Assembly: GCF_024105735.1 (NCBI RefSeq)
Contig: NZ_JAAAML010000005.1
Location: forward strand, 1-64,000
DNA from: Parahoeflea alexandrii
GTDB taxonomy: Bacteria; Pseudomonadota; Alphaproteobacteria; Rhizobiales; Rhizobiaceae
Direction: 5' to 3'
Length of the DNA stretch: 64,000 nucleotides
Below are positions 1 to 64,000 of this stretch, piece after piece; the stretch's first letter is position 1, and each line of letters starts with the position of its first letter. Position numbers and translations under genes: made by a program. The notes below the pieces were generated by a model that saw only the letters and a program-made list of their open reading frames with translations, searched no databases and was not told where the DNA came from.

Positions 1-649
1 GTTCATTCTGAACAGTCTGGCGGCTCAGCAACCCCGCATCCTCTAGCGCCTCCATGTCGGGCAAGTCGCGCAGGGTCTCCAACCCAAATGCCGAGAGGAA
101 GTGTTTCGTTGTTACGTAGGAATAGGGTGCGCCAGGCGTCGGACTGCGCGGCCCGGACGAAACAAACCCCGCGCCGCGCAGCGATCCGATCAGATCACGG
201 CTGACCTCCTTGCCAAAAATCTTCGAGAGCTCGCTCCTCGTTACCGGCTGGAAATAGGCAATTGCCATCAGCACCATCGACTCAAGCTCGGACAGCACCG
301 CGGCGGCCGAGCGCGTCGGCACGAAGGTGGCTCGGATCGCAGGCGCATAAACCGAACGGGTTCGGTGCTGCCAGCCGCCGGCGACCGAAACCAGCTCATA
401 GGGCCTGGAACGAAGTTCCTCGCGCAGATCATCAATGAGTAAGTCAATGCTACAATCCTTGCCGACGACGCGCGCCAGAGTCTCGCGCGTCACTGGCTCC
501 GCTGAGGCAAAGATCACTGCCTCGACCCGCATCATCCATTCCCGCCACCGCAATTCCGCCGGCAGATCCCCTAACTCCCGATCAAGCAGCCGTTCGGCTG
601 CACCGTTCGCTCTTTTTTGGGATAGTTTTACTGCTGGGGCTCCGGTCAT
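1..649 (-). CDS. scpB: ScpB-like segregation/condensation protein, C-terminus cut by window edge
   Basis: The minus strand is open from an ATG at 649 to the window edge (216 codons) and reads as an SMC-Scp complex ScpB-like protein. The winged-helix part is recognisable: a helix ESMVLMAIAYFQPVTRSEL, then GSLRGAGFVSSGPRSPTPG and the conserved YVTTKHFLSAFGLETLRDLP. In the family this protein joins ScpA and SMC in chromosome compaction; plasmid copies probably act as accessory factors of unknown role. Its ATG lies two bases after the stop of the DUF1403 gene, so the two are very likely co-transcribed. The C-terminus lies outside the window. The family assignment is by motif memory and is fairly firm; the plasmid function is inference. 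Confidence 0.8.
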   Translation of the reverse strand, partial: MTGAPAVKLSQKRANGAAERLLDRELGDLPAELRWREWMMRVEAVIFASAEPVTRETLARVVGKDCSIDLLIDDLREELRSRPYELVSVAGGWQHRTRSVYAPAIRATFVPTRSAAAVLSELESMVLMAIAYFQPVTRSELSKIFGKEVSRDLIGSLRGAGFVSSGPRSPTPGAPYSYVTTKHFLSAFGLETLRDLPDMEALEDAGLLSRQTVQNE

Positions 650-651
650 CG

Positions 652-1605
652 TCACAATCCATAAATCCGGAACGACGATCGGCCAGACAGCTCGCGCGCG
701 GCGCCAAAACTCTGAAGTCGCTCGAACAGGCGGGTCGCGGCCCAACGGGACAGGTTGCTGCCACGCGCCGAGGCCGCAATCGCATCCTCATTGAGCAGTG
801 CCTGGATCACCGGCTCAGCTCCTTTGGTGCGCACCTTCGGCGCTACGGCAAGAAGTTTTTCCGCACGGCGGTGGATCTCGCCGGCCGATCGCAGCGTCGA
901 ATTGGTGCCTTCGACCAGAGCCAAACAAAGCGCCCCCGCGAATGCGGGTTCGGCGGGGCGGACTCGTCCCCTGCCTCCGATTGTCCGGAAGGCAGAACCA
1001 TAACGTTCCGACAGCAAAAGCGGGACAGGTTTTGGCCAGCCCAGTTTTTGCGCCAGGACATTATCGGCCAGCATAGAAGCCAGCACTTCAGCGTCCGGGC
1101 GAACGGCAGAAATCGCCGTTATCAGGTCCGCCACTGCGAAAGGCGCCGCCCGTCCGGACTGAAGCGCAGCATCGACCAGATCGGGAATCGCCGCAAGGTC
1201 CTCATCCCATCCGAGTGCCAGTAAGTCTGCGAGCTCTTTGACAAAGGTCGTGGTGACGCCACCGGTTCGTCCAGACACCTTCTGCATGGCGAGAAACAGC
1301 TTTCCGGCGGGTCCAGGATCATCACCCGGGGCAGTCAGCAAGACCGCGTCACGCAACGCGTGTTCGCCCTCGGTTCGGCCCATCAGTCGGGCGGCGACGG
1401 ATGCACATTTGAGCGCCTGCCGGGACCGCCAGCACCCTACCCAGACGGGATCCAGCCGAACCAGATCGTCAAGTGATTTCAGGGCGATGCCGGCGGCAAA
1501 GGCTGCATCCGCCTCAGATACATCGCGCCCGCGCGCTTGCGACCAGCCCGGCAGGCTGAACCGTCGAATCGGTATTGACGAGAGTACGGGCGGCAACGAA
1601 TCCAT
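652..1605 (-). CDS. DUF1403 family protein
   Basis: A 317-residue soluble protein, rich in Ala and Leu and largely helical by composition, beginning [21 protein letters not shown] and containing [18 protein letters not shown] and the basic stretch [15 protein letters not shown]. It matches what I know as DUF1403, an uncharacterised family of rhizobial plasmids that commonly sits next to a ScpB-like gene and a tyrosine integrase, as it does here. No catalytic motif, signal peptide or membrane segment is visible. The stop is two bases before the scpB ATG, indicating an operon with translational coupling. The start at 1605 is the first ATG after the integrase intergenic region. Function is unknown; the conserved neighbourhood suggests a role in plasmid maintenance or recombination, which is inference. 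Confidence 0.75.
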
Positions 1606-1684
1606 ATCGATGACGCTACACCAGACGTGCGGTTTAAGCTACCGTTTTCACTTTTTTCCGCACTGCTTGCCGTGATCTTTTTAT

Positions 1685-1709
1685 GAATGATAAGATTGCA
1701 TTATCGTTC
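1685..1709. promoter_or_regulatory. Inverted repeat upstream of integrase start
   Basis: Arms GAATGATAA (1685-1693) and TTATCGTTC (1701-1709) form a 9-bp dyad with one mismatch, separated by 7 bases, in the AT-rich gap between the divergent DUF1403 and integrase genes. It sits 22 bases before the preferred integrase ATG at 1731. This could be a binding site for the recombinase or a repressor; only the symmetry and position are observed. Confidence 0.35.
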
Positions 1710-1730
1710 ATTTTGCTCTTTATAGAGGGA

Positions 1731-2861
1731 ATGGCCCAAATCAGCGAGCAAAACACCGAAAATGGCCCCCAGGAGCCTTCCGCGCCGTCTGACAGCACGG
1801 CGGTTTTTGGTGATGTTTCTGCGACCGAGATGCCGGCCGGTCTTCCCTCCCCTCCTCCGGAGACTGGTGGCGTGCCGGCGCATCTCCGCGACCTGACCGA
1901 TCGCGCCCGCACCTATGTCGAGGCGGCGTCTTCCGCCAACACGCGCCGCGCCTATTCCAGCGATTGGAAGTATTTTACCGCCTGGTGTCGCCGCCAGAAT
2001 CTTTCCCCCCTCCCCCCGGATCCAGAAGTTGTCGGTCTCTACATCACCGCTTGTGCGTCCGGGGCGGCCGAGCGCGGCGTAAAACCCAACAGCGTCTCGA
2101 CCATCGAGCGGCGTCTCTCGGCCATCAGCTGGAATTGTACCCAGCGCGGCATGGTGCTCGATCGCAAGGATCGCGCCATCGCCACCGTCATGGCCGGCAT
2201 CCGCAACACGCACGCTGCCCCGCCGCGGCAGAAGGAAGCGCTGTTACCAGAAGACCTGATCGCCATGCTGGAGACGCTGGACCGGGGAACCCTGCGCGGT
2301 CTCCGGGATCGAGCGATGCTACTGATCGGGTTTGCCGGCGGCTTGCGTCGCTCGGAAATCACCGGTCTCGATCTCGGGCGCGACCAAACCGAGGACGGGC
2401 GCGGCTGGATCGAGATCCTCGACAAAGGACTGTTGATCTCGCTGCGCGGCAAGACCGGCTGGCGCGAGGTTGAGGTCGGGCGCGGCTCGGCAGACGCCAC
2501 CTGCCCGGTTACTGCAGTTGAGACCTGGATCAAGTTCGCAAAGCTCGCCAGGGGCCCACTGTTCCGCCGCGTCACCGGTAAGGGAAAAAATGTCGGGCCG
2601 GATCGGCTCAATGACCAGGAAGTGGCGCGCCTGGTCAAAAGGACGGCGCAGGCCGCGGGCGTACGTGGAGATCTATCGGAACGTGATCGGGAGAAGCTGT
2701 TTGCCGGTCATTCGCTGCGGGCCGGGCTTGCCTCTTCGGCGGAGGTCGACGAGCGCTATGTTCAAAAACAACTTGGCCACGCATCAGCTGAAATGACCCG
2801 CAAGTATCAGCGACGGCGTGATCGGTTCCGCATCAACCTGACTAAGGCTGCGGGGCTGTAG
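1731..2861 (+). CDS. Tyrosine-type site-specific recombinase/integrase
   Basis: A 376-residue tyrosine recombinase. The N-terminal part has the SAM-like core-binding region (VEAASSANTRRAYSSDWKYF...CRRQN), followed by the catalytic domain. Catalytic signatures are visible: Arg in GFAGGLRRSEITGL, the HSLR box with His at residue 327, LGH with His at 350, and the nucleophile Tyr at 359 in TRKYQRR. The enzyme breaks and rejoins DNA through a 3'-phosphotyrosine. I chose ATG 1731, preceded by AGAGGGA, over the in-frame ATG at 1683, which lies inside a dyad. It is divergent from the DUF1403-scpB pair; this trio recurs on rhizobial plasmids. It may resolve multimers or mobilise an element; no att site could be identified. 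Confidence 0.85.
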   Translation: MAQISEQNTENGPQEPSAPSDSTAVFGDVSATEMPAGLPSPPPETGGVPAHLRDLTDRARTYVEAASSANTRRAYSSDWKYFTAWCRRQNLSPLPPDPEVVGLYITACASGAAERGVKPNSVSTIERRLSAISWNCTQRGMVLDRKDRAIATVMAGIRNTHAAPPRQKEALLPEDLIAMLETLDRGTLRGLRDRAMLLIGFAGGLRRSEITGLDLGRDQTEDGRGWIEILDKGLLISLRGKTGWREVEVGRGSADATCPVTAVETWIKFAKLARGPLFRRVTGKGKNVGPDRLNDQEVARLVKRTAQAAGVRGDLSERDREKLFAGHSLRAGLASSAEVDERYVQKQLGHASAEMTRKYQRRRDRFRINLTKAAGL

Positions 2862-3021
2862 AAGCCTCCTCCCGGGTTAATCCCACCGAGGGAAGCGAGA
2901 GAACGGAGCTCTGTCCATCCTGAACGGAAAATCCGACGTTTTTGATTGGATGTCCGCTCTGGCGTCCAGTGTATGCTGATTACCTCGGCATCTGGACAAC
3001 CGGCTTGTCGCCCTTAGCTTA

Positions 3022-3123
3022 TGTCGATAGATTAGAATTCCATCGACACTAATTTGCCATATGTCGACACCGACGACATATCCCCCCGACATGTCGATCG
3101 AAGAAGGATTGATCGACATGTCG
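3022..3123. promoter_or_regulatory. Array of TGTCGA/CGACA dyads in the fic promoter-leader
   Basis: Within about 100 bases there are: TGTCGAT (3022-3028) facing ATCGACA (3042-3048); ATATGTCG (3059-3066) facing CGACATAT (3074-3081); and two perfect CGACATGTCG palindromes at 3087-3096 and 3114-3123, the last overlapping the fic start codon. Such repeated dyads look like operator sites for a dimeric repressor, plausibly the Fic protein itself through its C-terminal winged helix. The repeats are seen; the repressor is inference. Confidence 0.5.
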
Positions 3124-4221
3124 TTTCGCCCGGATCGCCCCTACAATGACCTCCCTCCCCTTCCCCCGCACCAAGATGTTGAGACAAAGGCAGTCCTGAA
3201 AGCCTGTATCGAGGCCCGTGCAGCACTGGCCGAGCTTCGCATATCAGGCCAGCTCATTCCCAACCAGGCCGTACTGATCAACTCGATCCCACTACTTGAG
3301 GCGCAGGCGAGCTCGGAGATAGAAAACATCGTCACTACGACCGACAGGCTATTCCGCTTCGCCAACGAAGCCGGCAATCACGCTGATCCTGCGACGAAGG
3401 AAGCATTACGCTATCGCACAGCCCTCAGCGAGGGCTTTCAGACGCTCAAGCAGCGGCCTGTATCGGCGTCAACGGCGATCACTGTCTGTCAGACCATCAA
3501 AGGCTTCGAACTGGATATCCGCGCAACGCCAGGAACAGCGTTGATGAACGAGGCAACGGGTTCAGTAATTTACACGCCCCCCGAGGGTCAGGCACTTCTG
3601 CGCGACAAACTCGCAAACTGGGAGCGCTACATTCATGAAGTCGAGGAAATCGACCCGCTGATCCGGCTCGCTGTGATGCACTACCAGTTCGAGGCGATCC
3701 ACCCCTTCATCGACGGCAATGGCCGGACAGGACGGGTACTGAATCTGCTCTTCCTCGTAGACAAAGGCCTGCTGGACATCCCGATACTCTATCTGAGCCG
3801 TTACATCATCGGCAACAAACGCGCCTACTATGATCGACTCCTGGCCGTCACAACTCAGGAGGCGTGGGAGGACTGGATCCTCTACATGCTGGAAGCCGTA
3901 CGCGAAACGGCAAATTGGTCGACAGCGCGAATTCGCGCCATCCGCGACCTGCTGGATCAAACCGCGGAGCATATCCGACGCGATCTACCCAAAATCTACT
4001 CGCGCGAGTTGGCCGAGGTAATCTTCGTGAACCCTTATTGCCGGATCGGGGATCTCGTGACAGCGGGCATCGCAAAGCGACAGGCAGCGTCGGTCTATCT
4101 CAAGTCCCTCACCGAACTGGGCCTGCTGCAGGAAATGAAGGCGGGCCGGGAAAATCTCTACATCAATCCGGCGCTACTTGCGCTCCTGAGCGAGCAACGC
4201 CCGGCTCGGCACAACCAATGA
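3118..4221 (+). CDS. fic: Fic family protein (AMP-transferase fold) with N-terminal inhibitory helix and C-terminal wHTH
   Basis: A 367-residue class II Fic protein. From the N-terminus: a Fic/DOC N region, the inhibitory motif SSEIEN at about residues 65-70 (S/T-x-x-x-E-N/G type, whose Glu blocks productive ATP binding), the Fic core with HPFIDGNGRTGR starting at His195, and a winged-helix segment (GDLVTAGIAKRQAASVYLKS). The family transfers AMP from ATP to Ser/Thr/Tyr of target proteins; targets cannot be read from sequence. ATG 3118 is preferred because AAGAAGGA lies 9 bases upstream; in-frame ATGs at 3061 and 3091 lie inside the dyad array. There is no separate antitoxin gene nearby, in line with the built-in inhibitory motif. 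The wHTH and upstream operators suggest autoregulation. Confidence 0.88.
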   Translation: MSFRPDRPYNDLPPLPPHQDVETKAVLKACIEARAALAELRISGQLIPNQAVLINSIPLLEAQASSEIENIVTTTDRLFRFANEAGNHADPATKEALRYRTALSEGFQTLKQRPVSASTAITVCQTIKGFELDIRATPGTALMNEATGSVIYTPPEGQALLRDKLANWERYIHEVEEIDPLIRLAVMHYQFEAIHPFIDGNGRTGRVLNLLFLVDKGLLDIPILYLSRYIIGNKRAYYDRLLAVTTQEAWEDWILYMLEAVRETANWSTARIRAIRDLLDQTAEHIRRDLPKIYSRELAEVIFVNPYCRIGDLVTAGIAKRQAASVYLKSLTELGLLQEMKAGRENLYINPALLALLSEQRPARHNQ

Positions 4222-4461
4222 AACGCCCGAACGCCAGGCAGCACCTGAGATGACGCTGGATGCGGGGAATTTCATGCGTCCAATCCGGATCTCACCTATC
4301 GCGAAATCTCTGGTCAGCTTGGGTGCTTTCGTGAGTGGACACAGCGGGTAGCTCGGAATAGTCGCCCTCTTTTGTCAAGAACCTTATCGACCGAGCGCGC
4401 CGTTCCCGCCTGATCGATGCTGAAACCACAGCCAATGCAGCAATAGCCAAAGCGCTCATCA

Positions 4462-5778
4462 TCACGATCTGGGCTTGTTTAGGGATTTCAGAAGCGCTTC
4501 CGAGACCTTATACTGTCCTTCCCCGCCCTTGTTGCCGTTTGGCGGCTCCCTATCGGTCGTGGCTGCCGCCTTGTCTGCATCCAGCTTGGTCCGCAGTAGG
4601 GCCATCACCATCGGCCAGGTCGAGAAATGCCCCTCTCTCGCCTTGTCGGTGAGGCTGCGCAGATATCCGCCAGCGCTGTTGATCTGATCGGACCGCTGCA
4701 AGATCGCCGCCAGCGTGATCGCCGCCTGAACTTCGCCCATGGCTTCGCAAGCTTCTCGCCACGCACTCGGACTGACCCCCAGCATCGGCCGGGCCACCTC
4801 TACGGCCGCCAAAAAATCACTCCAGTGGCGTATTCGACCACCCTGAGCCAAATCCATCAGGTCCGGGCAAGCGTCAAGCACGATCCCCAAGGGCAGCTCC
4901 CGCTTCGGCAAGCTCCGCAGGTTGTCGTTTTCCTGGGCGTTGCCGCCCGCTTCATTCTTTTTTTCAGAGCCATGTTCAGATTCAAATATAGAGTTTGGTT
5001 TTGAATTCTGTATGTGGCGTTCAGATTGGGACTCATTGGCGTCCATATTCTGTGTTTTCGTAAACAATTCCAGTATCTCATGCACCTCGGTCCACAACTC
5101 CTGGAGTTCGTCACAAAGGCTTTCGACGACTTGGCGTGGTGCCGTGCGAGGAAGCCGTGCAATAATCTCCTGGTAGATCTGACCAATACGGCCCCAATTG
5201 CCTGGAACGCCCTCCTCAATGCCGGCGTCGATCATCTTCACAACATCCCGACGAAGCAGTGTCAGGCGTTCCTTGGAGACCTTGAAGGCTTTCTTCTCGG
5301 CCTGAACCGCTTCCGCGAGTTGCTCGAACTCCTCGGCGCGGGCCACGATCGGCGAGAGGTCGAAGCCATAGGCCTGTTCGATCTCTCCTCCCCGGCCCTT
5401 GCGCGCGAAACGCTTTCCATTCGGGCTGTCTCTGCGAATGATCAGTCCGCAATCGACGAGGACGGCCAGGTGCCGGCGCAGCGTCGTGGGCGGCATACCA
5501 TTCGCGCGTGCCATGAGTTGTTCATTCGACGGCCAAACGACCAGCGTTCCGTCGCCCGACAGCTCGCTCTCTCGATGGAACGACAGGAGCGCGTTGAGAA
5601 TGGCTAGGGATCGGTCGGTGGCGCCCAGAAGGTCTCGAGCTTCACGAATCGAGCGGAAGACCTTCCACTTCTCGACCGTTGCCCCTTCGGGTATGGATTT
5701 CGCGGTGACTTGACTTGCCATTTGGCCAAGCGTCATCGGCCGCCGCCCAAAGGGCGTCGTGGAGATATGCGTTTGCAT
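4462..5778 (-). CDS. repC: RepC replication initiator
   Basis: A 438-residue RepC, normal length for the family, opening MQTHISTTPFGRRPMTLGQM as in Agrobacterium/Rhizobium plasmids. The N-terminal half has the winged-helix DNA-binding region (WPSNEQLMARANGMPPTTLRRHL...CGLIIRRDSPNGKR), followed by a long linker and a C-terminal domain. RepC initiates replication at an origin that in characterised repABC plasmids lies inside repC itself, so oriV is presumably internal here. AGGTGAAAG precedes the ATG. It is the last gene of the repABC operon, separated from repB by 192 bases that carry the candidate antisense RNA. Confidence 0.95.
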   Translation of the reverse strand: MQTHISTTPFGRRPMTLGQMASQVTAKSIPEGATVEKWKVFRSIREARDLLGATDRSLAILNALLSFHRESELSGDGTLVVWPSNEQLMARANGMPPTTLRRHLAVLVDCGLIIRRDSPNGKRFARKGRGGEIEQAYGFDLSPIVARAEEFEQLAEAVQAEKKAFKVSKERLTLLRRDVVKMIDAGIEEGVPGNWGRIGQIYQEIIARLPRTAPRQVVESLCDELQELWTEVHEILELFTKTQNMDANESQSERHIQNSKPNSIFESEHGSEKKNEAGGNAQENDNLRSLPKRELPLGIVLDACPDLMDLAQGGRIRHWSDFLAAVEVARPMLGVSPSAWREACEAMGEVQAAITLAAILQRSDQINSAGGYLRSLTDKAREGHFSTWPMVMALLRTKLDADKAAATTDREPPNGNKGGEGQYKVSEALLKSLNKPRS

Positions 5779-5824
5779 TTTCTTTCACCTATTACTAGGC
5801 AATAGAAAACTGCTCGCCGAAACG

Positions 5825-5928
5825 GCGCTCACGACTCAAAAGAGCCTTGACTGTGATTCCGGGAAGTGCGATTCTCTAGCTACCACACTAAGAGAGGGCT
5901 TCCGGAAGCGATTTCGGTGGCCTTTTTC
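5825..5928 (+). ncRNA. incA: Candidate counter-transcribed RNA (incA/ctRNA) of the repABC cassette
   Basis: In repABC plasmids a small antisense RNA is encoded between repB and repC on the opposite strand and represses repC. This 192-base gap has the expected features on the plus strand: GGAAG...CTCT (5861-5877) can pair with AGAG...CTTCC (5891-5903), and a second hairpin with GGC-CCG arms (about 5898-5922) is followed by TTTTT at 5923-5927, a plausible terminator. The 5' end is a guess. Position and terminator are observed; the RNA itself is inferred from the family. Confidence 0.5.
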
Positions 5929-5970
5929 TTTGCCAATTTCTGCCATGGCCGCCCGTTTACGGCCGTTGAT

Positions 5971-6966
5971 TCACTCACCGCCCTCCTCTTTGTTTTGCTG
6001 AAATTCTTCGTAAAGGCGCTTCAATTGTCCCGAGAGGAACGCGCCAAACTGAGATGCATCCTTGGATTTCAAGGCAAGAGTGAAGGTCCGGCCGCTATCC
6101 TTTGTCGTCACTTTGACGGCAGCTTCGGACAGACTCCACACCTTTTCCGTCGCCTGCTTCGGCTTGGCCTTCTTTGTTCGAGAAGACTTGAGGCCATCGA
6201 TAAGGACCGTGAATTGTTGGCTACCCTCTGCCTCAACGAATGCCTCACTCTGAACCAGCTCCAGCGCCGTTTCAGCATTTGTCGGCATTTGAACGAGTTT
6301 CTTCAGTTCTTCCCAACGGTCCCGGCCAACACCCTTCGCGGCGCCGAGCGCCTCGAGGACGGCTTCTGGCACAACATCAGCGACGGAGAGCATTCGAGAA
6401 AGCAAAGTGTCGTCAATCGTCAAAGCTGTCTTGATGGTAGCCTTGTCGATTCCGGACTCGAGCAAGCGCCGTGCATAAAGCGCCTTCTCGATGAAGCTCA
6501 GATCGTCCCTGGCTGAGTTCTCCTGACCCTGAGCGATGACGTGGGCAATATCTTCAAGCGGCTTGATGACGGCTCGAACTTCCTGCCCAAGCTTTCGGGC
6601 CACCCTAACTCGCCGGTGGCCGAATACTACAATGTAGCGGCCGCTTGTCTGGGGATGCGGCCGAACCAGAACAGGAGAATGCTGTCCGGCATTTTTGATG
6701 GCCTGTAGGAGTTCGCCGTCCTTTTCTTCGTCTTCGCCAATTCTATCCGCATAAGGGGAGGGGTCGAGTTTATCTGGATCCAGCGATACCACAATGTCGC
6801 CTTCCAGAACGCGCATCGAGCTCTCAGCAAGGTCGTCGAGGGACTGCATCATAGATCGTGAAGCGCCGCGGCGCGCATATTCCACACGCGATTCCGCCAC
6901 TCCGTCCTGCTCGACGGGTTTTGCCGGACGATCTCCAATATTCGCAAGCAGGTGCTTTCTAGCCAT
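5971..6966 (-). CDS. repB: RepB, ParB-like partition protein
   Basis: A 331-residue ParB-family protein. The ParB/sulfiredoxin-like domain is clear (LVRPHPQTSGRYIVVFGHRRVRVARKLG, then the box HVIAQGQENSARDDLSFIEKA), followed by the helix-turn-helix (IDKATIKTALTIDDTLLSRML) and the RepB C-terminal region. It should bind parS centromeres and cooperate with RepA in segregation and in operon repression. ATG 6966 is preferred over 6975 because AGGTGA is then at a workable distance. It follows repA by 78 bases in the same operon. I could not find a site matching the usual rhizobial parS consensus by eye. Confidence 0.93.
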   Translation of the reverse strand: MARKHLLANIGDRPAKPVEQDGVAESRVEYARRGASRSMMQSLDDLAESSMRVLEGDIVVSLDPDKLDPSPYADRIGEDEEKDGELLQAIKNAGQHSPVLVRPHPQTSGRYIVVFGHRRVRVARKLGQEVRAVIKPLEDIAHVIAQGQENSARDDLSFIEKALYARRLLESGIDKATIKTALTIDDTLLSRMLSVADVVPEAVLEALGAAKGVGRDRWEELKKLVQMPTNAETALELVQSEAFVEAEGSQQFTVLIDGLKSSRTKKAKPKQATEKVWSLSEAAVKVTTKDSGRTFTLALKSKDASQFGAFLSGQLKRLYEEFQQNKEEGGE

Positions 6967-7044
6967 GACATTCACCTAAAATGGGAGATATCGTATTGTT
7001 CTCTAACCTTTTTTCCGCAATCTGCACGGCTGTCAAAATGGCCT

Positions 7045-8253
7045 TCATTTGCGCCTCCATGCCGAGTGGATGAGAGAAGTTATTTCTCCGTTCACTGCAT
7101 TGAGGGACTCAATGGCCCGGTCATAGGTCGAGCGAACGAACAACGCTCGCTCGACCTCATAGACCGTCTGCTTGGTTATGCCCGCATCGGAGATTGCGGT
7201 TGACTTGACCATCTGGTTGTTCAGCATTCTCTTACCAAACATTGCCTGCATGAAGCCCACCATCTGCGCTTGGGGCCCGTCTGTCGCCTCGTAGCGAGTC
7301 ACGAGGTATCTAAACCAATCAAGTCGAACCTTGGCACCAACTCCTTTAATCGATTGCAGAATGCCCCCGAGCATAAGCAGGAATTGGCTCATGCTCATGA
7401 TGTCGAGCATTTGCGGATGCACAGTGATGAGAACGCCCGTCGAAGCCGTAAGCGCCGTCAGTGTGAGATATCCCAATTGAGGCGGACAATCGATAACGAC
7501 GATATCATAGCGGTCATCAACCTCTTTTAGCGCATTGGAGATGCGCGTGAAAAAAAGCCGACCCTCAGGTGAGCTCCGATCAGATGCGGCAAGTGGCGTT
7601 TCGTATTCGTACTCTTGGAGCTCCAAGTTCGCCGGGACGATATCCAATCCGGGAAAATTGGTAGTACGAATGACTTCTTTAATCGAACAGCGTTCGTTGT
7701 CGTATCGCAAAGCGTCGAAAAGGGAAGGATTCTTATCGAGCTCGGGTTGAACGCCATGAAGAGCAGTGAGCGATGCTTGCGGATCGAGATCAATAGCAAG
7801 AACACGGTGCCCCGTAAGAGCCAGATACTGTGCCAGATGGGCTGTGGTGGTCGTCTTACCAGATCCACCCTTGAAATTGACCACAGAGATGACCTGCAAA
7901 TGGTCACCCTCACGTCGACGTGGGACATAGTCCTTCACGCCGCTACGTCCGTGCTTATCGAGATACTCGCGCAACTCCAGCATTTGTTCTGCGGTGTAGG
8001 AGCGCCTCCCCGACGATGAGACCGTTGGAACAGGACCTTTCCCATCCAAGTGCAATTTTTTCACGTGGTTCTGGGTAACGCCAATGAAGTCTGCAACCTC
8101 GGCCAACGAGAACAAGCGCAGACCCTTTTGCGCGTCAGGCGGGTACTGCTCGAGACGGAGCATATTCAGACGATCGGAGATCAATTCACCCTGCTGGATG
8201 ATCTCCTCGTCGAAATCCATCGCATTTTGCTCATCGACTATTGACACCAACAT
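7045..8253 (-). CDS. repA: RepA, ParA-like partition ATPase and autorepressor
   Basis: A 402-residue RepA. The N-terminal helix-turn-helix segment (FSLAEVADFIGVTQNHVKKL) precedes a ParA ATPase domain with the deviant Walker A box NFKGGSGKTTTTAHLAQYL, LAIDLDPQASLT and DIVVIDCPPQLGYLT. RepA drives plasmid segregation with RepB and represses its own operon. I place the start at ATG 8253, preceded by GGAAGTGAG, because the longer alternative (ATG 8292) begins inside a large inverted repeat that looks like the repA operator. First gene of the repABC operon; divergent from the trb operon across 512 bases of regulatory DNA. Confidence 0.93.
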   Translation of the reverse strand: MLVSIVDEQNAMDFDEEIIQQGELISDRLNMLRLEQYPPDAQKGLRLFSLAEVADFIGVTQNHVKKLHLDGKGPVPTVSSSGRRSYTAEQMLELREYLDKHGRSGVKDYVPRRREGDHLQVISVVNFKGGSGKTTTTAHLAQYLALTGHRVLAIDLDPQASLTALHGVQPELDKNPSLFDALRYDNERCSIKEVIRTTNFPGLDIVPANLELQEYEYETPLAASDRSSPEGRLFFTRISNALKEVDDRYDIVVIDCPPQLGYLTLTALTASTGVLITVHPQMLDIMSMSQFLLMLGGILQSIKGVGAKVRLDWFRYLVTRYEATDGPQAQMVGFMQAMFGKRMLNNQMVKSTAISDAGITKQTVYEVERALFVRSTYDRAIESLNAVNGEITSLIHSAWRRK

Positions 8254-8267
8254 CTCACTTCCATCGA

Positions 8268-8308
8268 AATAACGCTTTTTCCCAAGCAACATGCGGGAAA
8301 GCGTTATT
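8268..8308. promoter_or_regulatory. Large inverted repeat upstream of repA (putative RepA/RepB operator)
   Basis: Arms AATAACGCTTTTTCCC (8268-8283) and GGGAAAGCGTTATT (8295-8308) form a near-perfect dyad with a two-base bulge and 11-base spacer. It ends 15 bases before the preferred repA ATG. RepA autorepression through a promoter-proximal dyad is established for repABC plasmids, so this is a good operator candidate; binding is inferred. Confidence 0.5.
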
Positions 8309-8346
8309 ACTATGGGCGATTCCGGTTCTGGCGCAAGCGGTTTTTG

Positions 8347-8363
8347 GTTAACGGTCTCTTAAC
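8347..8363. promoter_or_regulatory. GTTAA-N7-TTAAC dyad in the repA upstream region
   Basis: A short dyad with arms GTTAA (8347-8351) and TTAAC (8359-8363). Its ends resemble rhizobial parS (GTT...AAC), but the length and centre do not fit the 16-bp consensus, so I list it only as a possible protein-binding site. Confidence 0.25.
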
Positions 8364-8467
8364 ACGGGCCAAACCATCGGCCTTCAGATTCTCTAGAAAA
8401 GCAGAATTTATCCAGTGTTTTCCGATACTTATTTGACGCCACGAATGCCTTTTTGGATATTTGCTGT

Positions 8468-8485
8468 CCCGGCACATCTGCCGGG
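8468..8485. promoter_or_regulatory. LuxR/TraR-type 18-bp box (copy 1, repA side)
   Basis: CCCGGCACATCTGCCGGG is an 18-bp dyad of the same length and layout as the Agrobacterium tra box, sharing its central GCA-N2-TCTGC pattern. It lies about 215 bases upstream of the repA start. In Ti plasmids equivalent boxes let quorum sensing raise repABC transcription. Two further copies at 8626-8643 and 32602-32619 make chance unlikely. Confidence 0.7.
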
Positions 8486-8558
8486 GCGACTTCGCATGCC
8501 GTCGTTCGAAAACTATGTAGAGCGCAAGTTCCAGCCCAATCCCGCCGATTATCACCCC

Positions 8559-8576
8559 GACTCAGTGATCTGAGTC
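8559..8576. promoter_or_regulatory. GACTCAG-TGAT-CTGAGTC dyad between the two LuxR-type boxes
   Basis: A perfect 7-bp inverted repeat with a 4-base centre, also 18 bp overall, placed between the two CCCGGC-type boxes. It has the size of a LuxR-family site but different arms, so it could serve the second LuxR protein of the window or another regulator of the divergent rep and trb promoters. Confidence 0.4.
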
Positions 8577-8622
8577 GAACTCAAGCCCCGCTCAGCGGAT
8601 ACCGCGCGAACACTCATCTAAC

Positions 8623-8646
8623 CACCCCGGCAGATCTGCCGGGGTG
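8623..8646. promoter_or_regulatory. LuxR/TraR-type box (copy 2, trb side), perfect palindrome
   Basis: A perfect 24-bp palindrome whose 18-bp core is CCCGGCAGATCTGCCGGG (8626-8643). The central GCAGATCTGC is identical to the centre of the Agrobacterium TraR tra box. It lies 120 bases before the trbB ATG, and is the most likely activator site for the trb operon. Confidence 0.75.
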
Positions 8647-8765
8647 ACCGGTTCCTCTCATTCGATCAAAACCGCAACTCACCCGCAAGTAGCAACGGTG
8701 GATGCGATGCAAACAGGATTTGGCCGTGCCGAGCGGCACCAAAATTCGCCAATTGGAGTGGATCG

Positions 8766-9737
8766 ATGAGCACGAATTCCTCCCATTCCAGGCTGGTCCG
8801 CAAACTGCGTGAAGCGTTGGGTGATGTGATCTGCGCGGCACTCGAGAACGACGATGTCGTTGAAATCATGCTCAACCCGAACGGACGGCTGTTTGTCGAG
8901 CGGCTCGGAGAGGGGATGGCAAGGATTGGCGAGCTGCAGGTGGGCGCGGCCGAGATCATCATCGGCAGCGTTGCACACGCCCTGCAGACAGAGGCGGATG
9001 ACGAACGGCCTATTATTTCTGGCGAACTGCCGATCGGCGGGCATCGGTTCGAGGGACTACTTCCCCCGGTGGTGAGTGCGCCCAGCTTTACGATCCGCCG
9101 GTGCGCATCCCGTCTGATCCCGCTTGCGGACTATGTCAGCAGCGGCGTGATGACCGGGCTTCAAGCAAGCCTCATTCGACGCGCCATTCAGGAACGGCTG
9201 AACATTGTGGTCTCCGGTGGAACGGGGACAGGCAAGACGACATTGGCCAACGCAGTCATCGCCGAAATCGTCCAGTCTGCTCCATCGCATCGGTTGCTCA
9301 TTCTGGAAGACACGGCCGAGATCCAGTGCGCGGCAGAGAACGCAGTTTGCCTGCACACGACCGACAGCACCGACATGGCGCGGCTTCTAAAAAGCACGAT
9401 GCGGCTCCGGCCAGACCGCATCATCGTGGGTGAGGTGCGCGACGGCGCCGCGCTGACGCTCCTCAAGGCTTGGAACACAGGCCACCCAGGCGGGATCACC
9501 ACCATACACGCCAACACCGCCCATTCCGCGCTGCGCCGCCTCGAGCAGCTGACCGCCGAGGTGAGCCAGCAGCCGATGCGGGAAGTGATCGGTGAAGCTG
9601 TCGATCTCGTCGTCTCCATTGAACGAACGGCAACCGGCCGGCGGGTCCGCGACGTGATGCGCGTCAACGGTTTCGACGGGACGACCTACGAAACAGACCA
9701 CAATTCCCAGACCGACGAGGACAGCCATGCCGCATAA
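8766..9737 (+). CDS. trbB: TrbB, VirB11-like secretion ATPase
   Basis: A 323-residue traffic ATPase of the VirB11/TrbB family. It has Walker [17 protein letters not shown] near residue 150, the Asp box ILEDTAEIQ, and the Walker B/His-box region [36 protein letters not shown]. The hexameric enzyme sits on the cytoplasmic side of the inner membrane and powers pilus assembly and substrate transfer. GGAG precedes the ATG. It is the first gene of the trbBCDEJKLFGHI operon; in Ti plasmids traI precedes it, but here the luxI gene lies 17 kb away. Normal length, no defects seen. Confidence 0.94.
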
Positions 9738-10101
9738 TTTCCGCCGAAACGCCTCGATGGGAGCCATAGTTGCCGTGCTTTGCATTGCAGTCGCTTCTCC
9801 AGCCCTCGCAAGTTCTGGTGGTGGCCTCCCATGGGAGGGGCCGCTCCAGCAGATCCAGGAATCTATTACCGGCCCGGTTGCCGGCTTTATCGCGCTCGCC
9901 GCTGTCGCTGTCGCCGGCGGCATGCTGATCTTCGGCGGCGAACTCAACGACTTCGCGCGACGGCTGATGTATGTCGTGCTTGTCGCCGGTATTCTGCTTG
10001 GCGCGACCCAGATCGTCGGACTGTTCGGCGCATCGGGCGCCTCGATCGGCCTCCCAGATCAGGTGACCCCGGGCGGGCGAGGGGAGGGGACTGATGGCTG
10101 A
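9727..10101 (+). CDS. trbC: TrbC, VirB2-like prepilin
   Basis: A 124-residue pilin precursor: an N-terminal signal ([20 protein letters not shown]), then two hydrophobic helices ([20 protein letters not shown] and [20 protein letters not shown]). In the TrbC family the processed subunit is cyclised and polymerises into the conjugative pilus. The start overlaps the trbB stop by 11 bases. The Gly/Ala-rich mature region and the operon position make the call firm. Confidence 0.9.
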
Positions 10102-10393
10102 AGCCGGCGCACCCCTTTCCCGCTCGCCCATCCATCGCGCATTGTCGCGGCCGAACCATCTGATGGGCGCCGACCGCGAACTCGTGCTTCTGACCGGGCT
10201 CGCCACGGTCATTCTCATCTTCGTGGTGCTGACCTGGTTCTCGGTAATGCTGGGCATTGCGATCTGGATCGCCGTTGTCGAGATCCTCCGGATTATGGCC
10301 AAGGCCGATCCGATGATGCGGCAGGTCTATCTGCGCCACATCGGCTATCGGCCGGCCTACCGGCCGACATCTTCGCCATGGCGGAGGTACTGA
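10094..10393 (+). CDS. trbD: TrbD, VirB3-like inner-membrane protein
   Basis: A 99-residue VirB3-type protein with the motif [22 protein letters not shown] followed by two adjacent hydrophobic helices ([33 protein letters not shown]). VirB3 proteins associate with the VirB4-type ATPase and the pilin at the inner membrane. It overlaps the trbC end by 8 bases and is followed 6 bases later by trbE, as expected. Confidence 0.9.
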
Positions 10394-10399
10394 CCTCTC

Positions 10400-12844
10400 A
10401 TGGTAGCGCTCAAGCAATTCCGAAACTCAAAACCGTCGTTTTCCGACCTGTTGCCCTATGCAGGCCTGGTCGCCGACGGGATTATCCTGCTGAAGGACGG
10501 CTCACTGATGGCGGGCTGGTATTTTGCGGGGCCGGATTCGGAAAGCTCGACCAATGTCGAGCGCAACGAGGTGTCGCGCCAGATCAACGCGGTCCTTTCG
10601 CGGCTCGGGACCGGCTGGATGATTCAGGTCGAGGCGGTCCGCGTTCCGACGACGGCCTATCCGGCACGGAACGCCTGCCACTTCCCAGATCCTGTCACAC
10701 GGGCGATCGACGAAGAGCGTCGCGCACATTTCGAGGCGGAGCGCGGCCACTACGAGAGCCAGCACGCCCTTGTTCTGACCTATCGACCGCCGGAACCGCG
10801 CCGGTCGACCATGGCGCGGTACGTCTTTTCCGACGAGGCAAGCCGATCGGAGACCTATGCGAACCGCGTCCTCAATTTGTTCCAGACCTCGATCCGTGAG
10901 GTCGAGCAGTATCTCGGCAACGTGCTTTCGATCCGGCGCATGGTGACACGCACAGTTAGCGATCCTCAGACAGGAAGCGAGGCGCGCTATGACGAGCTCT
11001 TCCAGTTCATCCGCTTCTGTATCCTCGGTGAGAACTACCCCGTCCGCCTGCCGGCGATCCCGATGTATCTCGACTGGCTGGTCACCGCCGAGTTCCATCA
11101 TGGGCTTTCCCCGATGGTCGATGGCACCTATCTGACTGTGGTTGCTATTGATGGATTCCCGGCCGAGAGCTGGCCGGGGATCCTCAATTCACTCGACCTG
11201 ATGCCGCTCACCTATCGATGGTCGAGCCGTTTCATGTTTCTCGACGATCAGGAGGCACGCCAGAAGCTCGAGCGCACGCGCAAGAAGTGGCAGCAGAAAG
11301 TCCGGCCATTCTTCGACCAGCTCTTCCAGACCCAAAGCAGCTCGGTCGATCAGGACGCCATGAAGATGGTGGCCGAAACCGAGGACGCGATCGCCGCCGC
11401 CTCGTCGCAGCTTGTCGCCTATGGCTATTACACGCCGGTCATCGTCATGTTCGACACCGACGAAGCTCGTCTGCGCGGTCAAGCGGAGGCTGTCCGACGG
11501 CTCATCCAGGCAGAAGGCTTCGGCGCCCGTATCGAGACGCTCAATGCCACCGAGGCCTATCTCGGCAGCCTGCCCGGCAATACCTATGCCAATGTCCGCG
11601 AACCTCTCATAAACACAAGCAATCTCGCCGACCTCATTCCGGTCAATTCCGTATGGGCGGGCAGTGCGACCGCCACATGCCCGTTCTATCGTCCCAATGC
11701 CCCGCCGCTGATGCAGGTCGCCAGCGGCTCGTCTCCCTTCCGGTTGAACCTGCATGTCGACGATGTCGGCCATACGCTGATCTTCGGGCCGACGGGGTCG
11801 GGCAAGTCGACCCTGCTGGCGCTGATCGCGGCACAGTTCCGGCGGTATGATGGGGCCCAAATCTTCGCCTTTGATAAAGGCAAGTCGCTCTACCCGCTGA
11901 CCAAGGCCGCCGGCGGCGATCACTACGAGATCGGGGCAGGGGAGGGTGCGCTCGCATTCTGCCCGCTGGCCGAGCTTTCGACCGACGGGGACCGGGCATG
12001 GGCAGCCGAATGGGTCGAAACGCTTGTTTCCATGCAGGGCGTGACAATCACACCCGACCATCGCAACGCGATCGCTCGTCAGATAGCCCTGATGGCCCAG
12101 GCGCGCGGCCGATCTCTCTCGGACTTCGTGAGCGGTGTTCAGATGCGTGAGATCAAGACGGCTTTGCATCATTACACGGTCGACGGTCCGATGGGACAGC
12201 TCCTAGATGCCGAGCAAGACGGGCTGACGCTTGGGATGTTCCAGACCTTCGAGGTCGAGGAACTCATGAATATGGGCGAGCGCAATCTCGTCCCCGTCCT
12301 TCTCTATCTCTTCCGCAGGATCGAGAAGCGCCTGACCGGGAACCCAAGCCTGATCATCCTTGATGAGGCCTGGCTGATGCTCGGCCACGCAACGTTCCGT
12401 GACAAGATCAGGGAATGGCTCAAGGTCCTGCGAAAGGCCAACTGCGCCGTCGTTCTCGCCACACAGTCGATCTCGGATGCCGAGCAGTCCGGTATAATCG
12501 ACGTGCTCAAGGAAAGCTGTCCGACCAAGATATGCCTGCCGAATGGCGCCGCGCGTGAATCCGGAACCCGCGAATTCTACGAACGGATCGGCTTTAACGA
12601 GCGGCAGATCGAGATCGTCGCAACCGCCATTCCGAAGCGGGAATACTACGTCGCGTCTCCAGAAGGGCGGCGTCTGTTCGACATGACACTTGGACCCGTC
12701 GCGCTCGCCTTTATCGGTGCGTCGGGCAGGCAAGATCTCAAGCACATCAATGAACTCAGCCAACAGCATGGACCGGAATGGTCCATACACTGGTTGCGGA
12801 CAAGGGGAGTGGACAATGCGAAACGCATTCTCTCGATCGACTAA
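10400..12844 (+). CDS. trbE: TrbE, VirB4-like conjugative ATPase
   Basis: An 814-residue VirB4/TrbE ATPase of normal length. The N-terminal CagE/TrbE/VirB domain is followed by a RecA-like ATPase: Walker A FGPTGSGKSTLLALIAAQ at about residue 463, Walker B NPSLIILDEAWLMLG near 651, and ATQSISDAEQSGIID. It energises pilus biogenesis at the inner membrane together with TrbB. The stop lies beyond the trbJ start, giving a 29-base overlap and likely translational coupling. No frameshift or missing motif. Confidence 0.94.
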   Translation: MVALKQFRNSKPSFSDLLPYAGLVADGIILLKDGSLMAGWYFAGPDSESSTNVERNEVSRQINAVLSRLGTGWMIQVEAVRVPTTAYPARNACHFPDPVTRAIDEERRAHFEAERGHYESQHALVLTYRPPEPRRSTMARYVFSDEASRSETYANRVLNLFQTSIREVEQYLGNVLSIRRMVTRTVSDPQTGSEARYDELFQFIRFCILGENYPVRLPAIPMYLDWLVTAEFHHGLSPMVDGTYLTVVAIDGFPAESWPGILNSLDLMPLTYRWSSRFMFLDDQEARQKLERTRKKWQQKVRPFFDQLFQTQSSSVDQDAMKMVAETEDAIAAASSQLVAYGYYTPVIVMFDTDEARLRGQAEAVRRLIQAEGFGARIETLNATEAYLGSLPGNTYANVREPLINTSNLADLIPVNSVWAGSATATCPFYRPNAPPLMQVASGSSPFRLNLHVDDVGHTLIFGPTGSGKSTLLALIAAQFRRYDGAQIFAFDKGKSLYPLTKAAGGDHYEIGAGEGALAFCPLAELSTDGDRAWAAEWVETLVSMQGVTITPDHRNAIARQIALMAQARGRSLSDFVSGVQMREIKTALHHYTVDGPMGQLLDAEQDGLTLGMFQTFEVEELMNMGERNLVPVLLYLFRRIEKRLTGNPSLIILDEAWLMLGHATFRDKIREWLKVLRKANCAVVLATQSISDAEQSGIIDVLKESCPTKICLPNGAARESGTREFYERIGFNERQIEIVATAIPKREYYVASPEGRRLFDMTLGPVALAFIGASGRQDLKHINELSQQHGPEWSIHWLRTRGVDNAKRILSID

Positions 12845-13616
12845 AATAGCCGTCGCGGCTCTGACGGTGGCCGCGTGGTTGCCGATCGTTCATGCCGATG
12901 CCGGCACCGTGACGGGCGGGGCGACCGAATGGACGCAGATCCTGAACAATACCGAGCTTGTCAGTCTCGTCGGGCAGTCGACCGAGCAGATCGGCAATCA
13001 GGTGACGCAGATCACGCAGTTGGCGGAGCAGATCCAGAACCAGCTGAAGATCTACGAAAACATGCTCCAGAACACGCTGACGCTTCCGAACCAGGTCTGG
13101 GGTCAGGTGGAAAGCGATCTCAACAGGCTACGCGGCCTCGTCAATCAGGGTCAGTCGATTGCTTTCTCAATGGGCAATGCTGACGATGTGCTTCGGCAGC
13201 GTTTCCAAAGTTTTGCCGATTTCAAGTCGGGGCTCACCAGCGGCGAGACGTTTTCCGCAAATTATCAGACCTGGTCGGACACCAATCGCGACACGATTGC
13301 CGCAACGCTCAAGGCTGCAGGTCTAACCGCGGACCAGTTCAGCTCCGAGGAAGCGACGATGAGCCAGTTGCGGTCGATGTCCCAAAACGCGGTCGGTCAA
13401 ATGCAAGCGCTTCAGCTCGGCCACCAGATTGCGGCCCAACAGGTCGCTCAGGCCCAGAAACTGCGGGGACTCGTCTCCCAGCAGGTGACGATGATGGGCA
13501 CCTGGTATCAGTCCGAACAAGCGGCCAAAGATCTCGCCCAGAACCGTCGCGAGGAATTCTTCAATTCAACCGCGCCCTCCACCTCGGGCGGACAGAAAAT
13601 GGAGCCGCGCTGGTGA
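12816..13616 (+). CDS. trbJ: TrbJ, VirB5-like pilus-tip/periplasmic protein
   Basis: A 266-residue exported protein with signal peptide (AVAALTVAAWLPIVHADAG) and long glutamine-rich helical stretches (QIGNQVTQITQLAEQIQNQL, QALQLGHQIAAQQVAQAQKL) typical of TrbJ/VirB5, which form the pilus tip and contribute to adhesion. I chose ATG 12816, preceded by AAGGGGAGTGG, rather than longer in-frame starts inside trbE. The stop overlaps the trbK GTG. Confidence 0.88.
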   Translation: MRNAFSRSTKIAVAALTVAAWLPIVHADAGTVTGGATEWTQILNNTELVSLVGQSTEQIGNQVTQITQLAEQIQNQLKIYENMLQNTLTLPNQVWGQVESDLNRLRGLVNQGQSIAFSMGNADDVLRQRFQSFADFKSGLTSGETFSANYQTWSDTNRDTIAATLKAAGLTADQFSSEEATMSQLRSMSQNAVGQMQALQLGHQIAAQQVAQAQKLRGLVSQQVTMMGTWYQSEQAAKDLAQNRREEFFNSTAPSTSGGQKMEPRW

Positions 13617-13822
13617 ACAGGTCCATCATTTTCATGGCGATCGTCCTCACAGTTATCGGAATCGGCGGAATTGTTGTTTGGCAGATCGTGATGCCCTCCG
13701 ATCCCACTTCGCATGTCAGCACATCAGCGCCGGCACCACAGATATTCAACACGACGGGCGGGCAGGAGATGCGTCCGTGCTGGAAGACAGATGAAGGTGA
13801 GGGCGATGAGGCGGAAAACTAA
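13613..13822 (+). CDS. trbK: TrbK-like small membrane protein (entry exclusion)
   Basis: A 69-residue protein starting with GTG that overlaps the trbJ stop. It has one N-terminal hydrophobic segment (IIFMAIVLTVIGIGGIVVW) and a short periplasmic tail with a late Cys (MRPCW). In IncP and Ti systems TrbK lies at this position and excludes redundant mating pairs; the IncP protein is a lipoprotein, whereas no lipobox is visible here. Assignment rests on position and topology more than sequence. Confidence 0.72.
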   Translation: MNRSIIFMAIVLTVIGIGGIVVWQIVMPSDPTSHVSTSAPAPQIFNTTGGQEMRPCWKTDEGEGDEAEN

Positions 13823-14969
13823 GGCCTTCTTTGCAGCTGCGCTCGCGCTCGCCCTGTTTGCAGGGCCCGCGTTTGCCCAAGAAGGCGCGCTACTGACCGA
13901 TCTAGAGAACGAGATCGCAAGTGCTGCCCAGGGATGGCAGAGCACAATCCTGAACGCGGCGCGGTCGCTCTTCTGGATCCTCGCTGGCATCGAGGTCGGG
14001 ATCGCGGCGGTGTGGCTGGCGATCTCGGCGGCCTCGCTCGACACCTGGTTTGCGGAGCTTGTCCGCCGCATCATGTTCATCGGCCTCTTCGTTTTCATAC
14101 TTGAGCAAGGGCCCGACTTTGCAAAGGCCGTGGTTGACAGCCTGTACCAGATCGGCGCCGGCGGCGGTTCTGCATCGCCCGCCAATGTCTTCAATGCCGG
14201 TCTGCAGGTGGCAAGTGCCATGTCAGCCAAGGCCCAGTTCGGCCTGTTCGAGGATAACGCTCTGGCGATCGCCGCTGTCTTCGCAATGGTGGTCGTGGTC
14301 ATCACTTTCAGCCTGGTTGCGGCAATCTTCGTTGCCGTCATGGCGGAAATGTATGTCGGACTGCTCGCCGGCATGATCATGCTCGGGCTCGGCGGGTCGA
14401 GCTACACGAAAGATTTTTCGGTCCGGTATCTCGTCTACGCTTTCTCCGTTGGCATGAAACTGATGGCGCTCGTGATGATCGCGAGGATTGGCTCTGAAGT
14501 CCTGATCGGCCTCGCCAATACGCCATCAAACAGCGACGAATTCCTCTCGACGCTGGCGATCGCCGGCATCTCTGTCGTGGTGTTCGTCATCGCCATGTAT
14601 GTGCCGAACATTGTGCAGGGTATGGTGCAGGGCGTTTCCGTAACGGGCGGCATGGAAGCCATACGCCATGGCGGGCAGGCCGCGAGCTTTGCCGCCGGAG
14701 GAGCTGCGCTCGCCACGGGCGGGGCGAGGGCAGGGGCCGCGGCCTATTCCAATGCCCGCACCGGCGGCAGCTCGTTCGGTGCGGCCGCACTCAAGGGCAT
14801 GGCAAGCGGTGTCGGCGCGGCTGGAGGTGCCGTTGCATCTGCTTCGCGTGACAAGGCGATCGGGGTGCCCGGCACCTGGGGCGCGTCGACGCTTGGTCTT
14901 GCCAACGCCAAGCTCGATCAAGGTCAGGGTCGTCCTGGCCCGAGCCCGAACCGTGACGAGAAAGCGTGA
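13806..14969 (+). CDS. trbL: TrbL, VirB6-like polytopic membrane protein
   Basis: A 387-residue protein with signal peptide ([18 protein letters not shown]), about six hydrophobic segments between residues 40 and 290, and a Gly/Ala/Ser-rich C-terminal tail ([16 protein letters not shown]...). This is the VirB6/TrbL architecture: the inner-membrane channel component of the secretion system. ATG 13806 with AAGGTGAGG upstream is preferred over ATG 13791 and over the longer frame starting in trbK. It overlaps trbK by 17 bases and trbF by 4. Confidence 0.9.
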
Positions 14970-15640
14970 CAGAGACCATGGCCAAAACACATCCCCCCGA
15001 AAACCCCTATCTCGCCGCACGTCAGGAATGGAACGAGCGTTACGGCTCCTATGTCAAGGCGGCGGCTGCCTGGCGGATCGTCGGTATCACCGGCATGTTC
15101 ATGGCGGTGATCGGGTTCTCCTACGCGCTTTATCAAAGCACTCAGGTCAAGCTTGTTCCCTACATCGTGGAAGTCGACAAGCTCGGGACCGCCGCGACCA
15201 TCGGGTTTCCGCAGCAGATCGAATATGCCGACGCCAGGGTAGTACGTGCGACGCTTGGAAGTTTCGTATCGAACTTTCGCTCGGTCACACCCGACGCGAT
15301 AGTGCAGAAGCAATACATCGACCGCACTTATGCGCTGCTGAGATCATCGGACCCGGCGACCGAGAAGGTGAATGCCTGGTTCCGCAACAACTCGCCGTTC
15401 GACAGGGCAAGATCGAAGACAGTTGCCATCGAGGTCACCAACATCGTGCCGCTTTCCCACCAGAGCTACCAGATCGATTGGACGGAATATGAGCGGGACC
15501 GCAAGGGCAAGGAGATCAGTACCAGGCGGTTCCGAGGCGTCGCCACGGTGGCGTTGACCCCGCCACAGGACGAGGCGGTCATACGGCTGAACCCCATCGG
15601 CCTCTACCTCAAGGATTTTGACTGGACAGCGCAGTTGTGA
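14966..15640 (+). CDS. trbF: TrbF, VirB8-like assembly factor
   Basis: A 224-residue VirB8-type protein: short cytoplasmic N-terminus with the typical [25 protein letters not shown], one transmembrane helix ([20 protein letters not shown]), and the periplasmic NTF2-like domain ([13 protein letters not shown]...[18 protein letters not shown]). It nucleates the inner-membrane complex. The GTG at 14966 overlaps the trbL stop; ATG 14978 is an alternative start giving four fewer residues. Confidence 0.92.
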
Positions 15641-15660
15641 GCGCGCGCAAGGATAGCAAC

Positions 15661-16485
15661 ATGAAGAAAAACATGCCCCCCGCCATCACGCTTTGCGCTG
15701 GCGTTATCGCCGCAGCCTCAAGCTTGCCGGTTTCCGCTGAGCCACTCAGCAACAATGAAGCCCGCGGGACACAGCTTTCTGGACAGTGGCAGCACAGCCG
15801 GGGCGTTGTAACGCGAGGGCCGGACGGGAAGGTGATCTTCCTCTATGGCGAGGTCCAACCCTCGGTCGTCTGCTCGCCGTTACAGGTCTGCGATATCGAA
15901 CTTCAGGCCGGCGAGATCGTTCGGGACGTCCTTGTCGGCGACACGGTACGGTGGAAGGTCGATCCGGCAACATCCGGAGCGCCGAACGGACAGGCAGTGC
16001 ATCTGATCGTCAAACCTGCCGAGGCCGGGCTCATGACGTCGATGGTCGTGACCACCTCGCGGAGGACCTATCACATCCAGCTCAAGTCTCATCCGACCCA
16101 GTACATGGCCCGTGTCGGCTTCGACTACCCCGAGGACATCAATGCACGCTTCGCCGAGATCAACGCACGGATCGAAGCGAGCGTCGTTCCCGGCGCCGGC
16201 GTTCCCGCCGACCAGCTCGACTTCTCTTTCCATGTCAGCGGGTCCGCGCGCTGGCGGCCGACCCGAATCTATAGCGACGGCATGAAGACCTTCATCCAGT
16301 TTCCGTCTTCGCTTTCCGGTCAGGATGCACCGGTACTGTTCGTCGTCTCCGGCGGCAATAACCGGATCGTCAACTACCGGATGAAGGGAACAATGATGGT
16401 GGTCGACTACAATATCGATCGAGCGATCCTCGTCTCGGGCGTCGGGCGCCAGCGGCAGAAGATCAAAATCCGGCGGGGAGGGTAG
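15661..16485 (+). CDS. trbG: TrbG, VirB9-like outer-membrane core protein
   Basis: A 274-residue periplasmic/outer-membrane protein with a signal peptide ([20 protein letters not shown]), the N-terminal VirB9 beta domain ([23 protein letters not shown]...LQAGEIVRD) and the C-terminal domain ([39 protein letters not shown]). With TrbH and TrbI it forms the core ring spanning the outer membrane. ATG 15661 has AAGGA upstream; a GTG at 15637 overlapping the trbF stop is also possible. Confidence 0.92.
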
Positions 16486-16488
16486 GGG

Positions 16489-16965
16489 ATGTCGAAACTC
16501 CTCTCTTATGTTCGTTTTTCCGCCGCCTTCCTTTGCCTTGTCCTGCTGGCAGCTTGCCAGACAAAGGGGGGCCCGGGATTGATTCAAAGCGCAGTCACCG
16601 CCGAACTCTCAACCGAAGCCGCAAGCTCGATTGCCGCGGACATGGTGGAGCAGCTCGCGGAGCATATTGGACCCGGAAGCACAACCATTGCACTCCGCGG
16701 CAATGACATCGTGTTCGGCCCGGCGCTCGAGACGTCCTTGCGGGAAAAAGGTTATGCCGTTGTGACCGACCAGGCGACCACTCAAGCGGCAGTCGAACCG
16801 CTGGCCTATAGCATCGATCCGTTCGCAGACGGTGTGCTTGCGCGTATCTCGACCTTGAAGGTCGAGCTCACCCGGATGTACACACTCGGTACGACCGGTG
16901 CGAACGGAGCGGTACCCGCAAGTCCCTTGTCCGTCATGCAGCGGAGATCGGCGGGCAGGTCATGA
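16489..16965 (+). CDS. trbH: TrbH, VirB7-like lipoprotein
   Basis: A 158-residue lipoprotein with a clear lipobox LLAAC (lipidated Cys near residue 23) after a hydrophobic signal. The remainder (IAADMVEQLAEHIGPGSTTIAL...) matches the TrbH family, which stabilises the outer-membrane core. It begins 3 bases after trbG and its stop overlaps the trbI ATG by 4 bases. Confidence 0.85.
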   Translation: MSKLLSYVRFSAAFLCLVLLAACQTKGGPGLIQSAVTAELSTEAASSIAADMVEQLAEHIGPGSTTIALRGNDIVFGPALETSLREKGYAVVTDQATTQAAVEPLAYSIDPFADGVLARISTLKVELTRMYTLGTTGANGAVPASPLSVMQRRSAGRS

Positions 16966-18266
16966 CACAATCGCTGAAGCTTGGTGGCGCCGGTGCCGAG
17001 AGTGGGCCAAGAATTCGCAGATTGAATCGTGTGCCGATCATCGTTGCGATCATCCTCGTCGTGGTCTTTCTGGCGGCGATTTTCTTTGGCCTATCCTCAA
17101 GGGGATTGCATTTCGGGGACCGGCAGATCGACACGTCGTCGTCGCAACCAGCCTCCAATGATGCCGAAAGGCTCAAACAGGGCGTACCCGACGGGATCAT
17201 CGGCGAGCCGAAGGTCATTTCGATGCAACCGACGCCAGCGGTCGAAAGAGAAGAACCTACGCGTAACCCGTTCACTCCACCCGACCAGAATTTTCAGAAG
17301 ACACCAACGCCGCAAACCCCAGCCCTCGAGCCTGAGGCCGTGTGGCGCGCCCGGCTTGAGCGCGAGCAGGAAGAACAGATGCTCCGCGAATATCACCGCC
17401 AGCAGATGGCAAGCATTCAGGCCGAGGAAGCCGCGGCCAATTCGCCGACAGCCGTCAATCTCAAAGGCCTCAATAACGAGAATGCGACGCCGGTCGCAGC
17501 ATCACAACAGTCCGCATCGCCTGCAGGAACTTCAGGCAGTGCGATGGATCTATATGGCACTGCGTTGCAGGCCGGTTTTGGTGGACAGAATACCGATCCG
17601 AACGGGCAGGTTGGGAAGGCGCAGTTTTTCAACCAGGATATCGCTGATCTCGGCTACCTGCCGAATTCGGTTGTTCCGCAAATGTCACCATTTGAACTCA
17701 AACGGGGATCAGTCATTCCGGCGACGCTCGTCACCGGTGTCAACTCCGATCTTCCCGGCCGCATCACTGCCCAGGTATCGCAAAACGTCTACGACAGCGC
17801 GACCGGCCGGCGACTGCTCATCCCGCAAGGGGCAAAGCTGTTCGGGCGCTACGATTCCGATGTATCGTTCGGGCAAAACCGGGTGCTCGTCGTCTGGACC
17901 GATATCATCTTTCCAAACGGATCAACGCTGCAGATCGACGGCATGGCTGGCACCGATGCCGCCGGCTATGGCGGGTTCAACGACAAGGTCAACAACCACT
18001 ATCTCCAGACATTTGGCTCGGCGATCCTCGTCGCCCTGATTGGCGCAGGGACGGACATGCTGCTCCCGAAAGACACCAGCACCGCGACGACGACGGACAG
18101 CGCCGCGGATGCTGCCAGGCGGTCCTTTGCCGAAACCTTCGGACAGATCTCGCAGGAAACCGTGTCGAAAAACCTCAATGTCCAGCCCATGCTCGAAATC
18201 AGGCCGGGCTATCGGTTCAACGTCCTGGTCGATCAGGACATCGTTTTCCCAAAAGCCTATCAATGA
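16962..18266 (+). CDS. trbI: TrbI, VirB10-like core protein
   Basis: A 434-residue VirB10 homologue. A cytoplasmic N-terminus is followed by one membrane helix (VPIIVAIILVVVFLAAIFFG), a Pro/Gln/Glu-rich periplasmic linker with a coiled-coil stretch (ARLEREQEEQMLREYHRQQM), and the C-terminal beta-barrel domain (LKRGSVIPATLVTGVNSDLPG, IPQGAKLFGRYDSDVSFGQNR). VirB10 proteins bridge both membranes and gate the channel. Its stop overlaps the next luxR-type gene by 4 bases. Confidence 0.93.
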   Translation: MTQSLKLGGAGAESGPRIRRLNRVPIIVAIILVVVFLAAIFFGLSSRGLHFGDRQIDTSSSQPASNDAERLKQGVPDGIIGEPKVISMQPTPAVEREEPTRNPFTPPDQNFQKTPTPQTPALEPEAVWRARLEREQEEQMLREYHRQQMASIQAEEAAANSPTAVNLKGLNNENATPVAASQQSASPAGTSGSAMDLYGTALQAGFGGQNTDPNGQVGKAQFFNQDIADLGYLPNSVVPQMSPFELKRGSVIPATLVTGVNSDLPGRITAQVSQNVYDSATGRRLLIPQGAKLFGRYDSDVSFGQNRVLVVWTDIIFPNGSTLQIDGMAGTDAAGYGGFNDKVNNHYLQTFGSAILVALIGAGTDMLLPKDTSTATTTDSAADAARRSFAETFGQISQETVSKNLNVQPMLEIRPGYRFNVLVDQDIVFPKAYQ

Positions 18267-19051
18267 ATCTGAGGTCGGAAACCCTCATACCTCAACGTGG
18301 CGGAGCTTGTTTCCGCAGCTCACCACCATGCCGGAATTTTGTCATCTTGAACGAGCTCCTCCTGCAATTGATCGATATGCTTTCATTGCCCCTTGAGGAG
18401 CGGGCGGCGCGGCGCGCCTTGCGGGATTTCGCCGAGGGCGCCGGCTTCGACTATTTCGCTTACCTGCATCTCCGTGGGCAAGAGAGCTTTGCTGTGTCGA
18501 ACTATCCCAGGGAATGGCAGGAGCACTACGTCCAGAAAAACTACATTCGAGTTGATCCAGTCGTCACCAGGGCCAAGCATGGGCCGCCGATTTTTCAGTG
18601 GTCGGCGGACGAAGCCAGACGAATTGGAAGGCTCGATGTAAGGCAATTCTACAAGGATGCGGATAGGTTCGGAATCCGCTCAGGTCTGTCGGTCTCGGTT
18701 CCTGTCGGCTTCAAGAACAGGATGGTATTCACACTGGCCTCCGGTAAGTCGATGGTGTGCATCGACGAGGATCCCGATCCCGTCACCGCAGCGATGGCGG
18801 TGGCATTTGTCCATTCCCATCTCGCCTCGGCGACCCAGGATGCTGCCCTGGCTTCAGACATCCGCCTTTCACCGCGCGAGGCTGAATGCCTGCGCTGGTT
18901 CGCAGACGGCATGTCGATGCCGGACATCGCAGAAACGGTCGGGATAGGATATCGATCCGTGCGTTCCTATCTCGATGAGGCAACGCGAAAGCTTGGCGCG
19001 ACAAACAGCCGGCAAGCCGCCTCGATCGCGATCCGGTTGGGGTTGATCTAG
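18263..19051 (+). CDS. traR: TraR-like LuxR-family quorum-sensing regulator
   Basis: A 262-codon frame encoding an autoinducer-binding domain (FDYFAYLHLRGQESFAVSNYP, EWQEHYVQKNYIRVDPVV, FGIRSGLSVSVP) and a LuxR helix-turn-helix (LSPREAECLRWFADGMSMPDIAETVG). The conserved Trp/Tyr/Asp ligand residues (YFAY, EHYV..., RVDPV) are present, so it should bind an acyl-homoserine lactone. It is the last gene of the trb operon (4-base overlap with trbI), a location known for traR on some rhizobial plasmids, implying positive feedback through the trb promoter. The first ~35 residues look non-conserved, so the true start may lie downstream, for example near 18347-18377. Confidence 0.85.
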   Translation: MNLRSETLIPQRGGACFRSSPPCRNFVILNELLLQLIDMLSLPLEERAARRALRDFAEGAGFDYFAYLHLRGQESFAVSNYPREWQEHYVQKNYIRVDPVVTRAKHGPPIFQWSADEARRIGRLDVRQFYKDADRFGIRSGLSVSVPVGFKNRMVFTLASGKSMVCIDEDPDPVTAAMAVAFVHSHLASATQDAALASDIRLSPREAECLRWFADGMSMPDIAETVGIGYRSVRSYLDEATRKLGATNSRQAASIAIRLGLI

Positions 19052-19330
19052 CGGTCTGGCTCTAACGCTTCGACCCCCCACGCAAGCAATGTTTGGATGA
19101 CCGCAATGCGGACAAACGGGCCTGATTCATTGAGTCTCGAATTGGAATGTTGGGCGGAGACCAGTCTACACAGTCGATTTCACGAACGGCAAGATTGGGG
19201 CCGGGGAACGAACCCGCTGCGCGAGAGGGTGCGCGTGGCGGCTGAGGTGCTTTGACCGTCTACCGCAGGCGGATTGGACGGCGGTTGCCGCAGGCAGACC
19301 ATGGAGGGTTTCTTCAACAAGGAGCCTGAC

Positions 19331-19456
19331 ATGCACAACCAATCAAACACGCCCGCGATCAGCCCGCTTCAGCAACGCCTGATCGATGACATGAACCTGC
19401 GCCACTTCGGGCACGAGACCTTCCGGCTCTTGCCAATTCTGTCGGCCACCCCCTAG
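19331..19456 (+). pseudogene. N-terminal remnant of a tyrosine integrase
   Basis: With AAGGAG at 19319-19324, an ATG at 19331 starts MHNQSNTPAISPLQQRLIDD followed by MNLRHFGHET, the characteristic N-terminus of XerC-like integrases that accompany IS91-type elements. After about 30 codons the similarity stops and a termination codon follows at 19454-19456. No catalytic domain is present downstream. This is gene debris marking a recombination scar between the trb-traR block and the Qat operon. Confidence 0.6.
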
Positions 19457-19652
19457 TTAGGGATGCCGTCCGGATGGGCGAAGTCCGCTTACGGGCTTCA
19501 GCTCTGCCAACAGCCCGGTTCGTAGGCAACGCCCGAGCCATTCAAACCCATCCGATCCGGGCCTGGGGATCGTTATTGTTCTATACTCCATTTGATTGCA
19601 GCCAAAGTTTCCGTACAATCAATAGAATCTCAAACATCAGGGGGGGCATATA

Positions 19653-19832
19653 TTGAGAACGATACTTGCAACGATTTCCACAGTCATCGAAGCCTACGGC
19701 GCAGCGGTGGCGCCTGGTTTCAATATAGCCAAATTGATGGACTTCAACATCGGGAATCTATTCGACAGGGAATACGGCCCTGCCAATACCGCCCGCGGCG
19801 CCTATTTCCACCTTCAAAGTCTTATTCAATGA
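19653..19832 (+). pseudogene. 59-codon TTG-start ORF overlapping qatA, probably a TonB-receptor C-terminal relic
   Basis: A frame from TTG 19653 (preceded by AGGGGGGG) runs 59 codons to a TGA at 19830-19832 that overlaps the qatA ATG. The segment STVIEAYG...LMDFNIGNLFDREYGP resembles the last strands of TonB-dependent receptors (consensus ..NLFDREY..), so I favour a degraded 3' end of such a gene. The overlap could still make it a translated leader coupled to qatA. No promoter was identified. Confidence 0.4.
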
Positions 19833-21751
19833 TAATTGCTGATAACGAAACTGCCGTTGATTATTTGTATTACGAGCCCATCGCGAAGACGGTGGTCAAG
19901 CTAATACAGGAAAAGTCGCAGGAACCGCTGACCATTGGGCTTCACGGAGACTGGGGGGCTGGCAAATCCAGCGCGCTGCTCATGATCGAGGAGGCGTTTA
20001 GCAGTGATGATCGGACCCTTTGCGTTAGGTTCAACGGCTGGCTTTTCGAAGGCTACGACGACGCCAAAGCCGTGCTCATCGAAACGATTGTCGCCGCGCT
20101 AGTCGCAAAACGGTCCGTTTCCACTAAAGTAAAGGAGAAAGCCGCCGAAGTCCTGAAGAACGTCAACTGGTTCAAGGTCGCGCGAACGGTTGGAGGCGCG
20201 GCTTTGACGTTCACAACAGGAATTCCCAGTCCTGACCTTGTCAAGGGTATCGGAGATGCTGCCAAGGGCCTGCTCTCGGATCCCACGAAGGCTCTCACCG
20301 GCGAAACGTTCACCAAAGTGTTGGATGGTGCGGCGGCGCATATAAAATCCGGGGAATCGGACACGGCGCCACAGAGGATGCACGCGTTCCGCAAGGATTT
20401 CGAGGACCTGCTGAACCTTGCCGATATCGATCGGCTGATCGTTCTAATTGACGACCTCGACCGCTGCCTTCCGCGAACTGCGATTGCTACGCTCGAGGCG
20501 GTCCGTCTTTTCCTTTTTGTTCCCCGAGCCGCGTTTGTCATCGCAGCTGACGAGGGGATGATCGAGTATTCTGTCAGACACCATTTCCCGGACTTGCCCG
20601 TCACGTCCGCGCCCGGCAGTTATGCGCGGAACTATCTGGAAAAGCTCATCCAGGTTCCGTTTCGGATGCCTGCACTGGGTTCCGTCGAAACGCGCATCTA
20701 CCTCACGCTACTGATATCACTGACGGAAGGCCTGTCTGATGTGGATTTTCGGCGCCTGATACCTGTTGCCCGCAATGCGCTGAGACGCCCTTGGTTGGAT
20801 ACGGGATTTGACCGTGGCACGATCGAAAAGGCTTTGGGATCCCTACCGCCCCAAGTAGAGACAGCACTCCAACTCGCAACAGAGATCACACCGGTACTCA
20901 CCGATGGTGCACGCGGAAACCCAAGGCAGATCAAACGTTTTGTAAATACACTCGATCTGCGCCTCACGATCGCCGAAGAACGCGGGTTCCGCGGCGACCT
21001 GCGGATGCCGGTGCTCGCTAAACTCATGCTAGCCGAACGTTTCGCACCAGAGGTCTTCGACGCCATCGCTCTCGACCTTGACGTAGACGGCAAGTCAAAA
21101 ATCATAGCCGAGCTTGAAGGCAGAGCAGCGACAACTTCGAAACCCAAGACAGGCAGCAAGTCTAGTACCAAAGCAACAGAACCGTCGGGCAGCAAACTCG
21201 TCCAGGACTGGCCAAACCTCGAGTGGGCTAAGCGGTGGGGTCGCATTAAGGTTTCGCTCTCTGACGTGGACCTGCGTCCTTATTTCTTCGTAAGCAGGGA
21301 CAGACGGACGGCGATGGCAAACGCAATCGCGGCTGGGCCTATCGAAGAACTCGTCGAACGGCTGTCCGCGACCAGTCTAGGTGCCAAGTCCGAGCCAAGA
21401 GCATCGCTCTTGGCTCTTACAGCTGTGGACGCAGAGCGTGTATTTCATGCTCTTTCCGCAAAAATCACGAATGCCGAGAACCTTAACTCGCGCCCCGCTG
21501 CCGCAGATGGCCTCGCAACTCTCTGCTCGGCTCGGCCCGAATTGCGAGACGCACTTCTCACCCTGCTAGACCGACTGCCCACAGCGACGGTCGGCGCGTG
21601 GGTGGTCACCGGCTGGGGAGCGGCAGTGGGCGTATCTCAAGCACCGAAATTCAAGGAACTCCTCAAGAAATGGTCGGAGCAGTCGGCCAATGACGTGCTG
21701 AACAAGGTCGCAACCCTTGAACTTTCCAGCTCTAAGGTAGGGAAGCGGTAG
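19829..21751 (+). CDS. qatA: QatA, KAP-family P-loop ATPase of a Qat antiphage system
   Basis: A 640-residue KAP NTPase. Walker A GLHGDWGAGKSSALLM lies at residues 37-52, Walker B LIVLIDDLDRCLP near 205, followed by the KAP features FVIAADEGMIEYSVRHHF and RNYLEKLIQVPFRMP and the sensor region GNPRQIKRFVNTLDLRL. In the Qat system (QatA ATPase, QatB, QatC QueC-like, QatD TatD-like) these four proteins together protect against phage; the mechanism remains poorly defined. I chose ATG 19829 because the KAP fold begins at MIIADNETAVDYLYYEPIAK; the frame is open further upstream. All four genes follow without gaps, so the system looks complete. Confidence 0.9.
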   Translation: MIIADNETAVDYLYYEPIAKTVVKLIQEKSQEPLTIGLHGDWGAGKSSALLMIEEAFSSDDRTLCVRFNGWLFEGYDDAKAVLIETIVAALVAKRSVSTKVKEKAAEVLKNVNWFKVARTVGGAALTFTTGIPSPDLVKGIGDAAKGLLSDPTKALTGETFTKVLDGAAAHIKSGESDTAPQRMHAFRKDFEDLLNLADIDRLIVLIDDLDRCLPRTAIATLEAVRLFLFVPRAAFVIAADEGMIEYSVRHHFPDLPVTSAPGSYARNYLEKLIQVPFRMPALGSVETRIYLTLLISLTEGLSDVDFRRLIPVARNALRRPWLDTGFDRGTIEKALGSLPPQVETALQLATEITPVLTDGARGNPRQIKRFVNTLDLRLTIAEERGFRGDLRMPVLAKLMLAERFAPEVFDAIALDLDVDGKSKIIAELEGRAATTSKPKTGSKSSTKATEPSGSKLVQDWPNLEWAKRWGRIKVSLSDVDLRPYFFVSRDRRTAMANAIAAGPIEELVERLSATSLGAKSEPRASLLALTAVDAERVFHALSAKITNAENLNSRPAAADGLATLCSARPELRDALLTLLDRLPTATVGAWVVTGWGAAVGVSQAPKFKELLKKWSEQSANDVLNKVATLELSSSKVGKR

Positions 21752-21752
21752 C

Positions 21753-22652
21753 ATGGGCACTTCAGGTAAAAACAAGGGTTCGAAACGGGCGCTTACACCC
21801 ACGTGGGTCGACGATCCGAGTCCGACCGCTCCGCCAAACCCGCAGCCGGCGGCGCCTGCTCCGAATCCTCCGCAACCCGGGCAACCGAGCAATCCGACGC
21901 AACCTCCCCAAATCCCTACACCTCCCCAGCCGCCGCGGGTGTTGCCCCCCCTCCCACCGGCCACGGCAGGAGAGCCTCTGATTGCTGCCAGGTCGGCGTT
22001 TTCGCGGGCGGCTTCGGGGTCCGGCGGAGGCGGCACCCGACAAGGCCTGGGACGGGCAGCCTCAAGATACGTTCGCGCAATGGGCGGCTCTTCGTCCGCG
22101 TCACGCGCGATGGGCCCCTCGCGCCGCGCCGCCGCAGGTATCGGACAGGTTGTCGGGGTGTTTGCCGAGGATGGAGCGCGCGAGGCTCTTCGCCCCTTCA
22201 ATCTCGAGAATCTGGCGGGTTCACCTGTGAGCGAGGTCTTCATCGCCCTCACGGACGTGCTCTGTCCGGACGGCGGCACCATAGACGAGGCAATTGCACG
22301 GGACGCGGTCCTTGAGACCGCTGCAGAGCTGGCCGCCGGAGACGATATAGCGTTCGACGCCCTGACGCCGGCCGCGCTGGAAGCGATTTTTCTCGGGACG
22401 ATTTCCCGCTCGATCGAGGCGAAACTCTTCAATGAGCTCGGCAACGGGGCAGTCACGTTACCGTCTGACGTATCCGCCATTCAGACGATCCAGAACACTC
22501 TTCACGACTTCATTCAGGGCAAGGTGAATGACGCCTTCAGCGCGACAGGTCGCACGTTGAGCAGCATTCCGCGAACCGAAATCGACCGGTTCGTAACAAC
22601 GATCTATGAAGGGGCTTTTTCTCTGGTTGAAGCATTTGGAGATGCGTCATGA
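21753..22652 (+). CDS. qatB: QatB, uncharacterised component of the Qat system
   Basis: A 299-residue protein of low complexity at the N-terminus: about 60 residues rich in Pro, Asn and Gln (PNPQPAAPAPNPPQPGQPSN), then a Gly/Ser/Arg linker and a helical C-terminal domain (VVGVFAEDGAREALRPFNLE...DALTPAALEAIFLGTISRSI). QatB has no assigned fold in my knowledge. The call rests on its place between qatA (1 base gap) and qatC (4-base overlap) and on the domain order known for Qat operons. GGAAG precedes the ATG. Confidence 0.82.
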   Translation: MGTSGKNKGSKRALTPTWVDDPSPTAPPNPQPAAPAPNPPQPGQPSNPTQPPQIPTPPQPPRVLPPLPPATAGEPLIAARSAFSRAASGSGGGGTRQGLGRAASRYVRAMGGSSSASRAMGPSRRAAAGIGQVVGVFAEDGAREALRPFNLENLAGSPVSEVFIALTDVLCPDGGTIDEAIARDAVLETAAELAAGDDIAFDALTPAALEAIFLGTISRSIEAKLFNELGNGAVTLPSDVSAIQTIQNTLHDFIQGKVNDAFSATGRTLSSIPRTEIDRFVTTIYEGAFSLVEAFGDAS

Positions 22653-24013
22653 GGCGTTTCCATTTCATCGGGCGGCTCGGAGATGGCGACAACACTTCAG
22701 TCCCAGTCATCCAGAGGGATGCGGAGATCTGCGATATCCAGTTTGTCGATACGTTCGGAAGCCTCAACTTCGGTATTGGAGATGCACTCGCGATGCTTCA
22801 CTCGCTCGGTCTGAAGCCAAGCGAAAGCGCTGTTGATTTCGTGATCTTCGCGGCCATGGTCACCGCGGCTGACACCACGGTTTCGAGAGCTCGGAACGCA
22901 CAGAACGGATGGACACGCGAACTGGACGTCACGATACCGGTAGCCGATGTCGCGTTGTGGACTGCACAATCCGGGCTACTCGCTCGAACACTGCGTTTCC
23001 TGACGGGTGATCACTGGAGGCTGCTTTTCAGAGCGAGACCAGCGGGCTTCGAAAAACTCGTCGCGACCCCCGAGGAGCTCGATCTAACAACGTTCGATAC
23101 CGTCTCACTTTTTTCGGGCGGTTTGGATAGCCTCATTGGGGCTATCGACATGCTTTCGGCCGGAAGTAACCCACTCCTGGTCAGCCACTATTGGGATTCG
23201 GAGACCAGCAAAGCACAGAAAGCCTTGCTGCATTCCATCGGGGAGAAGTTCCCGACGAAAGAGATCCGCTCGATGCGTGTCCGACTAGGCTTCGACAAGA
23301 ACCACGCTCAAACCGGCGAGAAAGAGGACAGCCAAAGGGGCCGTTCCCTGTTGTTTTTCGGGCTCGCAACACTGGCGGCATCGGCGCTAAACAGGCAAAT
23401 TGAGCTAAGCGTGCCTGAAAACGGGTTGATCGGCCTCAATGTCCCGCTCGACCCGTTACGGTTGGGCGCTCTGAGCACAAGAACGACACACCCATTCTAC
23501 ATGGCCAGAATAAATGATCTCCTTGGAAATCTCAGCATACCGGTGACACTGGTGAACCCCTATCGTCACAAAACGAAGGGCGAGATGGTTGCGGAATGCC
23601 GGGACCTTTCGTTCTTGCGCACGGTAGTTGAATACTCGATGTCTTGCTCTTCCCCCGCCAAAGCTCGCCACAAAAGGCTATCCCCGCGTCATTGCGGAAC
23701 GTGCGTGCCTTGCCTTATCAGGCGGGCATCCTTAAACGCGGGTCTCGGTAGCCCCGATCCGACACTGTACACGCTGCCGGATTTATCCGACCACGTCCTT
23801 AATACTCGCCGCGCCGAAGGCGAACATGTACGCTCCTTCCAACTCATGATCTCCAAGCTCAAATCAGACCCGAAAGCAGCTAGCACGCTCGCTCGCATCC
23901 CTGGCCCTTTGAACGATGCGCCGGGCGAAATCGACGCCTATGTTGACGTGTTTCGGAGAGGAATTGACGAGGTCGGGGCGCTCCTTGAGCCGGTGAAAGC
24001 CAGACCCGAATGA
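22649..24013 (+). CDS. qatC: QatC, QueC-like nucleotide-modifying protein of the Qat system
   Basis: A 454-residue protein with a QueC-like adenine-nucleotide alpha-hydrolase domain. The PP-loop SLFSGGLDSLIGAID is near residues 153-167 and the four-Cys zinc site is visible as SCSSPAKARHKRLSPRHCGTC...CLIRR. QueC makes preQ0 (a deazaguanine) from CDG; QatC is related, but its substrate is not settled. The N-terminal ~140 residues have no QueC counterpart. Overlaps both qatB and qatD by 4 bases. Confidence 0.9.
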   Translation: MRRFHFIGRLGDGDNTSVPVIQRDAEICDIQFVDTFGSLNFGIGDALAMLHSLGLKPSESAVDFVIFAAMVTAADTTVSRARNAQNGWTRELDVTIPVADVALWTAQSGLLARTLRFLTGDHWRLLFRARPAGFEKLVATPEELDLTTFDTVSLFSGGLDSLIGAIDMLSAGSNPLLVSHYWDSETSKAQKALLHSIGEKFPTKEIRSMRVRLGFDKNHAQTGEKEDSQRGRSLLFFGLATLAASALNRQIELSVPENGLIGLNVPLDPLRLGALSTRTTHPFYMARINDLLGNLSIPVTLVNPYRHKTKGEMVAECRDLSFLRTVVEYSMSCSSPAKARHKRLSPRHCGTCVPCLIRRASLNAGLGSPDPTLYTLPDLSDHVLNTRRAEGEHVRSFQLMISKLKSDPKAASTLARIPGPLNDAPGEIDAYVDVFRRGIDEVGALLEPVKARPE

Positions 24014-24774
24014 TGGTTTCCGCTCCACGCTATGTCGATTTTCACTGCCACCTCGACCTCTACCCCGATCTGGAGAACGCGATATCCAGATGTGAGATGT
24101 CCCGGACGGCGACACTCGCGGTTACGACAACCCCGAAAGCTTTTCGCCGCAACATGCAGCTGGCGAAGGGTAAGGAGTTCGTGCGGGTAGCACTTGGCCT
24201 GCACCCTCACCTGGTCGAAGACCGGTGGAACGAAATGCCGCTGTTCGATGCGTTGCTGAACGAAACCCGGTACGTGGGGGAGATCGGGCTCGATGCAGGG
24301 CCCCAATTCTACAAGAGCTTGGACAAGCAGACGGAGGTGTTCACGCACATCCTCAAGCTTTCCAACGATCACGGAAACAAGATTCTGTCTATCCACAGCG
24401 TGCGAACGGCCTCCAAGGTTCTGGACCTCCTCGAGAGGCATTTTTCAGGCGGCTCCGGTCGTGCCGTCCTTCACTGGTTCGGCGGCACACTTCCAGAGGC
24501 GGAGCGAGCTGTGGAACTCGGCTGCTATTTTTCCGTCAACCGCGCCATGTTTCGGAACGAACGCGGCCGCAAGCTCATAAGATCATTACCGATGGACCGG
24601 ATACTAACAGAGACGGACGGCCCATTCGTCGAGGACCAAAACAAACCTGTACTCGCAGGCGACGTTGCCTATACCGTGAGCCTGCTTTCCGAGTTGTTCG
24701 CAACCGAAATTTCCAATATGCAGAGCAAAATTACGCGTAACTTTGCATCGGTTGTCTCTCACGAAGCGTCGTAA
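24010..24774 (+). CDS. qatD: QatD, TatD-like metal-dependent nuclease of the Qat system
   Basis: A 254-residue TatD-family amidohydrolase-fold protein. Metal ligands are in place: VDFHCHLD (HxH), LGLHPHLV, VGEIGLDAG (Glu/Asp), LSIHSV and LTETDGPF (final Asp). TatD enzymes are DNases; in Qat the nuclease is an essential effector or processing factor. It is the last gene of the operon; the stop is followed by 416 bases without a recognisable gene. Confidence 0.9.
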   Translation: MMVSAPRYVDFHCHLDLYPDLENAISRCEMSRTATLAVTTTPKAFRRNMQLAKGKEFVRVALGLHPHLVEDRWNEMPLFDALLNETRYVGEIGLDAGPQFYKSLDKQTEVFTHILKLSNDHGNKILSIHSVRTASKVLDLLERHFSGGSGRAVLHWFGGTLPEAERAVELGCYFSVNRAMFRNERGRKLIRSLPMDRILTETDGPFVEDQNKPVLAGDVAYTVSLLSELFATEISNMQSKITRNFASVVSHEAS

Positions 24775-25190
24775 CGATAGGGCTCAACGCTAATGCTCAG
24801 GTCCCCGCAAACTGGATCGTTTTTGACTGACGTTTTGCGCACGAGGTTCTGGGAGAAAGGGCGCATGCGGTGCAGAAATGACCGCTTTCGGCACCAGAAT
24901 CCAAACCCTCGAATGTCCGAGATGGAGGCGCGAATCTGCCTTTAAGCCGATCATATGTCAGTAGCGCCAGCAGGTCAGGGTGTGATGCGCTCGGCACAGA
25001 TCGCGGCGACAACTCTGGGCAGCGTCCCGATCGGAGATAGCACTTTAAGCCTATAGTGGTTCGAAGCCGAAACAATCATGGCAATCCCGTGCGTATGACA
25101 GAGATCCGGACAGACGAAACCAGATGGGAATCCCAATTCGGACTCTTCCGTTTGGGTCAATCCACTAACGTTCAGACTTGAGCGGGGCAG
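24775..25190. other. Gene-less gap between qatD and traM
   Basis: The two operons converge here (qatD plus, traM minus). A 92-codon minus-strand frame at 24797-25075 has no recognisable domain, unusual composition (many Ser/Arg/Pro/Cys) and no convincing ribosome site, so I do not call it. No repeat, IS end or clear terminator hairpin was seen. Confidence 0.5.
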
Positions 25191-25520
25191 CTACTGGCGG
25201 ATCATGTCTTCCGGGAGTGGCGGCATATAACCTAGCTTGTTGATGACGGTCGCAGCGATCGGATGGTGGGCCTTCATCATGACGAGCGCCAGGCGATATT
25301 CATGTCGGCGTTGGCCAACCAGGGAACCCTCACCACTCCCTTGTTCAAGAGTATCGAGCAGTTCATAGAGCTCTTGCGCTTTTGCCAACCGACATCGTTG
25401 TTCGCGAATGATGTCGATCGCAAGTCGCTCAAGCTCGTCTTGCTCAAGTTCCGCGAGGATCGTCTCAATGGCACGCTTTGAGCAATCGGGTTTGAGTTCC
25501 AGGCTGCGGATATCCGGCAA
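25191..25520 (-). CDS. traM: TraM-like quorum-sensing antiactivator
   Basis: The C-terminal 109 codons of a longer open frame match TraM: SLELKPDCSKRAIETILAEL, then LERLAIDIIREQRCRLAKA, QELYELLDTL and a final helix ending INKLGYMPPLPEDM. TraM binds TraR and blocks its DNA binding, setting the threshold for conjugation. I infer a TTG start at 25520 (LPDIRS...), giving normal TraM length, with AAGGGG 10 bases upstream. The frame stays open upstream to 25769, but that stretch is the structured RNA element, so the long version is unlikely. It is the last gene of the luxR-luxI-traM block, 302 bases after luxI. Confidence 0.75.
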   Translation of the reverse strand: MPDIRSLELKPDCSKRAIETILAELEQDELERLAIDIIREQRCRLAKAQELYELLDTLEQGSGEGSLVGQRRHEYRLALVMMKAHHPIAATVINKLGYMPPLPEDMIRQ

Positions 25521-25527
25521 TATTGCA

Positions 25528-25765
25528 CCACCCCTTCGGCTTGGTCCGCGGTGCGCCCCCGCGAACGAACAAGATCTTGACCCCAAGCCGGGGGTTAGAA
25601 AACCGCCACAGACGGTCCCTGCGACCTTTAGCACCGAGGCACCTGGACATACGTCGCAGGCCCCCGGCCAATGGCCAGAGGATCCTCGGTGTCGGGTCGG
25701 CCGACACCAAACCGCTGTGGTGGGGTTTCTACGCCCCGAGGCGGCGCGTACCGCCTCGGGGAAAA
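25528..25765 (-). ncRNA. Structured RNA element, copy A (leader of traM)
   Basis: On the minus strand this intercistronic region folds into: P1, an 11-bp perfect stem 25761-25751/25744-25734 with loop TACGCG; GAAACCCC; P2, GGTGTCG/CGACACC (25708-25702/25694-25688); P3, GGCC/GGCC; P4, CCTGCGAC/GTCGCAGG (25660-25653/25625-25618) capped by a CCTCGG hairpin; P5, ACCG/CGGT; and P7, CGCGG/CCGCG with loop GGGCGCA (25563-25547). Copy B at 60350-60591 preserves every one of these with compensatory base changes. The element ends at the AAGGGG ribosome site of traM, so a translational or transcriptional leader is the simplest role. I recognise no known RNA family. Confidence 0.65.
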
Positions 25766-25821
25766 GCATATTTCATCAGGATGATGAACGCCAGACGCCA
25801 GCCCGGATGTTTACATTGAAA

Positions 25822-26493
25822 TTATTCGACATTCGCAACAAGTGCGGTTACCGACGCTGGAGCGATTGCACCATCAGCGAGAACTGATGAACGTAAATCA
25901 CCGGCTGCTCCAAGCCGCGACCGCATGTCGGCGCCTATGTCGAACAGACCGGCATAGGTCATGACCTTCCCGATCCGCACTGGCGTACCGAGCTGTTCAA
26001 AACGGCAATCGATCGACCTGAAAATCCGCGCCATTCTGGCGTCGAAGACCGATACGATGTGTTCGATGCCGGCCCGTTGAGCGACTTCAACCATCCCGTA
26101 CAAAAGCTCGACGGTAGTTTTGCTCACCATGTGGTTTGCTTCTGCCCGATCCCTCGCCTCGAAGATCTGCGGATTGACCGCAAATCGTGAGCTCTCCCAG
26201 ATCAATGGGCTTCCGACCGTACCACCAGGCATCAGCACGGAAAACACGTCTCTGAGCATGTTGGGGCCGGTCGTGGGGAGCAGACGCACAGCGCCACGAA
26301 GCTGTCCTGACCTTTCATCGAGCGACAGAAGGTAGAGAGGGTCTTCTGCATCGAACCGGTCGATCTCCCGTCCGTTTTCGACTTTGACGTCCCAGCCAAG
26401 GCGACCAGAAAAGACTTCGGCCCGCATGCGGAACATTTCGTCAAACAGCTCTGGATACTTGTCCTGATCGGCACTTTCGATTGCGAATATCAT
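25822..26493 (-). CDS. traI: LuxI-family acyl-homoserine-lactone synthase
   Basis: A 223-residue autoinducer synthase. The family's conserved residues are visible: MRAEVFSGRLGW (Arg, Phe, Trp), DRFDAEDPLYLL (Asp-x-x-Asp), GAVRLLPTTGPNML and WESSRFAV (Glu, Arg). It makes an acyl-homoserine lactone from S-adenosylmethionine and an acyl-carrier protein; chain length cannot be predicted. It follows the luxR-type gene by 86 bases on the same strand and is followed by the RNA element and traM. In Ti plasmids traI is the first gene of the trb operon; here it is separated from trb and no LuxR-type box was found directly upstream. Confidence 0.92.
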   Translation of the reverse strand: MIFAIESADQDKYPELFDEMFRMRAEVFSGRLGWDVKVENGREIDRFDAEDPLYLLSLDERSGQLRGAVRLLPTTGPNMLRDVFSVLMPGGTVGSPLIWESSRFAVNPQIFEARDRAEANHMVSKTTVELLYGMVEVAQRAGIEHIVSVFDARMARIFRSIDCRFEQLGTPVRIGKVMTYAGLFDIGADMRSRLGAAGDLRSSVLADGAIAPASVTALVANVE

Positions 26494-26579
26494 GATGGTG
26501 GTCTCCGTTCATTGATTGATGACGCAGACACCAGTTATCGGCTGGGTTTCGAGACGAAAATCCGGCTCAACAGCAGGGT

Positions 26580-27317
26580 TTACAAAGGACCAAAAAGCAA
26601 CCCTGCTCTATGAGCGATTGAAACGGCATGGGTATTGCTTGTGGCATGGAGCTTGTGGCGGGCGCTCTCCAGGTAGCAACGCACGGTGTGCTGCGACAGG
26701 CAGAGTATGACGGCGCATTCCCAGGCCGTCTTGCCCTCAGCAATCCATTGCAAGCATTCCAGTTCACGCGGAGAAAGACTTGCAGGCTCGCTCGCTTGTC
26801 CCTCGATGCAAAGCACACGATCGTGGATGTGCATCGCAAGGACTTGAAAGTCGCGCATATAGAGTAATTTCGCGCTTGCCCAGTCGCGGGCGGAAAGATC
26901 TGATGTGACGGAGAACAAGGCGCGATCGCCGCAGCGGCCGTGGACTGGAACTGTCAGGCCGCGGCGACCGATGCCGAATTCGCCGGCTTCACCAAAAAAG
27001 GTCTTCAACCGCCCCGTAGGCTTTCCGAACTCGTCCCAATCAAGGGGAAGCATACGGCGAAATCCAAGACGAACAACGGGATCGACATCGACATACTGCC
27101 GTTTCTTGTAATGCTCGACCCATTCGGGAGGATAGGTTACGGCAAGATAGGGATCGGTTTCATTTTGACCGACAACGCCAACAGCGAAATAGGCAATGGT
27201 ATTCAATGCGTATCGGGAGGCCACGTCTTTCAAAAACCGGATAGTTGAATTCTGGTCGACAATGTCTGAAATTTTCGAGAGTGCTCCCATCAAATCGGAA
27301 TCTGCGATTTTCTCCAA
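26580..27317 (-). CDS. LuxR-family quorum-sensing regulator, paired with LuxI
   Basis: A 245-residue protein with an autoinducer-binding domain (AYFAVGVVGQNETDPYLAVTYP, EWVEHYKKRQYVDVDPVV, FGIGRRGLTVPVHG) and a C-terminal LuxR HTH (LSPRELECLQWIAEGKTAWECAVILCLS). The ligand-contact residues Trp, Tyr and Asp are present, so it should respond to the adjacent LuxI product. It differs clearly from the trb-linked TraR (18263-19051), so the plasmid carries two LuxR receptors for one synthase. Which one binds the CCCGGC-type boxes is not decidable from sequence alone. Confidence 0.88.
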   Translation of the reverse strand: MEKIADSDLMGALSKISDIVDQNSTIRFLKDVASRYALNTIAYFAVGVVGQNETDPYLAVTYPPEWVEHYKKRQYVDVDPVVRLGFRRMLPLDWDEFGKPTGRLKTFFGEAGEFGIGRRGLTVPVHGRCGDRALFSVTSDLSARDWASAKLLYMRDFQVLAMHIHDRVLCIEGQASEPASLSPRELECLQWIAEGKTAWECAVILCLSQHTVRCYLESARHKLHATSNTHAVSIAHRAGLLFGPL

Positions 27318-27393
27318 CGTCCTACCTTTCCCGGAACCTGAGATTCGGGCGCAATATTTCCATTATGAGTCGCATATGCAATGCATAGTTGTC

Positions 27394-27408
27394 GAACTAG
27401 ACAAGTTC
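27394..27408. promoter_or_regulatory. GAACT-AGACA-AGTTC dyad upstream of the luxR-type gene
   Basis: A short inverted repeat 77 bases before the luxR ATG, in the gap after traB. It may be a regulator site for the luxR-luxI-traM block. It does not match the CCCGGC-type boxes. Only symmetry and location support it. Confidence 0.3.
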
Positions 27409-27449
27409 TAGATCGTCAGCTTCCGAGCGTTGTTTGATGGAGAATCCTG

Positions 27450-28673
27450 TCAGGTATTAAAGGCGATCACGAGCGGCACGCCGAACAGCGATGCCCAGGC
27501 CCGGGCGGCCGCCTTCTGGATTGCAACGATGTTGGTGTCGCCGGTCCACCAGCCATTGCCGGTTGCCACAATGACGCTCGGTTCGTAGAGCATCGACTGC
27601 AGGATCGGCCAGACTATGAGCAGCTCGTAGCAGATCAGAGGAGCTATAAGCGTCCCGGCAAATCTACCGGTAGGCTTTCCATAGACATGGGCCGTTGCGC
27701 CACCCGATGCCCAGGGTTGCCACATCGAAACCGGCACGGGCATGCGCTCGCGGTAAAGGATTTCTGCGCCCTTCCCTGACACTTCGATCATGACGTTGTC
27801 GTAGCCCTCAGCACTGATAAGGATCGCACCCCCGTTTACCGTCACATCAAGGTCCTGAAGTGCGCGGACCCAGAGGTGGTCGGTGGTCGGTGTCCATATC
27901 CCGAATGCGCTTTCGGGAAGGACGATGTTTTTCACGCCGGCTTTCGCCGCGTCCTGAACCAATGCCAGCGTGGCGAGATGCTGCGCATAATCCGCGTGCT
28001 GACCGGGAGAGGCATAGTTGAAGTGCGTGTCAATGCCGATCCAGCCTTCCGGTGGATGCGGTTCGCTCCAGCCCTTAGCTGACAGTGCGACAAAGGCACC
28101 AACGATAAGAGCAACGATCTGCCATACCCGCGTCGTCATCGCAGATAAGGTGTGAGCCATGGCTATCAATCCAAACCAGCCGAGGCCCGGGAACAAGACA
28201 CCAGCGGCCGTGATCGGGTTCGCCCAACCGGTGATGCCAAAAGGCGGAACGCTCATCAGGATCCATGCAAGCGCGTAACGCAACGGTTTGTGCCACCCGG
28301 ACTTCGATGTCCAAATCAAGCTGTGCACGAGGACGAAAAGAACCGAGGCCGTGAGCCATAGACCGAGCCCGACCCACATATCACTCGCATAGAAAATTGA
28401 GACGCCAACAGGCAGCCCGCGCGACGCTGCAAGGAAATAGGCCAGCGCCACCAAACCCGCAACGAGCCGGTTGGGTGCAAACGCCCAGAGCGTCGGAAAC
28501 AAGACAGCAGCGGGCAAGGCCAGCACTTCGCCACTCCAGGCAATCGCGCCGACAACGGCACTGCCTGCGATAAAGCTCAGGCAAACCAGGCCGTCACGGA
28601 ACGAAGGTAAGGATGGGCGTCGCCAGCCCGAGAACACCATCGGCCGGGATCGGCCCGAAATATCGTGAGTCAT
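27450..28673 (-). CDS. traB: TraB conjugal transfer protein (nitrilase/Lnt-like)
   Basis: A 407-residue membrane protein: several hydrophobic helices in the first ~200 residues, then a carbon-nitrogen-hydrolase-like domain ([22 protein letters not shown], ending [15 protein letters not shown]). Ti-type TraB resembles apolipoprotein N-acyltransferase and enhances conjugation; its chemistry is not established. AAAGG lies 5 bases before ATG 28673. The first 80 bases overlap the end of traF, as usual for the traAFB operon. Confidence 0.88.
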
Positions 28674-29124
28674 AGGAACCTTTGAACGGTGAGTGGAGAA
28701 ACAGAAACCCTGGCGGCACTACCCCCCCGGCGTAGGGCGTTATCGGCCTGCCCGAACCATCGTTTGGCTGGACCGCGGATCGCTGCAAATTCACTCCGTC
28801 GATCACGACAGACGCGCCGATTTCAATCGACTGTCCGGGGAGTGCGACGACGGTCTTGATCAACGGACTAAGCCAGCCTGGGCAAAGGCCCCGGCGCAGA
28901 TATCCGCGCTCACGGGCCCATCGAAACTCGTGCGATAACGGCGGACAGATGAATACACGATCCCCGATACGAAAGGTGCGATTCAGCGCTTCGATGCGCC
29001 AAAGCCCAAGCGGAAAGCTCGGCGTCAGATTGATCCGCAGCCCGATCCCATAGGCTGCGACAAACAGGGCTATCGGAAGACAAAAAAGTGCCGTTACGAC
29101 GGCAATGCGGTACCTCTGTGTCAT
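28594..29124 (-). CDS. traF: TraF conjugal transfer signal peptidase (S26)
   Basis: A 176-residue S26-family peptidase with one N-terminal membrane helix, the catalytic Ser in [10 protein letters not shown], the GDRVFICPP box and the general-base Lys in [10 protein letters not shown]. TraF processes the TrbC prepilin and is needed for its cyclisation in related systems. Its ATG overlaps the traA stop (ATGA), and its end overlaps traB, so the three genes form one operon read away from oriT. Confidence 0.92.
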
Positions 29125-32100
29125 TGCTTGAGCCCTTGGCTCTTACTGTGTGTTTGCCGCAACGCTTCCGATCCCTTCAGTGCCTGCTGGGTCCGTTGCT
29201 GGGCGATGAGCTGCTGGCCAGCGCGCATGAACGGCCAGGCAGCAGCAAGCTTCTGCTTCTCGGCCGGCGACATGTCCTTGGCAGCTTTTTCAAAGGTCGA
29301 ACCCGAGGGGTCCCTAGCACCGTTGCCGAGCAAGGTCCGTTCTCCGAACCGTTCGGACACCGCCTTGTTGAAGGTATCAAGTTCGGCCTTCACCATGCGG
29401 TCGGCCAGGGCAAATCCAAGTGCTGCCGGTAGGTCGTTGCGGTCGATGGCGTCCCGCACCTTCTCCATGGCCCGCGCAGCCGCTGGCGACAGCGACGGAA
29501 TATCGATCGAGGTGCGCTTCCGGTGTCCTTCCTCCTCGGCAGCGTACTTGTTCATCGCGTTCTGTCGCATGTCAAAATAGCGCTCGAGATCGTGACGGAG
29601 CGCAGGAACATTGATTTCGGCCACTCGGCGGTTTTCCAAGTCCGAGCGGCTTGCCAACAGACCATCGCGGCCGCGCAAGGCGCCGAAGCTTGCCGCGTTC
29701 CGTTCGATTTCGCTAAGGCGCTCACGCGCGACGTTCGCGTCTTCCAGAACGGTCTCCATACGCATCGCCTTGAAGGCGGATTCCGGATCCGCATAGACGA
29801 GCCGAATTCGGTCGGAGAGATTGTCCCACTGCTTTTGCAGGGCCGGATCGGCTTGCAGCTTCTCGTCGACCGCATCCAAGACCGAGATGGTGAAGCTGGA
29901 GATGCCTTTAACCATCGGCTCCGCCTTTCTGATAGATTGTTGTTGGGGTTGGTGAAGTGGATGATCGACAAGACCTAGCTGCGCGCCGGCGGTGCGAAGC
30001 CGGACGCCGAGATCGATGAGTCTCTGTTTCTGCCGAATGGTCCATTGGACCCGATCGCGCATCAGCGTACGGGCAACGCGAACGAGATGCAGGCCGCGAT
30101 TATTGGCGAAGCGGAGCGCCTGGGCATAGAACCAGCCGCCCGCATAATCGAGCGTGACTTCCTTGCCGTTTTTTCGGGAGAGAAGTTTCTCAAGCCCCCC
30201 AGCAGCTTTGAAGGACCGTTCTCCATAGTAGACCGCCATGTCCTCCCGATGGCGGGTCATGGCAACATAGGTCAGATGCCGGTCGAGCGAGAGAGACGCC
30301 AGCACCTTTACCCGGTCGACGGTCGCACCTTGCGATTTATGGATCGTCGTGGCGTAGCCGTGATCGAGATTGCGATAGAACCGCTGATCGATGGTAACGC
30401 GGTGTGCGTCCTGGCCCTCGCCGATACTCGCAACCATACGGCCTGGTGCAGCCTCGACGATCTTGCCGATCATACCGTTTTTGACGCCAAGCAAGCCTTC
30501 GTTCTTAAGGAACACGATCTGGTCGCCAACGGCGAACTGCCGGGGTCCATCCTCGGTCTTGAAAGCGTGGCCTTCTTCGACCAGACCGCGCTCAACGAGC
30601 TTTTCACGCGCCATGATGTTGAGCTGGCGTACATCGCGGCGCAGATGCGCGAGTATCAAGGTTGATTTGTCCGGATCGTAGTCGCGGTTCCAGTCGGCAA
30701 TCAGCGTTTCGATGGCGTCAAGCTTGAGCGGCCGCCCAATTACCCGGCCTTTCGCGCCATAAGATGACAGCGCTTCGGCAACGCGCCCGCGCGCCAGATC
30801 GAGCGAGGCGGCGCGCATCCAGTCTTCTTTCTGGCGATAGATGGTTTCGAGCTCGGCATAGCCGGTGCGTTCGACGATGGCGCGAAAGGCAGCACCCGCC
30901 TCGATGGGCTGGAGCTGCTCGGCATCACCGACCAGGACGAGTTTGGCGCTGGCCTTCGTGATCGCTTCGACGAAGGTCGCCATCTGTCGGGACGACACCA
31001 TGCCCGCTTCATCGAGCACGAATATCGTCTTGCCATCGAGACGCCGGTGTCCCTGTTTCCAATTGAGCTCCCACGACGCCAGCGTACGGGAGGGAATGCC
31101 GGCCTCTTTCTCCAAACCCTCCGCCGCCTTACCTGCAAGCGCACCACCAACGACGTTAAAGCCGGCCAACTCCCAGGCTTCACGGGCAGCCTTCATCATC
31201 GTGGTCTTGCCGGCTCCTGCCCGTCCCACTATCGCTTCGATCCGCTCCGATCCTGCCACATGTGCAATGGCAGTACGCTGTTCTTCCGACAGCCGATCAT
31301 GCCGGGCAAAGACGGTTTCCAGGACTTTCACCTCAACCGCGAACCCGTCCCTTCCCGAAAGCCAGTTTGCGCGGGAAATCATTTCGGCCTCGAGCCTGAT
31401 CATCCCCCGGGTCGTCAGCCGTGCCGCGACCCGCGCCCCGGTCGCAAAGTCGATTGTCTCGTCAGTGAGTTTCAGGCATTCCGGGCTTTCCGTAATCCGA
31501 GTGAGAAGCCGCTGGAAGCGCTCCGGATCGTCGACATAGCGATGCAAGACCTTTGCTATATCGCGCTGATCGAAGACGCTTCGTTCGGACGTCAGTATAT
31601 CGAAAACGAGTTCAGGCCTGTGCTCGATCCGGGCGGCGTTCTTATTCCGTTGGGCCTCATGCAATACCAGCCGTTCGAGATCGATCTTGTTTCCCGCATC
31701 GCCCGCCTTGCGCTGCAGCGCCTTTGCCGCAACGCCGATATGGGTTGTCGGCTCGAGGTCGATGCCGCGTTCGGCGTAGGACCGGCCATCGACACGGATT
31801 TCGAGGCCCGCCATGTCCAGATGCTGGTTTTGGAGATCGAGCCATCTCTGCCGCTGTTCGAGGAATTCCGCCTTCTCGCCGGACCAAAGTTTGTATTGGA
31901 TTTTCCCGGTTTTGGTTCGAACCGGACTTCCATCCGGGCCAATCACCGCGACCTTCTTGGAACCGAACCCGTCCTGGGTGAGCGGGCGCAATGTCGTCAT
32001 CAGATGGATGTGCGGATTGCCCGGATCGTCATGGAAGACCCAATCGGCCACTTGCCCGCGGGCAAGCACCTGCTCTGAGACGAACTGCCGGACCAGTGCG

Positions 32101-32435
32101 ATGTTTTGGTCGCGGCTGAACTCGACCGGCAAAGCAACAATGAACTCCTTGGCAAGCTGGGCGTCACTACGTTTCTCGAACGCCTCGACCTTGTTCCAGA
32201 AGGCTTCCGCTGCCCCGGCAACCGAACGATCGGCGATCGTGTCCCGCGCCCATTTCGGAGCATCGGCGGGTAGCAGGAATTCTTCGTGGGCGAGGTTCTT
32301 CTTGTTGGAATAGTCGACGGTGCGCGCTTCCGCCTCGTGGTTCATCTTTGCGCAGTGGCGATAGGCCGCGGACAAAACGGCGCTGCGGCCGTTGCCACGA
32401 GAAATAAGCTGGGGTGTAAAATGCGTGATCGCCAC
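29121..32435 (-). CDS. traA: TraA relaxase-helicase
   Basis: A 1104-residue Ti-type TraA. The N-terminal MobA/MobL relaxase domain has the candidate nucleophile Tyr in [10 protein letters not shown] and the metal-binding histidines in [17 protein letters not shown] superfamily I helicase follows with Walker [33 protein letters not shown], and [15 protein letters not shown]; the C-terminal ~250 residues are helical. It nicks oriT, stays covalently bound to the 5' end and unwinds the transferred strand. It is transcribed away from oriT, the first gene of traAFB. Normal length, all motifs intact. Confidence 0.94.
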
Positions 32436-32515
32436 GGTTCATCAGGCTCCTGCGAGACAAGTTCATCCTTGTTCCGCAGGCCGCCGCCCCGGCCCGACTG
32501 GGGCCGCAGCGAGCC

Positions 32516-32549
32516 ACGTCGCCCCAGCGACGTATTACTGCGCCCTTGG
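32516..32549. other. oriT: oriT with nic-site consensus of the Ti/RSF1010 type
   Basis: Between the divergent traA and traC, the minus strand carries CCAAGGGCGCAGTAATACGT then CGCTGG (32549-32524), matching the conserved nic region of Ti and other rhizobial plasmids (CCAAGGGCGCA..TATACGTCGCTG). A perfect dyad ACGTCGC-CCCA-GCGACGT (32516-32533) abuts it. By analogy with RSF1010 the nick would fall after GCGCCCT on the plus strand (near 32546/32547); the exact site is inferred. Confidence 0.85.
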
Positions 32550-32601
32550 ACGCATTCCTTCGGAACGCTGGGATGATCTCTCATTGAGACGGGTCTCTCG
32601 A

Positions 32602-32619
32602 CCCGGCATTTCTGCCGGG
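32602..32619. promoter_or_regulatory. LuxR/TraR-type box (copy 3) between oriT and traC
   Basis: CCCGGCATTTCTGCCGGG is an 18-bp dyad whose arms are identical to those of the boxes at 8468-8485 and 8626-8643. It lies 73 bases before the traC ATG, in the divergent traA-traC region, the same location as a tra box of Ti plasmids. Likely activates one or both tra operons. Confidence 0.7.
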
Positions 32620-32691
32620 ATGCGCTGAACGCGCACCCGGGCGATTCTGCTCATGCCTTTGGGGCATTAGTGACAATCGGGAGCAACCGGA

Positions 32692-32955
32692 ATGAAGAAG
32701 CCATCATCCAGAATCAAAGATGAAATCGCCAAACTCCAGGAGCAGCTGAAGGCCGCAGAGACGCGTGAGGCCGAACGGATCGGCCGGATCGCGCTCAAGG
32801 CCGGGATTGGCGAAGTCGAAGCCGATGACGGCAAGCTGCTGACGGCGTTTGAGGACCTGGCCAAACGGTTTCGTGAACGCGGCAGCGAGACCCGGAAACT
32901 CCCTCCCGCGCAAAACCCGTCTGGCGCGGCTTCGCGCGCAAATAGCGAGGCTTGA
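32692..32955 (+). CDS. traC: TraC conjugal transfer protein
   Basis: An 87-residue protein with an N-terminal coiled coil ([39 protein letters not shown]) typical of TraC, an accessory protein of oriT processing in Ti-type plasmids. It is the first gene of traCDG, divergent from traA, and has a LuxR-type box upstream. Confidence 0.88.
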
Positions 32956-32959
32956 GCGA

Positions 32960-33175
32960 ATGCGACAAGCAAGCCAGTCCGACGCGCGCAAGAAGGATAC
33001 GCGGGAGAAGATCCAGCTTGGCGGTCTGATCGCCAAGGCGGGGCTTCGCTATGAGAAGCGGGCGCTTGTGCTCGGATTGCTGATCGACGGCGCCAGCCGG
33101 ATCAAGGCGGACGAAGCGGAGCGGGAACGGCTGACGGCGATCGGAGCGGAGGCGTTTTTAGATGACACCGAGTAA
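32960..33175 (+). CDS. traD: TraD conjugal transfer protein
   Basis: A 71-residue protein with the family signature [20 protein letters not shown] and [15 protein letters not shown] 32960 follows the traC stop by 4 bases. The frame is open back to 32849 and its extension ([15 protein letters not shown]) could be a coiled coil, so a longer version starting at an alternative codon inside traC cannot be excluded. Stop overlaps the traG ATG. Confidence 0.85.
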
Positions 33176-35072
33176 GCTCATTCTTCTGCTTGCGCCCGTC
33201 GGCATGATGATCGCCGTCTGCATCGGGTTAAAAGGTTCCGAAGCCTGGTTGGCGCAATTTGGAAATTCGGTTGAGACGCAACAGACGTTTGGGCGGATCG
33301 GCATCGCCATACCCTATGGCCTAGCGGCGGGTCTCGGCATCGTTTTCCTGTTTGCAGCGCGCGGAGCAATGGCGATTAGGTTCGCCGGATACGGTGTACT
33401 TACCGGTGCGATTGCCGTGATCGCCATTGCCGCGACGCGGGAAACTACACGCCTCAGCGGTTTTGCAGACGCGGTTCCGGCGGGACACAGCCTGCTCGAA
33501 TATGCCGATCCTTCGACCGGCATCGGCGCAATGCTTTGCTTCGTCGCCGGCATGCTTGCGCTGCGCGTCGCTCTCAATGGTGATGCAGCGTTCGCGACAA
33601 TGAAGCCGCGGAGGATGACGGGAAAGCGCGCAATCCATGGATCGGCCGACTGGATGTCCGTCGCCGCCGCCAGGAATATGTTCGGTGAGGGTGGAGGCAT
33701 TGTCCTTGGCGAGGCATATCGCGTCGACCAGGACAGTGTGGCGAGCCAACCATTCCGGGCCGACGTCGAGGATACATGGGGCAATGGCGGGAAGTCATCG
33801 CTGCTCTGCTTCGACGCCTCGTTCGGATCGACGCACGGACTGGTCTTTGCCGGATCGGGCGGGTTCAAGACCACTTCGGTAACGATCCCTACTGCGCTCA
33901 AATGGGGTGGAGGGCTCGTTGCGCTCGATCCGTCAAACGAGGCCGCGCCCATGGTGATCGATCAGCGGCGGCGTGCTGGACATGAGGTTTTCGTGCTCAG
34001 CCCCAGGGACGCCTCGGTCGGGTTCAATGTGCTCGACTGGATCGGCAGGTTCGGCGGTACCAAGGAGGAGGATGTCGTTGCCGTCGCCAGCTGGGTCGTG
34101 ACCGATACCGGACGTCAGACTTCAATGCGCGACGACTTCTTCCGCGCCTCCGCCCTGCAATTAATAACCGCGCTGATCGCCGACGTCTGCCTGTCAGGGC
34201 ATACGGAAAAGGAAAACCAGACGCTGCGCCAGATGCGCATGAACCTGTCCGAACCTGAGCCCAAATTGCGCGAGCGATTGCAGAGGATCCACGACAATTC
34301 AGAATCCGCATTCGTTCGAGAGAACGTCGCCGCCTTCGTCAACATGACACCGGAAACCTTCTCCGGCGTTTACGCCAACGCGATCAAGGAAACACACTGG
34401 CTGAGCTACCCGAACTATGCTGCGCTCGTTTCAGGTTCGAGTTTCTCGACCGATGACATCGCCGGCGGCAAGACCGACATCTTCGTCAACCTCGACCTCA
34501 AAACACTGGAGACCCATCCGGGGTTGGCCCGCACCATCATCGGCGCGCTTCTCAACGCCATCTACAACAGAAATGGAGAGATCAAAGGCCGCACCCTGTT
34601 CCTGCTCGATGAGGTGGCTCGGCTCGGTTACCTGCGCATTCTGGAAACCGCGCGCGATGCCGGTCGCAAATACGGCATCAGCCTGCTTCTGCTTTTCCAG
34701 TCGATCGGCCAGATGCGCGAAACCTATGGTGGGCGGGACGCCGCATCGAAATGGTTCGAAAGCGCCTCATGGGTATCCTTCGCCGCGATCAACGATCCCG
34801 AGACCGCCGACTACATCTCGCGACGCTGCGGCAACACCACGGTGGAGGTCGACCAGTTGAGCCGTACATCGCAGATGTCGGGGTCGTCGCGAACGCGCTC
34901 CAAGCAATTGGCGGCACGGCCACTGATCCTGCCGGAGGAGGTGCTGCGCATGCGCGGCGACGAACAGATCGTTTTCACGTCGGGTAGTCCGCCGCTCAGA
35001 TGCGGACGCGCCATCTGGTTTCGGCGCAATGACATGAAAAGCGTCGTTGGCAAGAACCGGTTCCATCGCTGA
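33162..35072 (+). CDS. traG: TraG, VirD4-like coupling protein
   Basis: A 636-residue type IV coupling protein. Several hydrophobic helices occupy the first ~140 residues; the ATPase domain has the Walker A variant [17 protein letters not shown] and Walker [17 protein letters not shown], followed by [16 protein letters not shown]. It docks the TraA-bound strand to the Trb channel. It overlaps traD by 14 bases and ends the traCDG operon. Confidence 0.94.
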
Positions 35073-35168
35073 TCGCGAGGAATGCGTATCAACGTTGTGA
35101 ATCGATTGCCCGGCTTTGATTCACACAACTCATTGGACTTCGTTTGCTGCGTCGAAGAGACTCTTCGC

Positions 35169-35429
35169 ATGCAGACATTCACTCCCGACCAGGTTCATCT
35201 TCGTCGCATCGACCCGGCCCAGAATATGCACCGCTTCTACAGCCTGAGCCTTCAGCCCACGCTGTTCGGCGGCGCGTCGCTCATTCGCGACTGGGGAAGG
35301 ATTGGAAGACGCGGTCAGACGATGATGGAAACATTCGATACGAACGCCGATGCAGGGTCCGCGCTGCACCGTCTTGAGCGTAGCAAAAGGCGCCGCGGAT
35401 ATCGCGATGCGGCAGTACAGCGGCGCTGA
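35169..35429 (+). CDS. WGR domain protein
   Basis: An 86-residue single-domain protein with the signature Trp-Gly-Arg in IRDWGRIGRRGQTMMETF. The frame is open back to 35082, but ATG 35169 starts exactly at the domain (MQTFTPDQVHLRRIDPAQNM). WGR domains bind nucleic acid in PARP-type and MolR-type proteins; small stand-alone copies are common on rhizobial plasmids near tra genes, with no known role. A 3' fragment of a second copy lies at about 38266-38315. Confidence 0.82.
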   Translation: MQTFTPDQVHLRRIDPAQNMHRFYSLSLQPTLFGGASLIRDWGRIGRRGQTMMETFDTNADAGSALHRLERSKRRRGYRDAAVQRR

Positions 35430-35460
35430 TAGCTTTGACGCCCACCGATGTTGCGAACAA

Positions 35461-35847
35461 TCAAAAGCACCGGACCGGCGCCGGATATCGCGCGATCTTC
35501 TCGTCCACGGTCATCAGGACAATTTCCTCGGCAACGGCCTGCGAAATCAAAATACGATCGAAAGGATCCTTGTGTATGGGAGGAAGCACCAAAAGGCCAA
35601 TCGCATGTTCACCGGTGATCGCCAGTTCATGATAGCCATTGTCCACCAAACCACGCCTAAGTAATCGTGGATCGACCGCGAAATCCGGGCGTCCCAGGCC
35701 TGTCTTGATAGCGACTTCCCAAAGACTCGCCGCGCTAAAGATCAAATCGTTGTCGGAGTTCTCGATTTCGGCACGCGCTTGTGCAGGCAACTGCTCTGGA
35801 GCGCTTGCCGCCCACAAAAGAAGATGGGTATCGAGAAGGAACCTCAC
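35461..35847 (-). CDS. vapC: PIN-domain toxin (VapC family)
   Basis: A 128-residue PIN-domain ribonuclease. The acidic residues are visible: FLLDTHLLLWA (Asp6), SLWEVAIKTGLG (Glu), HKDPFDRIL (Asp pair) and TVDEKI. VapC toxins cleave specific RNAs and are blocked by the partner antitoxin. Its ATG overlaps the antitoxin stop by 4 bases, the usual arrangement. This is probably a plasmid-addiction module. Confidence 0.9.
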   Translation of the reverse strand: MRFLLDTHLLLWAASAPEQLPAQARAEIENSDNDLIFSAASLWEVAIKTGLGRPDFAVDPRLLRRGLVDNGYHELAITGEHAIGLLVLPPIHKDPFDRILISQAVAEEIVLMTVDEKIARYPAPVRCF

Positions 35848-36089
35848 GCATCGCCTCCAAACATTGCTTCGATGTCTTCGTCACCCATGCAATCGAAGTC
35901 ATCAGGCACGGTGAACTGACCGGCCATGAAGCCGGTGCGCTTTGTTGCGCCGGGCATCGGTGCATCCAGCGCCATGACCTTTACAAGCGGCTTGCCCGCT
36001 TTGGCGATGATGAAGGGTTCGCCCTTCGCGGCCTTCTCTATCAGACGCGACAGGTGTGTCTTGGCCTCGTGGATATTGACGGTGTGCAT
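35844..36089 (-). CDS. Phd/YefM-type antitoxin
   Basis: An 81-residue antitoxin beginning MHTVNIHEAKTHLSRLIEKA, the hallmark of the Phd/YefM fold (KAGKPLVKVMAL follows), with an acidic C-terminal tail (DDFDCMGDEDIEAMF) that would neutralise the PIN toxin. ATG 36089 with AGGAGCG upstream is preferred over a start at 36116. The AACTTAGTT palindrome near 36115-36123 may be the operator. First gene of the pair. Confidence 0.88.
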   Translation of the reverse strand: MHTVNIHEAKTHLSRLIEKAAKGEPFIIAKAGKPLVKVMALDAPMPGATKRTGFMAGQFTVPDDFDCMGDEDIEAMFGGDA

Positions 36090-36161
36090 AGCGGCGCTCC
36101 TGCTTAGTCCATTCAACTTAGTTCATATGCAGCCGAAGTTCAACACACCCCATCGCGCGGA

Positions 36162-36186
36162 AGGCCCCGTCTTGCGACGAGGCCCT
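36162..36186 (-). terminator. Hairpin after DUF736 gene (copy 1)
   Basis: GGCCTCGTC pairs with GACGGGGCC (one G-U pair) just past the DUF736 stop on the minus strand, with a short TTCC tail. A terminator-like hairpin also follows the second DUF736 gene at 62431-62459. Confidence 0.5.
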
Positions 36187-36196
36187 CCTCCGGCGG

Positions 36197-36514
36197 TTAG
36201 TCGCGATTGCCGTTCGGGCGGGACCAGATCAGTTGCAGCCCTTCCTGACCGTCCACCTCGATCAGGGTTGCGTAGATCGGAGCAGGGAAGCTCGGATCGT
36301 CCAGCTTGACCGAGATGTAATCCCGCTCGGTTCCCTTCGCCTGCTTCTGCCACCCGGCGCCCAGTTCAACTGCACCGGAGAAGATGCGGAATTGTGGGCC
36401 GTTCTCGGAAGGGGTTTCGACGCGCTCGAGGCGGGCCTTGACGTTTAGGGCGAGGGTCTTGATCTGACCGGTGAAGCCATTCTTCGCGGTGGTGAAAGTG
36501 CCGATGTTTGCCAT
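36197..36514 (-). CDS. DUF736 family protein (copy 1)
   Basis: A 105-residue protein, [36 protein letters not shown] and [20 protein letters not shown], clearly DUF736, a small family widespread on rhizobial plasmids whose role is unknown. AAGGATGAAG precedes ATG 36514. A nearly identical gene lies at 62474-62791 and a decayed copy at 38401-38585. The 260 bases upstream are also conserved between the two intact copies. Confidence 0.92.
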
Positions 36515-36780
36515 TGTCTTCATCCTTTCGATGTTTCGGGCCGCGCCTATCGCGGCCTCGATGGCTGTCAGGAGACCGGGAGCGATCGGCGCGCACCCCA
36601 AAGGGGGCGGAATGAAATGGAGGACGGCGAGGAGACACTTTCTTGACCCGCGAGGAATTCGAACCGAGTTCGAAGGGGAAGAAAGTTTCGGACCGCCGTT
36701 GCGTCATGCCGAGCGAGGCGAAGCCGTTTTCCGGTCAGACATGCCTCAATCGAGACCGCTTTGGGCGGCGCTTTGATGAC
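36515..36780. repeat. Conserved upstream block of DUF736 copy 1 (repeat with 62792-63080)
   Basis: Sequence such as TTTCGATGTTTCGGGCCGCG, AATGAAATGGAG, GGGGAAGAAAGTT, CCGCCGTTGCG and CCGAGCGAGGCGAAGCC recurs in order at 62806-63042. Copy 1 has stops in the frames that are open in copy 2, so it looks like a duplicated promoter/leader rather than a gene. From 36781 to 36941 I see nothing else. Confidence 0.6.
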
Positions 36781-36941
36781 ATTCGAATGGGGATGAAGAC
36801 CGGAAAATATCATACTCATACCGCAGATGCATAAAGGCATCGGACAGAGGAAAGCGGATCACGAGAATCTTGCGTCATGGTACGAGACCAATCTTCGCCA
36901 TCTCTGACGGTTAACTTCACAAAGCCGCCCGTTTTGCAATT

Positions 36942-37004
36942 CGGTAAACGAAAAGGAATAAGTTGACCGATTGCACCGGTAAACCAATTAATATAAGTTT
37001 ACCG
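36942..37004. promoter_or_regulatory. CGGTAAAC half-sites upstream of nucleotidyltransferase gene
   Basis: CGGTAAAC occurs at 36942-36949 and 36977-36984, and inverted as GTTTACCG at 36997-37004, giving a dyad with a 12-base AT-rich spacer just before the ATG at 37026. This is a likely operator/promoter region; the regulator is unknown. Confidence 0.45.
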
Positions 37005-37025
37005 AGGAAAGCAGTGGAGATTGAG

Positions 37026-38051
37026 ATGGCCAATCTGAGTTCCGTGGCGCGATCCGCCTACAGTGATCTCTTGCGTCTCCTCAAAGACGACATGATCGCA
37101 AATGTCCACGGTTCCCTCGTCACCAAGAAACGGGGAGACAAGGCCTACTGGTACGCGGCCGAGAAAATTGGGAATGCCGTAAAGTTCTGGTATGTCGGCC
37201 CGGACGGGCAGGAAACACGCAGCCGGGTCGACCGAATGAACGAGCTGCGCGCGCAGGCAGCAGAGCGCAGGAAAGAGCGTTCCCGCCTGGCCCGATTATT
37301 GCGAGCGGAAGGCATGACGCCGGTCGACCGCGGAACGGGTGGCCTGTTGCTCGCCATGGCCAAGGTCGGAACATTCCGGCTCGGCGGTACACTCATCGGT
37401 ACGAACGCTTTCCGTTTGATGGAAGGCGAGCTTGGAGCAACCCTCCCCCTTGGGAGCGTAGCCAACACTGGGGATATTGACATCGCGCAATTCGAACGCC
37501 TGTCCGTGGCGTTGGAAGACGCGGTAGAGCCTTCGCTTGCGGAGACCTTCTCTGCGCTCAAATTCGATCCTGTTGACGGTCTTGATCGAGACAGTGTCTG
37601 GCGGTGGCGCCAAAGTGGGCAAACAGGAATGATGATTGAGTTTCTGACACCCTCCTTTGATGCGGAAGAGGGAATTCGCGATCTCCCTGCACTGGGTGTC
37701 AAAGCACGCGCGTTGCATCACTTGAACTACCTGATCTCTGACCCGGTCAACGCGGTTGCACTTTACCGTGATGGTATCCTCGTTCAAATCCCGCGCCCTG
37801 AGAAGTTTGCAATCCACAAACTGATCGTAGCAGACCGCCGACGTGACGGCCCCACGTCCTTCAAGGCGGAAAAAGACCGTCAACAGGCAGCGTTTATTGT
37901 CTCGACTATGGCCGAGGATCGCCCGTCGGACATATGGGACGCTTATGAGGACGCGATGGCGCGAGGGCCCCGATGGCGTGAGAGGATCGGCCGATCGCTG
38001 GATCGTATGCCAGATACGCGCGACATATTGCTTGCCTGCAGGGCGGAGTAA
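37026..38051 (+). CDS. GSU2403-family nucleotidyltransferase-fold protein
   Basis: A 341-residue protein. A nucleotidyltransferase core is recognisable in the middle: FRLGGTLIGTNAFRLMEGEL and NTGDIDIAQFERL (the D-x-D metal pair), with a downstream helical domain (KARALHHLNYLI, KFAIHKLIVADRR). It matches the 'GSU2403 family nucleotidyltransferase fold protein' group, related in fold to AbiEii/MNT-type toxins. No antitoxin gene is adjacent. I prefer ATG 37026 with GTGGAG upstream over TTG 36963, which would place the operator dyad inside the gene. Substrate unknown. Confidence 0.72.
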   Translation: MANLSSVARSAYSDLLRLLKDDMIANVHGSLVTKKRGDKAYWYAAEKIGNAVKFWYVGPDGQETRSRVDRMNELRAQAAERRKERSRLARLLRAEGMTPVDRGTGGLLLAMAKVGTFRLGGTLIGTNAFRLMEGELGATLPLGSVANTGDIDIAQFERLSVALEDAVEPSLAETFSALKFDPVDGLDRDSVWRWRQSGQTGMMIEFLTPSFDAEEGIRDLPALGVKARALHHLNYLISDPVNAVALYRDGILVQIPRPEKFAIHKLIVADRRRDGPTSFKAEKDRQQAAFIVSTMAEDRPSDIWDAYEDAMARGPRWRERIGRSLDRMPDTRDILLACRAE

Positions 38052-38265
38052 ACTCTAAAACAGTTTTCCTCCAACGACTCTGCCGGGGCTTTGTCAGAGG
38101 AACGAGTGCCGATCAATGAAGACCCGTTGGGGCATTTCCACTTCGCAAGCTTAGGCGAGCTCCGAAAACTTGTCTGGGGTCGGCGCTCGTTGGGCAGGCT
38201 TGAGGATTTGAACAAGGGATGATTTCTGTTCACCTTACCGATTGAGATATTGAGATGAGACTGGG

Positions 38266-38315
38266 CATTCAACACGGACGCCGGTGCAGGGTCCGCGCTG
38301 CACCGTCTTGAGCCC
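38266..38315 (+). pseudogene. 3' fragment of a second WGR-domain gene
   Basis: GACGCCGGTGCAGGGTCC followed by GCGCTGCACCGTCTTGAGC repeats the end of the intact WGR gene (35342-35382, DADAGSALHRLERS region). The rest of the gene is missing. Together with the adjacent DUF736 relic this marks a decayed duplicate of the WGR-DUF736 segment. Confidence 0.6.
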
Positions 38316-38400
38316 GGCACAGGCAGTTGAAATGACAAAGCGACATGCCTGATGACATGGACAGGGCTCTGCCCTGCGGCGAGGCCGTCGTGCAGAGCGC

Positions 38401-38585
38401 TCAGTCGCGGTTGCCAGTCGGGCAGGACCAGATCAGCTACAATCCTTCCCGGCCGTCCACCTCGCTCAGGGTTGCGTGGATCGGAGCCGGGAAGCTCGAG
38501 ACGTCGAGTTTGACCGAAATGCAATCGCGTTCGGTCGCTTAGCCTGCTTCTACCACCCGGCACCAAGCTCAACTACACCGGAAAG
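38401..38585 (-). pseudogene. Degenerate DUF736 gene
   Basis: The plus-strand sequence TCAGTCGCGGTTG...GACCAGATCAGCT...GTCGAG(T/C)TTGACCGA follows the coding sequence of the two intact DUF736 genes read in reverse from the stop codon, but it has lost the reading frame and the 5' half. From 38586 to 38789 only short matches to the DUF736 upstream block remain (for example CAATCGAGACCGC at about 38652). Confidence 0.65.
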
Positions 38586-38789
38586 GATGCGGTCATTACA
38601 TATGCAGATCCAGACACGTTTCACGCGGCGTTCGCCAATCGGCCATTCCTCAATCGAGACCGCATTGACAGCTATCGCAGCCGTGAGCTGTGCGCAGGGC
38701 TATCAAATGCGTCTCGTTTATTCGCCGAGGCGAAGGAATGACCGGGGAGACGACCCGTCGCGTTCACAAAATTCGCATCATCACTTATG

Positions 38790-39764
38790 TTAAAGCGGTA
38801 GCTCGGTGTACGGCTCAGGTCCATAAACATACTCGAGCGGAATCGCGGGCTGAACCAGCAGCGAGAGGTAGCGTTCCAGCTTGTCCGCACTGTTGCTGGC
38901 AGCAAGGCCGTAGAAGTTGCCGCTGTTCCATGTGATGACACAATGCCTGAAGTGAGCGTAGACGGCTTTCGCCATGGCGGCCAGAGTCACTTCACTGTCA
39001 TGCATGGTCGTGAGCACTTGTCGGGTTTTCCGCTCGATCTCGTCCAGCCCAAAGTATCTCGGTTTGTACCCGAAATCCTTTTGCGCCTCACGAGCCTCAT
39101 AGTCGCGGCGATCTGCAGCCTGGAACTTCTCCACGAGGAGAAGAATGCCGTCATCCTTGAGATGTCGGGCGACGAAGGCGATTTGCTGGTGCCGGTTTGG
39201 TGAGTACATCTGGAAAGTCGTGTCCTCCAGGATTACATCGAAGCCGTCGGCGAATTGTTCCAAGCTTTCCTCTGAACGCATATATGCGTCTGTAAGCCGA
39301 TGGAAAGGTCCGAGGTAAAACTGGGCATGCGGCGGATTGCCGAAAGCCATGAAGCACTTGTGATTCTCTTCATTCGGGCTGCAGGACAAAGACCGTATTT
39401 TCCCCTGACCGAGTTCTGAAATCGTCCGCGCCATGGTGCCTTCGGCAGTGCCGAGGCTGTAGAGCGAGATGTCGCGCGTGCTCTGCTGGGAGTAGCGCAA
39501 CAGGGCGTGCGCCATTCGACACTCCTCTTCCAGGCGATATGGAATGCTGCCGTGATAGTGCTGGTCAAAAAATCCCTGCCGGCGTGCATGTAGCTCGACG
39601 ATACGATGCAGGAGATTGTCATTGGGCAGCAGTCGCATATCCACCACCGGTTTGCGGATCGGGACTCCACCCCTGCCGGCCGCGGTCTCTGAAAAGAACC
39701 CGGCCAGGTTGTTGAGCCGCGGCGCCCGATCACATTCGGTAAGAAAATCGCTGAAATCCTGCAT
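38790..39764 (-). CDS. CmoA-related SAM-dependent enzyme, possible VioH/AzeJ-type SAM cyclase
   Basis: A 324-residue class I SAM-binding protein. The SAM site reads SLYSLGTAEGTMARTISELG, then LSCSPNEEN where methyltransferases carry an acidic residue, EDTTFQMYSPNRHQQI, ILLLVEKFQ, KDFGYKPRYFGLDEIERKTR and a distinctive ITWNSGNFYGLAASNS end. The second half follows carboxy-SAM synthase CmoA closely in motif order. The overall pattern recalls enzymes that cyclise SAM to azetidine-2-carboxylate (VioH, AzeJ), but that is from memory and untested; an ordinary methyltransferase is possible. ATG 39764 is chosen because the protein's conserved start is MQDFSDFLTECDRAPRLNNL. Divergent from an AraC regulator. 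Confidence 0.6.
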   Translation of the reverse strand: MQDFSDFLTECDRAPRLNNLAGFFSETAAGRGGVPIRKPVVDMRLLPNDNLLHRIVELHARRQGFFDQHYHGSIPYRLEEECRMAHALLRYSQQSTRDISLYSLGTAEGTMARTISELGQGKIRSLSCSPNEENHKCFMAFGNPPHAQFYLGPFHRLTDAYMRSEESLEQFADGFDVILEDTTFQMYSPNRHQQIAFVARHLKDDGILLLVEKFQAADRRDYEAREAQKDFGYKPRYFGLDEIERKTRQVLTTMHDSEVTLAAMAKAVYAHFRHCVITWNSGNFYGLAASNSADKLERYLSLLVQPAIPLEYVYGPEPYTELPL

Positions 39765-40032
39765 GATGGAGAACCTCACAAAAAAACAAGACGCGACGTT
39801 TCCGGCTGCGTCCCTGAGTATACGCAACGAGTTCCACATATATCCCAGTATCGCCTGGAGTTTCGTCGTAGCCTGAACGCTAATGCGGCGCTTCGCATGC
39901 TGCTTTCACGGCTATGCCCGATTGTCACCAAAGTGCCATCATCGCCCAACCTTGGGTTACTTCCCAGTTGCTGAACAACTCATGACCATCTTATAGATAG
40001 CCGCCTTGCAACGTTTAGGGAGGCAAAAATTC

Positions 40033-40914
40033 TTGTCGGAGATGTGTGGCTTCCAGCCCGACGAGGCCCGCCGTTCGCATCGCACCACGATCATTCATCA
40101 GCATCTGGACTGGGGAATGGTCCGGGCGGACATGGTCACGCGGACCGGATTGCGACGTCAGGAAACGCGGATCGCCGTCGACGATTATACTTTCCTGATC
40201 AACCTGCAGGGCGAAGCCAGGTCCGGTCAGGATTATGTGGATGGCCGCCGCGTCGGATTTTCCCCCCGCAAGGCCGGATCCCTCATCTTCCTGCCTGCCT
40301 ATAGCGAATGGACTGGTTGGGACGAAGGAGACACGACCGGGTCATACCTGTTCGTGTCCATGGATGCGGATTTCGTTCAACAAACGCTCGGAAACGAGCA
40401 TCAGGCAGTCTTGCGGCCGGCAATAGGTTTTCGCGACAGTATAATTGAAGCAGCACTTCAAAGGATTGCGACCGAGCTGAAGAACCCGGACCCGACGAGC
40501 GCCATGATGGTGGAAAGCCAGGCGGTCCAGATCCTCGTGCAAATGGTCAGACTGAACGATCTAGCCCACGAGCCGGTCAAGGGCGGGTTCTCGCCGTTCG
40601 ATCTCAAACGGGTTATTGCCTTAATGGAAGAGCGCCTTGCGGACCCGCCCAGCGCTGATGAACTCGCTTCGGGGCTCGGAGTGAGCCGGCGACACTTCTT
40701 TCGAGCGTTCAAACAATCGACCGGCAAAACCCCCTCTGGCTACATGGCGGATCTTCGCCTGAAGCGCGCTTTGGACCTACTGACCACCACGGATCGGTCG
40801 GCAACCGATATCGCGTTGGAATGCGGGTTTTCGAGTTCGAGCCATTTTGCCTATGCCTTCAAGCGCGTTCATGGCACGGGCCCGTCCGAATATCGCCGAA
40901 GGTGGCGAAGCTGA
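40033..40914 (+). CDS. AraC-family transcriptional regulator
   Basis: A 293-residue regulator with an N-terminal AraC-binding-like domain (TRTGLRRQETRIAVDDYTFLI, GFSPRKAGSLIFLPAY) and a C-terminal double HTH (ADELASGLGVSRRHFFRAFK, ATDIALECGFSSSSHFAYAF). I infer a TTG start at 40033 because AGGGAGG lies 9 bases upstream; ATG 40042 is an alternative. It is divergent from the SAM enzyme and overlaps the MFS gene, so it probably controls this locus in response to a small molecule. It is clearly paralogous to the AraC protein at 61077-61970. Confidence 0.88.
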   Translation: MSEMCGFQPDEARRSHRTTIIHQHLDWGMVRADMVTRTGLRRQETRIAVDDYTFLINLQGEARSGQDYVDGRRVGFSPRKAGSLIFLPAYSEWTGWDEGDTTGSYLFVSMDADFVQQTLGNEHQAVLRPAIGFRDSIIEAALQRIATELKNPDPTSAMMVESQAVQILVQMVRLNDLAHEPVKGGFSPFDLKRVIALMEERLADPPSADELASGLGVSRRHFFRAFKQSTGKTPSGYMADLRLKRALDLLTTTDRSATDIALECGFSSSSHFAYAFKRVHGTGPSEYRRRWRS

Positions 40915-42218
40915 TGGCGCGCGCATGGTTGCTTCGCAGTGTATTGGCAAAGTTTCACATCTGCTCAAGCCGGTTGCACCACCGGTCTGGCCACGCCGAT
41001 CATTCCGCGAGGATGCCGCCGACATCCTCGCCCGATTGTCCGAGGGGTGCGCCGCAGCGCAACAGCTTCAATTGGTTTCTTGCCTGCACATTCGCCTCGG
41101 CTTTGGGACGGAACGGTTACCACATTGCATGCGCGTGGATTCTCGTGGCCGAAGGGTTCGGGAGCCCGGCGGTAGCAGTGTATTTCGCCATCATCAGCGT
41201 GACCGAGCTGATGGCTAGTCCGCTGGCGGGCTGGATGTCGGATCGTTTGGATCGCCGCCTTTTGTATGTTTTCGCTGACGCCTTTCGCTTTGCGGCGATG
41301 CTGACGTTGGGAGCTATCTTGATCGTCGCTGACATGCGCTGGGCAATCTGGGTTTCCGCGGTTGTCTTTGCGAGTTGTGACCGGATAGCGCTTACCGCGT
41401 CACAGTCGATGATCCCGAGTGTCACCGCCCACATCAGACTGTCGACGGGCAATTCCATCGCATTTTTTCTGACGCAGGCGGGCAGTCTGTTTGCGGCAGC
41501 CTTGACTGGTCTTCTGCTGCACATTTCCACGCCAGCCTGTACTTTCGCGGTGCTGTCGCTGGCCTTTGCACTGTCGGTCGGCCTGATGCTGGCGGTTCGG
41601 CAGGAACAGGTCGTATTTCGGCCTGAAGCAACTGGGCCGGCGCCGCGCTTGATATTCGATGCTCAACTTCTTCAGCTCGGCGCTATCTATGCCCTTCTTT
41701 ACACCGGCGGCGTCCTTGTCAGCGTTATTGGGCCGAGCTTCGTGATTGACGAGCTTCGCGGCACCGCCATTGTTTTCGGTCAACTCGAAAGCGCCTGGTC
41801 TGCAGGATCGATTGTCGGCGCACTTCTGCTCATCCCCCTTGTTCGTGCAGCGCGGGTGTCAGTGCTTCAATTCGTGATCCTCGGCCTGACTGCGTGCACC
41901 TTCGCTACCCTGAAGATACTGGACCTTCCGTGGTCACTTCTGAGCTTTGCTATCCTTGGAACTCTCTACAATCTCGGCCGCGTCGCTGTCGAAGTCATGC
42001 TGCAGTCTCACGTTCCGATAGCAGCTCTTGGCCGGGCAAAAGGCGCTTTGCACAGCGCGGGCGTTTTGCTCGGCGTCATCCTTTTCGGGTTCATAGCCAT
42101 TGCCGGAAACACGGTGCGACCTTCCAGTGTTTTCCTCGCATATGCGGTCGTCCTGGCCGGTGGAACACTGATCCTGAGCATCTGGCGCGCAGCCGACACC
42201 AAAGACGACGCCCGATAA
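40914..42218 (+). CDS. MFS transporter
   Basis: A 434-codon frame encoding about 12 hydrophobic segments, with the MFS loop signature SPLAGWMSDRLDRRLLYV after helix 2 and pairs such as FAAMLTLGAILIVADMRWAI. It overlaps the AraC stop (TGATG), suggesting co-transcription and export under its control. The first ~30 residues after ATG 40914 look unconserved; ATG 41013 just before NSFNWFLACTFASALGRNGY is possible. Substrate unknown; efflux of the product of the neighbouring SAM enzyme is a reasonable guess. Confidence 0.82.
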   Translation: MARAWLLRSVLAKFHICSSRLHHRSGHADHSARMPPTSSPDCPRGAPQRNSFNWFLACTFASALGRNGYHIACAWILVAEGFGSPAVAVYFAIISVTELMASPLAGWMSDRLDRRLLYVFADAFRFAAMLTLGAILIVADMRWAIWVSAVVFASCDRIALTASQSMIPSVTAHIRLSTGNSIAFFLTQAGSLFAAALTGLLLHISTPACTFAVLSLAFALSVGLMLAVRQEQVVFRPEATGPAPRLIFDAQLLQLGAIYALLYTGGVLVSVIGPSFVIDELRGTAIVFGQLESAWSAGSIVGALLLIPLVRAARVSVLQFVILGLTACTFATLKILDLPWSLLSFAILGTLYNLGRVAVEVMLQSHVPIAALGRAKGALHSAGVLLGVILFGFIAIAGNTVRPSSVFLAYAVVLAGGTLILSIWRAADTKDDAR

Positions 42219-42448
42219 ACGAACCGCTCCGCTTCTTCAGACCATCGAGGGCAGCGGACAGGCGCTGCCACCGACAGGGATCCTGACTACGATCATCTTG
42301 AACGTGCAGCGCCAGGCAGTTGCACCATCAATGCAATCCGGCGTTTGATTATTTGCTGATCAGATCGTGCATCCGCATCAATTTTCCGCAATCGCAGATC
42401 AATCACGCGTGGAATTGTCGGCTGAATGAATAACAGCCGAGAGACCCC

Positions 42449-43261
42449 GTGGTGAAAACCAATTCCGATGCCCTCCAATCAATGCCGGACCGGAACAACA
42501 CGACAGCAGCGCTGCAAGTCGTAAATCTGAGAAAACGCTTCGGCCAGCTTGAGGTGATCAAGGGTCTCTCGCTTACCGCAAATCAAGGCGACGTTATCTC
42601 CATTCTGGGCAGTAGCGGCTCGGGGAAGAGTACCTTGCTGCGATGTCTCAATTTCCTTGAACCGCCGAACGAGGGCGAAATCTGGATCGGGGGACGGCAA
42701 ATCCAAGCGCGCGCTGGCGCAACCGGCCAGCGGGAAATCAACGCGCTGCGCATCAATCTCGGCATGGTCTTCCAGACATTCAATCTCTGGCTTCACAAGA
42801 CCGTGCTCGAGAACATCGTGGAAGCGCCCATTCATGTTCTCGGTCTAAACAAAGCGGAGGCACATCTCCGCGCCGAGGAGCTGTTGCTCAAGGTCGGTCT
42901 GGCGGACAAACGCCACGCCTATCCCTCCCAGCTCTCCGGAGGACAGCAACAGCGCATAGCGATCGCGCGCGCGCTGGCCATGGAGCCGGAGATCTTGTTG
43001 TTCGACGAGCCCACCTCCGCCCTCGATCCGGAACTGGTGGGCGAGGTGCTGAAAGTGATCCGCGCGCTGGCTGACGAAAGTCGTACCATGCTCATCGTCA
43101 CCCACGAACTCAACTTTGCCCGGCAGGTATCGAACCGGATCGTCTTCCTCCATGAGGGGCAGATTGAAGAGGAGGGTCCGCCCGACGCCTTCTTTACCAA
43201 CCCATCGTCTCCACGGGTGAGGCAGTTCCTTTCGTCCCAGCGTGACGGGTATCACCGATGA
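42449..43261 (+). CDS. Polar amino-acid ABC transporter ATP-binding protein
   Basis: A 270-residue ATPase of the HisP/GlnQ/OccP group: Walker A LGSSGSGKSTLLRC, Q-loop LGMVFQTFNLWLHKTVLENI, signature LSGGQQQRIAIARAL, Walker B ILLFDEPTSALDPE and H-loop IVTHEL. GTG 42449 is taken as start; ATG 42482 is an alternative. It heads a four-part import system with two permeases and a binding protein; a racemase-like gene is inserted before the last. Confidence 0.92.
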   Translation: MVKTNSDALQSMPDRNNTTAALQVVNLRKRFGQLEVIKGLSLTANQGDVISILGSSGSGKSTLLRCLNFLEPPNEGEIWIGGRQIQARAGATGQREINALRINLGMVFQTFNLWLHKTVLENIVEAPIHVLGLNKAEAHLRAEELLLKVGLADKRHAYPSQLSGGQQQRIAIARALAMEPEILLFDEPTSALDPELVGEVLKVIRALADESRTMLIVTHELNFARQVSNRIVFLHEGQIEEEGPPDAFFTNPSSPRVRQFLSSQRDGYHR

Positions 43262-43935
43262 CGTTGCTGCAGGGATTTGGCGACCAGATCGTCGCCGGAG
43301 CAATCACGACATTGCAGGTCGCACTGACCAGCCTCGTGCTCGGTATCGCAGTCGGGCTGGGCGGGGCCTTAGCAAAGGTCAGCGGGATCGGCGCTCTGCG
43401 GTGGCTTGCAGATAGCTACACAACAATCGTCCGCGGCATTCCCGAGCTCCTGATTATCCTGATCCTGTATTTTGGAGGCACGGTTGCGCTAACCGCGCTT
43501 TTGGGCCGGTATGTCGAGGTCGATGCGTTTGCGGCCGGCGTGTTCGCGCTGACGATTGTCTTCGGGGCTTATGCCACGGAGGTGTTCAGAGCCGCATTTC
43601 TGGCCGTGCCTCGAAGTCAGATCGAGGCCGCCCATGCGCTTGCGCTGTCGAAAGCTCTTACGTTTCGCCTGGTCATCCTGCCGCAAATGTGGCGCTACGC
43701 ATTGCCCGGCCTGGGCAACCTCTGGCTGACGCTCCTCAAGGACACCGCGCTGATTTCCGTCGTAGGGCTCGAGGATCTCATGCGCAAGGCCAGCGTGGCG
43801 GCCGGCGCGACGCATGATCCGCTGACCTTCTACCTGACCGCCGCAGCCCTCTATCTGACATTCACCTCCGTCTCGCTGGCTGGCCTGGCGCTGCTTGAGC
43901 AGCGCGCCGGCCGGGGCGTGCGCATCTCAGAGTAA
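43258..43935 (+). CDS. Polar amino-acid ABC transporter permease (HisQ-like)
   Basis: A 225-residue inner-membrane permease with about five helices and the amino-acid-permease motif IVRGIPELLIILILYFGG and the EAA-type loop IEAAHALALSKALTFRLVIL. It overlaps the ATPase gene by 4 bases. It should pair with the next gene as a heterodimer for import of an amino acid or opine-like compound. Confidence 0.92.
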   Translation: MTLLQGFGDQIVAGAITTLQVALTSLVLGIAVGLGGALAKVSGIGALRWLADSYTTIVRGIPELLIILILYFGGTVALTALLGRYVEVDAFAAGVFALTIVFGAYATEVFRAAFLAVPRSQIEAAHALALSKALTFRLVILPQMWRYALPGLGNLWLTLLKDTALISVVGLEDLMRKASVAAGATHDPLTFYLTAAALYLTFTSVSLAGLALLEQRAGRGVRISE

Positions 43936-43945
43936 GAAAGCAACC

Positions 43946-44716
43946 ATGAACTGGTACCTTGTCATTGACGTCATGCCGCGACTGTTGAGCGGCGCTCTCC
44001 TGACTTTGCTGCTGGCCGCCCTCTCCGTTCTCGCCGGGCTCCTGATTGCCTTGCCGCTTTCGCTGTTACGGTCATCGTCTTCGGGCATGCTTTCACGCCC
44101 GGTCCTCGCTTACACATTTGTGTTCCGCGGCACGCCACTGCTCGTCCAACTGTTTCTGATTTACTACGGCGCGGGTCAGATCGAGTGGATCCGGACCACC
44201 CCTGCCTGGACCATTCTCAAAGAGCCGTACTGGTGCGCTCTAATCGCGTTCTCGCTCAACAATGCTGCCTACACCACGGAGATCCTGCGCGGCGGGATAC
44301 GTGCGGTTCCTGCGGGAGAAGTCGAGGCCGCAAAAGCACTCGGCATGTCGTACTCGTTGCGTACGCGGCGGATCGTGCTGCCGATTGCCTTTCGACTGGC
44401 CCTGCCCGCCTATGCCAACGAGGTAGTCCTGATGCTCAAGGCAAGCTCGCTTGCCAGCACTATCACCATCATGGAGCTGACAGGCACGGCACGCAAGATC
44501 GTCGCACAGACCTTTTCGCCCTATGAGGTCTTCATTTCCGCGGCCCTCATCTACCTTGCGATCACATTTGTCGTCGTCAGGGCGTTCGCCCGACTGGAGC
44601 GTCGTCTTGCGCATCACCTTGAGCGTACCGAGAAGAACAACGGCAAGGATCCGGTGCACAACGACCCCACGCAAGAGCTCGACAGCGATCCGGTGCTGCG
44701 TCAGGAGGCGAGATGA
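43946..44716 (+). CDS. Polar amino-acid ABC transporter permease (HisM-like)
   Basis: A 256-residue permease with FVFRGTPLLVQLFLIYYG and the EAA-type loop VEAAKALGMSYSLRTRRIVL. ATG 43946 is preceded by AAGAAAG; a longer frame starts inside the previous gene. The C-terminal tail is hydrophilic. It overlaps the racemase-like gene by 4 bases, placing that enzyme in the same operon. Confidence 0.92.
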   Translation: MNWYLVIDVMPRLLSGALLTLLLAALSVLAGLLIALPLSLLRSSSSGMLSRPVLAYTFVFRGTPLLVQLFLIYYGAGQIEWIRTTPAWTILKEPYWCALIAFSLNNAAYTTEILRGGIRAVPAGEVEAAKALGMSYSLRTRRIVLPIAFRLALPAYANEVVLMLKASSLASTITIMELTGTARKIVAQTFSPYEVFISAALIYLAITFVVVRAFARLERRLAHHLERTEKNNGKDPVHNDPTQELDSDPVLRQEAR

Positions 44717-45870
44717 TGACCCCCTCGTCTTCATCCGGGACCTGTCATCCCGGCCATATCGGCGATCCGGCACTAAGAGGAAGCTGGTATGAAATCGACC
44801 TCGGCGCCATCCGCCACAATTACCGGCAGTTGCGGGCGTGCCTTCGGCCCGAGGTCAAGATCTATGCCTGCCTCAAGCGCAATGGCTATGGCTGCGGTGC
44901 AGCCGCGGTTGCGGCAGCGCTGGCATCAGAAGGCGCGCATGGCTTTGCGGTCGCCTCGCTACTTGACGCCATATCCATGCGAAACACGGGCATCACGGGC
45001 CCGATCCTGCTCTACCCGGGCGCACTACCGACTGCCTGGCCAATGATCGAGGCGCTCGATCTTACCATCAGCATTTCGAGCATCGAGGAACTCGAGCGGT
45101 GGCGCGCCCGAAGGTCGAACATCCGCGTCTTCATCAAGGTTGATCTCGGCTTCTTTCGCGCCGGCGCAACTCCGCGTGAGGCTGTCAGACTTCTTGCCCT
45201 GGCTTCTGCCTGTCGCGACGTGCGGCTGGAGGGGGTCTATGCCCATCTGAGTGAACTGCCGACATCAAAGCCGTCGGACGCGACCGACCAGTTCACCCGC
45301 ATGCTCGCGATACTCAAGGAGGCTGGTGCGAGAGGCATCCGCCCCGAAGTGGCGATGATTTCAAGCACGGAGAGCGTGCTCGCCCACCCGGAGATGGACC
45401 TCGACGCGGTCGATCCCGGAGCCTTGCTGGTTGGTCTGTCAGAGGCAGCCATTCCGATCCGGCACCTGGCCTTGCGACCGGCGCTCAAGACCATTTCGAC
45501 GAGCCTCGTCGCTGTGAAGCATGTTGATGCATCGCTTGGCCCAGTCCCGGAAATTCCCGGCTTTTATGCTGGCATGAGGCTGGGTGTCGTGAATTTCGGC
45601 TGGGGGGACGGATATCCACGAAAGGTCCCCGACAAAGCCCAGGCTCTCATCGGAGGGAAAAGGGTGAGGCTCCTGCCTCCCGCCCATCTCGAACATCTGC
45701 GCGTCGATCTGACCGAGGTTCCGGACGCCCGTTTCGGAGACCAGGTCGTGCTTCTGGGACGACAGTGCGGCGAGGACATAACGCATGAGGAAGTGGCGTC
45801 CTTATGGGGAACCGACCTCGTCGGGCTTTACGGCCAGCTACGGGACCATGTGCCACGGATCTACACCTGA
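44713..45870 (+). CDS. Alanine-racemase-fold PLP enzyme with altered catalytic Tyr region
   Basis: A 385-residue fold type III PLP protein. WYEIDLGAIRHNYRQLR starts the barrel; the PLP lysine is Lys55 in YACLKRNGYGCGAAA; FIKVDLGFFRAG and VYAHLSELPTSK follow; the C-terminal beta domain has NFGWGDGYPRK and GLYGQLRDHVPRIY. In alanine racemases the second catalytic base is a Tyr in a V-S-Y-G motif; the corresponding stretch here reads DASLGPVPEIPGFY, so that Tyr appears to be missing or moved. It may act on another amino acid or be a non-racemising relative. Encoded between permease and binding protein of the transporter. Confidence 0.8.
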   Translation: MMTPSSSSGTCHPGHIGDPALRGSWYEIDLGAIRHNYRQLRACLRPEVKIYACLKRNGYGCGAAAVAAALASEGAHGFAVASLLDAISMRNTGITGPILLYPGALPTAWPMIEALDLTISISSIEELERWRARRSNIRVFIKVDLGFFRAGATPREAVRLLALASACRDVRLEGVYAHLSELPTSKPSDATDQFTRMLAILKEAGARGIRPEVAMISSTESVLAHPEMDLDAVDPGALLVGLSEAAIPIRHLALRPALKTISTSLVAVKHVDASLGPVPEIPGFYAGMRLGVVNFGWGDGYPRKVPDKAQALIGGKRVRLLPPAHLEHLRVDLTEVPDARFGDQVVLLGRQCGEDITHEEVASLWGTDLVGLYGQLRDHVPRIYT

Positions 45871-45897
45871 AGACAAACCGCAACGGAAGGAAGTGCG

Positions 45898-46749
45898 ATG
45901 AAAACACTAAAGCTGATGATGTACACAGTGATCGCCACGGCGATCGTTGCTCTGGCACAGGCTCAGGACAACAGAACGATCAGGATCGCAACAGAAGGCG
46001 CCTTTCCGCCCTGGAACGCGGTCGATACATCCGGCAACCCTGTCGGGTTCGACATTGATGTCGGGGCTGCGTTGTGCGAACGCGCCAAGCTTGACTGCGA
46101 GTTTCAGACGCAAGCCTGGGACGGGATCATTCCAGGGCTTACCGTGGGAAAATACGATGCGGTCATGGCCGGCATGTCAATTACGGAGAAGCGAAAGCAG
46201 GTTATCGCATTCTCCGATCCCTATGCGCTTACATCCAACTATTTTGTCGTTCGCAAGTCACTTGACCTACCCGCCCTGGATGACAGGACAAGGATCGACC
46301 TCTCAAGCGAGACCGAGGAAGGCCGGCAGGCGCTCGAAACCCTGCAGGAGAACCTGAAGGGAACCAAAATCGGCGTCCAGGGCTCGACCAACGCCGAAGC
46401 CTTTGTCCAGGCGCACTTGAGCGATGAGGTGGAGATCCGCACCTATGACAAGCAGGACAACCTCAATCTCGACCTTGTCGCCGGAAGGATTGACGCGGGA
46501 CTTGCGGACTTCTCGGTCTGGAAGGCCTTTTTGGAGTCAAAGGACGGCGCTTCTGCCGAGCTCTACGGCCCCCGAATTTCCGGCGGGCTGTTCGGTCCCG
46601 GCGTGGGTATCGGCCTGCGAAAAGAGGATACGGCTCTGGCATCGAAGTTCAACACCGCGATAAAGGATATCATCGCCGATGGTACATTGGAGACGATAAG
46701 TCTCAAATGGTTCGCCACGGACGTCGTCCCGCAACAGAGCGACAACTGA
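45898..46749 (+). CDS. Periplasmic amino-acid/opine-type binding protein
   Basis: A 283-residue family 3 solute-binding protein. It has a signal peptide (LMMYTVIATAIVALAQAQ), IRIATEGAFPPWNAVDTSG, GFDIDVGAALCERAKLDCEF, QAWDGIIPGLTVGKYDAVM and SITEKRKQVIAFSDPY, the pattern of HisJ/ArgT/NocT/OccJ proteins that bind basic amino acids and opines. It completes the importer. GGAAGGAAG precedes the ATG. A strong hairpin follows the gene. Confidence 0.92.
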   Translation: MKTLKLMMYTVIATAIVALAQAQDNRTIRIATEGAFPPWNAVDTSGNPVGFDIDVGAALCERAKLDCEFQTQAWDGIIPGLTVGKYDAVMAGMSITEKRKQVIAFSDPYALTSNYFVVRKSLDLPALDDRTRIDLSSETEEGRQALETLQENLKGTKIGVQGSTNAEAFVQAHLSDEVEIRTYDKQDNLNLDLVAGRIDAGLADFSVWKAFLESKDGASAELYGPRISGGLFGPGVGIGLRKEDTALASKFNTAIKDIIADGTLETISLKWFATDVVPQQSDN

Positions 46750-46753
46750 CGAA

Positions 46754-46789
46754 AAGGCCGCCACGCGAATGCTATCGTGTGGCGGCCTT
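46754..46789. terminator. Hairpin terminating the ABC transporter operon
   Basis: AAGGCCGCCAC (46754-46764) pairs perfectly with GTGGCGGCCTT (46779-46789) around a 14-base loop, 5 bases after the binding-protein stop. The U-run is weak on the plus strand but TTTT follows on the minus strand, so it may work in both directions. Confidence 0.65.
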
Positions 46790-48116
46790 GGCCATACTGA
46801 TCCGCTGCAACGCCCGGCCGCGGGCTGCCACAGCAGATCCAGATAGAAGATGTGAAAGCGACGCCCTCACGCGCCACCGCCGCGCCCTGCATGACAATGA
46901 AGAGCACCGGAGAAATCAGCATATCGCCGCCGCTCCGGCGGGATTTCGGGAGTTCTCGACACGACACGGGCGGTAACAAGGTCAGCCGCGGGAGCCTCAG
47001 CATAGCGCCCGCAGGGGAGGCGGAACCGACTGACCCCGCCCGGGTCGTTCCGTTTGCAGCAGCCATCGTCGCGACAGTCCGAACCCAATCTCGTCAGCAC
47101 TCCGCTCGCAAAGCAAACCATCCCGAAAATGCCCCGACTTCGGTTCCATCGGCGCAACGGGAATGGTGGTTTGCGTGGGCAGTTTACTGCAGCGGTAAGA
47201 GATCCATGATTCCGGATCTGGTGCTGTCCGCGCAACGGCACCTATCTGCAGATAAAAGTCAAAAGAATCTGCTGTCTCGTTTTGACCCTGACACTCCTTG
47301 GAAGCTTAGGGCGTTGAACTGGCAAAGCGCTCTGTTGACGGCTGTAATTGTGGTACCAGCGCGATTGACAGGGGGCCGCACATTCTGCGGTACGGCCTAA
47401 ATCGCGGGTGGCGAGGCCCGTCGCAATGACTGCTTTGCGCCCCAAACCGGTCATCCGCGCAATGGGACCCTAATCCCGAAAGCGGTCATTCGCTTCGCTC
47501 CGGGTTGATGTCCTCAAAGGGCGGGAAGCGGACATCTGGTGCGTCGGGAAAATGAATAATATGAGACCGATTGCGGTCAGCTCGCCCCGAGCTTATGTTC
47601 CGCATCTGGCCCGCCTTTCGCAATCCCAGACAGCGCCAAGCGACCTAAGTGTGGCTGATACCGCTTTTCTAGGAGGTTGAATATATTGCTATCGAAGAAT
47701 CGACGTAAGGCAGCTCAAGAGGTAGTTTCGGGCGCATATCCCTCTTTACCAAAGTTCTAAAGCTTTGCTTGCCGCATGCGCCAATTTGATGAAGCTACAG
47801 AGCTGGGATTGACCGCGTTATGCAGATCATAACCCATCACGCCTGGAAAAGGATCGCGTTGCGCACAGTGGCTTTCTTGAAAAAGCCCTGCGGACAGAGC
47901 TGTCAGGTAAGAGATAGCCTCGGAGGAAGACGGAAACATTCGCACTTTCAAGGCGCGGAGGTTTTTTGTGCATTTCCCAAGAGCGGCAGAATTGCAGCAG
48001 CATCGAGAGCACCGGAGCCATTCACATTACAAATAGTTATAGTTCAGGACATCTGGCGAACAGGTTGAAGCAGTAGATCTTGCGGTGAGCACACCTGAAG
48101 ATGCAGGACAGATGTC
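46790..48116. other. 1.3-kb region without a recognisable gene
   Basis: Frames here (for example 182 codons on the plus strand at 46852-47400 and overlapping minus-strand frames) have skewed composition, no family signature and poor ribosome sites. The sequence looks like non-coding or decayed DNA between the transporter operon and the envelope island. The composition turns more AT-rich toward 47.6-48.1 kb, where the cytochrome b561 promoter must lie. Confidence 0.5.
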
Positions 48117-48740
48117 ATGATCAAGCGTCACGAACGACACTCAAAGTTTACCCGGATTGCACACATAGGCCTGGCGCTGGCGATCATTTCCCAGCTCTTG
48201 ACCAGCCTGGTCATGGTGCCGCCATCACCACCCAATGACGGCAGCATCCTCTATGAGATCCACGAATATGGCGGTCTTGCCGCGTTTGCGTTCATGCTCC
48301 TGTTCTGGATCGTTCTGACCACCCGCCGGATTGGCACTGCCCCGGGTAAGCTGTTTCCGTGGTTCAGCACGCGTCGCTTGATTGCGGTCTGGGAAGACGT
48401 CAAGTCGCATTCGCGGTCGCTGGTTCGCCTGCGCCTGCCTTCCTATGATGAAAACGGTCCGCTGGCATCGGCCATTCATGGTCTTGGGCTTCTCCTGATG
48501 ACCGTGATGGCAGCCACCGGTACCCTCTATTACTTCATTAACACCGGCGATCCCGACGCAGGTGGCCTTGTCGGGGTCTTGATTCTTGTTCATACGACGC
48601 TCGCAAACCTGGTCTGGGCATACCTTATCGGCCACATGACCCTGGCAGTTGTCCATCACTTCACCGACAATCTGAGCCTGACGGAGATGTGGTCGTTGCG
48701 CGGCGAGGCTTCGCACGCATCGCAAGCGCCCAAACCGTGA
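48117..48740 (+). CDS. Cytochrome b561-type membrane protein
   Basis: A 207-residue protein with four hydrophobic helices and histidines in the right places for two b hemes: RIAHIGLALAI, YEIHEYGGLAAF, AIHGLGLLLM and GHMTLAVVHHF. The bacterial b561 family moves electrons between quinol and periplasmic partners. First gene of the rightward envelope island; 125 bases separate it from the MprF-like gene. Confidence 0.82.
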   Translation: MIKRHERHSKFTRIAHIGLALAIISQLLTSLVMVPPSPPNDGSILYEIHEYGGLAAFAFMLLFWIVLTTRRIGTAPGKLFPWFSTRRLIAVWEDVKSHSRSLVRLRLPSYDENGPLASAIHGLGLLLMTVMAATGTLYYFINTGDPDAGGLVGVLILVHTTLANLVWAYLIGHMTLAVVHHFTDNLSLTEMWSLRGEASHASQAPKP

Positions 48741-48865
48741 TGCGTCTTTGCCTTCCGGATGCAGCCTTGCACCTCCTCGGGCAAATTTGACGCTCCCGCC
48801 CTCACTGGATACGTTGATCTGGACGCTGCAATTGGTTGCGAATGCCAGGTCAACGTAAGATATCA

Positions 48866-51538
48866 ATGACAAGCAAAGATACTCAGTCGACGGATTCGGT
48901 GCAGAATACCAGCCGATTGCTCAAGAACTATGGTTCGCTGCTGGCCAGCTTGCTGCTCTTCGGATTGGGTGCGTTTGCGGTCTACAAGACGCTCCACGGC
49001 ATTGCGATTGCAGACGTCATAACCCAACTTGATCGTACCTCGCGGACCTCGCTTGCCTTGGCGGTTGCCGCAACAGCCGGCGGTTATCTCGCCTTGGTCG
49101 GATATGACTGGTCCGCTCTCCGTTTCATCGGCAGGCAGTTGCCCGTGACAACCGTGGCCCTGGGGTCTTTCACGGCCTATGCGCTGAGCAATTCCATTGG
49201 GCTTGCCGTGCTTTCCGGAGGGGCGGTTCGCTACCGCTTCTACCGCGGCCTGGGGCTCTCCCTCGCTGATATCGCCGTCGTCTCGACCTATTGCGCCATG
49301 GCGTTCGGAGTTGGGGTAACCCTCGTCGGTTTTGCAGCCCTGGCCTGGCATCCTGCGGCTTTGGAAAGCATCGTACCGCTCGCATCGACATCGATTCGAT
49401 ATGTGTCGATTGCCATATTCACGGTGACTATTGCTCTGGTTCTGTGGGGATCTTTCGCCGGGCGCGCCGTCGGCATTGGCCGGTTTTCTGGCAGTTTTCC
49501 GCCTCCGCGTGACATCGGGCTTCAGATCGCGTTCTCGCTTTTCGACATCGTTTTCGCGGCGGCCACGCTTTACCTGCTGCTACCGGCTGAAGCATCCGCA
49601 ACCATCCATTATTCGACATTTGTCGCCGTATTTGCCGTTGCGGCCGTTGCAGCCGTTCTGAGCCATGTGCCTGGAGGGATCGGCGTTTTCGAGGCTGTGA
49701 TCCTGGGCGCATTCTCCTCGGTTCCGGATCAGACTGCCGGCATCGCCGCAGCACTCCTCGGCTACAGGTTCGTCTACTACCTCTTGCCGCTGCTCATGGG
49801 CGTTCTCATCCTGGTCGTTCTTGAACTCCGGAGCAGGAGAAAGGTGGACGTTTTTCCCATTGGGGCAGCACGGCCCGCACTTTCAGCTACCATGTCGCTG
49901 ACATCGTTCATTCCCGGACTGGCGGCAGCTTTGACTTTCCTGGCCGGTGCAATACTGGTCCTCAACGGGCTGGTGCCCATCCCGGCATCGATTCTCGATG
50001 AGTTGAAGCCTGCCATTCCCGCGGGTCTGTTCGAAGTCTCCAATATCGTCATGGCGATGGCTGGCGGCGTGCTGATCGTCATTGCCAATGGTTTGCGTGC
50101 GCAGTCCCGAAGCGCTCTTTATCTGGTCATCGGGATTCTCGGCGTGGCCATCGGGTCGCTTCTCCTCCAAAGACTGGACTATGACCTCGTATTGGCGCTT
50201 GCCTTGCTGGCCGGTCTGCTCTGGCTGTCGCGCGGCCATTTTGAGCGAAGAACCCCCATTTCTCTTGCGCAACGGCCGGTCGCATCCTTTGCACTGTGGG
50301 CGGCTTTTTCGGTTTGCGTGGCCCTGTTCTTCCTGTTTGCGCATCAGGACGCGGAATACTCGCATTCGAGGTGGTGGCAGTTTGCGTTTGACGCGAACAT
50401 GCCGCGTGCACTTCGCATGGCGGGCGTGAGCATCTCTGTCTCGCTCATACTGCTGTTGTTCTTTGCCTTGAGACCGAAGCCGGGAAAGCCGTCCGGCGAA
50501 ACTCCGGATAGTGAAACCCTGTATTCGATCCTGTCGAAGCAGGATGATGCTGATGCGAATTTTGCCTTGACGGGTGACAAGTCGTTCCTCGTTTCGGAGC
50601 GGAATGACGCGTTCATCATGTATGGCCAACATGGGCGGAGTTTCGTCGCCCTGGGGTCTCCGGTGGGAGACGGGAAATCGGCTGTCGAGCTTATCGATGC
50701 GTTTGTCACGGCCGCAGACCAGGCAAACTGTCGTCCCGCATTCTATCAGATCGCGGACAAAGATCTGGCGCGTTTTGTCGATGCCGGTTTCGTGCCGAGC
50801 AAGCTCGGGGAAGAGGCTGTGGTCAACCTCGAGACTTTCACGCTGGACGGTCCGCAACACCGAAGTCTGCGTCAGGCCTATAACCGCTCAATGCGCGCTG
50901 GCCTGACACTCGAGATTTCGGCGCCTCCGCATGCGCCAGTCCTGCTGGCCGCGTTGCGGGACATGTCCAATGAGTGGCTGGAAGAGAAGAAGACGCGCGA
51001 AAAGGGCTTTTCACTCGGCCGGTTTGACGAGGACTACCTGCAGAATTTTCGGCTTGCCGTCGTCTACGCAGCCGACCGTCCGGTCGCGTTCGCCAATATT
51101 TTCGAAACTGCGACCAAGCGACATGCAACGATCGATCTCATGCGCCATCTCTCGAACGCCCCGTCTGGAACGATGGATTTTCTCTTCGTCTCGGTGATGC
51201 TGACGCTCAAGGCCGAAGGCTTTGGCGAGTTTTCCTTGGGCATGGCTCCGTTAACCGGCCTGGATGCCACAAGACATCCGCGCATGTGGGATAGAGCCGC
51301 GGGGTCGGTGTATCGCTTCGGGGGGCATTTCTACAATTTTGCAGGGCTTCGCGCCTACAAGGACAAGTTCGACCCGACATGGCGCTCCAGATACCTGATG
51401 ACCTGGGGCGGTATCGACCCGTTGCTGGTGGCAAACGATATCAATGCGATCGTCAGCGGCGGTCTGCGCGGGGCAATCTCGCGCGGCAGACGGGATGGGG
51501 CGGCGGAACATCATCGACCAATCAAACGGCAGAACTGA
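48866..51538 (+). CDS. mprF: MprF-like phosphatidylglycerol lysyltransferase/flippase
   Basis: An 890-residue protein with the full MprF architecture: about 13-14 membrane helices (YDWSALRFIGRQLPVTTVAL, LSGGAVRYRFYRGLGLS and HVPGGIGVFEAVILG belong to the UPF0104 flippase part) and a C-terminal DUF2156 synthase domain (RNDAFIMYGQHGRSFVALGS, TMDFLFVSVMLTLKAEGFGE, LGMAPLTGL). MprF aminoacylates phosphatidylglycerol using aminoacyl-tRNA and flips the product, lowering surface charge and raising resistance to cationic peptides. ATG 48866 is preferred over 48836; the ribosome site is weak. Two bases separate it from the DUF1003 gene. Confidence 0.9.
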   Translation: MTSKDTQSTDSVQNTSRLLKNYGSLLASLLLFGLGAFAVYKTLHGIAIADVITQLDRTSRTSLALAVAATAGGYLALVGYDWSALRFIGRQLPVTTVALGSFTAYALSNSIGLAVLSGGAVRYRFYRGLGLSLADIAVVSTYCAMAFGVGVTLVGFAALAWHPAALESIVPLASTSIRYVSIAIFTVTIALVLWGSFAGRAVGIGRFSGSFPPPRDIGLQIAFSLFDIVFAAATLYLLLPAEASATIHYSTFVAVFAVAAVAAVLSHVPGGIGVFEAVILGAFSSVPDQTAGIAAALLGYRFVYYLLPLLMGVLILVVLELRSRRKVDVFPIGAARPALSATMSLTSFIPGLAAALTFLAGAILVLNGLVPIPASILDELKPAIPAGLFEVSNIVMAMAGGVLIVIANGLRAQSRSALYLVIGILGVAIGSLLLQRLDYDLVLALALLAGLLWLSRGHFERRTPISLAQRPVASFALWAAFSVCVALFFLFAHQDAEYSHSRWWQFAFDANMPRALRMAGVSISVSLILLLFFALRPKPGKPSGETPDSETLYSILSKQDDADANFALTGDKSFLVSERNDAFIMYGQHGRSFVALGSPVGDGKSAVELIDAFVTAADQANCRPAFYQIADKDLARFVDAGFVPSKLGEEAVVNLETFTLDGPQHRSLRQAYNRSMRAGLTLEISAPPHAPVLLAALRDMSNEWLEEKKTREKGFSLGRFDEDYLQNFRLAVVYAADRPVAFANIFETATKRHATIDLMRHLSNAPSGTMDFLFVSVMLTLKAEGFGEFSLGMAPLTGLDATRHPRMWDRAAGSVYRFGGHFYNFAGLRAYKDKFDPTWRSRYLMTWGGIDPLLVANDINAIVSGGLRGAISRGRRDGAAEHHRPIKRQN

Positions 51539-51540
51539 CG

Positions 51541-52101
51541 ATGGACAGAAATGTGCAACAGCTTGCGGAACACCTCTTGCAGACCGGGTACGACGACTTG
51601 CCAGAGCGGGAGCAGCGCGTCCTGAGACGAATGGCCAAACGGGTTGCAATCTCCCAGGACATCAATGACCTGTTCCATGAGAGGCTGTCCTTTGGCCAGC
51701 GATTGGCCGACGGCGTCGCGGCCTTCGGAGGGTCGTGGACCTTCATCATCTTGTTCGGCGTGATCCTGTTCTTTTGGATCGCGATCAATACCGTCGCACT
51801 GCCGAACAGGGATGTCTTCGATCCCTATCCTTTCGTGTTCCTCAATCTCGTGCTGTCGATGCTGGCCGCCATGCAGGCGCCCGTAATCATGATGTCGCAG
51901 AACCGCCAATCCAACAAGGACAGGCTCGCCGCATCGAACGACTATGAGGTCAACCTGAAGGCTGAGCTCGAAGTGCTGCAACTGCATGAAAAGATGGACC
52001 AGATCAGAAACGAACAGCTGTCGGAAATCCTTCGGACACAAGAGGCGCAGTCTGCTCAACTGAACTTGATTCTAAAGCGGCTGGATACGGTGTCCGAGTG
52101 A
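51541..52101 (+). CDS. DUF1003 membrane protein
   Basis: A 186-residue protein with a soluble N-terminus, the DUF1003 core DGVAAFGGSWTFIILFGVIL and two adjacent helices, then the conserved APVIMMSQNRQSNKDRLAAS and a C-terminal coiled coil (LKAELEVLQLHEKMDQIRNE). Function unknown. ATG 51541 is 2 bases after the mprF stop, so it is very likely co-translated with it. It converges with the DedA-PAP2 gene on the minus strand. Confidence 0.88.
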   Translation: MDRNVQQLAEHLLQTGYDDLPEREQRVLRRMAKRVAISQDINDLFHERLSFGQRLADGVAAFGGSWTFIILFGVILFFWIAINTVALPNRDVFDPYPFVFLNLVLSMLAAMQAPVIMMSQNRQSNKDRLAASNDYEVNLKAELEVLQLHEKMDQIRNEQLSEILRTQEAQSAQLNLILKRLDTVSE

Positions 52102-52112
52102 TCTCGGCACTT

Positions 52113-54119
52113 CTAGTCCAGTTGAGTGGTGTAGGCGCGCAGCAGTTTCGCGCCGACCGCGAACCCGGACGCGATGGTTTGCATGGCTTTCGCAACCTTC
52201 GGCAACCCTCGTTCCGTCCCGTCCCCGTCGTGGCTCACATAGGATAGCCGGCCAAGCGGCCTGTTGACTGTTTCCAGGGTTATGGTTCCCAACCACAATA
52301 GCGTCCGTATCCGGCCGGCAACCTCGGTGGCGCTGTTCCAAACTCTCAGGACCAGTCGATCGTCCCCTGTTTCACCCGGATAGACCAGGCTCAGTGTGGG
52401 GAAGCTGCCGGATGCGATCAAAGGCAAAGGCGGTACCTCCGCCTGAGGAGTCGCACCGCTCAGAAACGCAGATACGGACTGAAGGCCCCACGGGCTTGCC
52501 TTGCGCCAACCCGATGTCTCCAACGCCTTTTGAAGATCTTCAAGCGGCCCCGCCCATTCCACGGAAAATGGCTCCCTCTTTTCACCGGAAAGGTCGACAC
52601 GCATCCGGGGATGCCCGATGGTTCCGTTCTGCCACCATTTTGCGAGATCCAGTCTGGAGTGAGGCAGTGCGGCCGCATAGCGTTGCAGATCGGGACCGAG
52701 CCTGGAGTTCACGTGCCAGGCACCCGCGGAAGCGAGGACAAGCACGGGGATTGCCGCCAGTATCACGGGGTTCAGCTTTTCAAGCGGGCGGCGGACGAGA
52801 GCCAGGGCAAGCAGGGCAAGCCATGCGAGCCCAAACGCCATGCCGCCGACCACGTCGGAAAACCAGTGGGCCCCGAGATAAAGACGCGAGAACGCGATGG
52901 TCAGGACCAAGATGCCGGCGATGGCAGGAGCCATGATTGTGAAGCGGCGTCCCGCCTGCCACGCAATCAGGATGGCGATGGCGCCATACAGCACCATGTT
53001 CACGGTGCTGTGCCCGCTGGGAAACGAGAAAGCGCTCAAACCATCGTAGAGCCCGTCGACCGGGCGTGCACGATGCATGCCGACCTTGATTGCCGTATTG
53101 ATCAGCGATGCTCCGGCAACGGCGGCCATGAAATAAATCGAGGCATGTTTTGCCCTCTTCCAGACCAGATAGCCGAGGATGGCCACGGAGACAGCAACAA
53201 CCACGGCTGTGTCGCCGAGCTCCGTCACGACGACCATTGCGAAGTCGGTCGGAGCAGATCTGAAGCCCTGAAGCAAATTGTAGACTGCCAGGTCCACGTT
53301 CACGAGCGGATCGCGTGAAAAGACATCCTCGGCAATACCGAAAAAGACCCATGCGAACGCCACAACCGCACTACAGAGAATCCCGATGGCCCGGATTTCA
53401 TTGCTGCCTGGGTCGAAAAGTTGCGAGACCATTCGAGAAACCGGGTCATCCTTCTGAGCAAGCCGGATCTGCACATGCGTGGCTGCACGCCGCAGAATGG
53501 GTATTCCCTTGCGCACGATCAGACGTATCGCATGGACGAGCAGCCAACCCAGGACCAGCAACGTGAACAGGAGCGCAGCGGCCGGTTTGGCTGCAGCACC
53601 AAGGGCGTGGAATGAGGCGCCGAAGAGGACCCCCGGCAGGATATGAGCCGGCGCCCAGATCAGTGCCGACACGATATTGACCGCATAGAAGCGGATGACC
53701 GGCATCATCATCGTGCCGGCCAGCAGTGGCACGAATGCGCGGACCCCCGGAATAAAACGCGCGAGAAAGATGCTTCTGAGGCCATATTTCTCGAAAAATC
53801 TTTCGCTGCTGCGGATCGACGAGGGATGGCGGGAAAACGGCCAGACAGAGAGGATCTGGCGATGGAAGCGATGGCCGAGCCAGAAGGCAAATCCATCGCC
53901 CGCGATCGCCCCGAGTACAGCCGCACCCATCAGCGGCCAGATCACCAGGACTCCGCTCGGAACCAAGGCGCTGAGCGTGATGATAGCTGCCGTCCCCGGG
54001 ATCAAGGCACCGATGACGGGCAGCGACTCCGACATGGCCAGAAAGAAGACAGCGGTATAGGCAACATGCGGATGAAGGCGAAGAAACTCGACGAGTTGGG
54101 CAATCAGAGATGCTAGCAT
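52113..54119 (-). CDS. DedA-PAP2-LssY fusion membrane phosphatase
   Basis: A 668-residue multi-domain membrane protein. Residues ~1-200 are a DedA/SNARE-associated domain (GALIPGTAAIITLSALVPSG, FLARFIPGVRAFVPLLAGTM), a family that flips C55-P or phospholipids. The PAP2 domain follows with its three motifs: KVGMHRARP, FSFPSGHST and SRLYLGAHWFSDV. The last ~200 residues are an LssY-type C-terminal domain (GHPRMRVDLSGEKR, PLGRLSYVSHDGDG). Such fusions are thought to dephosphorylate and translocate lipid carriers; substrate unproven. ATG 54119 chosen over TTG 54155. Confidence 0.9.
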   Translation of the reverse strand: MLASLIAQLVEFLRLHPHVAYTAVFFLAMSESLPVIGALIPGTAAIITLSALVPSGVLVIWPLMGAAVLGAIAGDGFAFWLGHRFHRQILSVWPFSRHPSSIRSSERFFEKYGLRSIFLARFIPGVRAFVPLLAGTMMMPVIRFYAVNIVSALIWAPAHILPGVLFGASFHALGAAAKPAAALLFTLLVLGWLLVHAIRLIVRKGIPILRRAATHVQIRLAQKDDPVSRMVSQLFDPGSNEIRAIGILCSAVVAFAWVFFGIAEDVFSRDPLVNVDLAVYNLLQGFRSAPTDFAMVVVTELGDTAVVVAVSVAILGYLVWKRAKHASIYFMAAVAGASLINTAIKVGMHRARPVDGLYDGLSAFSFPSGHSTVNMVLYGAIAILIAWQAGRRFTIMAPAIAGILVLTIAFSRLYLGAHWFSDVVGGMAFGLAWLALLALALVRRPLEKLNPVILAAIPVLVLASAGAWHVNSRLGPDLQRYAAALPHSRLDLAKWWQNGTIGHPRMRVDLSGEKREPFSVEWAGPLEDLQKALETSGWRKASPWGLQSVSAFLSGATPQAEVPPLPLIASGSFPTLSLVYPGETGDDRLVLRVWNSATEVAGRIRTLLWLGTITLETVNRPLGRLSYVSHDGDGTERGLPKVAKAMQTIASGFAVGAKLLRAYTTQLD

Positions 54120-54203
54120 TTGGTCGAACCTGCGGTGACTGAAGGAGGATTGCAAGCCCCGGGGTCATGTTTCGTCGATCGGGATAAACGGAACGATGAA
54201 CTG

Positions 54204-54755
54204 CTAGAAAATCTCGGTCAGCCTGCGGTCCAGTCTCGTCCCCTTCCTGTACAGGCCGGTAACCAGGAATGCTGCGAGACTCGCGGTGACGGCCCCGCCG
54301 AGAACATCCGTCAGATAATGTGTTCCGACATAGACCCTTGAAAAGCATATTATGCAGGCGACCATGAGGAATGCGCCACCCCAGCGCCTCGACCCCCGAA
54401 GCAGGAATGTCACGGCGATTGCCATCGAGGCTGTCGCATGGTCCGATGGAAACGAGAAGTCGGGGTTCGGAGCGATCAGAAGGTGGGTGAGGCCTGCATC
54501 GTAGGGCCTAATACGGTGAATGAAGATCAGGATGGCCTGATTGATGGCCAGTCCGAGCAGGAAAGCCATCCCCGAGGATATGAGCGTGTGGCGAACCCCC
54601 GGCCGGTCATCCTTCCTCCACCATTGCAAGGCGACAGCCAGGACCATGATCGGCACCCCGGCCTTCGTCAGATCGACAAGAAACATGTCGAGCAGCGACG
54701 ACGTGCCGGCAAGATGATTGATCGCTCGCGTGAGCATGATGTCGTAGTGATGCAT
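54204..54755 (-). CDS. PAP2-family phosphatase (BcrC-like)
   Basis: A 183-residue PAP2 membrane phosphatase with its motifs IHRIRPYDAG, FSFPSDHATAS and SRVYVGTHYLTDVLGG and about five helices. It resembles undecaprenyl-pyrophosphate phosphatases of the BcrC type, which recycle the peptidoglycan lipid carrier and give bacitracin resistance; lipid A or phosphatidylglycerophosphate phosphatase activity is also possible. Same strand as the DedA-PAP2 gene, 84 bases upstream of it. Confidence 0.88.
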   Translation of the reverse strand: MHHYDIMLTRAINHLAGTSSLLDMFLVDLTKAGVPIMVLAVALQWWRKDDRPGVRHTLISSGMAFLLGLAINQAILIFIHRIRPYDAGLTHLLIAPNPDFSFPSDHATASMAIAVTFLLRGSRRWGGAFLMVACIICFSRVYVGTHYLTDVLGGAVTASLAAFLVTGLYRKGTRLDRRLTEIF

Positions 54756-54781
54756 CGGAACACTGTCCTGGAAAATTGGGT

Positions 54782-54811
54782 CTCCGGAGCATCAATGTTG
54801 ATGCTCCGGAG
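54782..54811 (-). terminator. 14-bp perfect hairpin between COG4705 and PAP2 genes
   Basis: CTCCGGAGCATCAA and TTGATGCTCCGGAG (54782-54795/54798-54811) form a perfect stem with a two-base centre, 28 bases past the COG4705 stop and 26 bases before the PAP2 ATG. A short TTTT occurs a few bases later. Terminator or attenuator. Confidence 0.6.
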
Positions 54812-54839
54812 GCTGTGAGGGGGATGATCGCCGACAGAT

Positions 54840-55607
54840 CTATTGCTGATAGGCTTCGATCGTTTCCGGCTTCCGGGTCACGGTCATGTAGATGACGATC
54901 AGCGAGATCGCTGCGAGAAAGCCGACGCTGGTGGCGATCGTACCGAAACCCATGCCGCCGAATTCCTTCGGTTGCGAGAGCAGGTCACCGAACGATGCAC
55001 CCAGGGGCCGCGTGAGGATGTAGACGAGCCAGAAGCCGAGGATCGAATTCAGGCCCAGGAAGAAATAACCGAGGCTGAGCGAAGCGATGACCATGCCGAA
55101 AAGGACTCCGGCACTGCCATAACCGAGGCCGAAGCGTTCCGAGACAAGGTCGCCGGCCGCCGTGCCCAGGGCAAAGGTGAAGAGAATTGCCAGCCAGTAG
55201 AATGTTTCACGCCGGTTGGTGTAGATCGAGTGAATGGAGAGCGTCTTCTCGGAAGCGTACCACATTGCAAACGTGCCAATGAGGGCGGCGGTGAATATCC
55301 CGGTTGTGACTTCCAGCGGCACGCCGAAATTATCGACGAGATTATCCGTGATCAGCGTTCCGACGACACTGATCAGGACGACCGAAAGCCAGTAGGCCCA
55401 GGGTACGTAGCGCTGTTGTCCGAACTGCGTGAAAAGTGCGGCGACCAGGATGGAAGCCATGATGACTGAAGTGGCCGTCAGGCCCAGGCCGAGGTTGACG
55501 GCGAGATAGTCGGCGGCAGTCTCACCCATGGTGACCGCCAGCAGTTTGATGATCCAGAAATCGGCTGTTACTTGCGGTACGCGGTTTTCGAGAACGGTGG
55601 GTTCCAT
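54840..55607 (-). CDS. COG4705-type polytopic membrane protein
   Basis: A 255-residue protein with about eight helices in repeated pairs (VTADFWIIKLLAVTMGETAA, RETFYWLAILFTFALGTAAG), the two halves resembling each other. It belongs to the 'uncharacterised membrane-anchored protein' COG4705 group; function unknown. Conserved Thr/Glu/Asp in TMGETAADYLA and TALGT-type motifs might line a cation path. Starts with ATG 55607 and follows the secreted hypothetical protein gene by 35 bases on the same strand. Confidence 0.8.
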   Translation of the reverse strand: MEPTVLENRVPQVTADFWIIKLLAVTMGETAADYLAVNLGLGLTATSVIMASILVAALFTQFGQQRYVPWAYWLSVVLISVVGTLITDNLVDNFGVPLEVTTGIFTAALIGTFAMWYASEKTLSIHSIYTNRRETFYWLAILFTFALGTAAGDLVSERFGLGYGSAGVLFGMVIASLSLGYFFLGLNSILGFWLVYILTRPLGASFGDLLSQPKEFGGMGFGTIATSVGFLAAISLIVIYMTVTRKPETIEAYQQ

Positions 55608-55642
55608 CGAAGTGTTCCTTTGTAATCTTGTATAGGGCGCGG

Positions 55643-56293
55643 TTATTGATTGAGCACTGCGAGGCCTTGTGCAGAGAATGCATCGGCTCGCTGGTCATCG
55701 TCGGCGTTGCAGCGTTCAAGGGCCTTAGTGAGGAAGTCCGCGGCCTTTGCCTTGCTTTCTGAAGAGATGCCGGCCTTCGCGGAAGCGGTCTTCAACTGTC
55801 CGATCAGGTCTTCGCAAGGGATCGGGTGACCGTTCAAATCGGTCACTGCTATTCCCTTGATAAAGGATTGTGTTCCAGCGGCGCCGCCGCCTATTCCCGA
55901 GCTGTCGAGGCTGGTTTGCAGATCGGCAAGAGCCACGTTGACCTTGTCCGCGCTGGGAGTTCCCTGGCGAAGCGATTTGAACACCGCGTCAGCTGCGGCA
56001 TCGACATTGCCCCATGCCACAGTATCGATCGATCGCATGCGCGTTGCGTTGTCGTCCCATTCTTTTTCGAAGTCGGTTGCGCGCTTTTCCGCAGCCGTGA
56101 AGTCACCGGTGGCTGCGATCTTCTGAACATCGGTGGTGATCACCTTGTAGCTTGAAAGATCGCCGAGGCCCTGGCTCTGTGTCTGGGCCTGGGTTTGCGT
56201 GTCTGGTGCGGCGGGCGCGAAAAGGATCTCATAGGATGAGAACGCGGCGACCGGTACCGCAATCAATACGGTTGCGAGAAGGAATTGTTTCAT
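55643..56293 (-). CDS. Exported hypothetical protein
   Basis: A 216-residue protein with a signal peptide (FLLATVLIAVPVAAFSSYEI), a Gln/Thr-rich linker (APDTQTQAQTQSQGLG), then a helical domain (TTDVQKIAATGDFTAAEKRA, TDFEKEWDDNATRMRSIDTV and AWGNVDAAADAVF) and a C-terminal part containing two Cys. I do not recognise a named family with certainty. ATG 56293 with GGAGCTG upstream is chosen over the longer frame. It is divergent from the PepSY gene and shares its upstream region with two TTTGTAAG direct repeats. Confidence 0.7.
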   Translation of the reverse strand: MKQFLLATVLIAVPVAAFSSYEILFAPAAPDTQTQAQTQSQGLGDLSSYKVITTDVQKIAATGDFTAAEKRATDFEKEWDDNATRMRSIDTVAWGNVDAAADAVFKSLRQGTPSADKVNVALADLQTSLDSSGIGGGAAGTQSFIKGIAVTDLNGHPIPCEDLIGQLKTASAKAGISSESKAKAADFLTKALERCNADDDQRADAFSAQGLAVLNQ

Positions 56294-56450
56294 TTTTGGC
56301 AGCTCCAGATTTGCGCCGGAAACATGGCCGCCGGCGCATTGTGATCGGTATCCGGTCAATCCGGCGACCGGTCGCTGGGAAAACGCCGGCTGCGGAAGAC
56401 CGATGTCGCTGCTTGTAGGATGCGCGGAATACAGGTGCCTTTCGGCAAAC

Positions 56451-56527
56451 ATACGGATTTGTAAGCTTCGGGGCCGGGTGCGCTGGAGGTTGCCTTCAAA
56501 TCGCCTTGTAGAATACCGATTTGTAAG
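56451..56527. promoter_or_regulatory. Direct repeats ATAC(G/C)GATTTGTAAG in divergent promoter region
   Basis: ATACGGATTTGTAAG (56451-56465) and ATACCGATTTGTAAG (56513-56527) lie 62 bases apart between the divergent exported-protein and PepSY genes. A related TTTACAAA occurs at about 57530, ahead of the response-regulator gene. Spaced direct repeats are typical of OmpR-family sites, so these may be boxes for the regulator encoded at 57616-58299. Confidence 0.45.
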
Positions 56528-56613
56528 TTCCCGGCCAAAGGGCGGTAATTACCACCACCCATCTTCTCCTTACGCGATTGGCATGGTGCCGATCCGTTCA
56601 AAGGAGAAAGACC

Positions 56614-57000
56614 ATGAAAAAGAAAATGATCATTGCCGCTTCCATGCTGGCTGCCGGTCTGGGCGCCGCTGGAGCCACTTCGGCCCTGGCGGCTGGCGAC
56701 GGCGGTACCGCCGATCAGATGGAAATCCAGGCACTTGGCTCGGTCAAGTTGTCCATGGTTGATGCAATCAAGGCAGCAGAAGCCGCACAGCCCGGCAAGA
56801 CCGCCGAGACCCAGTTCGATCTCGAAAACGGGATGCCTGCCTACGAGATTACCGTCATCGCCGCCGATGGTACCGAGCACAACCTGATGGTCGATGCCAA
56901 TACCGGCAAGGTCGAAAAGCTGGCCGCCAACGAAGACAAGGCCGGCCAGGATGGCGACGGTCACGAAGACGGTGAAGCCGAAGACGGCGACAACGGCTGA
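56614..57000 (+). CDS. Exported PepSY-domain protein
   Basis: A 128-residue exported protein: signal peptide (MIIAASMLAAGLGAAGATSA), a PepSY domain (KLSMVDAIKAAEAAQPGKTA, GMPAYEITVIAADGTEHNLM, VDANTGKVEKL) and a very acidic tail (GDGHEDGEAEDGDNG). PepSY proteins often sit beside two-component systems and may inhibit proteases or report envelope state. AAGGAG at 56601-56606 gives an excellent start. A GC hairpin follows at 57024-57045. Confidence 0.88.
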   Translation: MKKKMIIAASMLAAGLGAAGATSALAAGDGGTADQMEIQALGSVKLSMVDAIKAAEAAQPGKTAETQFDLENGMPAYEITVIAADGTEHNLMVDANTGKVEKLAANEDKAGQDGDGHEDGEAEDGDNG

Positions 57001-57023
57001 TCGTCGTATCGGTGCTTGAAAGT

Positions 57024-57045
57024 CCGCCCGGCAAATGCCGGGCGG
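57024..57045. terminator. GC-rich hairpin after the PepSY gene
   Basis: CCGCCCGGCA and TGCCGGGCGG form a 10-bp stem with a minimal loop, 23 bases past the PepSY stop and before the convergent DUF1232 gene. No T-run, so termination is plausible rather than proven. Confidence 0.5.
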
Positions 57046-57081
57046 CGTGCCGTGGGAGCCGAAATGGTTCAACCGAGGTAA

Positions 57082-57459
57082 CTAGACGATACCCAGAACA
57101 GCCGTCGTCAGAACCGAAAGCCAGATGATGACAATGACAAATGCGGCCAATTTGCCTCCCGTGAGCCTGGGTGCATTTCCGCGCTTGGCGGCAGCGAGGC
57201 TCTCTGACCAGATATCGCGTGGCGTTATTCGGACGCAGAGCATGATCAGGAGGGGCAGCAGGATCAGGTCGTCCGCATAGCCGACGATCGGAATGAAATC
57301 CGGAACAAGATCGATCGGGCTGATCGCGTAAGCGACGGTAATGAGCGCCAGCCACTTCGGCAGAGCCGGCATGCGTTCATCGCGTGCAGACAGGTAAAGC
57401 GCAAGGATGTTGTCCTTGACAGTCTTCGCCCACGACCTGAGCTTGGAAAGGGTCAGCAT
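57082..57459 (-). CDS. DUF1232 (YkvA-like) membrane protein
   Basis: A 125-residue protein with the DUF1232 signature AYAISPIDLVPDFIPIVGYADDLILL and a C-terminal membrane helix (AAFVIVIIWLSVLTTAVLGI). Function unknown. ATG 57459 is preferred because GGAG is near it and the protein's conserved part starts MLTLSKLRSWAKTVKD. It is divergent from the two-component operon. Confidence 0.85.
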   Translation of the reverse strand: MLTLSKLRSWAKTVKDNILALYLSARDERMPALPKWLALITVAYAISPIDLVPDFIPIVGYADDLILLPLLIMLCVRITPRDIWSESLAAAKRGNAPRLTGGKLAAFVIVIIWLSVLTTAVLGIV

Positions 57460-57615
57460 TTCTCCGGAACCCCGCAATGGGCACGACCTCCATGGGAGCA
57501 CCCGTGCCCGCATTCTCCGTCAGTGTTTCTTTACAAAAATGTATAAATTCCGGAAGCTCCTGGAAATGATGTGAGGTTAGTTTCCGGGAAAACAGAAACG
57601 AGATGACAGGCTCCC

Positions 57616-58299
57616 ATGCGCATTATCGTAATCGAGGACGATGAAAAGACGGCCAGCTTTATCGCAAGGGGGCTGACCGAATCCGGCCATGTCTGCGATG
57701 TCTTCCACAATGGCCATGACGGCCTGTTCCAGGCGACCCAGGACAAGGACAATTACGATGTGATGATTGTCGACCGGATGCTTCCCGGTCTCGACGGCCT
57801 GTCGATCGTGCGGGCCGCCAGGGCTGCAAAGGTCCGAACACCCGTCATCTTCCTGACAGCCATGGGGGGCGTGGACGACCGCGTGGAAGGGCTGGAAGCA
57901 GGCGGAGACGACTATCTCGTGAAGCCATTCGCCTTTTCCGAATTGCTGGCAAGATTGAATGCGCTAGCGCGCCGGCCGCCGGTCCAGGAACAGCAGACCG
58001 TTCTCAAGATCATGGATCTCGAACTCGATCTGGTCAGACGGCAGGCGCGCCGGGGAGGCCAAATCATCGATCTTCAACCGCGGGAGTTTCTGCTTCTGGA
58101 GGTGTTGATGCGCGCCGAAGGCAGGGTGCTCACGAGAACCATGCTCTTGGAGAAGGTCTGGGACCTGCATTTCGATCCGCAGACAAGTGTCGTCGAGACC
58201 CACATCAGCCGGCTGAGGGCAAAGATCGACAAACCGTTCGAGCTGCCCCTGCTTCATACCGTGCGCAACACTGGGTACAGCATTCATGCACCGCGCTAG
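57616..58299 (+). CDS. OmpR-family response regulator
   Basis: A 227-residue response regulator: receiver domain with acidic pocket (IVIEDDEKTA), phosphoacceptor Asp in MIVDRMLPGLDG, Thr in IFLTAMGG and Lys in LVKPFAF, then an OmpR winged helix (LQPREFLLLEVLMRAEGRVL, VVETHISRLRAKID). Its end overlaps the kinase gene by 14 bases. Likely controls the envelope genes upstream, given the shared TTTGTAA motifs. Confidence 0.93.
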   Translation: MRIIVIEDDEKTASFIARGLTESGHVCDVFHNGHDGLFQATQDKDNYDVMIVDRMLPGLDGLSIVRAARAAKVRTPVIFLTAMGGVDDRVEGLEAGGDDYLVKPFAFSELLARLNALARRPPVQEQQTVLKIMDLELDLVRRQARRGGQIIDLQPREFLLLEVLMRAEGRVLTRTMLLEKVWDLHFDPQTSVVETHISRLRAKIDKPFELPLLHTVRNTGYSIHAPR

Positions 58300-59641
58300 A
58301 ATGTTCCGGAGTACGCCGTTCCGCCTCGCTTTCGCCTTCGGCTCGCTGTTTGTCGTCACGACGCTGATCGTGTTTGCCGTCACCTACTTTCTGTTGCGGG
58401 CGGAAATCTACTCCTGGCTCGATACATCGGTCACCGAAACTTTTTCGGTGATCGAATCGAGCTATTCCCCGGGAGACGTGGAAGATCTGATCGGTACGAT
58501 GGAATCCTTCAGCCGGCTGGACAATGGCGACCGCCGGGTCTTCTATCTCGGCTCGCCCGATGGCAATCGTCTGGCCGGAGACCTCAAGACCTATCTGCCC
58601 GTCGAGGGGCTAAGCACCGTATCCGCGGCCGAACTGGGTTTGGACAGCGAGGAAAGTTTCAGGGTCATCTCGGGTAAGGTCGACGGAACCAATCTCCTCG
58701 TGGGCCAGAGCCTGGAGGCAACGGAAGACCTTACGCAGATCCTGCTCATCAACTTCGGCTGGATGCTGGTGTTCACATTGATAATTGCTGCGATCTCCGG
58801 GGCCTATCTGACGAGACGTGCCCAGGCGCGCATCGATGCGATTGCGCAGACCATGGAAGATGTATCCGGCGGCGACATGTCGAAACGCATCGAGCTTGGC
58901 GGTTCGGGGGACGACATCGATGTCATTTCCGGCCAGATCAATGCGGCCCTCGATCGCATATCCGACCTTATGGAGGGAATGCGTCAGGTCAGTGCAGACA
59001 TTGCCCATGACCTCAAAACCCCGTTGAACCGGCTGAAGCTGATCCTGGAGGAGGCAGTTCTGCAGGATGACCATGGCAAGCCGGTCAGCGGCCAGTTGCA
59101 GGAGGCCCTTCAGGAAAGCGATCAGATCAACGCAACTTTTCAGGCGCTGCTTCGCATCTCGCAGATCGAGGCCGGAACGCGCCGGCTTCGTTTCGCCGAA
59201 GTCGACATGAAGGACATCTTCGCGACCGTTGCGGAGATCTATGCAGATGTTGCCGAGGACAACGGGCAATTGCTCTCCTTCGACTTGTCCGGGACACCAT
59301 CCTGCCCGCTTGAAGGAGACAGGGAACTGTTGACCCAGTTGGTCATCAATCTTGTCGAAAACGCGATGAACCATTGCCCGCCGAGAACGGAAATCAGACT
59401 GTCGCTAAACACGGAAAAAGGCGGTTGTACCGCGATCGTCTCGGACAATGGCCCTGGGATTCCCGAGGACGAGCGCGAAAAGATCTTCCGCCGGCTTTAT
59501 CGCCTCGACAAGAGCCGCAACACACAAGGTCACGGTCTCGGTCTGAGCCTCGTCAAGGCGATTGCCGATCTGCATGACATGACCATCCGGGTCGAAGACA
59601 ATCAGCCCGGCGCGAAATTCGTGCTGTCCTGGAGCGCGTGA
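58286..59641 (+). CDS. Sensor histidine kinase
   Basis: A 451-residue transmembrane kinase: two helices (LAFAFGSLFVVTTLIVFAVT and ILLINFGWMLVFTLIIAAIS) flank a ~130-residue periplasmic sensor, followed by HAMP, the His box ADIAHDLKTPLNRLKLIL (His near residue 241) and the ATPase motifs LVINLVENAMNH (N box), VSDNGPGIPEDERE (G1), and GHGLGLSLVKAIA (G2). It phosphorylates the preceding regulator. Signal unknown; envelope or cationic-peptide stress fits the neighbours. Confidence 0.93.
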   Translation: MHRARMFRSTPFRLAFAFGSLFVVTTLIVFAVTYFLLRAEIYSWLDTSVTETFSVIESSYSPGDVEDLIGTMESFSRLDNGDRRVFYLGSPDGNRLAGDLKTYLPVEGLSTVSAAELGLDSEESFRVISGKVDGTNLLVGQSLEATEDLTQILLINFGWMLVFTLIIAAISGAYLTRRAQARIDAIAQTMEDVSGGDMSKRIELGGSGDDIDVISGQINAALDRISDLMEGMRQVSADIAHDLKTPLNRLKLILEEAVLQDDHGKPVSGQLQEALQESDQINATFQALLRISQIEAGTRRLRFAEVDMKDIFATVAEIYADVAEDNGQLLSFDLSGTPSCPLEGDRELLTQLVINLVENAMNHCPPRTEIRLSLNTEKGGCTAIVSDNGPGIPEDEREKIFRRLYRLDKSRNTQGHGLGLSLVKAIADLHDMTIRVEDNQPGAKFVLSWSA

Positions 59642-60349
59642 GGTGCCTCGTCGGAGGACGGCGGAACTGACCTTCGGCCAAAAGCCTGCAGCCGCAGAGG
59701 TGAAAGGAAGATGCCACTTGCCAACCCATGTGCGACTCGAACCTTCAGAACGCTCGGATGAGTTCCAAAATTCCTTGGGCATTTCTCCAGTGACCACAAC
59801 CGTCTCCGTTTTACGACCGCCTACGGAGTATCAGGATCACAAGAGGAACACCCAAGTATGGTGTAAGGCGGTCACTTTCGGTTCTCTCCCGACCACCCCC
59901 TTTGGGCCGATAGTGACGCCACGACGCCTAAAGCTGAATGTCTGCTTACTCGCCTCATTGCCATTACCTGCCTGACAGGTTGCGGCCCCAATCTGGTCAT
60001 TGGTTTCCCCCACAGCGAGTGTCCGGGCTCTGTCCGATCGGGCTGCCCGTTCGAGACCATTAGCTTCACCGGAAGCAGCCAGCTAGGTGCTAAATTTCGT
60101 GTCCGGGCGTAATCTGGGATCTGTAAGCCTCCATGAGATCCGGGTAATGCCGCTGGCGGATCCGAAGCGGGATGTCGGAGGGTGGGCTATTCCCTCCGGG
60201 AACGCGCCCAGCCCTGTCGGTTCAGCGAAAAACTGACACCCCAACTTGCATGAAAGTGCCAGAATACGACAATCCTGCCGCGATCCCGCCTGCTAACCAC
60301 ACTTTTCCGTGTTGGCGCTCTAGCGATGTTGCTTCCTGTCGGCTATTTT
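59642..60349. other. Gene-less region upstream of RNA copy B
   Basis: About 700 bases after the kinase stop. Short frames here show no recognisable family or good ribosome sites. Weak similarity between copies A and B of the RNA element may extend upstream to about 60312 (TGGCG...TCCTG...TATTTTCC). The promoter of the RNA-XRE-AraC unit must lie here but I cannot place it confidently. Confidence 0.45.
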
Positions 60350-60591
60350 CCGCCGCGAGGCAGTACGCGCTGCCTTGGGGCTTGGAAACCCCTCGGTGCG
60401 ATAGGTGCTGGTCGATTCAGCACCAAACTCTCTGACCTTTGGGTCGGGGAGCCTGTGGCGTATGTCCAGGTTCCTCGGAACTAAAGGCCACAGGGCTGTC
60501 ACCGACAGTTTCCAACTCCCCGATCAGTCGGAGGTAATAGTGAGTTCGCGGGGGCGCACCGCGAGAAACTCACCTTTCCGGGGAGCGGCCG
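60350..60591 (+). ncRNA. Structured RNA element, copy B (leader of XRE-AraC operon)
   Basis: Same element as 25528-25765 on the opposite strand. Visible pairings: P1 GAGGCAG/CTGCCTT (60357-60363/60370-60376) with loop TACGCG; GAAACCCC; P2 GGTGCTG/CAGCACC (60404-60410/60418-60424); P3 GACC/GGTC; P4 CCTGTGGC/GCCACAGG (60452-60459/60487-60494) capped by GTTC-CTCG-GAAC; P5 CTGTC/GACAG; P7 GTGAGTT-CGCGG...CCGCG...AACTCAC (60540-60573) with loop GGGCGCA. CTCCCCG (60516-60522) can pair long-range with CGGGGAG (60445-60451), locally, or with the ribosome site GGGGAG (60580-60585), 6 bases before the XRE ATG. Confidence 0.65.
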
Positions 60592-61080
60592 ATGCAACAT
60601 CGGAAGATTGCGTCAACATCCAGATTTCCGACAGCGCCCGACAGGTCTGCAGGAAGTTCCGTCAAACAAGCGCCTCATCCAGCCGACATACATGTCGGCC
60701 GACAGATCACGGCAATCCGCATCCATTCCGACTTCTCGCAGCAGCGGCTCGCCGAAAAGATTGGCATCACCTATCAGCAGCTCCAGAAATACGAAAGCGG
60801 CAGGAACCGCGTGAGCGCCTCTATGCTCTATGAGATAGGCGCCGCGCTGGGTGTTCCCGCAGGCCGGTTCTTCGAAGGCCTGCCCGGCAACGTGACCGCA
60901 GTGGGCGAGACCCCGCAGATACTCGCTGATGAGCGCATCGTCTTCATCGCCAGTTCCCAGGGGCGCCGGCTTACGGAAGGCCTGATGCGGCTCAGTCCGG
61001 ACGTGCGCTCCCGTCTATCTTCGCTGATCACGGCGCTGGCCAAGGACATGTCACAAGCCGATGGGGCGCGTTCGAGATGA
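60592..61080 (+). CDS. XRE-family transcriptional regulator
   Basis: A 162-residue regulator: ~35-residue N-terminal extension, then a Cro/C1-type HTH (DIHVGRQITAIRIHSDFSQQ, RLAEKIGITYQQLQKYESGR, NRVSASMLYEIGAALGVPAG) and a helical tail (LMRLSPDVRSRLSSLITALA). This layout is common in rhizobial plasmid and chromosomal regulators. ATG 60592 follows GGGGAG at the end of the structured RNA. Its stop overlaps the AraC ATG by 4 bases, so both are one operon. Targets unknown. Confidence 0.85.
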   Translation: MQHRKIASTSRFPTAPDRSAGSSVKQAPHPADIHVGRQITAIRIHSDFSQQRLAEKIGITYQQLQKYESGRNRVSASMLYEIGAALGVPAGRFFEGLPGNVTAVGETPQILADERIVFIASSQGRRLTEGLMRLSPDVRSRLSSLITALAKDMSQADGARSR

Positions 61081-61970
61081 CCCGGGAACTCGTCGCTCCC
61101 TTCACGACGTTCAAGACCGGCAGCTGCCGGACCCTGTCGCGCGAGAGCAAATCCTGGGGTCGTGTACGGGCTGAGCAGGTTCAACGAACCGGCCTCAAGA
61201 CAGAGGAGACGTCCCTCACCTCGCGGGATCATCTCGTTCTCCTCAATCTGAAGGGGAGTTCCGAGCGGGGTGATTATTCGCTGGACGGCAAGCCGGCCGG
61301 CTTCGCCCGGCGAAAACCCGGGTCGATCCTGTTCGTTCCTGCGGGGTGTCACTGGAAGGGTTGGGAAGCCGGTGCGGCCTCGGCCGCATACCTGTCGATC
61401 ACAATAGATCCAGCCAAAGTGTCGGAACTGCTCGGTCGGGACAGCGTACGCAGGCATCCGACACTACGTCCGGATCTGGGTTTTGAGGATCCGGCGGTGA
61501 TGCACGCGGTGCGGGGGATAGGGGCGGAGATTCATGATCGAAGCCCTCTGAGCACGCTGCTTGTCGAAAGCTATGTGTCTGCTATCTTCATTCAGTTGTT
61601 TCGCAAGCAGACAAACTATTCCGTTGTCAACAAGGCCGGTGGCTTGGCGCCAAGAAGCTTCAATCGGGTTATGGAGAAAATCGATCAGGATCTCTCCGTC
61701 GATCTGTCCCTTTCACAGCTTGCGGACGTCGCTGGCGTCAGTATTCCGCATTTCTGCAGGGCCTTTAAGCAGATGACCGGCTCCCCTCCATACGCCTTTA
61801 TCATTGGGCGCCGGATCGACCGGGCAAAAGAACATCTGCGCAGCTCGGACATGTCTATCACTGACATAGCCCTCGATTGCGGCTTCTCGAGTTCGAGCCA
61901 CTTTGCAAATGGATTTCGTCGCGAGGTCGGCATGTCGCCCGTGGTCTATCGCAGATCATTCTGGCAATAG
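61077..61970 (+). CDS. AraC-family transcriptional regulator, paralogue of 40033-40914
   Basis: A 297-residue AraC protein: N-terminal domain (RTGLKTEETSLTSRDHLVLL, GFARRKPGSILFVPAGCHWK) and C-terminal double HTH (LSQLADVAGVSIPHFCRAFK, ITDIALDCGFSSSSHFANGF). The same motif order and several identical stretches (DIAL-CGFSSSSHFA, RTGL) show it is a paralogue of the regulator at 40033-40914, so the two may sense related ligands. It is the last gene after the XRE regulator. Confidence 0.9.
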   Translation: MTRELVAPFTTFKTGSCRTLSRESKSWGRVRAEQVQRTGLKTEETSLTSRDHLVLLNLKGSSERGDYSLDGKPAGFARRKPGSILFVPAGCHWKGWEAGAASAAYLSITIDPAKVSELLGRDSVRRHPTLRPDLGFEDPAVMHAVRGIGAEIHDRSPLSTLLVESYVSAIFIQLFRKQTNYSVVNKAGGLAPRSFNRVMEKIDQDLSVDLSLSQLADVAGVSIPHFCRAFKQMTGSPPYAFIIGRRIDRAKEHLRSSDMSITDIALDCGFSSSSHFANGFRREVGMSPVVYRRSFWQ

Positions 61971-62430
61971 AGCGGTCGTGAGGCAACTGCATCGAGATGT
62001 TGATCGGCTCGAACCCGGACGTTGGCGATCGCCTGGAGACAGCCGCCACCGACATTTCCGACGCTATCCCGCCCGGCGCTCGTCCCTCCCCCCGGCAGTG
62101 CGTCGAGCTGTGGCTGTGCCGAGGCATCAACGGGAGGGAGAAGATACATCCGCGTGATCGACAATTGAAGCCACGGGTAAGCGACGTACGAAAAAGCTCG
62201 GAGCTAAATCGCTCACCAAACGATAAATGCCGGGCTATTCATACCAGCGCCACCTGCAATTGAGGCAACACCGACGCCGGTCCCGGCGCACCCATTAAGG
62301 GAGCCATACGTTTGGGCATCATTTGAAAACCGCGCGGTCATCGAGAGCCAGGTTCACACGCCCGTCAAGGCGATATGGAAAGGTGGTTCCAACCGAAACG
62401 GCAAGAGCGATCACTGCCTGCTTACATGGA
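61971..62430. other. Gene-less gap between AraC and DUF736 copy 2
   Basis: Short frames only; none has a recognisable motif. The two flanking genes converge here. Apart from the hairpin at 62431-62459 I see no repeat or regulatory signal. Confidence 0.5.
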
Positions 62431-62459
62431 AAGGGCCTCGCCTTTGAGGCGAGGCCCTT
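62431..62459 (-). terminator. Hairpin terminator after DUF736 copy 2
   Basis: AAGGGCCTCGCC and GGCGAGGCCCTT pair perfectly (12 bp) around TTTGA; on the minus strand the stem is followed by TTTCC. It lies 14 bases past the DUF736 stop. A strong terminator candidate. Confidence 0.75.
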
Positions 62460-62473
62460 GTCCTTGTGGGAGA

Positions 62474-62791
62474 TCAGTCGCGGTTGGTGTTCGGACGCGA
62501 CCAGATCAGCTGCATGCCCTCGTCGCCTTCTACCTCGACCAGGGTGGCGTAGATCGGTGCCGGGAAGCTCGGGTCGTCGAGCTTGACCGAGAGGTAGTCG
62601 CGTTCAGTTCCCTTGGCCTGCTTCTGCCAGGCGGCGCCCAGTTCAACGGCACCGGAGAAGATACGGAACTGCGGGCCATTGTCGGAGGGGTTTTCGACGC
62701 GCTCGAAGCGGGCCTTGACGTTGAGAGCGAGGGTCTTGATCTGGCCGGTGAAGCCGTTCTTGGTGGTGGTGAAAGTGCCGATGTTTGCCAT
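62474..62791 (-). CDS. DUF736 family protein (copy 2)
   Basis: A 105-residue protein nearly identical to copy 1 (36197-36514): [60 protein letters not shown]. Function unknown. AAAAGGAATAGGAC precedes ATG 62791. The open frame extends further upstream, but the conserved start and ribosome site favour this one. On many rhizobial plasmids it neighbours ArdC-like genes, as here. Confidence 0.92.
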
Positions 62792-63080
62792 TGTCCTATT
62801 CCTTTTCGATGTTTCGGGCCGCGCCCATCGCGACCTCGATGGCTGTCGAAGAGAACGGGAACGATCGGTGCGCATCCCCCCGGGGCCCTCGTTGCGATTG
62901 CGCAATGGGGTGGGCTCGCAGGGACCGCAATGAAATGGAGGGCGGCGGAACGGGGGCTTTCTTGTTTCGCGAGGAATGGCGGCGCAGCCGGCAGGGGAAG
63001 AAAGTTCCGTACCGCCGTTGCGACAAGCCGAGCGAGGCGAAGCCAATTGCCGGTCAGACATGCCAAATCGAGACCGCGTT
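62792..63080. repeat. Conserved upstream block of DUF736 copy 2 (repeat with 36515-36780)
   Basis: Shares ordered blocks with the region upstream of DUF736 copy 1, including TTTCGATGTTTCGGGCCGCG, AATGAAATGGAG, GGGGAAGAAAGTT, CCGAGCGAGGCGAAGCC and AATCGAGACCGC. It shows that the duplicated unit includes leader DNA. From 63081 to 63563 no gene is recognisable. Confidence 0.6.
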
Positions 63081-63563
63081 GGGCGAGCTCCGTGAGATAC
63101 GACGACAAAAGGAATGGGCCAGGACGCGGCGAACATGCTGACTGCCACCAGTAACGGTCGAACAATCGGCAGATCGATCCGGGCACAGTTCAAGGCAGAA
63201 TGATTGCTGCATCGGGCATCCATGTGATCTGGGCCAGCCTCACCGCGTCTCCGGTGACCGGACGCGCGCCCGGAAAGGAGAGAACAGGCGTCTGTCCGAA
63301 TGTGACGTTCCGCTCCCAAGCTTGCGCGGCTGTTGCCGGGGCTCTGCTCTGGTACCTCGTGATGTGGGCAGACAGGTGGCGCAGGTGCTCCGTCGTCGTG
63401 GGCTATCGTCGCGATCAATGGTGACGGTCATGGGCCCGACCGTGCCATTGACCGCCATCAAGGCGAGTGTCGTCGACTGGACGCCGGGCGCCGAGCGTTC
63501 GCGCACGCAGGCGCATGGCAGAGGGCGGTCCGCCCTCCGCACCAGCATTGGAGAGGGAAAGCA

Positions 63564-64000
63564 TCAGGCCGCCTCCCGCTCTTTGATTGCTCGAGCCGGC
63601 TGAAGGCCGTGCAGATAGGTCACGGCGCGTTGTGCATGTGCCGCCGCCTGAAAGATCGCCCGCCTATCGTCCTTGAGGACCTTCAGCCAGGAGTGGAGGT
63701 AGCTCGCGTGATCCGGCCGGGGCTCGAGCTCCGGCACGATGCCGAGATCCGCGCACAGGAAGCAGCTCCCGAGCTCGGCAATGAGTTCTTCGCGGGCCCG
63801 TTCAGTGCGATCCGTGTGATAGCGCGAAAGATCGCGTCCGACGCGGTGTGCCGGCGCCGTCCAATGGGTTGCCTCATGGCTGAGAACGGCCACGTATGAT
63901 TCCGCATCCCGGAAGCTTTCGAAGGGCGGCATCTGGATGTGGTCGCTTGAGCTGGCGTAAAAGGCCTTCGACCCGCCATGCCTGATGGATGCTCCGGTGT
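63564..64000 (-). CDS. ArdC-like zincin metallopeptidase-domain protein, N-terminus outside window
   Basis: The C-terminal 145 codons of a protein read in from the right edge: ASIRHGGSKAFYASSSDHIQ, MPPFESFRDAESYVAVLSHE, with the zinc site SHEATHWT (HExxH variant His-Glu-Ala-Thr-His) and AREELIAELGSCFLCADLGI. This is the zincin-like domain of ArdC-type antirestriction proteins (DUF1738 family), which protect incoming plasmid ssDNA. The N-terminal ssDNA-binding part lies beyond the window. Stop at 63564. Confidence 0.85.
   Translation of the reverse strand, partial: TGASIRHGGSKAFYASSSDHIQMPPFESFRDAESYVAVLSHEATHWTAPAHRVGRDLSRYHTDRTERAREELIAELGSCFLCADLGIVPELEPRPDHASYLHSWLKVLKDDRRAIFQAAAHAQRAVTYLHGLQPARAIKEREAA

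Follow-up and report, generated by a model that had tools for sequence, protein, structure and literature searches.

The window analysed here (the whole 64,000-nt stretch, part of a 137-kb contig) contains two copies of an element of ~240 nt that are 71% identical to each other (84 bits, E 5e-17 by BLAST). Copy A (25765-25528, minus strand) lies between a luxI/traI-type autoinducer synthase gene and traM, and copy B (60350-60591, plus strand) precedes a gene for an XRE/HTH_3 regulator, which is followed by an AraC-type gene that is probably its operon partner (Table 1). Neither BLAST nor the covariance model described below detected a third copy in the 4.9-Mb genome. The predicted folds lie 5.1 (copy A, z -5.1) and 6.25 (copy B, z -6.25) standard deviations below dinucleotide shuffles (0/200 in each case). 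Reading and aligning the letters placed both copies, and their strands, where an earlier note on this DNA had them, and the paired segments set out in that note are all present: P1 is GAGGCGG/CCGCCTC in copy A and GAGGCAG/CTGCCTT in copy B, P3 (its P2) is GGTGTCG/CGACACC and GGTGCTG/CAGCACC, P6 (its P4) is CCTGCGAC/GTCGCAGG and CCTGTGGC/GCCACAGG, and P5 is ACCG/CGGT and CTGT/ACAG; the 17-nt CGCGGGGGCGCACCGCG is found in both copies. Copy A does occupy the luxI-traM gap, but this gap measures 301 nt rather than the 302 given there if traM starts at TTG 25520. New relative to that account are a promoter-like sequence, the pseudoknots PK1 and PK2 and the closing helix X (all three of them long-range pairings), a hairpin inside P6 (P6a), the wide spread of the family and the identity of the genes that follow copy B, first XRE and then AraC.

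Table 1. Features of the two element copies and of the neighbouring genes, in window positions.
Feature	Positions	Strand	Basis
Copy A promoter-like sequence: CTGGCG 25794-25789, 17 nt, ATATGC 25771-25766	25766..25794	-	letters checked; placed by eye, below cut-off in hexamer scan
Copy A P1 hairpin, loop TACGCG	25738..25757	-	alignment of relatives
Copy A P1b hairpin GGGG[CGTAGAAA]CCCC; loop supplies PK1 5' strand 25731-25727	25722..25737	-	alignment
Copy A PK2 5' strand CACAG, partner is P5 loop	25715..25719	-	covariation
Copy A P3	25688..25708	-	alignment
Copy A helix X 5' strand GGCCGGGGG; Shine-Dalgarno-like; also 3' side of alternative P4 hairpin	25661..25669	-	alignment, duplex energies
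Copy A P6 with ATGTCCAG 25650-25643, P6a hairpin 25642-25631, TAAAG 25630-25626	25618..25660	-	
Copy A P5; loop CTGTG 25611-25607 is PK2 3' strand	25602..25616	-	
Copy A PK1 3' strand TTCTA	25596..25600	-	
Copy A helix X 3' strand CCCCCGGCT, putative anti-Shine-Dalgarno	25586..25594	-	
Copy A P7 terminal hairpin GCGGGGGCGCACCGC; plasmid-type members	25548..25562	-	
Copy A Shine-Dalgarno-like GAAGGGG	25531..25537	-	
traM, proposed TTG start	25191..25520	-	Pfam PF09228 E 6e-13
luxI/traI-type autoinducer synthase, upstream of copy A	25822..26493	-	PF00765 E 5e-40
Copy B promoter-like sequence: CTAGCG 60320-60325, 17 nt, CTATTT 60343-60348	60320..60348	+	hexamer scan
Copy B P1	60357..60376	+	
Copy B P1b; PK1 5' strand 60383-60387	60377..60392	+	
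Copy B PK2 5' strand CGGTG; alignment counts GGTG only	60394..60398	+	
Copy B P3	60404..60424	+	
Copy B helix X 5' strand GTCGGGGAG	60443..60451	+	
Copy B P6; P6a 60470-60481	60452..60494	+	
Copy B P5; loop CACCG 60500-60504 is PK2 3' strand	60496..60509	+	
Copy B PK1 3' strand TTCCA	60510..60514	+	
Copy B helix X 3' strand, putative anti-Shine-Dalgarno, CTCCCCGAT	60516..60524	+	
Copy B P7	60548..60562	+	
Copy B Shine-Dalgarno-like GGGGAG, complementary to CTCCCC of X 3' strand	60580..60585	+	
XRE/HTH_3 regulator behind copy B	60592..61080	+	PF01381 E 5e-12
AraC-type regulator, 4-nt overlap with XRE gene	61077..61970	+	PF12833 E 5e-24, PF00165 E 2e-19

Relatives of copy A occur in 343, and relatives of copy B in 389, of 72,556 plasmid records (blastn), mostly from Agrobacterium and Rhizobium and next from Bradyrhizobium, Shinella and Methylobacterium; 253 of the 343 records matched by copy A are typed as conjugative. 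Scanning genome_contigs with a core pattern gave at least 118 stretches, and the titles of the matches listed include names of Rhizobiales, sphingomonads and Rhodobacterales. The collected set held 158 core matches, nine of which duplicated, as alignment rows, sequences counted elsewhere; full flanks were available for 140, unique elements numbered 121, and 92 were non-redundant by shared 8-mers (the near set). Alignment A3 comprises 73 of these 92, and a covariance model was built from the 73 sequences. The search for further homologues in Alphaproteobacteria with such a model, proposed in the earlier note, returned many matches: 63 of 397 genomes drawn from the order, 49 of 385 drawn from the class and 7 of 18 of the genus were matched, the own genome being counted each time, with up to six matches per genome. 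In a draw from the phylum, which overlaps the earlier draws, 25 of 398 genomes had a match, and 7 of these 25 lie outside the class, with weaker best E-values of 8e-11 to 4e-5. Alignment A4 holds 66 genome-match rows (65 distinct), 8 of which repeat A3 sequences and 9 of which repeat the set of 92; counts were redone without the repeats, which left the judgements below as they were.

The RNA is a large structured family without an Rfam match. In Rfam 15 neither copy reaches gathering level, in agreement with the earlier note, in which the family was not recognised; the best sub-threshold scores are 20.9 bits for copy A and 13.6 bits for copy B, both on the opposite strand, against gathering scores of 60 and 47. 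Fifteen further loci, most with distant members, likewise gave no Rfam match over the element, and Rfam families were rejected as its identity. Elsewhere in the window, positions 5776-5852 (minus strand) match the S-element RF00490 at 49.2 bits and lie immediately ahead of an ORF (4462-5778) of a replication-type region. A translated region was rejected as well, in keeping with the noncoding reading of the earlier note: all three sense frames are closed by stops in 62 of the 92 elements (copy A is among the 30 with an open one, and 27 of the 92 have an open frame on the opposite strand), core lengths are spread over all residues modulo 3, and the stem cells, P4 left out, hold 251 G-U against 24 A-C, as expected of RNA of this strand. 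A functionless mobile repeat was rejected because the copies differ by compensated changes and precede different genes. Among phage records, blastn gave 0 matches for one distant element and 2 of 50,697 for copy B; in viral_contigs the core pattern matched 1 stretch and a TraM relative was not found. One copy there, on an IMG/VR contig (L149), lies ahead of a VasI-like protein.

Covariation supports P1, P1b, P3, P5, P6, the two pseudoknots and the closing helix X. In the nine-helix structure of A3 (P1, P1b, PK1, PK2, P3, X, P6, P6a and P5; 73 sequences), 97.6% of cells are paired, both sides have changed in 36 of 53 pairs (shuffled mean 22.5, 0/500), and 562 cells carry a change on both sides (shuffled mean 149, 0/500). 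Pairing drops to 36-50% when the structure is slid by one to three columns, and is 95.8% when the local hairpin P4 replaces X, P4 itself being paired in 87.3% of cells and X in 97.4%. Under a tree-based null on the 92 sequences (60 simulated alignments), PK2 had all of its five pairs above the largest null score, PK1 its variable pair, and P1, P3, P6a, P4 and X one pair each. Of the 24 pairs in the tree-based list, 12 keep complementarity in 90% or more of the sequences; the remaining 12 are confined to columns 96, 108, 110, 112, 116, 183, 187 and 189, which change together at one deep split, so that the case for X within the near set derives partly from one event. PK1 and PK2 are absent from the covariance model; on the 65 distinct genome matches their covariation score (with P1b) is 0.517 vs 0.160, and without the 9 rows that repeat the set of 92, paired cells number 269 of 281 for PK1 and 207 of 253 for PK2. 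With many homologues and supported covariation in hand, the argument of the earlier note for selection on RNA structure is upheld.

Comparison among relatives supports a compact predicted fold, in which X closes a three-way junction with P6 and P5 and which is held together by the two pseudoknots: in PK1 the P1b loop pairs with the segment that follows P5, and in PK2 the P5 loop pairs with the one that follows P1b. Inside P6, ATGTCCAG and TAAAG face each other, and this region looks like a putative binding pocket. That ATGTCCAG and CTAAAGG are strictly conserved in the near set is in part a product of the search, whose pattern fixed those bases; exact ATGTYCA is present in 55 of the 66 model matches and absent in 11. 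Within copy A, P5 followed by GGTTTTCT (25625-25605, minus strand) scores as terminator-like and is a possible pausing site.

Helix X joins a Shine-Dalgarno (SD)-like strand before P6 to a CYCCCSG strand after PK1. Of 144 sequences, 132 form 8 or more contiguous pairs in it and 11 form fewer than 6, seven of these 11 being Rhizobium XRE-type copies with a mismatch. Matched duplex energies are more favourable than permuted ones in the 92 near sequences (-19.4 vs -16.4), in 52 genome matches (-18.6 vs -14.3) and in the 44 usable genome matches outside the 92 (-18.7 vs -14.1; 0/200 in each). The 11 of 66 genome matches lacking the exact core are left out of the 52, and also of the 83-nt test below. 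X was judged by these energies and on A3, the column register of A4 being off for X (23-65 of ~64 cells paired). For the anti-SD strand paired with the 38 nt after P7, the energy is -11.6 vs -10.6 permuted (0/200; 67 of 92 sequences usable, 25 not), and with 83 nt downstream it is -14.1 vs -13.7 (92 sequences) and -11.9 vs -10.8 (53 sequences; 0/200 each), the best partner within the 83 nt often being P7 rather than the SD. This effect is small to modest, is not common to all copies and partly reflects two sequence classes; it is clearest where an SD of GGGGAG, GGGAGTT or GGAGAGTT mirrors CTCCCC, AACTCCC or AACTCTCC. In five copies, sphingomonad-type and alike, the best ORF starts 81-126 nt after P7, and those scored show little SD complementarity. 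Against permutation, the alternative P4 hairpin shows no advantage in the near set (31/200) but does so in the genome set (0/200). X and the anti-SD:SD pairing share one strand and both beat permutation, with P4 competition in the genome set only. A crude scan without shuffled control flagged terminator-like tails in 12 of 66 genome matches; among distant members there are cases in which such a hairpin directly adjoins the X strand.

An ORF start, belonging to one of the two longest ORFs, lies 10-36 nt beyond P7 in 101 of the 121 unique elements. A script chose 156 downstream ORFs, of which 147 were searched against Pfam and nine were left out as redundant; TraM was matched by 60, HTH_3 by 17, RovC/DUF2285 by 12 (a count that is low because six of the nine omitted ORFs were of that type), AraC by 4, and the Mrr, DUF4268, VasI, cold-shock, glycosyltransferase and nuclease families by one or two each. 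One ORF (L011) is TraM-like by eye without a Pfam match. TraM is the commonest gene behind the RNA and not the only one; the RNA is not TraM-specific. The element stands before traM in plasmids of Chelativorans, Bradyrhizobium, Afipia and Ancylobacter, in two Ti plasmids and in Agrobacterium pAt4, before HTH regulators in Paracoccus and Rhizobium plasmids, and before hypothetical ORFs in Roseibium, Pseudochrobactrum and A. vitis. An unannotated TraM-like ORF follows it in Nitrobacter, and the next annotated gene in Bosea is an autoinducer synthase ~490 nt on. Three Methylobacterium-type plasmids have no annotated gene directly behind the element, with unannotated 70-71 aa ORFs behind two of them, and two further plasmid records with the element carry no annotation. 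In genomes with several copies, the additional ones lie ahead of genes for paralogous small membrane proteins, HTH proteins, outer-membrane proteins, DprA-like and anti-repressor phage-type proteins and an HNH nuclease. These diverse downstream genes point to no obvious ligand.

The paralogous small membrane proteins, each behind its own RNA copy in some genomes (L175, L178, L223-L232), start with a YxFxxDLLxTxxSxxDWxK-like sequence by eye; those of L175, L178, L223, L225 and L229 had no Pfam match, and those of L175, L223 and L229 had no PHROG match. A cobalamin riboswitch (117 bits; L187 2345-2559, plus strand) lies ~0.6 kb downstream of one distant copy.

Just 5' of the element, with relatives aligned on P1b, CTGGCG-17-CTATAA-like hexamers, chosen by eye from the same sequences in which they were then counted, occur in 62 of 85 relatives (shuffled-control mean 12.6); 53 of the 62 have a 17-nt spacer, and in 50 the distance from the end of the second hexamer to P1b is 27 or 28 nt. 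A tra-box-like 18-mer (at least 14 of 18 matches) lies upstream in 12 of the 92 near sequences, in 11 of them at 177-179 nt before the core, and all 12 precede TraM ORFs, two Ti plasmids among these. Passages of a 2014 review (PMC3907764) give traM a TraR-dependent promoter with tra box IV and place class I tra boxes ~65 nt ahead of the start site; at that spacing the transcript start would fall near the 5' end of P1. Taken with these passages, the promoter-like sequence and the tra-box-like sites at fixed distance suggest that the RNA is probably the leader of the TraR-activated traM mRNA. An RNA leader before traM, as the earlier note proposed, thus gains from the promoter and tra-box placement and from the same position in the seven traM plasmids named above; the proposal has to be broadened to the other genes that follow the element. 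A passage on A. tumefaciens (PMC4201532) reports lower TraM protein in cells without Hfq, which is compatible with control at the RNA level but does not point to this element.

A conserved structured domain with covariation in a probable 5' leader, the general mark of a riboswitch, is what we find here. Judged from sequence, the element is probably a cis-acting, riboswitch-like 5' leader of regulator mRNAs that would be transcribed and would switch as follows. The 3' strand of X (CYCCCSG) would serve as an anti-SD. With the domain folded and X formed, this strand would be sequestered, allowing translation of traM behind copy A and of the XRE-AraC pair behind copy B; were X to open, perhaps by its 5' strand pairing into P4, the anti-SD would mask the SD. 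We infer the direction, folded being ON, from the shared strand. Where, in some distant members, the X 3' strand leads into a terminator-like hairpin instead, transcription could be what this switch controls. A metabolite, a protein or an sRNA might stabilise or open the fold. The output of copy A would be the dose of TraM, the TraR antiactivator, and hence the quorum threshold for conjugation, and that of copy B would be the XRE-AraC pair. More tentatively, and with some doubt on our part, the family may form a new alphaproteobacterial riboswitch class that is carried largely by mobile elements and responds to a single cellular signal common to its members, either a second messenger or a stress- or growth-state metabolite. 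From as many as six sites per genome it would set the translation of conjugation brakes (TraM) and regulators and of phage-type, pilus-like and restriction-type genes.

TraM sets the quorum-sensing threshold for transfer of Ti and related plasmids, and the 2014 review, in one passage, calls for closer study of its regulation (PMC3907764). A conserved switch-like traM leader, if true, would add a missing layer to TraM control and makes testable what controls rhizobial plasmid transfer besides cell density. One RNA module would be common to plasmids and other genes across Alphaproteobacteria and, if ligand-sensing, would constitute a new class of riboswitch that comes with reporters ready for use.

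In some riboswitches that control translation, a strand of the closing helix doubles as the anti-SD. The element resembles these in that the X 3' strand has a second complementary partner in the SD region, in its pseudoknotted domain with conserved unpaired bases and in its place just before a start codon; it differs from them in having no assigned ligand, in a fold and sequence without an Rfam match, and in its ~240 nt with two pseudoknots plus X. Like QfsR (Diel et al. 2019, via PMC7912708), it is a Ti-plasmid RNA tied to the quorum-sensing and conjugation circuit, but QfsR is set apart by its description, in a passage of that source, as acting in trans on trb and chromosomal mRNAs. The Atu_Ti1 sRNA (RF02506) is also a Ti-plasmid ncRNA near tra genes, but it lies antisense within traB (L004 2351-2442, minus strand), ~1.6 kb from the traM leader, and does not overlap the element. 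The raiA-motif/ModT RNA is likewise widespread, highly structured and first found by comparison, but belongs to other phyla and other genes (PMC11706538).

We think it unlikely that the RNA is processed or terminated into a stable sRNA that pairs in trans through its open parts with Hfq, its place before genes being a by-product. Its own promoter-like sequence and the terminator-like tails of the 12 genome matches would suit such an RNA, as would the fall of TraM without Hfq (PMC4201532, in the passage cited above) and the pTi sRNA QfsR, which is said in a passage of PMC7912708 to pair with trb mRNA. The short distance from P7 to an ORF start in most elements, kept before unrelated ORFs, argues against it; copy A has no terminator-like site after P7, and among the 28 genome matches above 126 bits a terminator-like tail was flagged in L162 and L169 only. 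A constitutive leader, whose fold would protect the mRNA or keep the ribosome site open without switching, draws on the energies: X averages -19.1 and the weaker pairing of the anti-SD with downstream sequence -13.3, a difference that may keep the folded state dominant at all times. However, the conserved unpaired nucleotides in P6 and the two pseudoknots exceed the needs of a stabiliser, and some distant members have terminator-like hairpins right next to the X 3' strand; we regard a leader of this kind as improbable.

The many conjugative plasmids among the copy A matches would fit a single-stranded-DNA element, such as a priming site or a single-strand promoter in conjugation, in place of an RNA. 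Other copies, however, precede phage-like or membrane-protein genes in genome contigs, the start-codon spacing and SD complementarity are not expected of single-stranded DNA, and the G-U excess fixes the strand, although single-stranded DNA would tolerate G-U too, and we consider such an element highly improbable. The element could also have been described already, for instance as a listed Ti-plasmid transcript, and merely be absent from Rfam; a passage of a C58 survey reports 475 candidate ncRNAs, 20 of them 5' UTR leaders (PMC3738593). We hold a prior description to be rather unlikely, as no such family is named in the full-text literature matches listed, from which subscription papers mostly fall outside, and Rfam has no entry for it.

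Under the riboswitch-like leader that we favour, the Rhizobium XRE-type copies L009, L087, L089, L090, L125, L152 and L153 show a mismatch in X and a local P4 hairpin that looks well paired, as if the switch balance were shifted in them.
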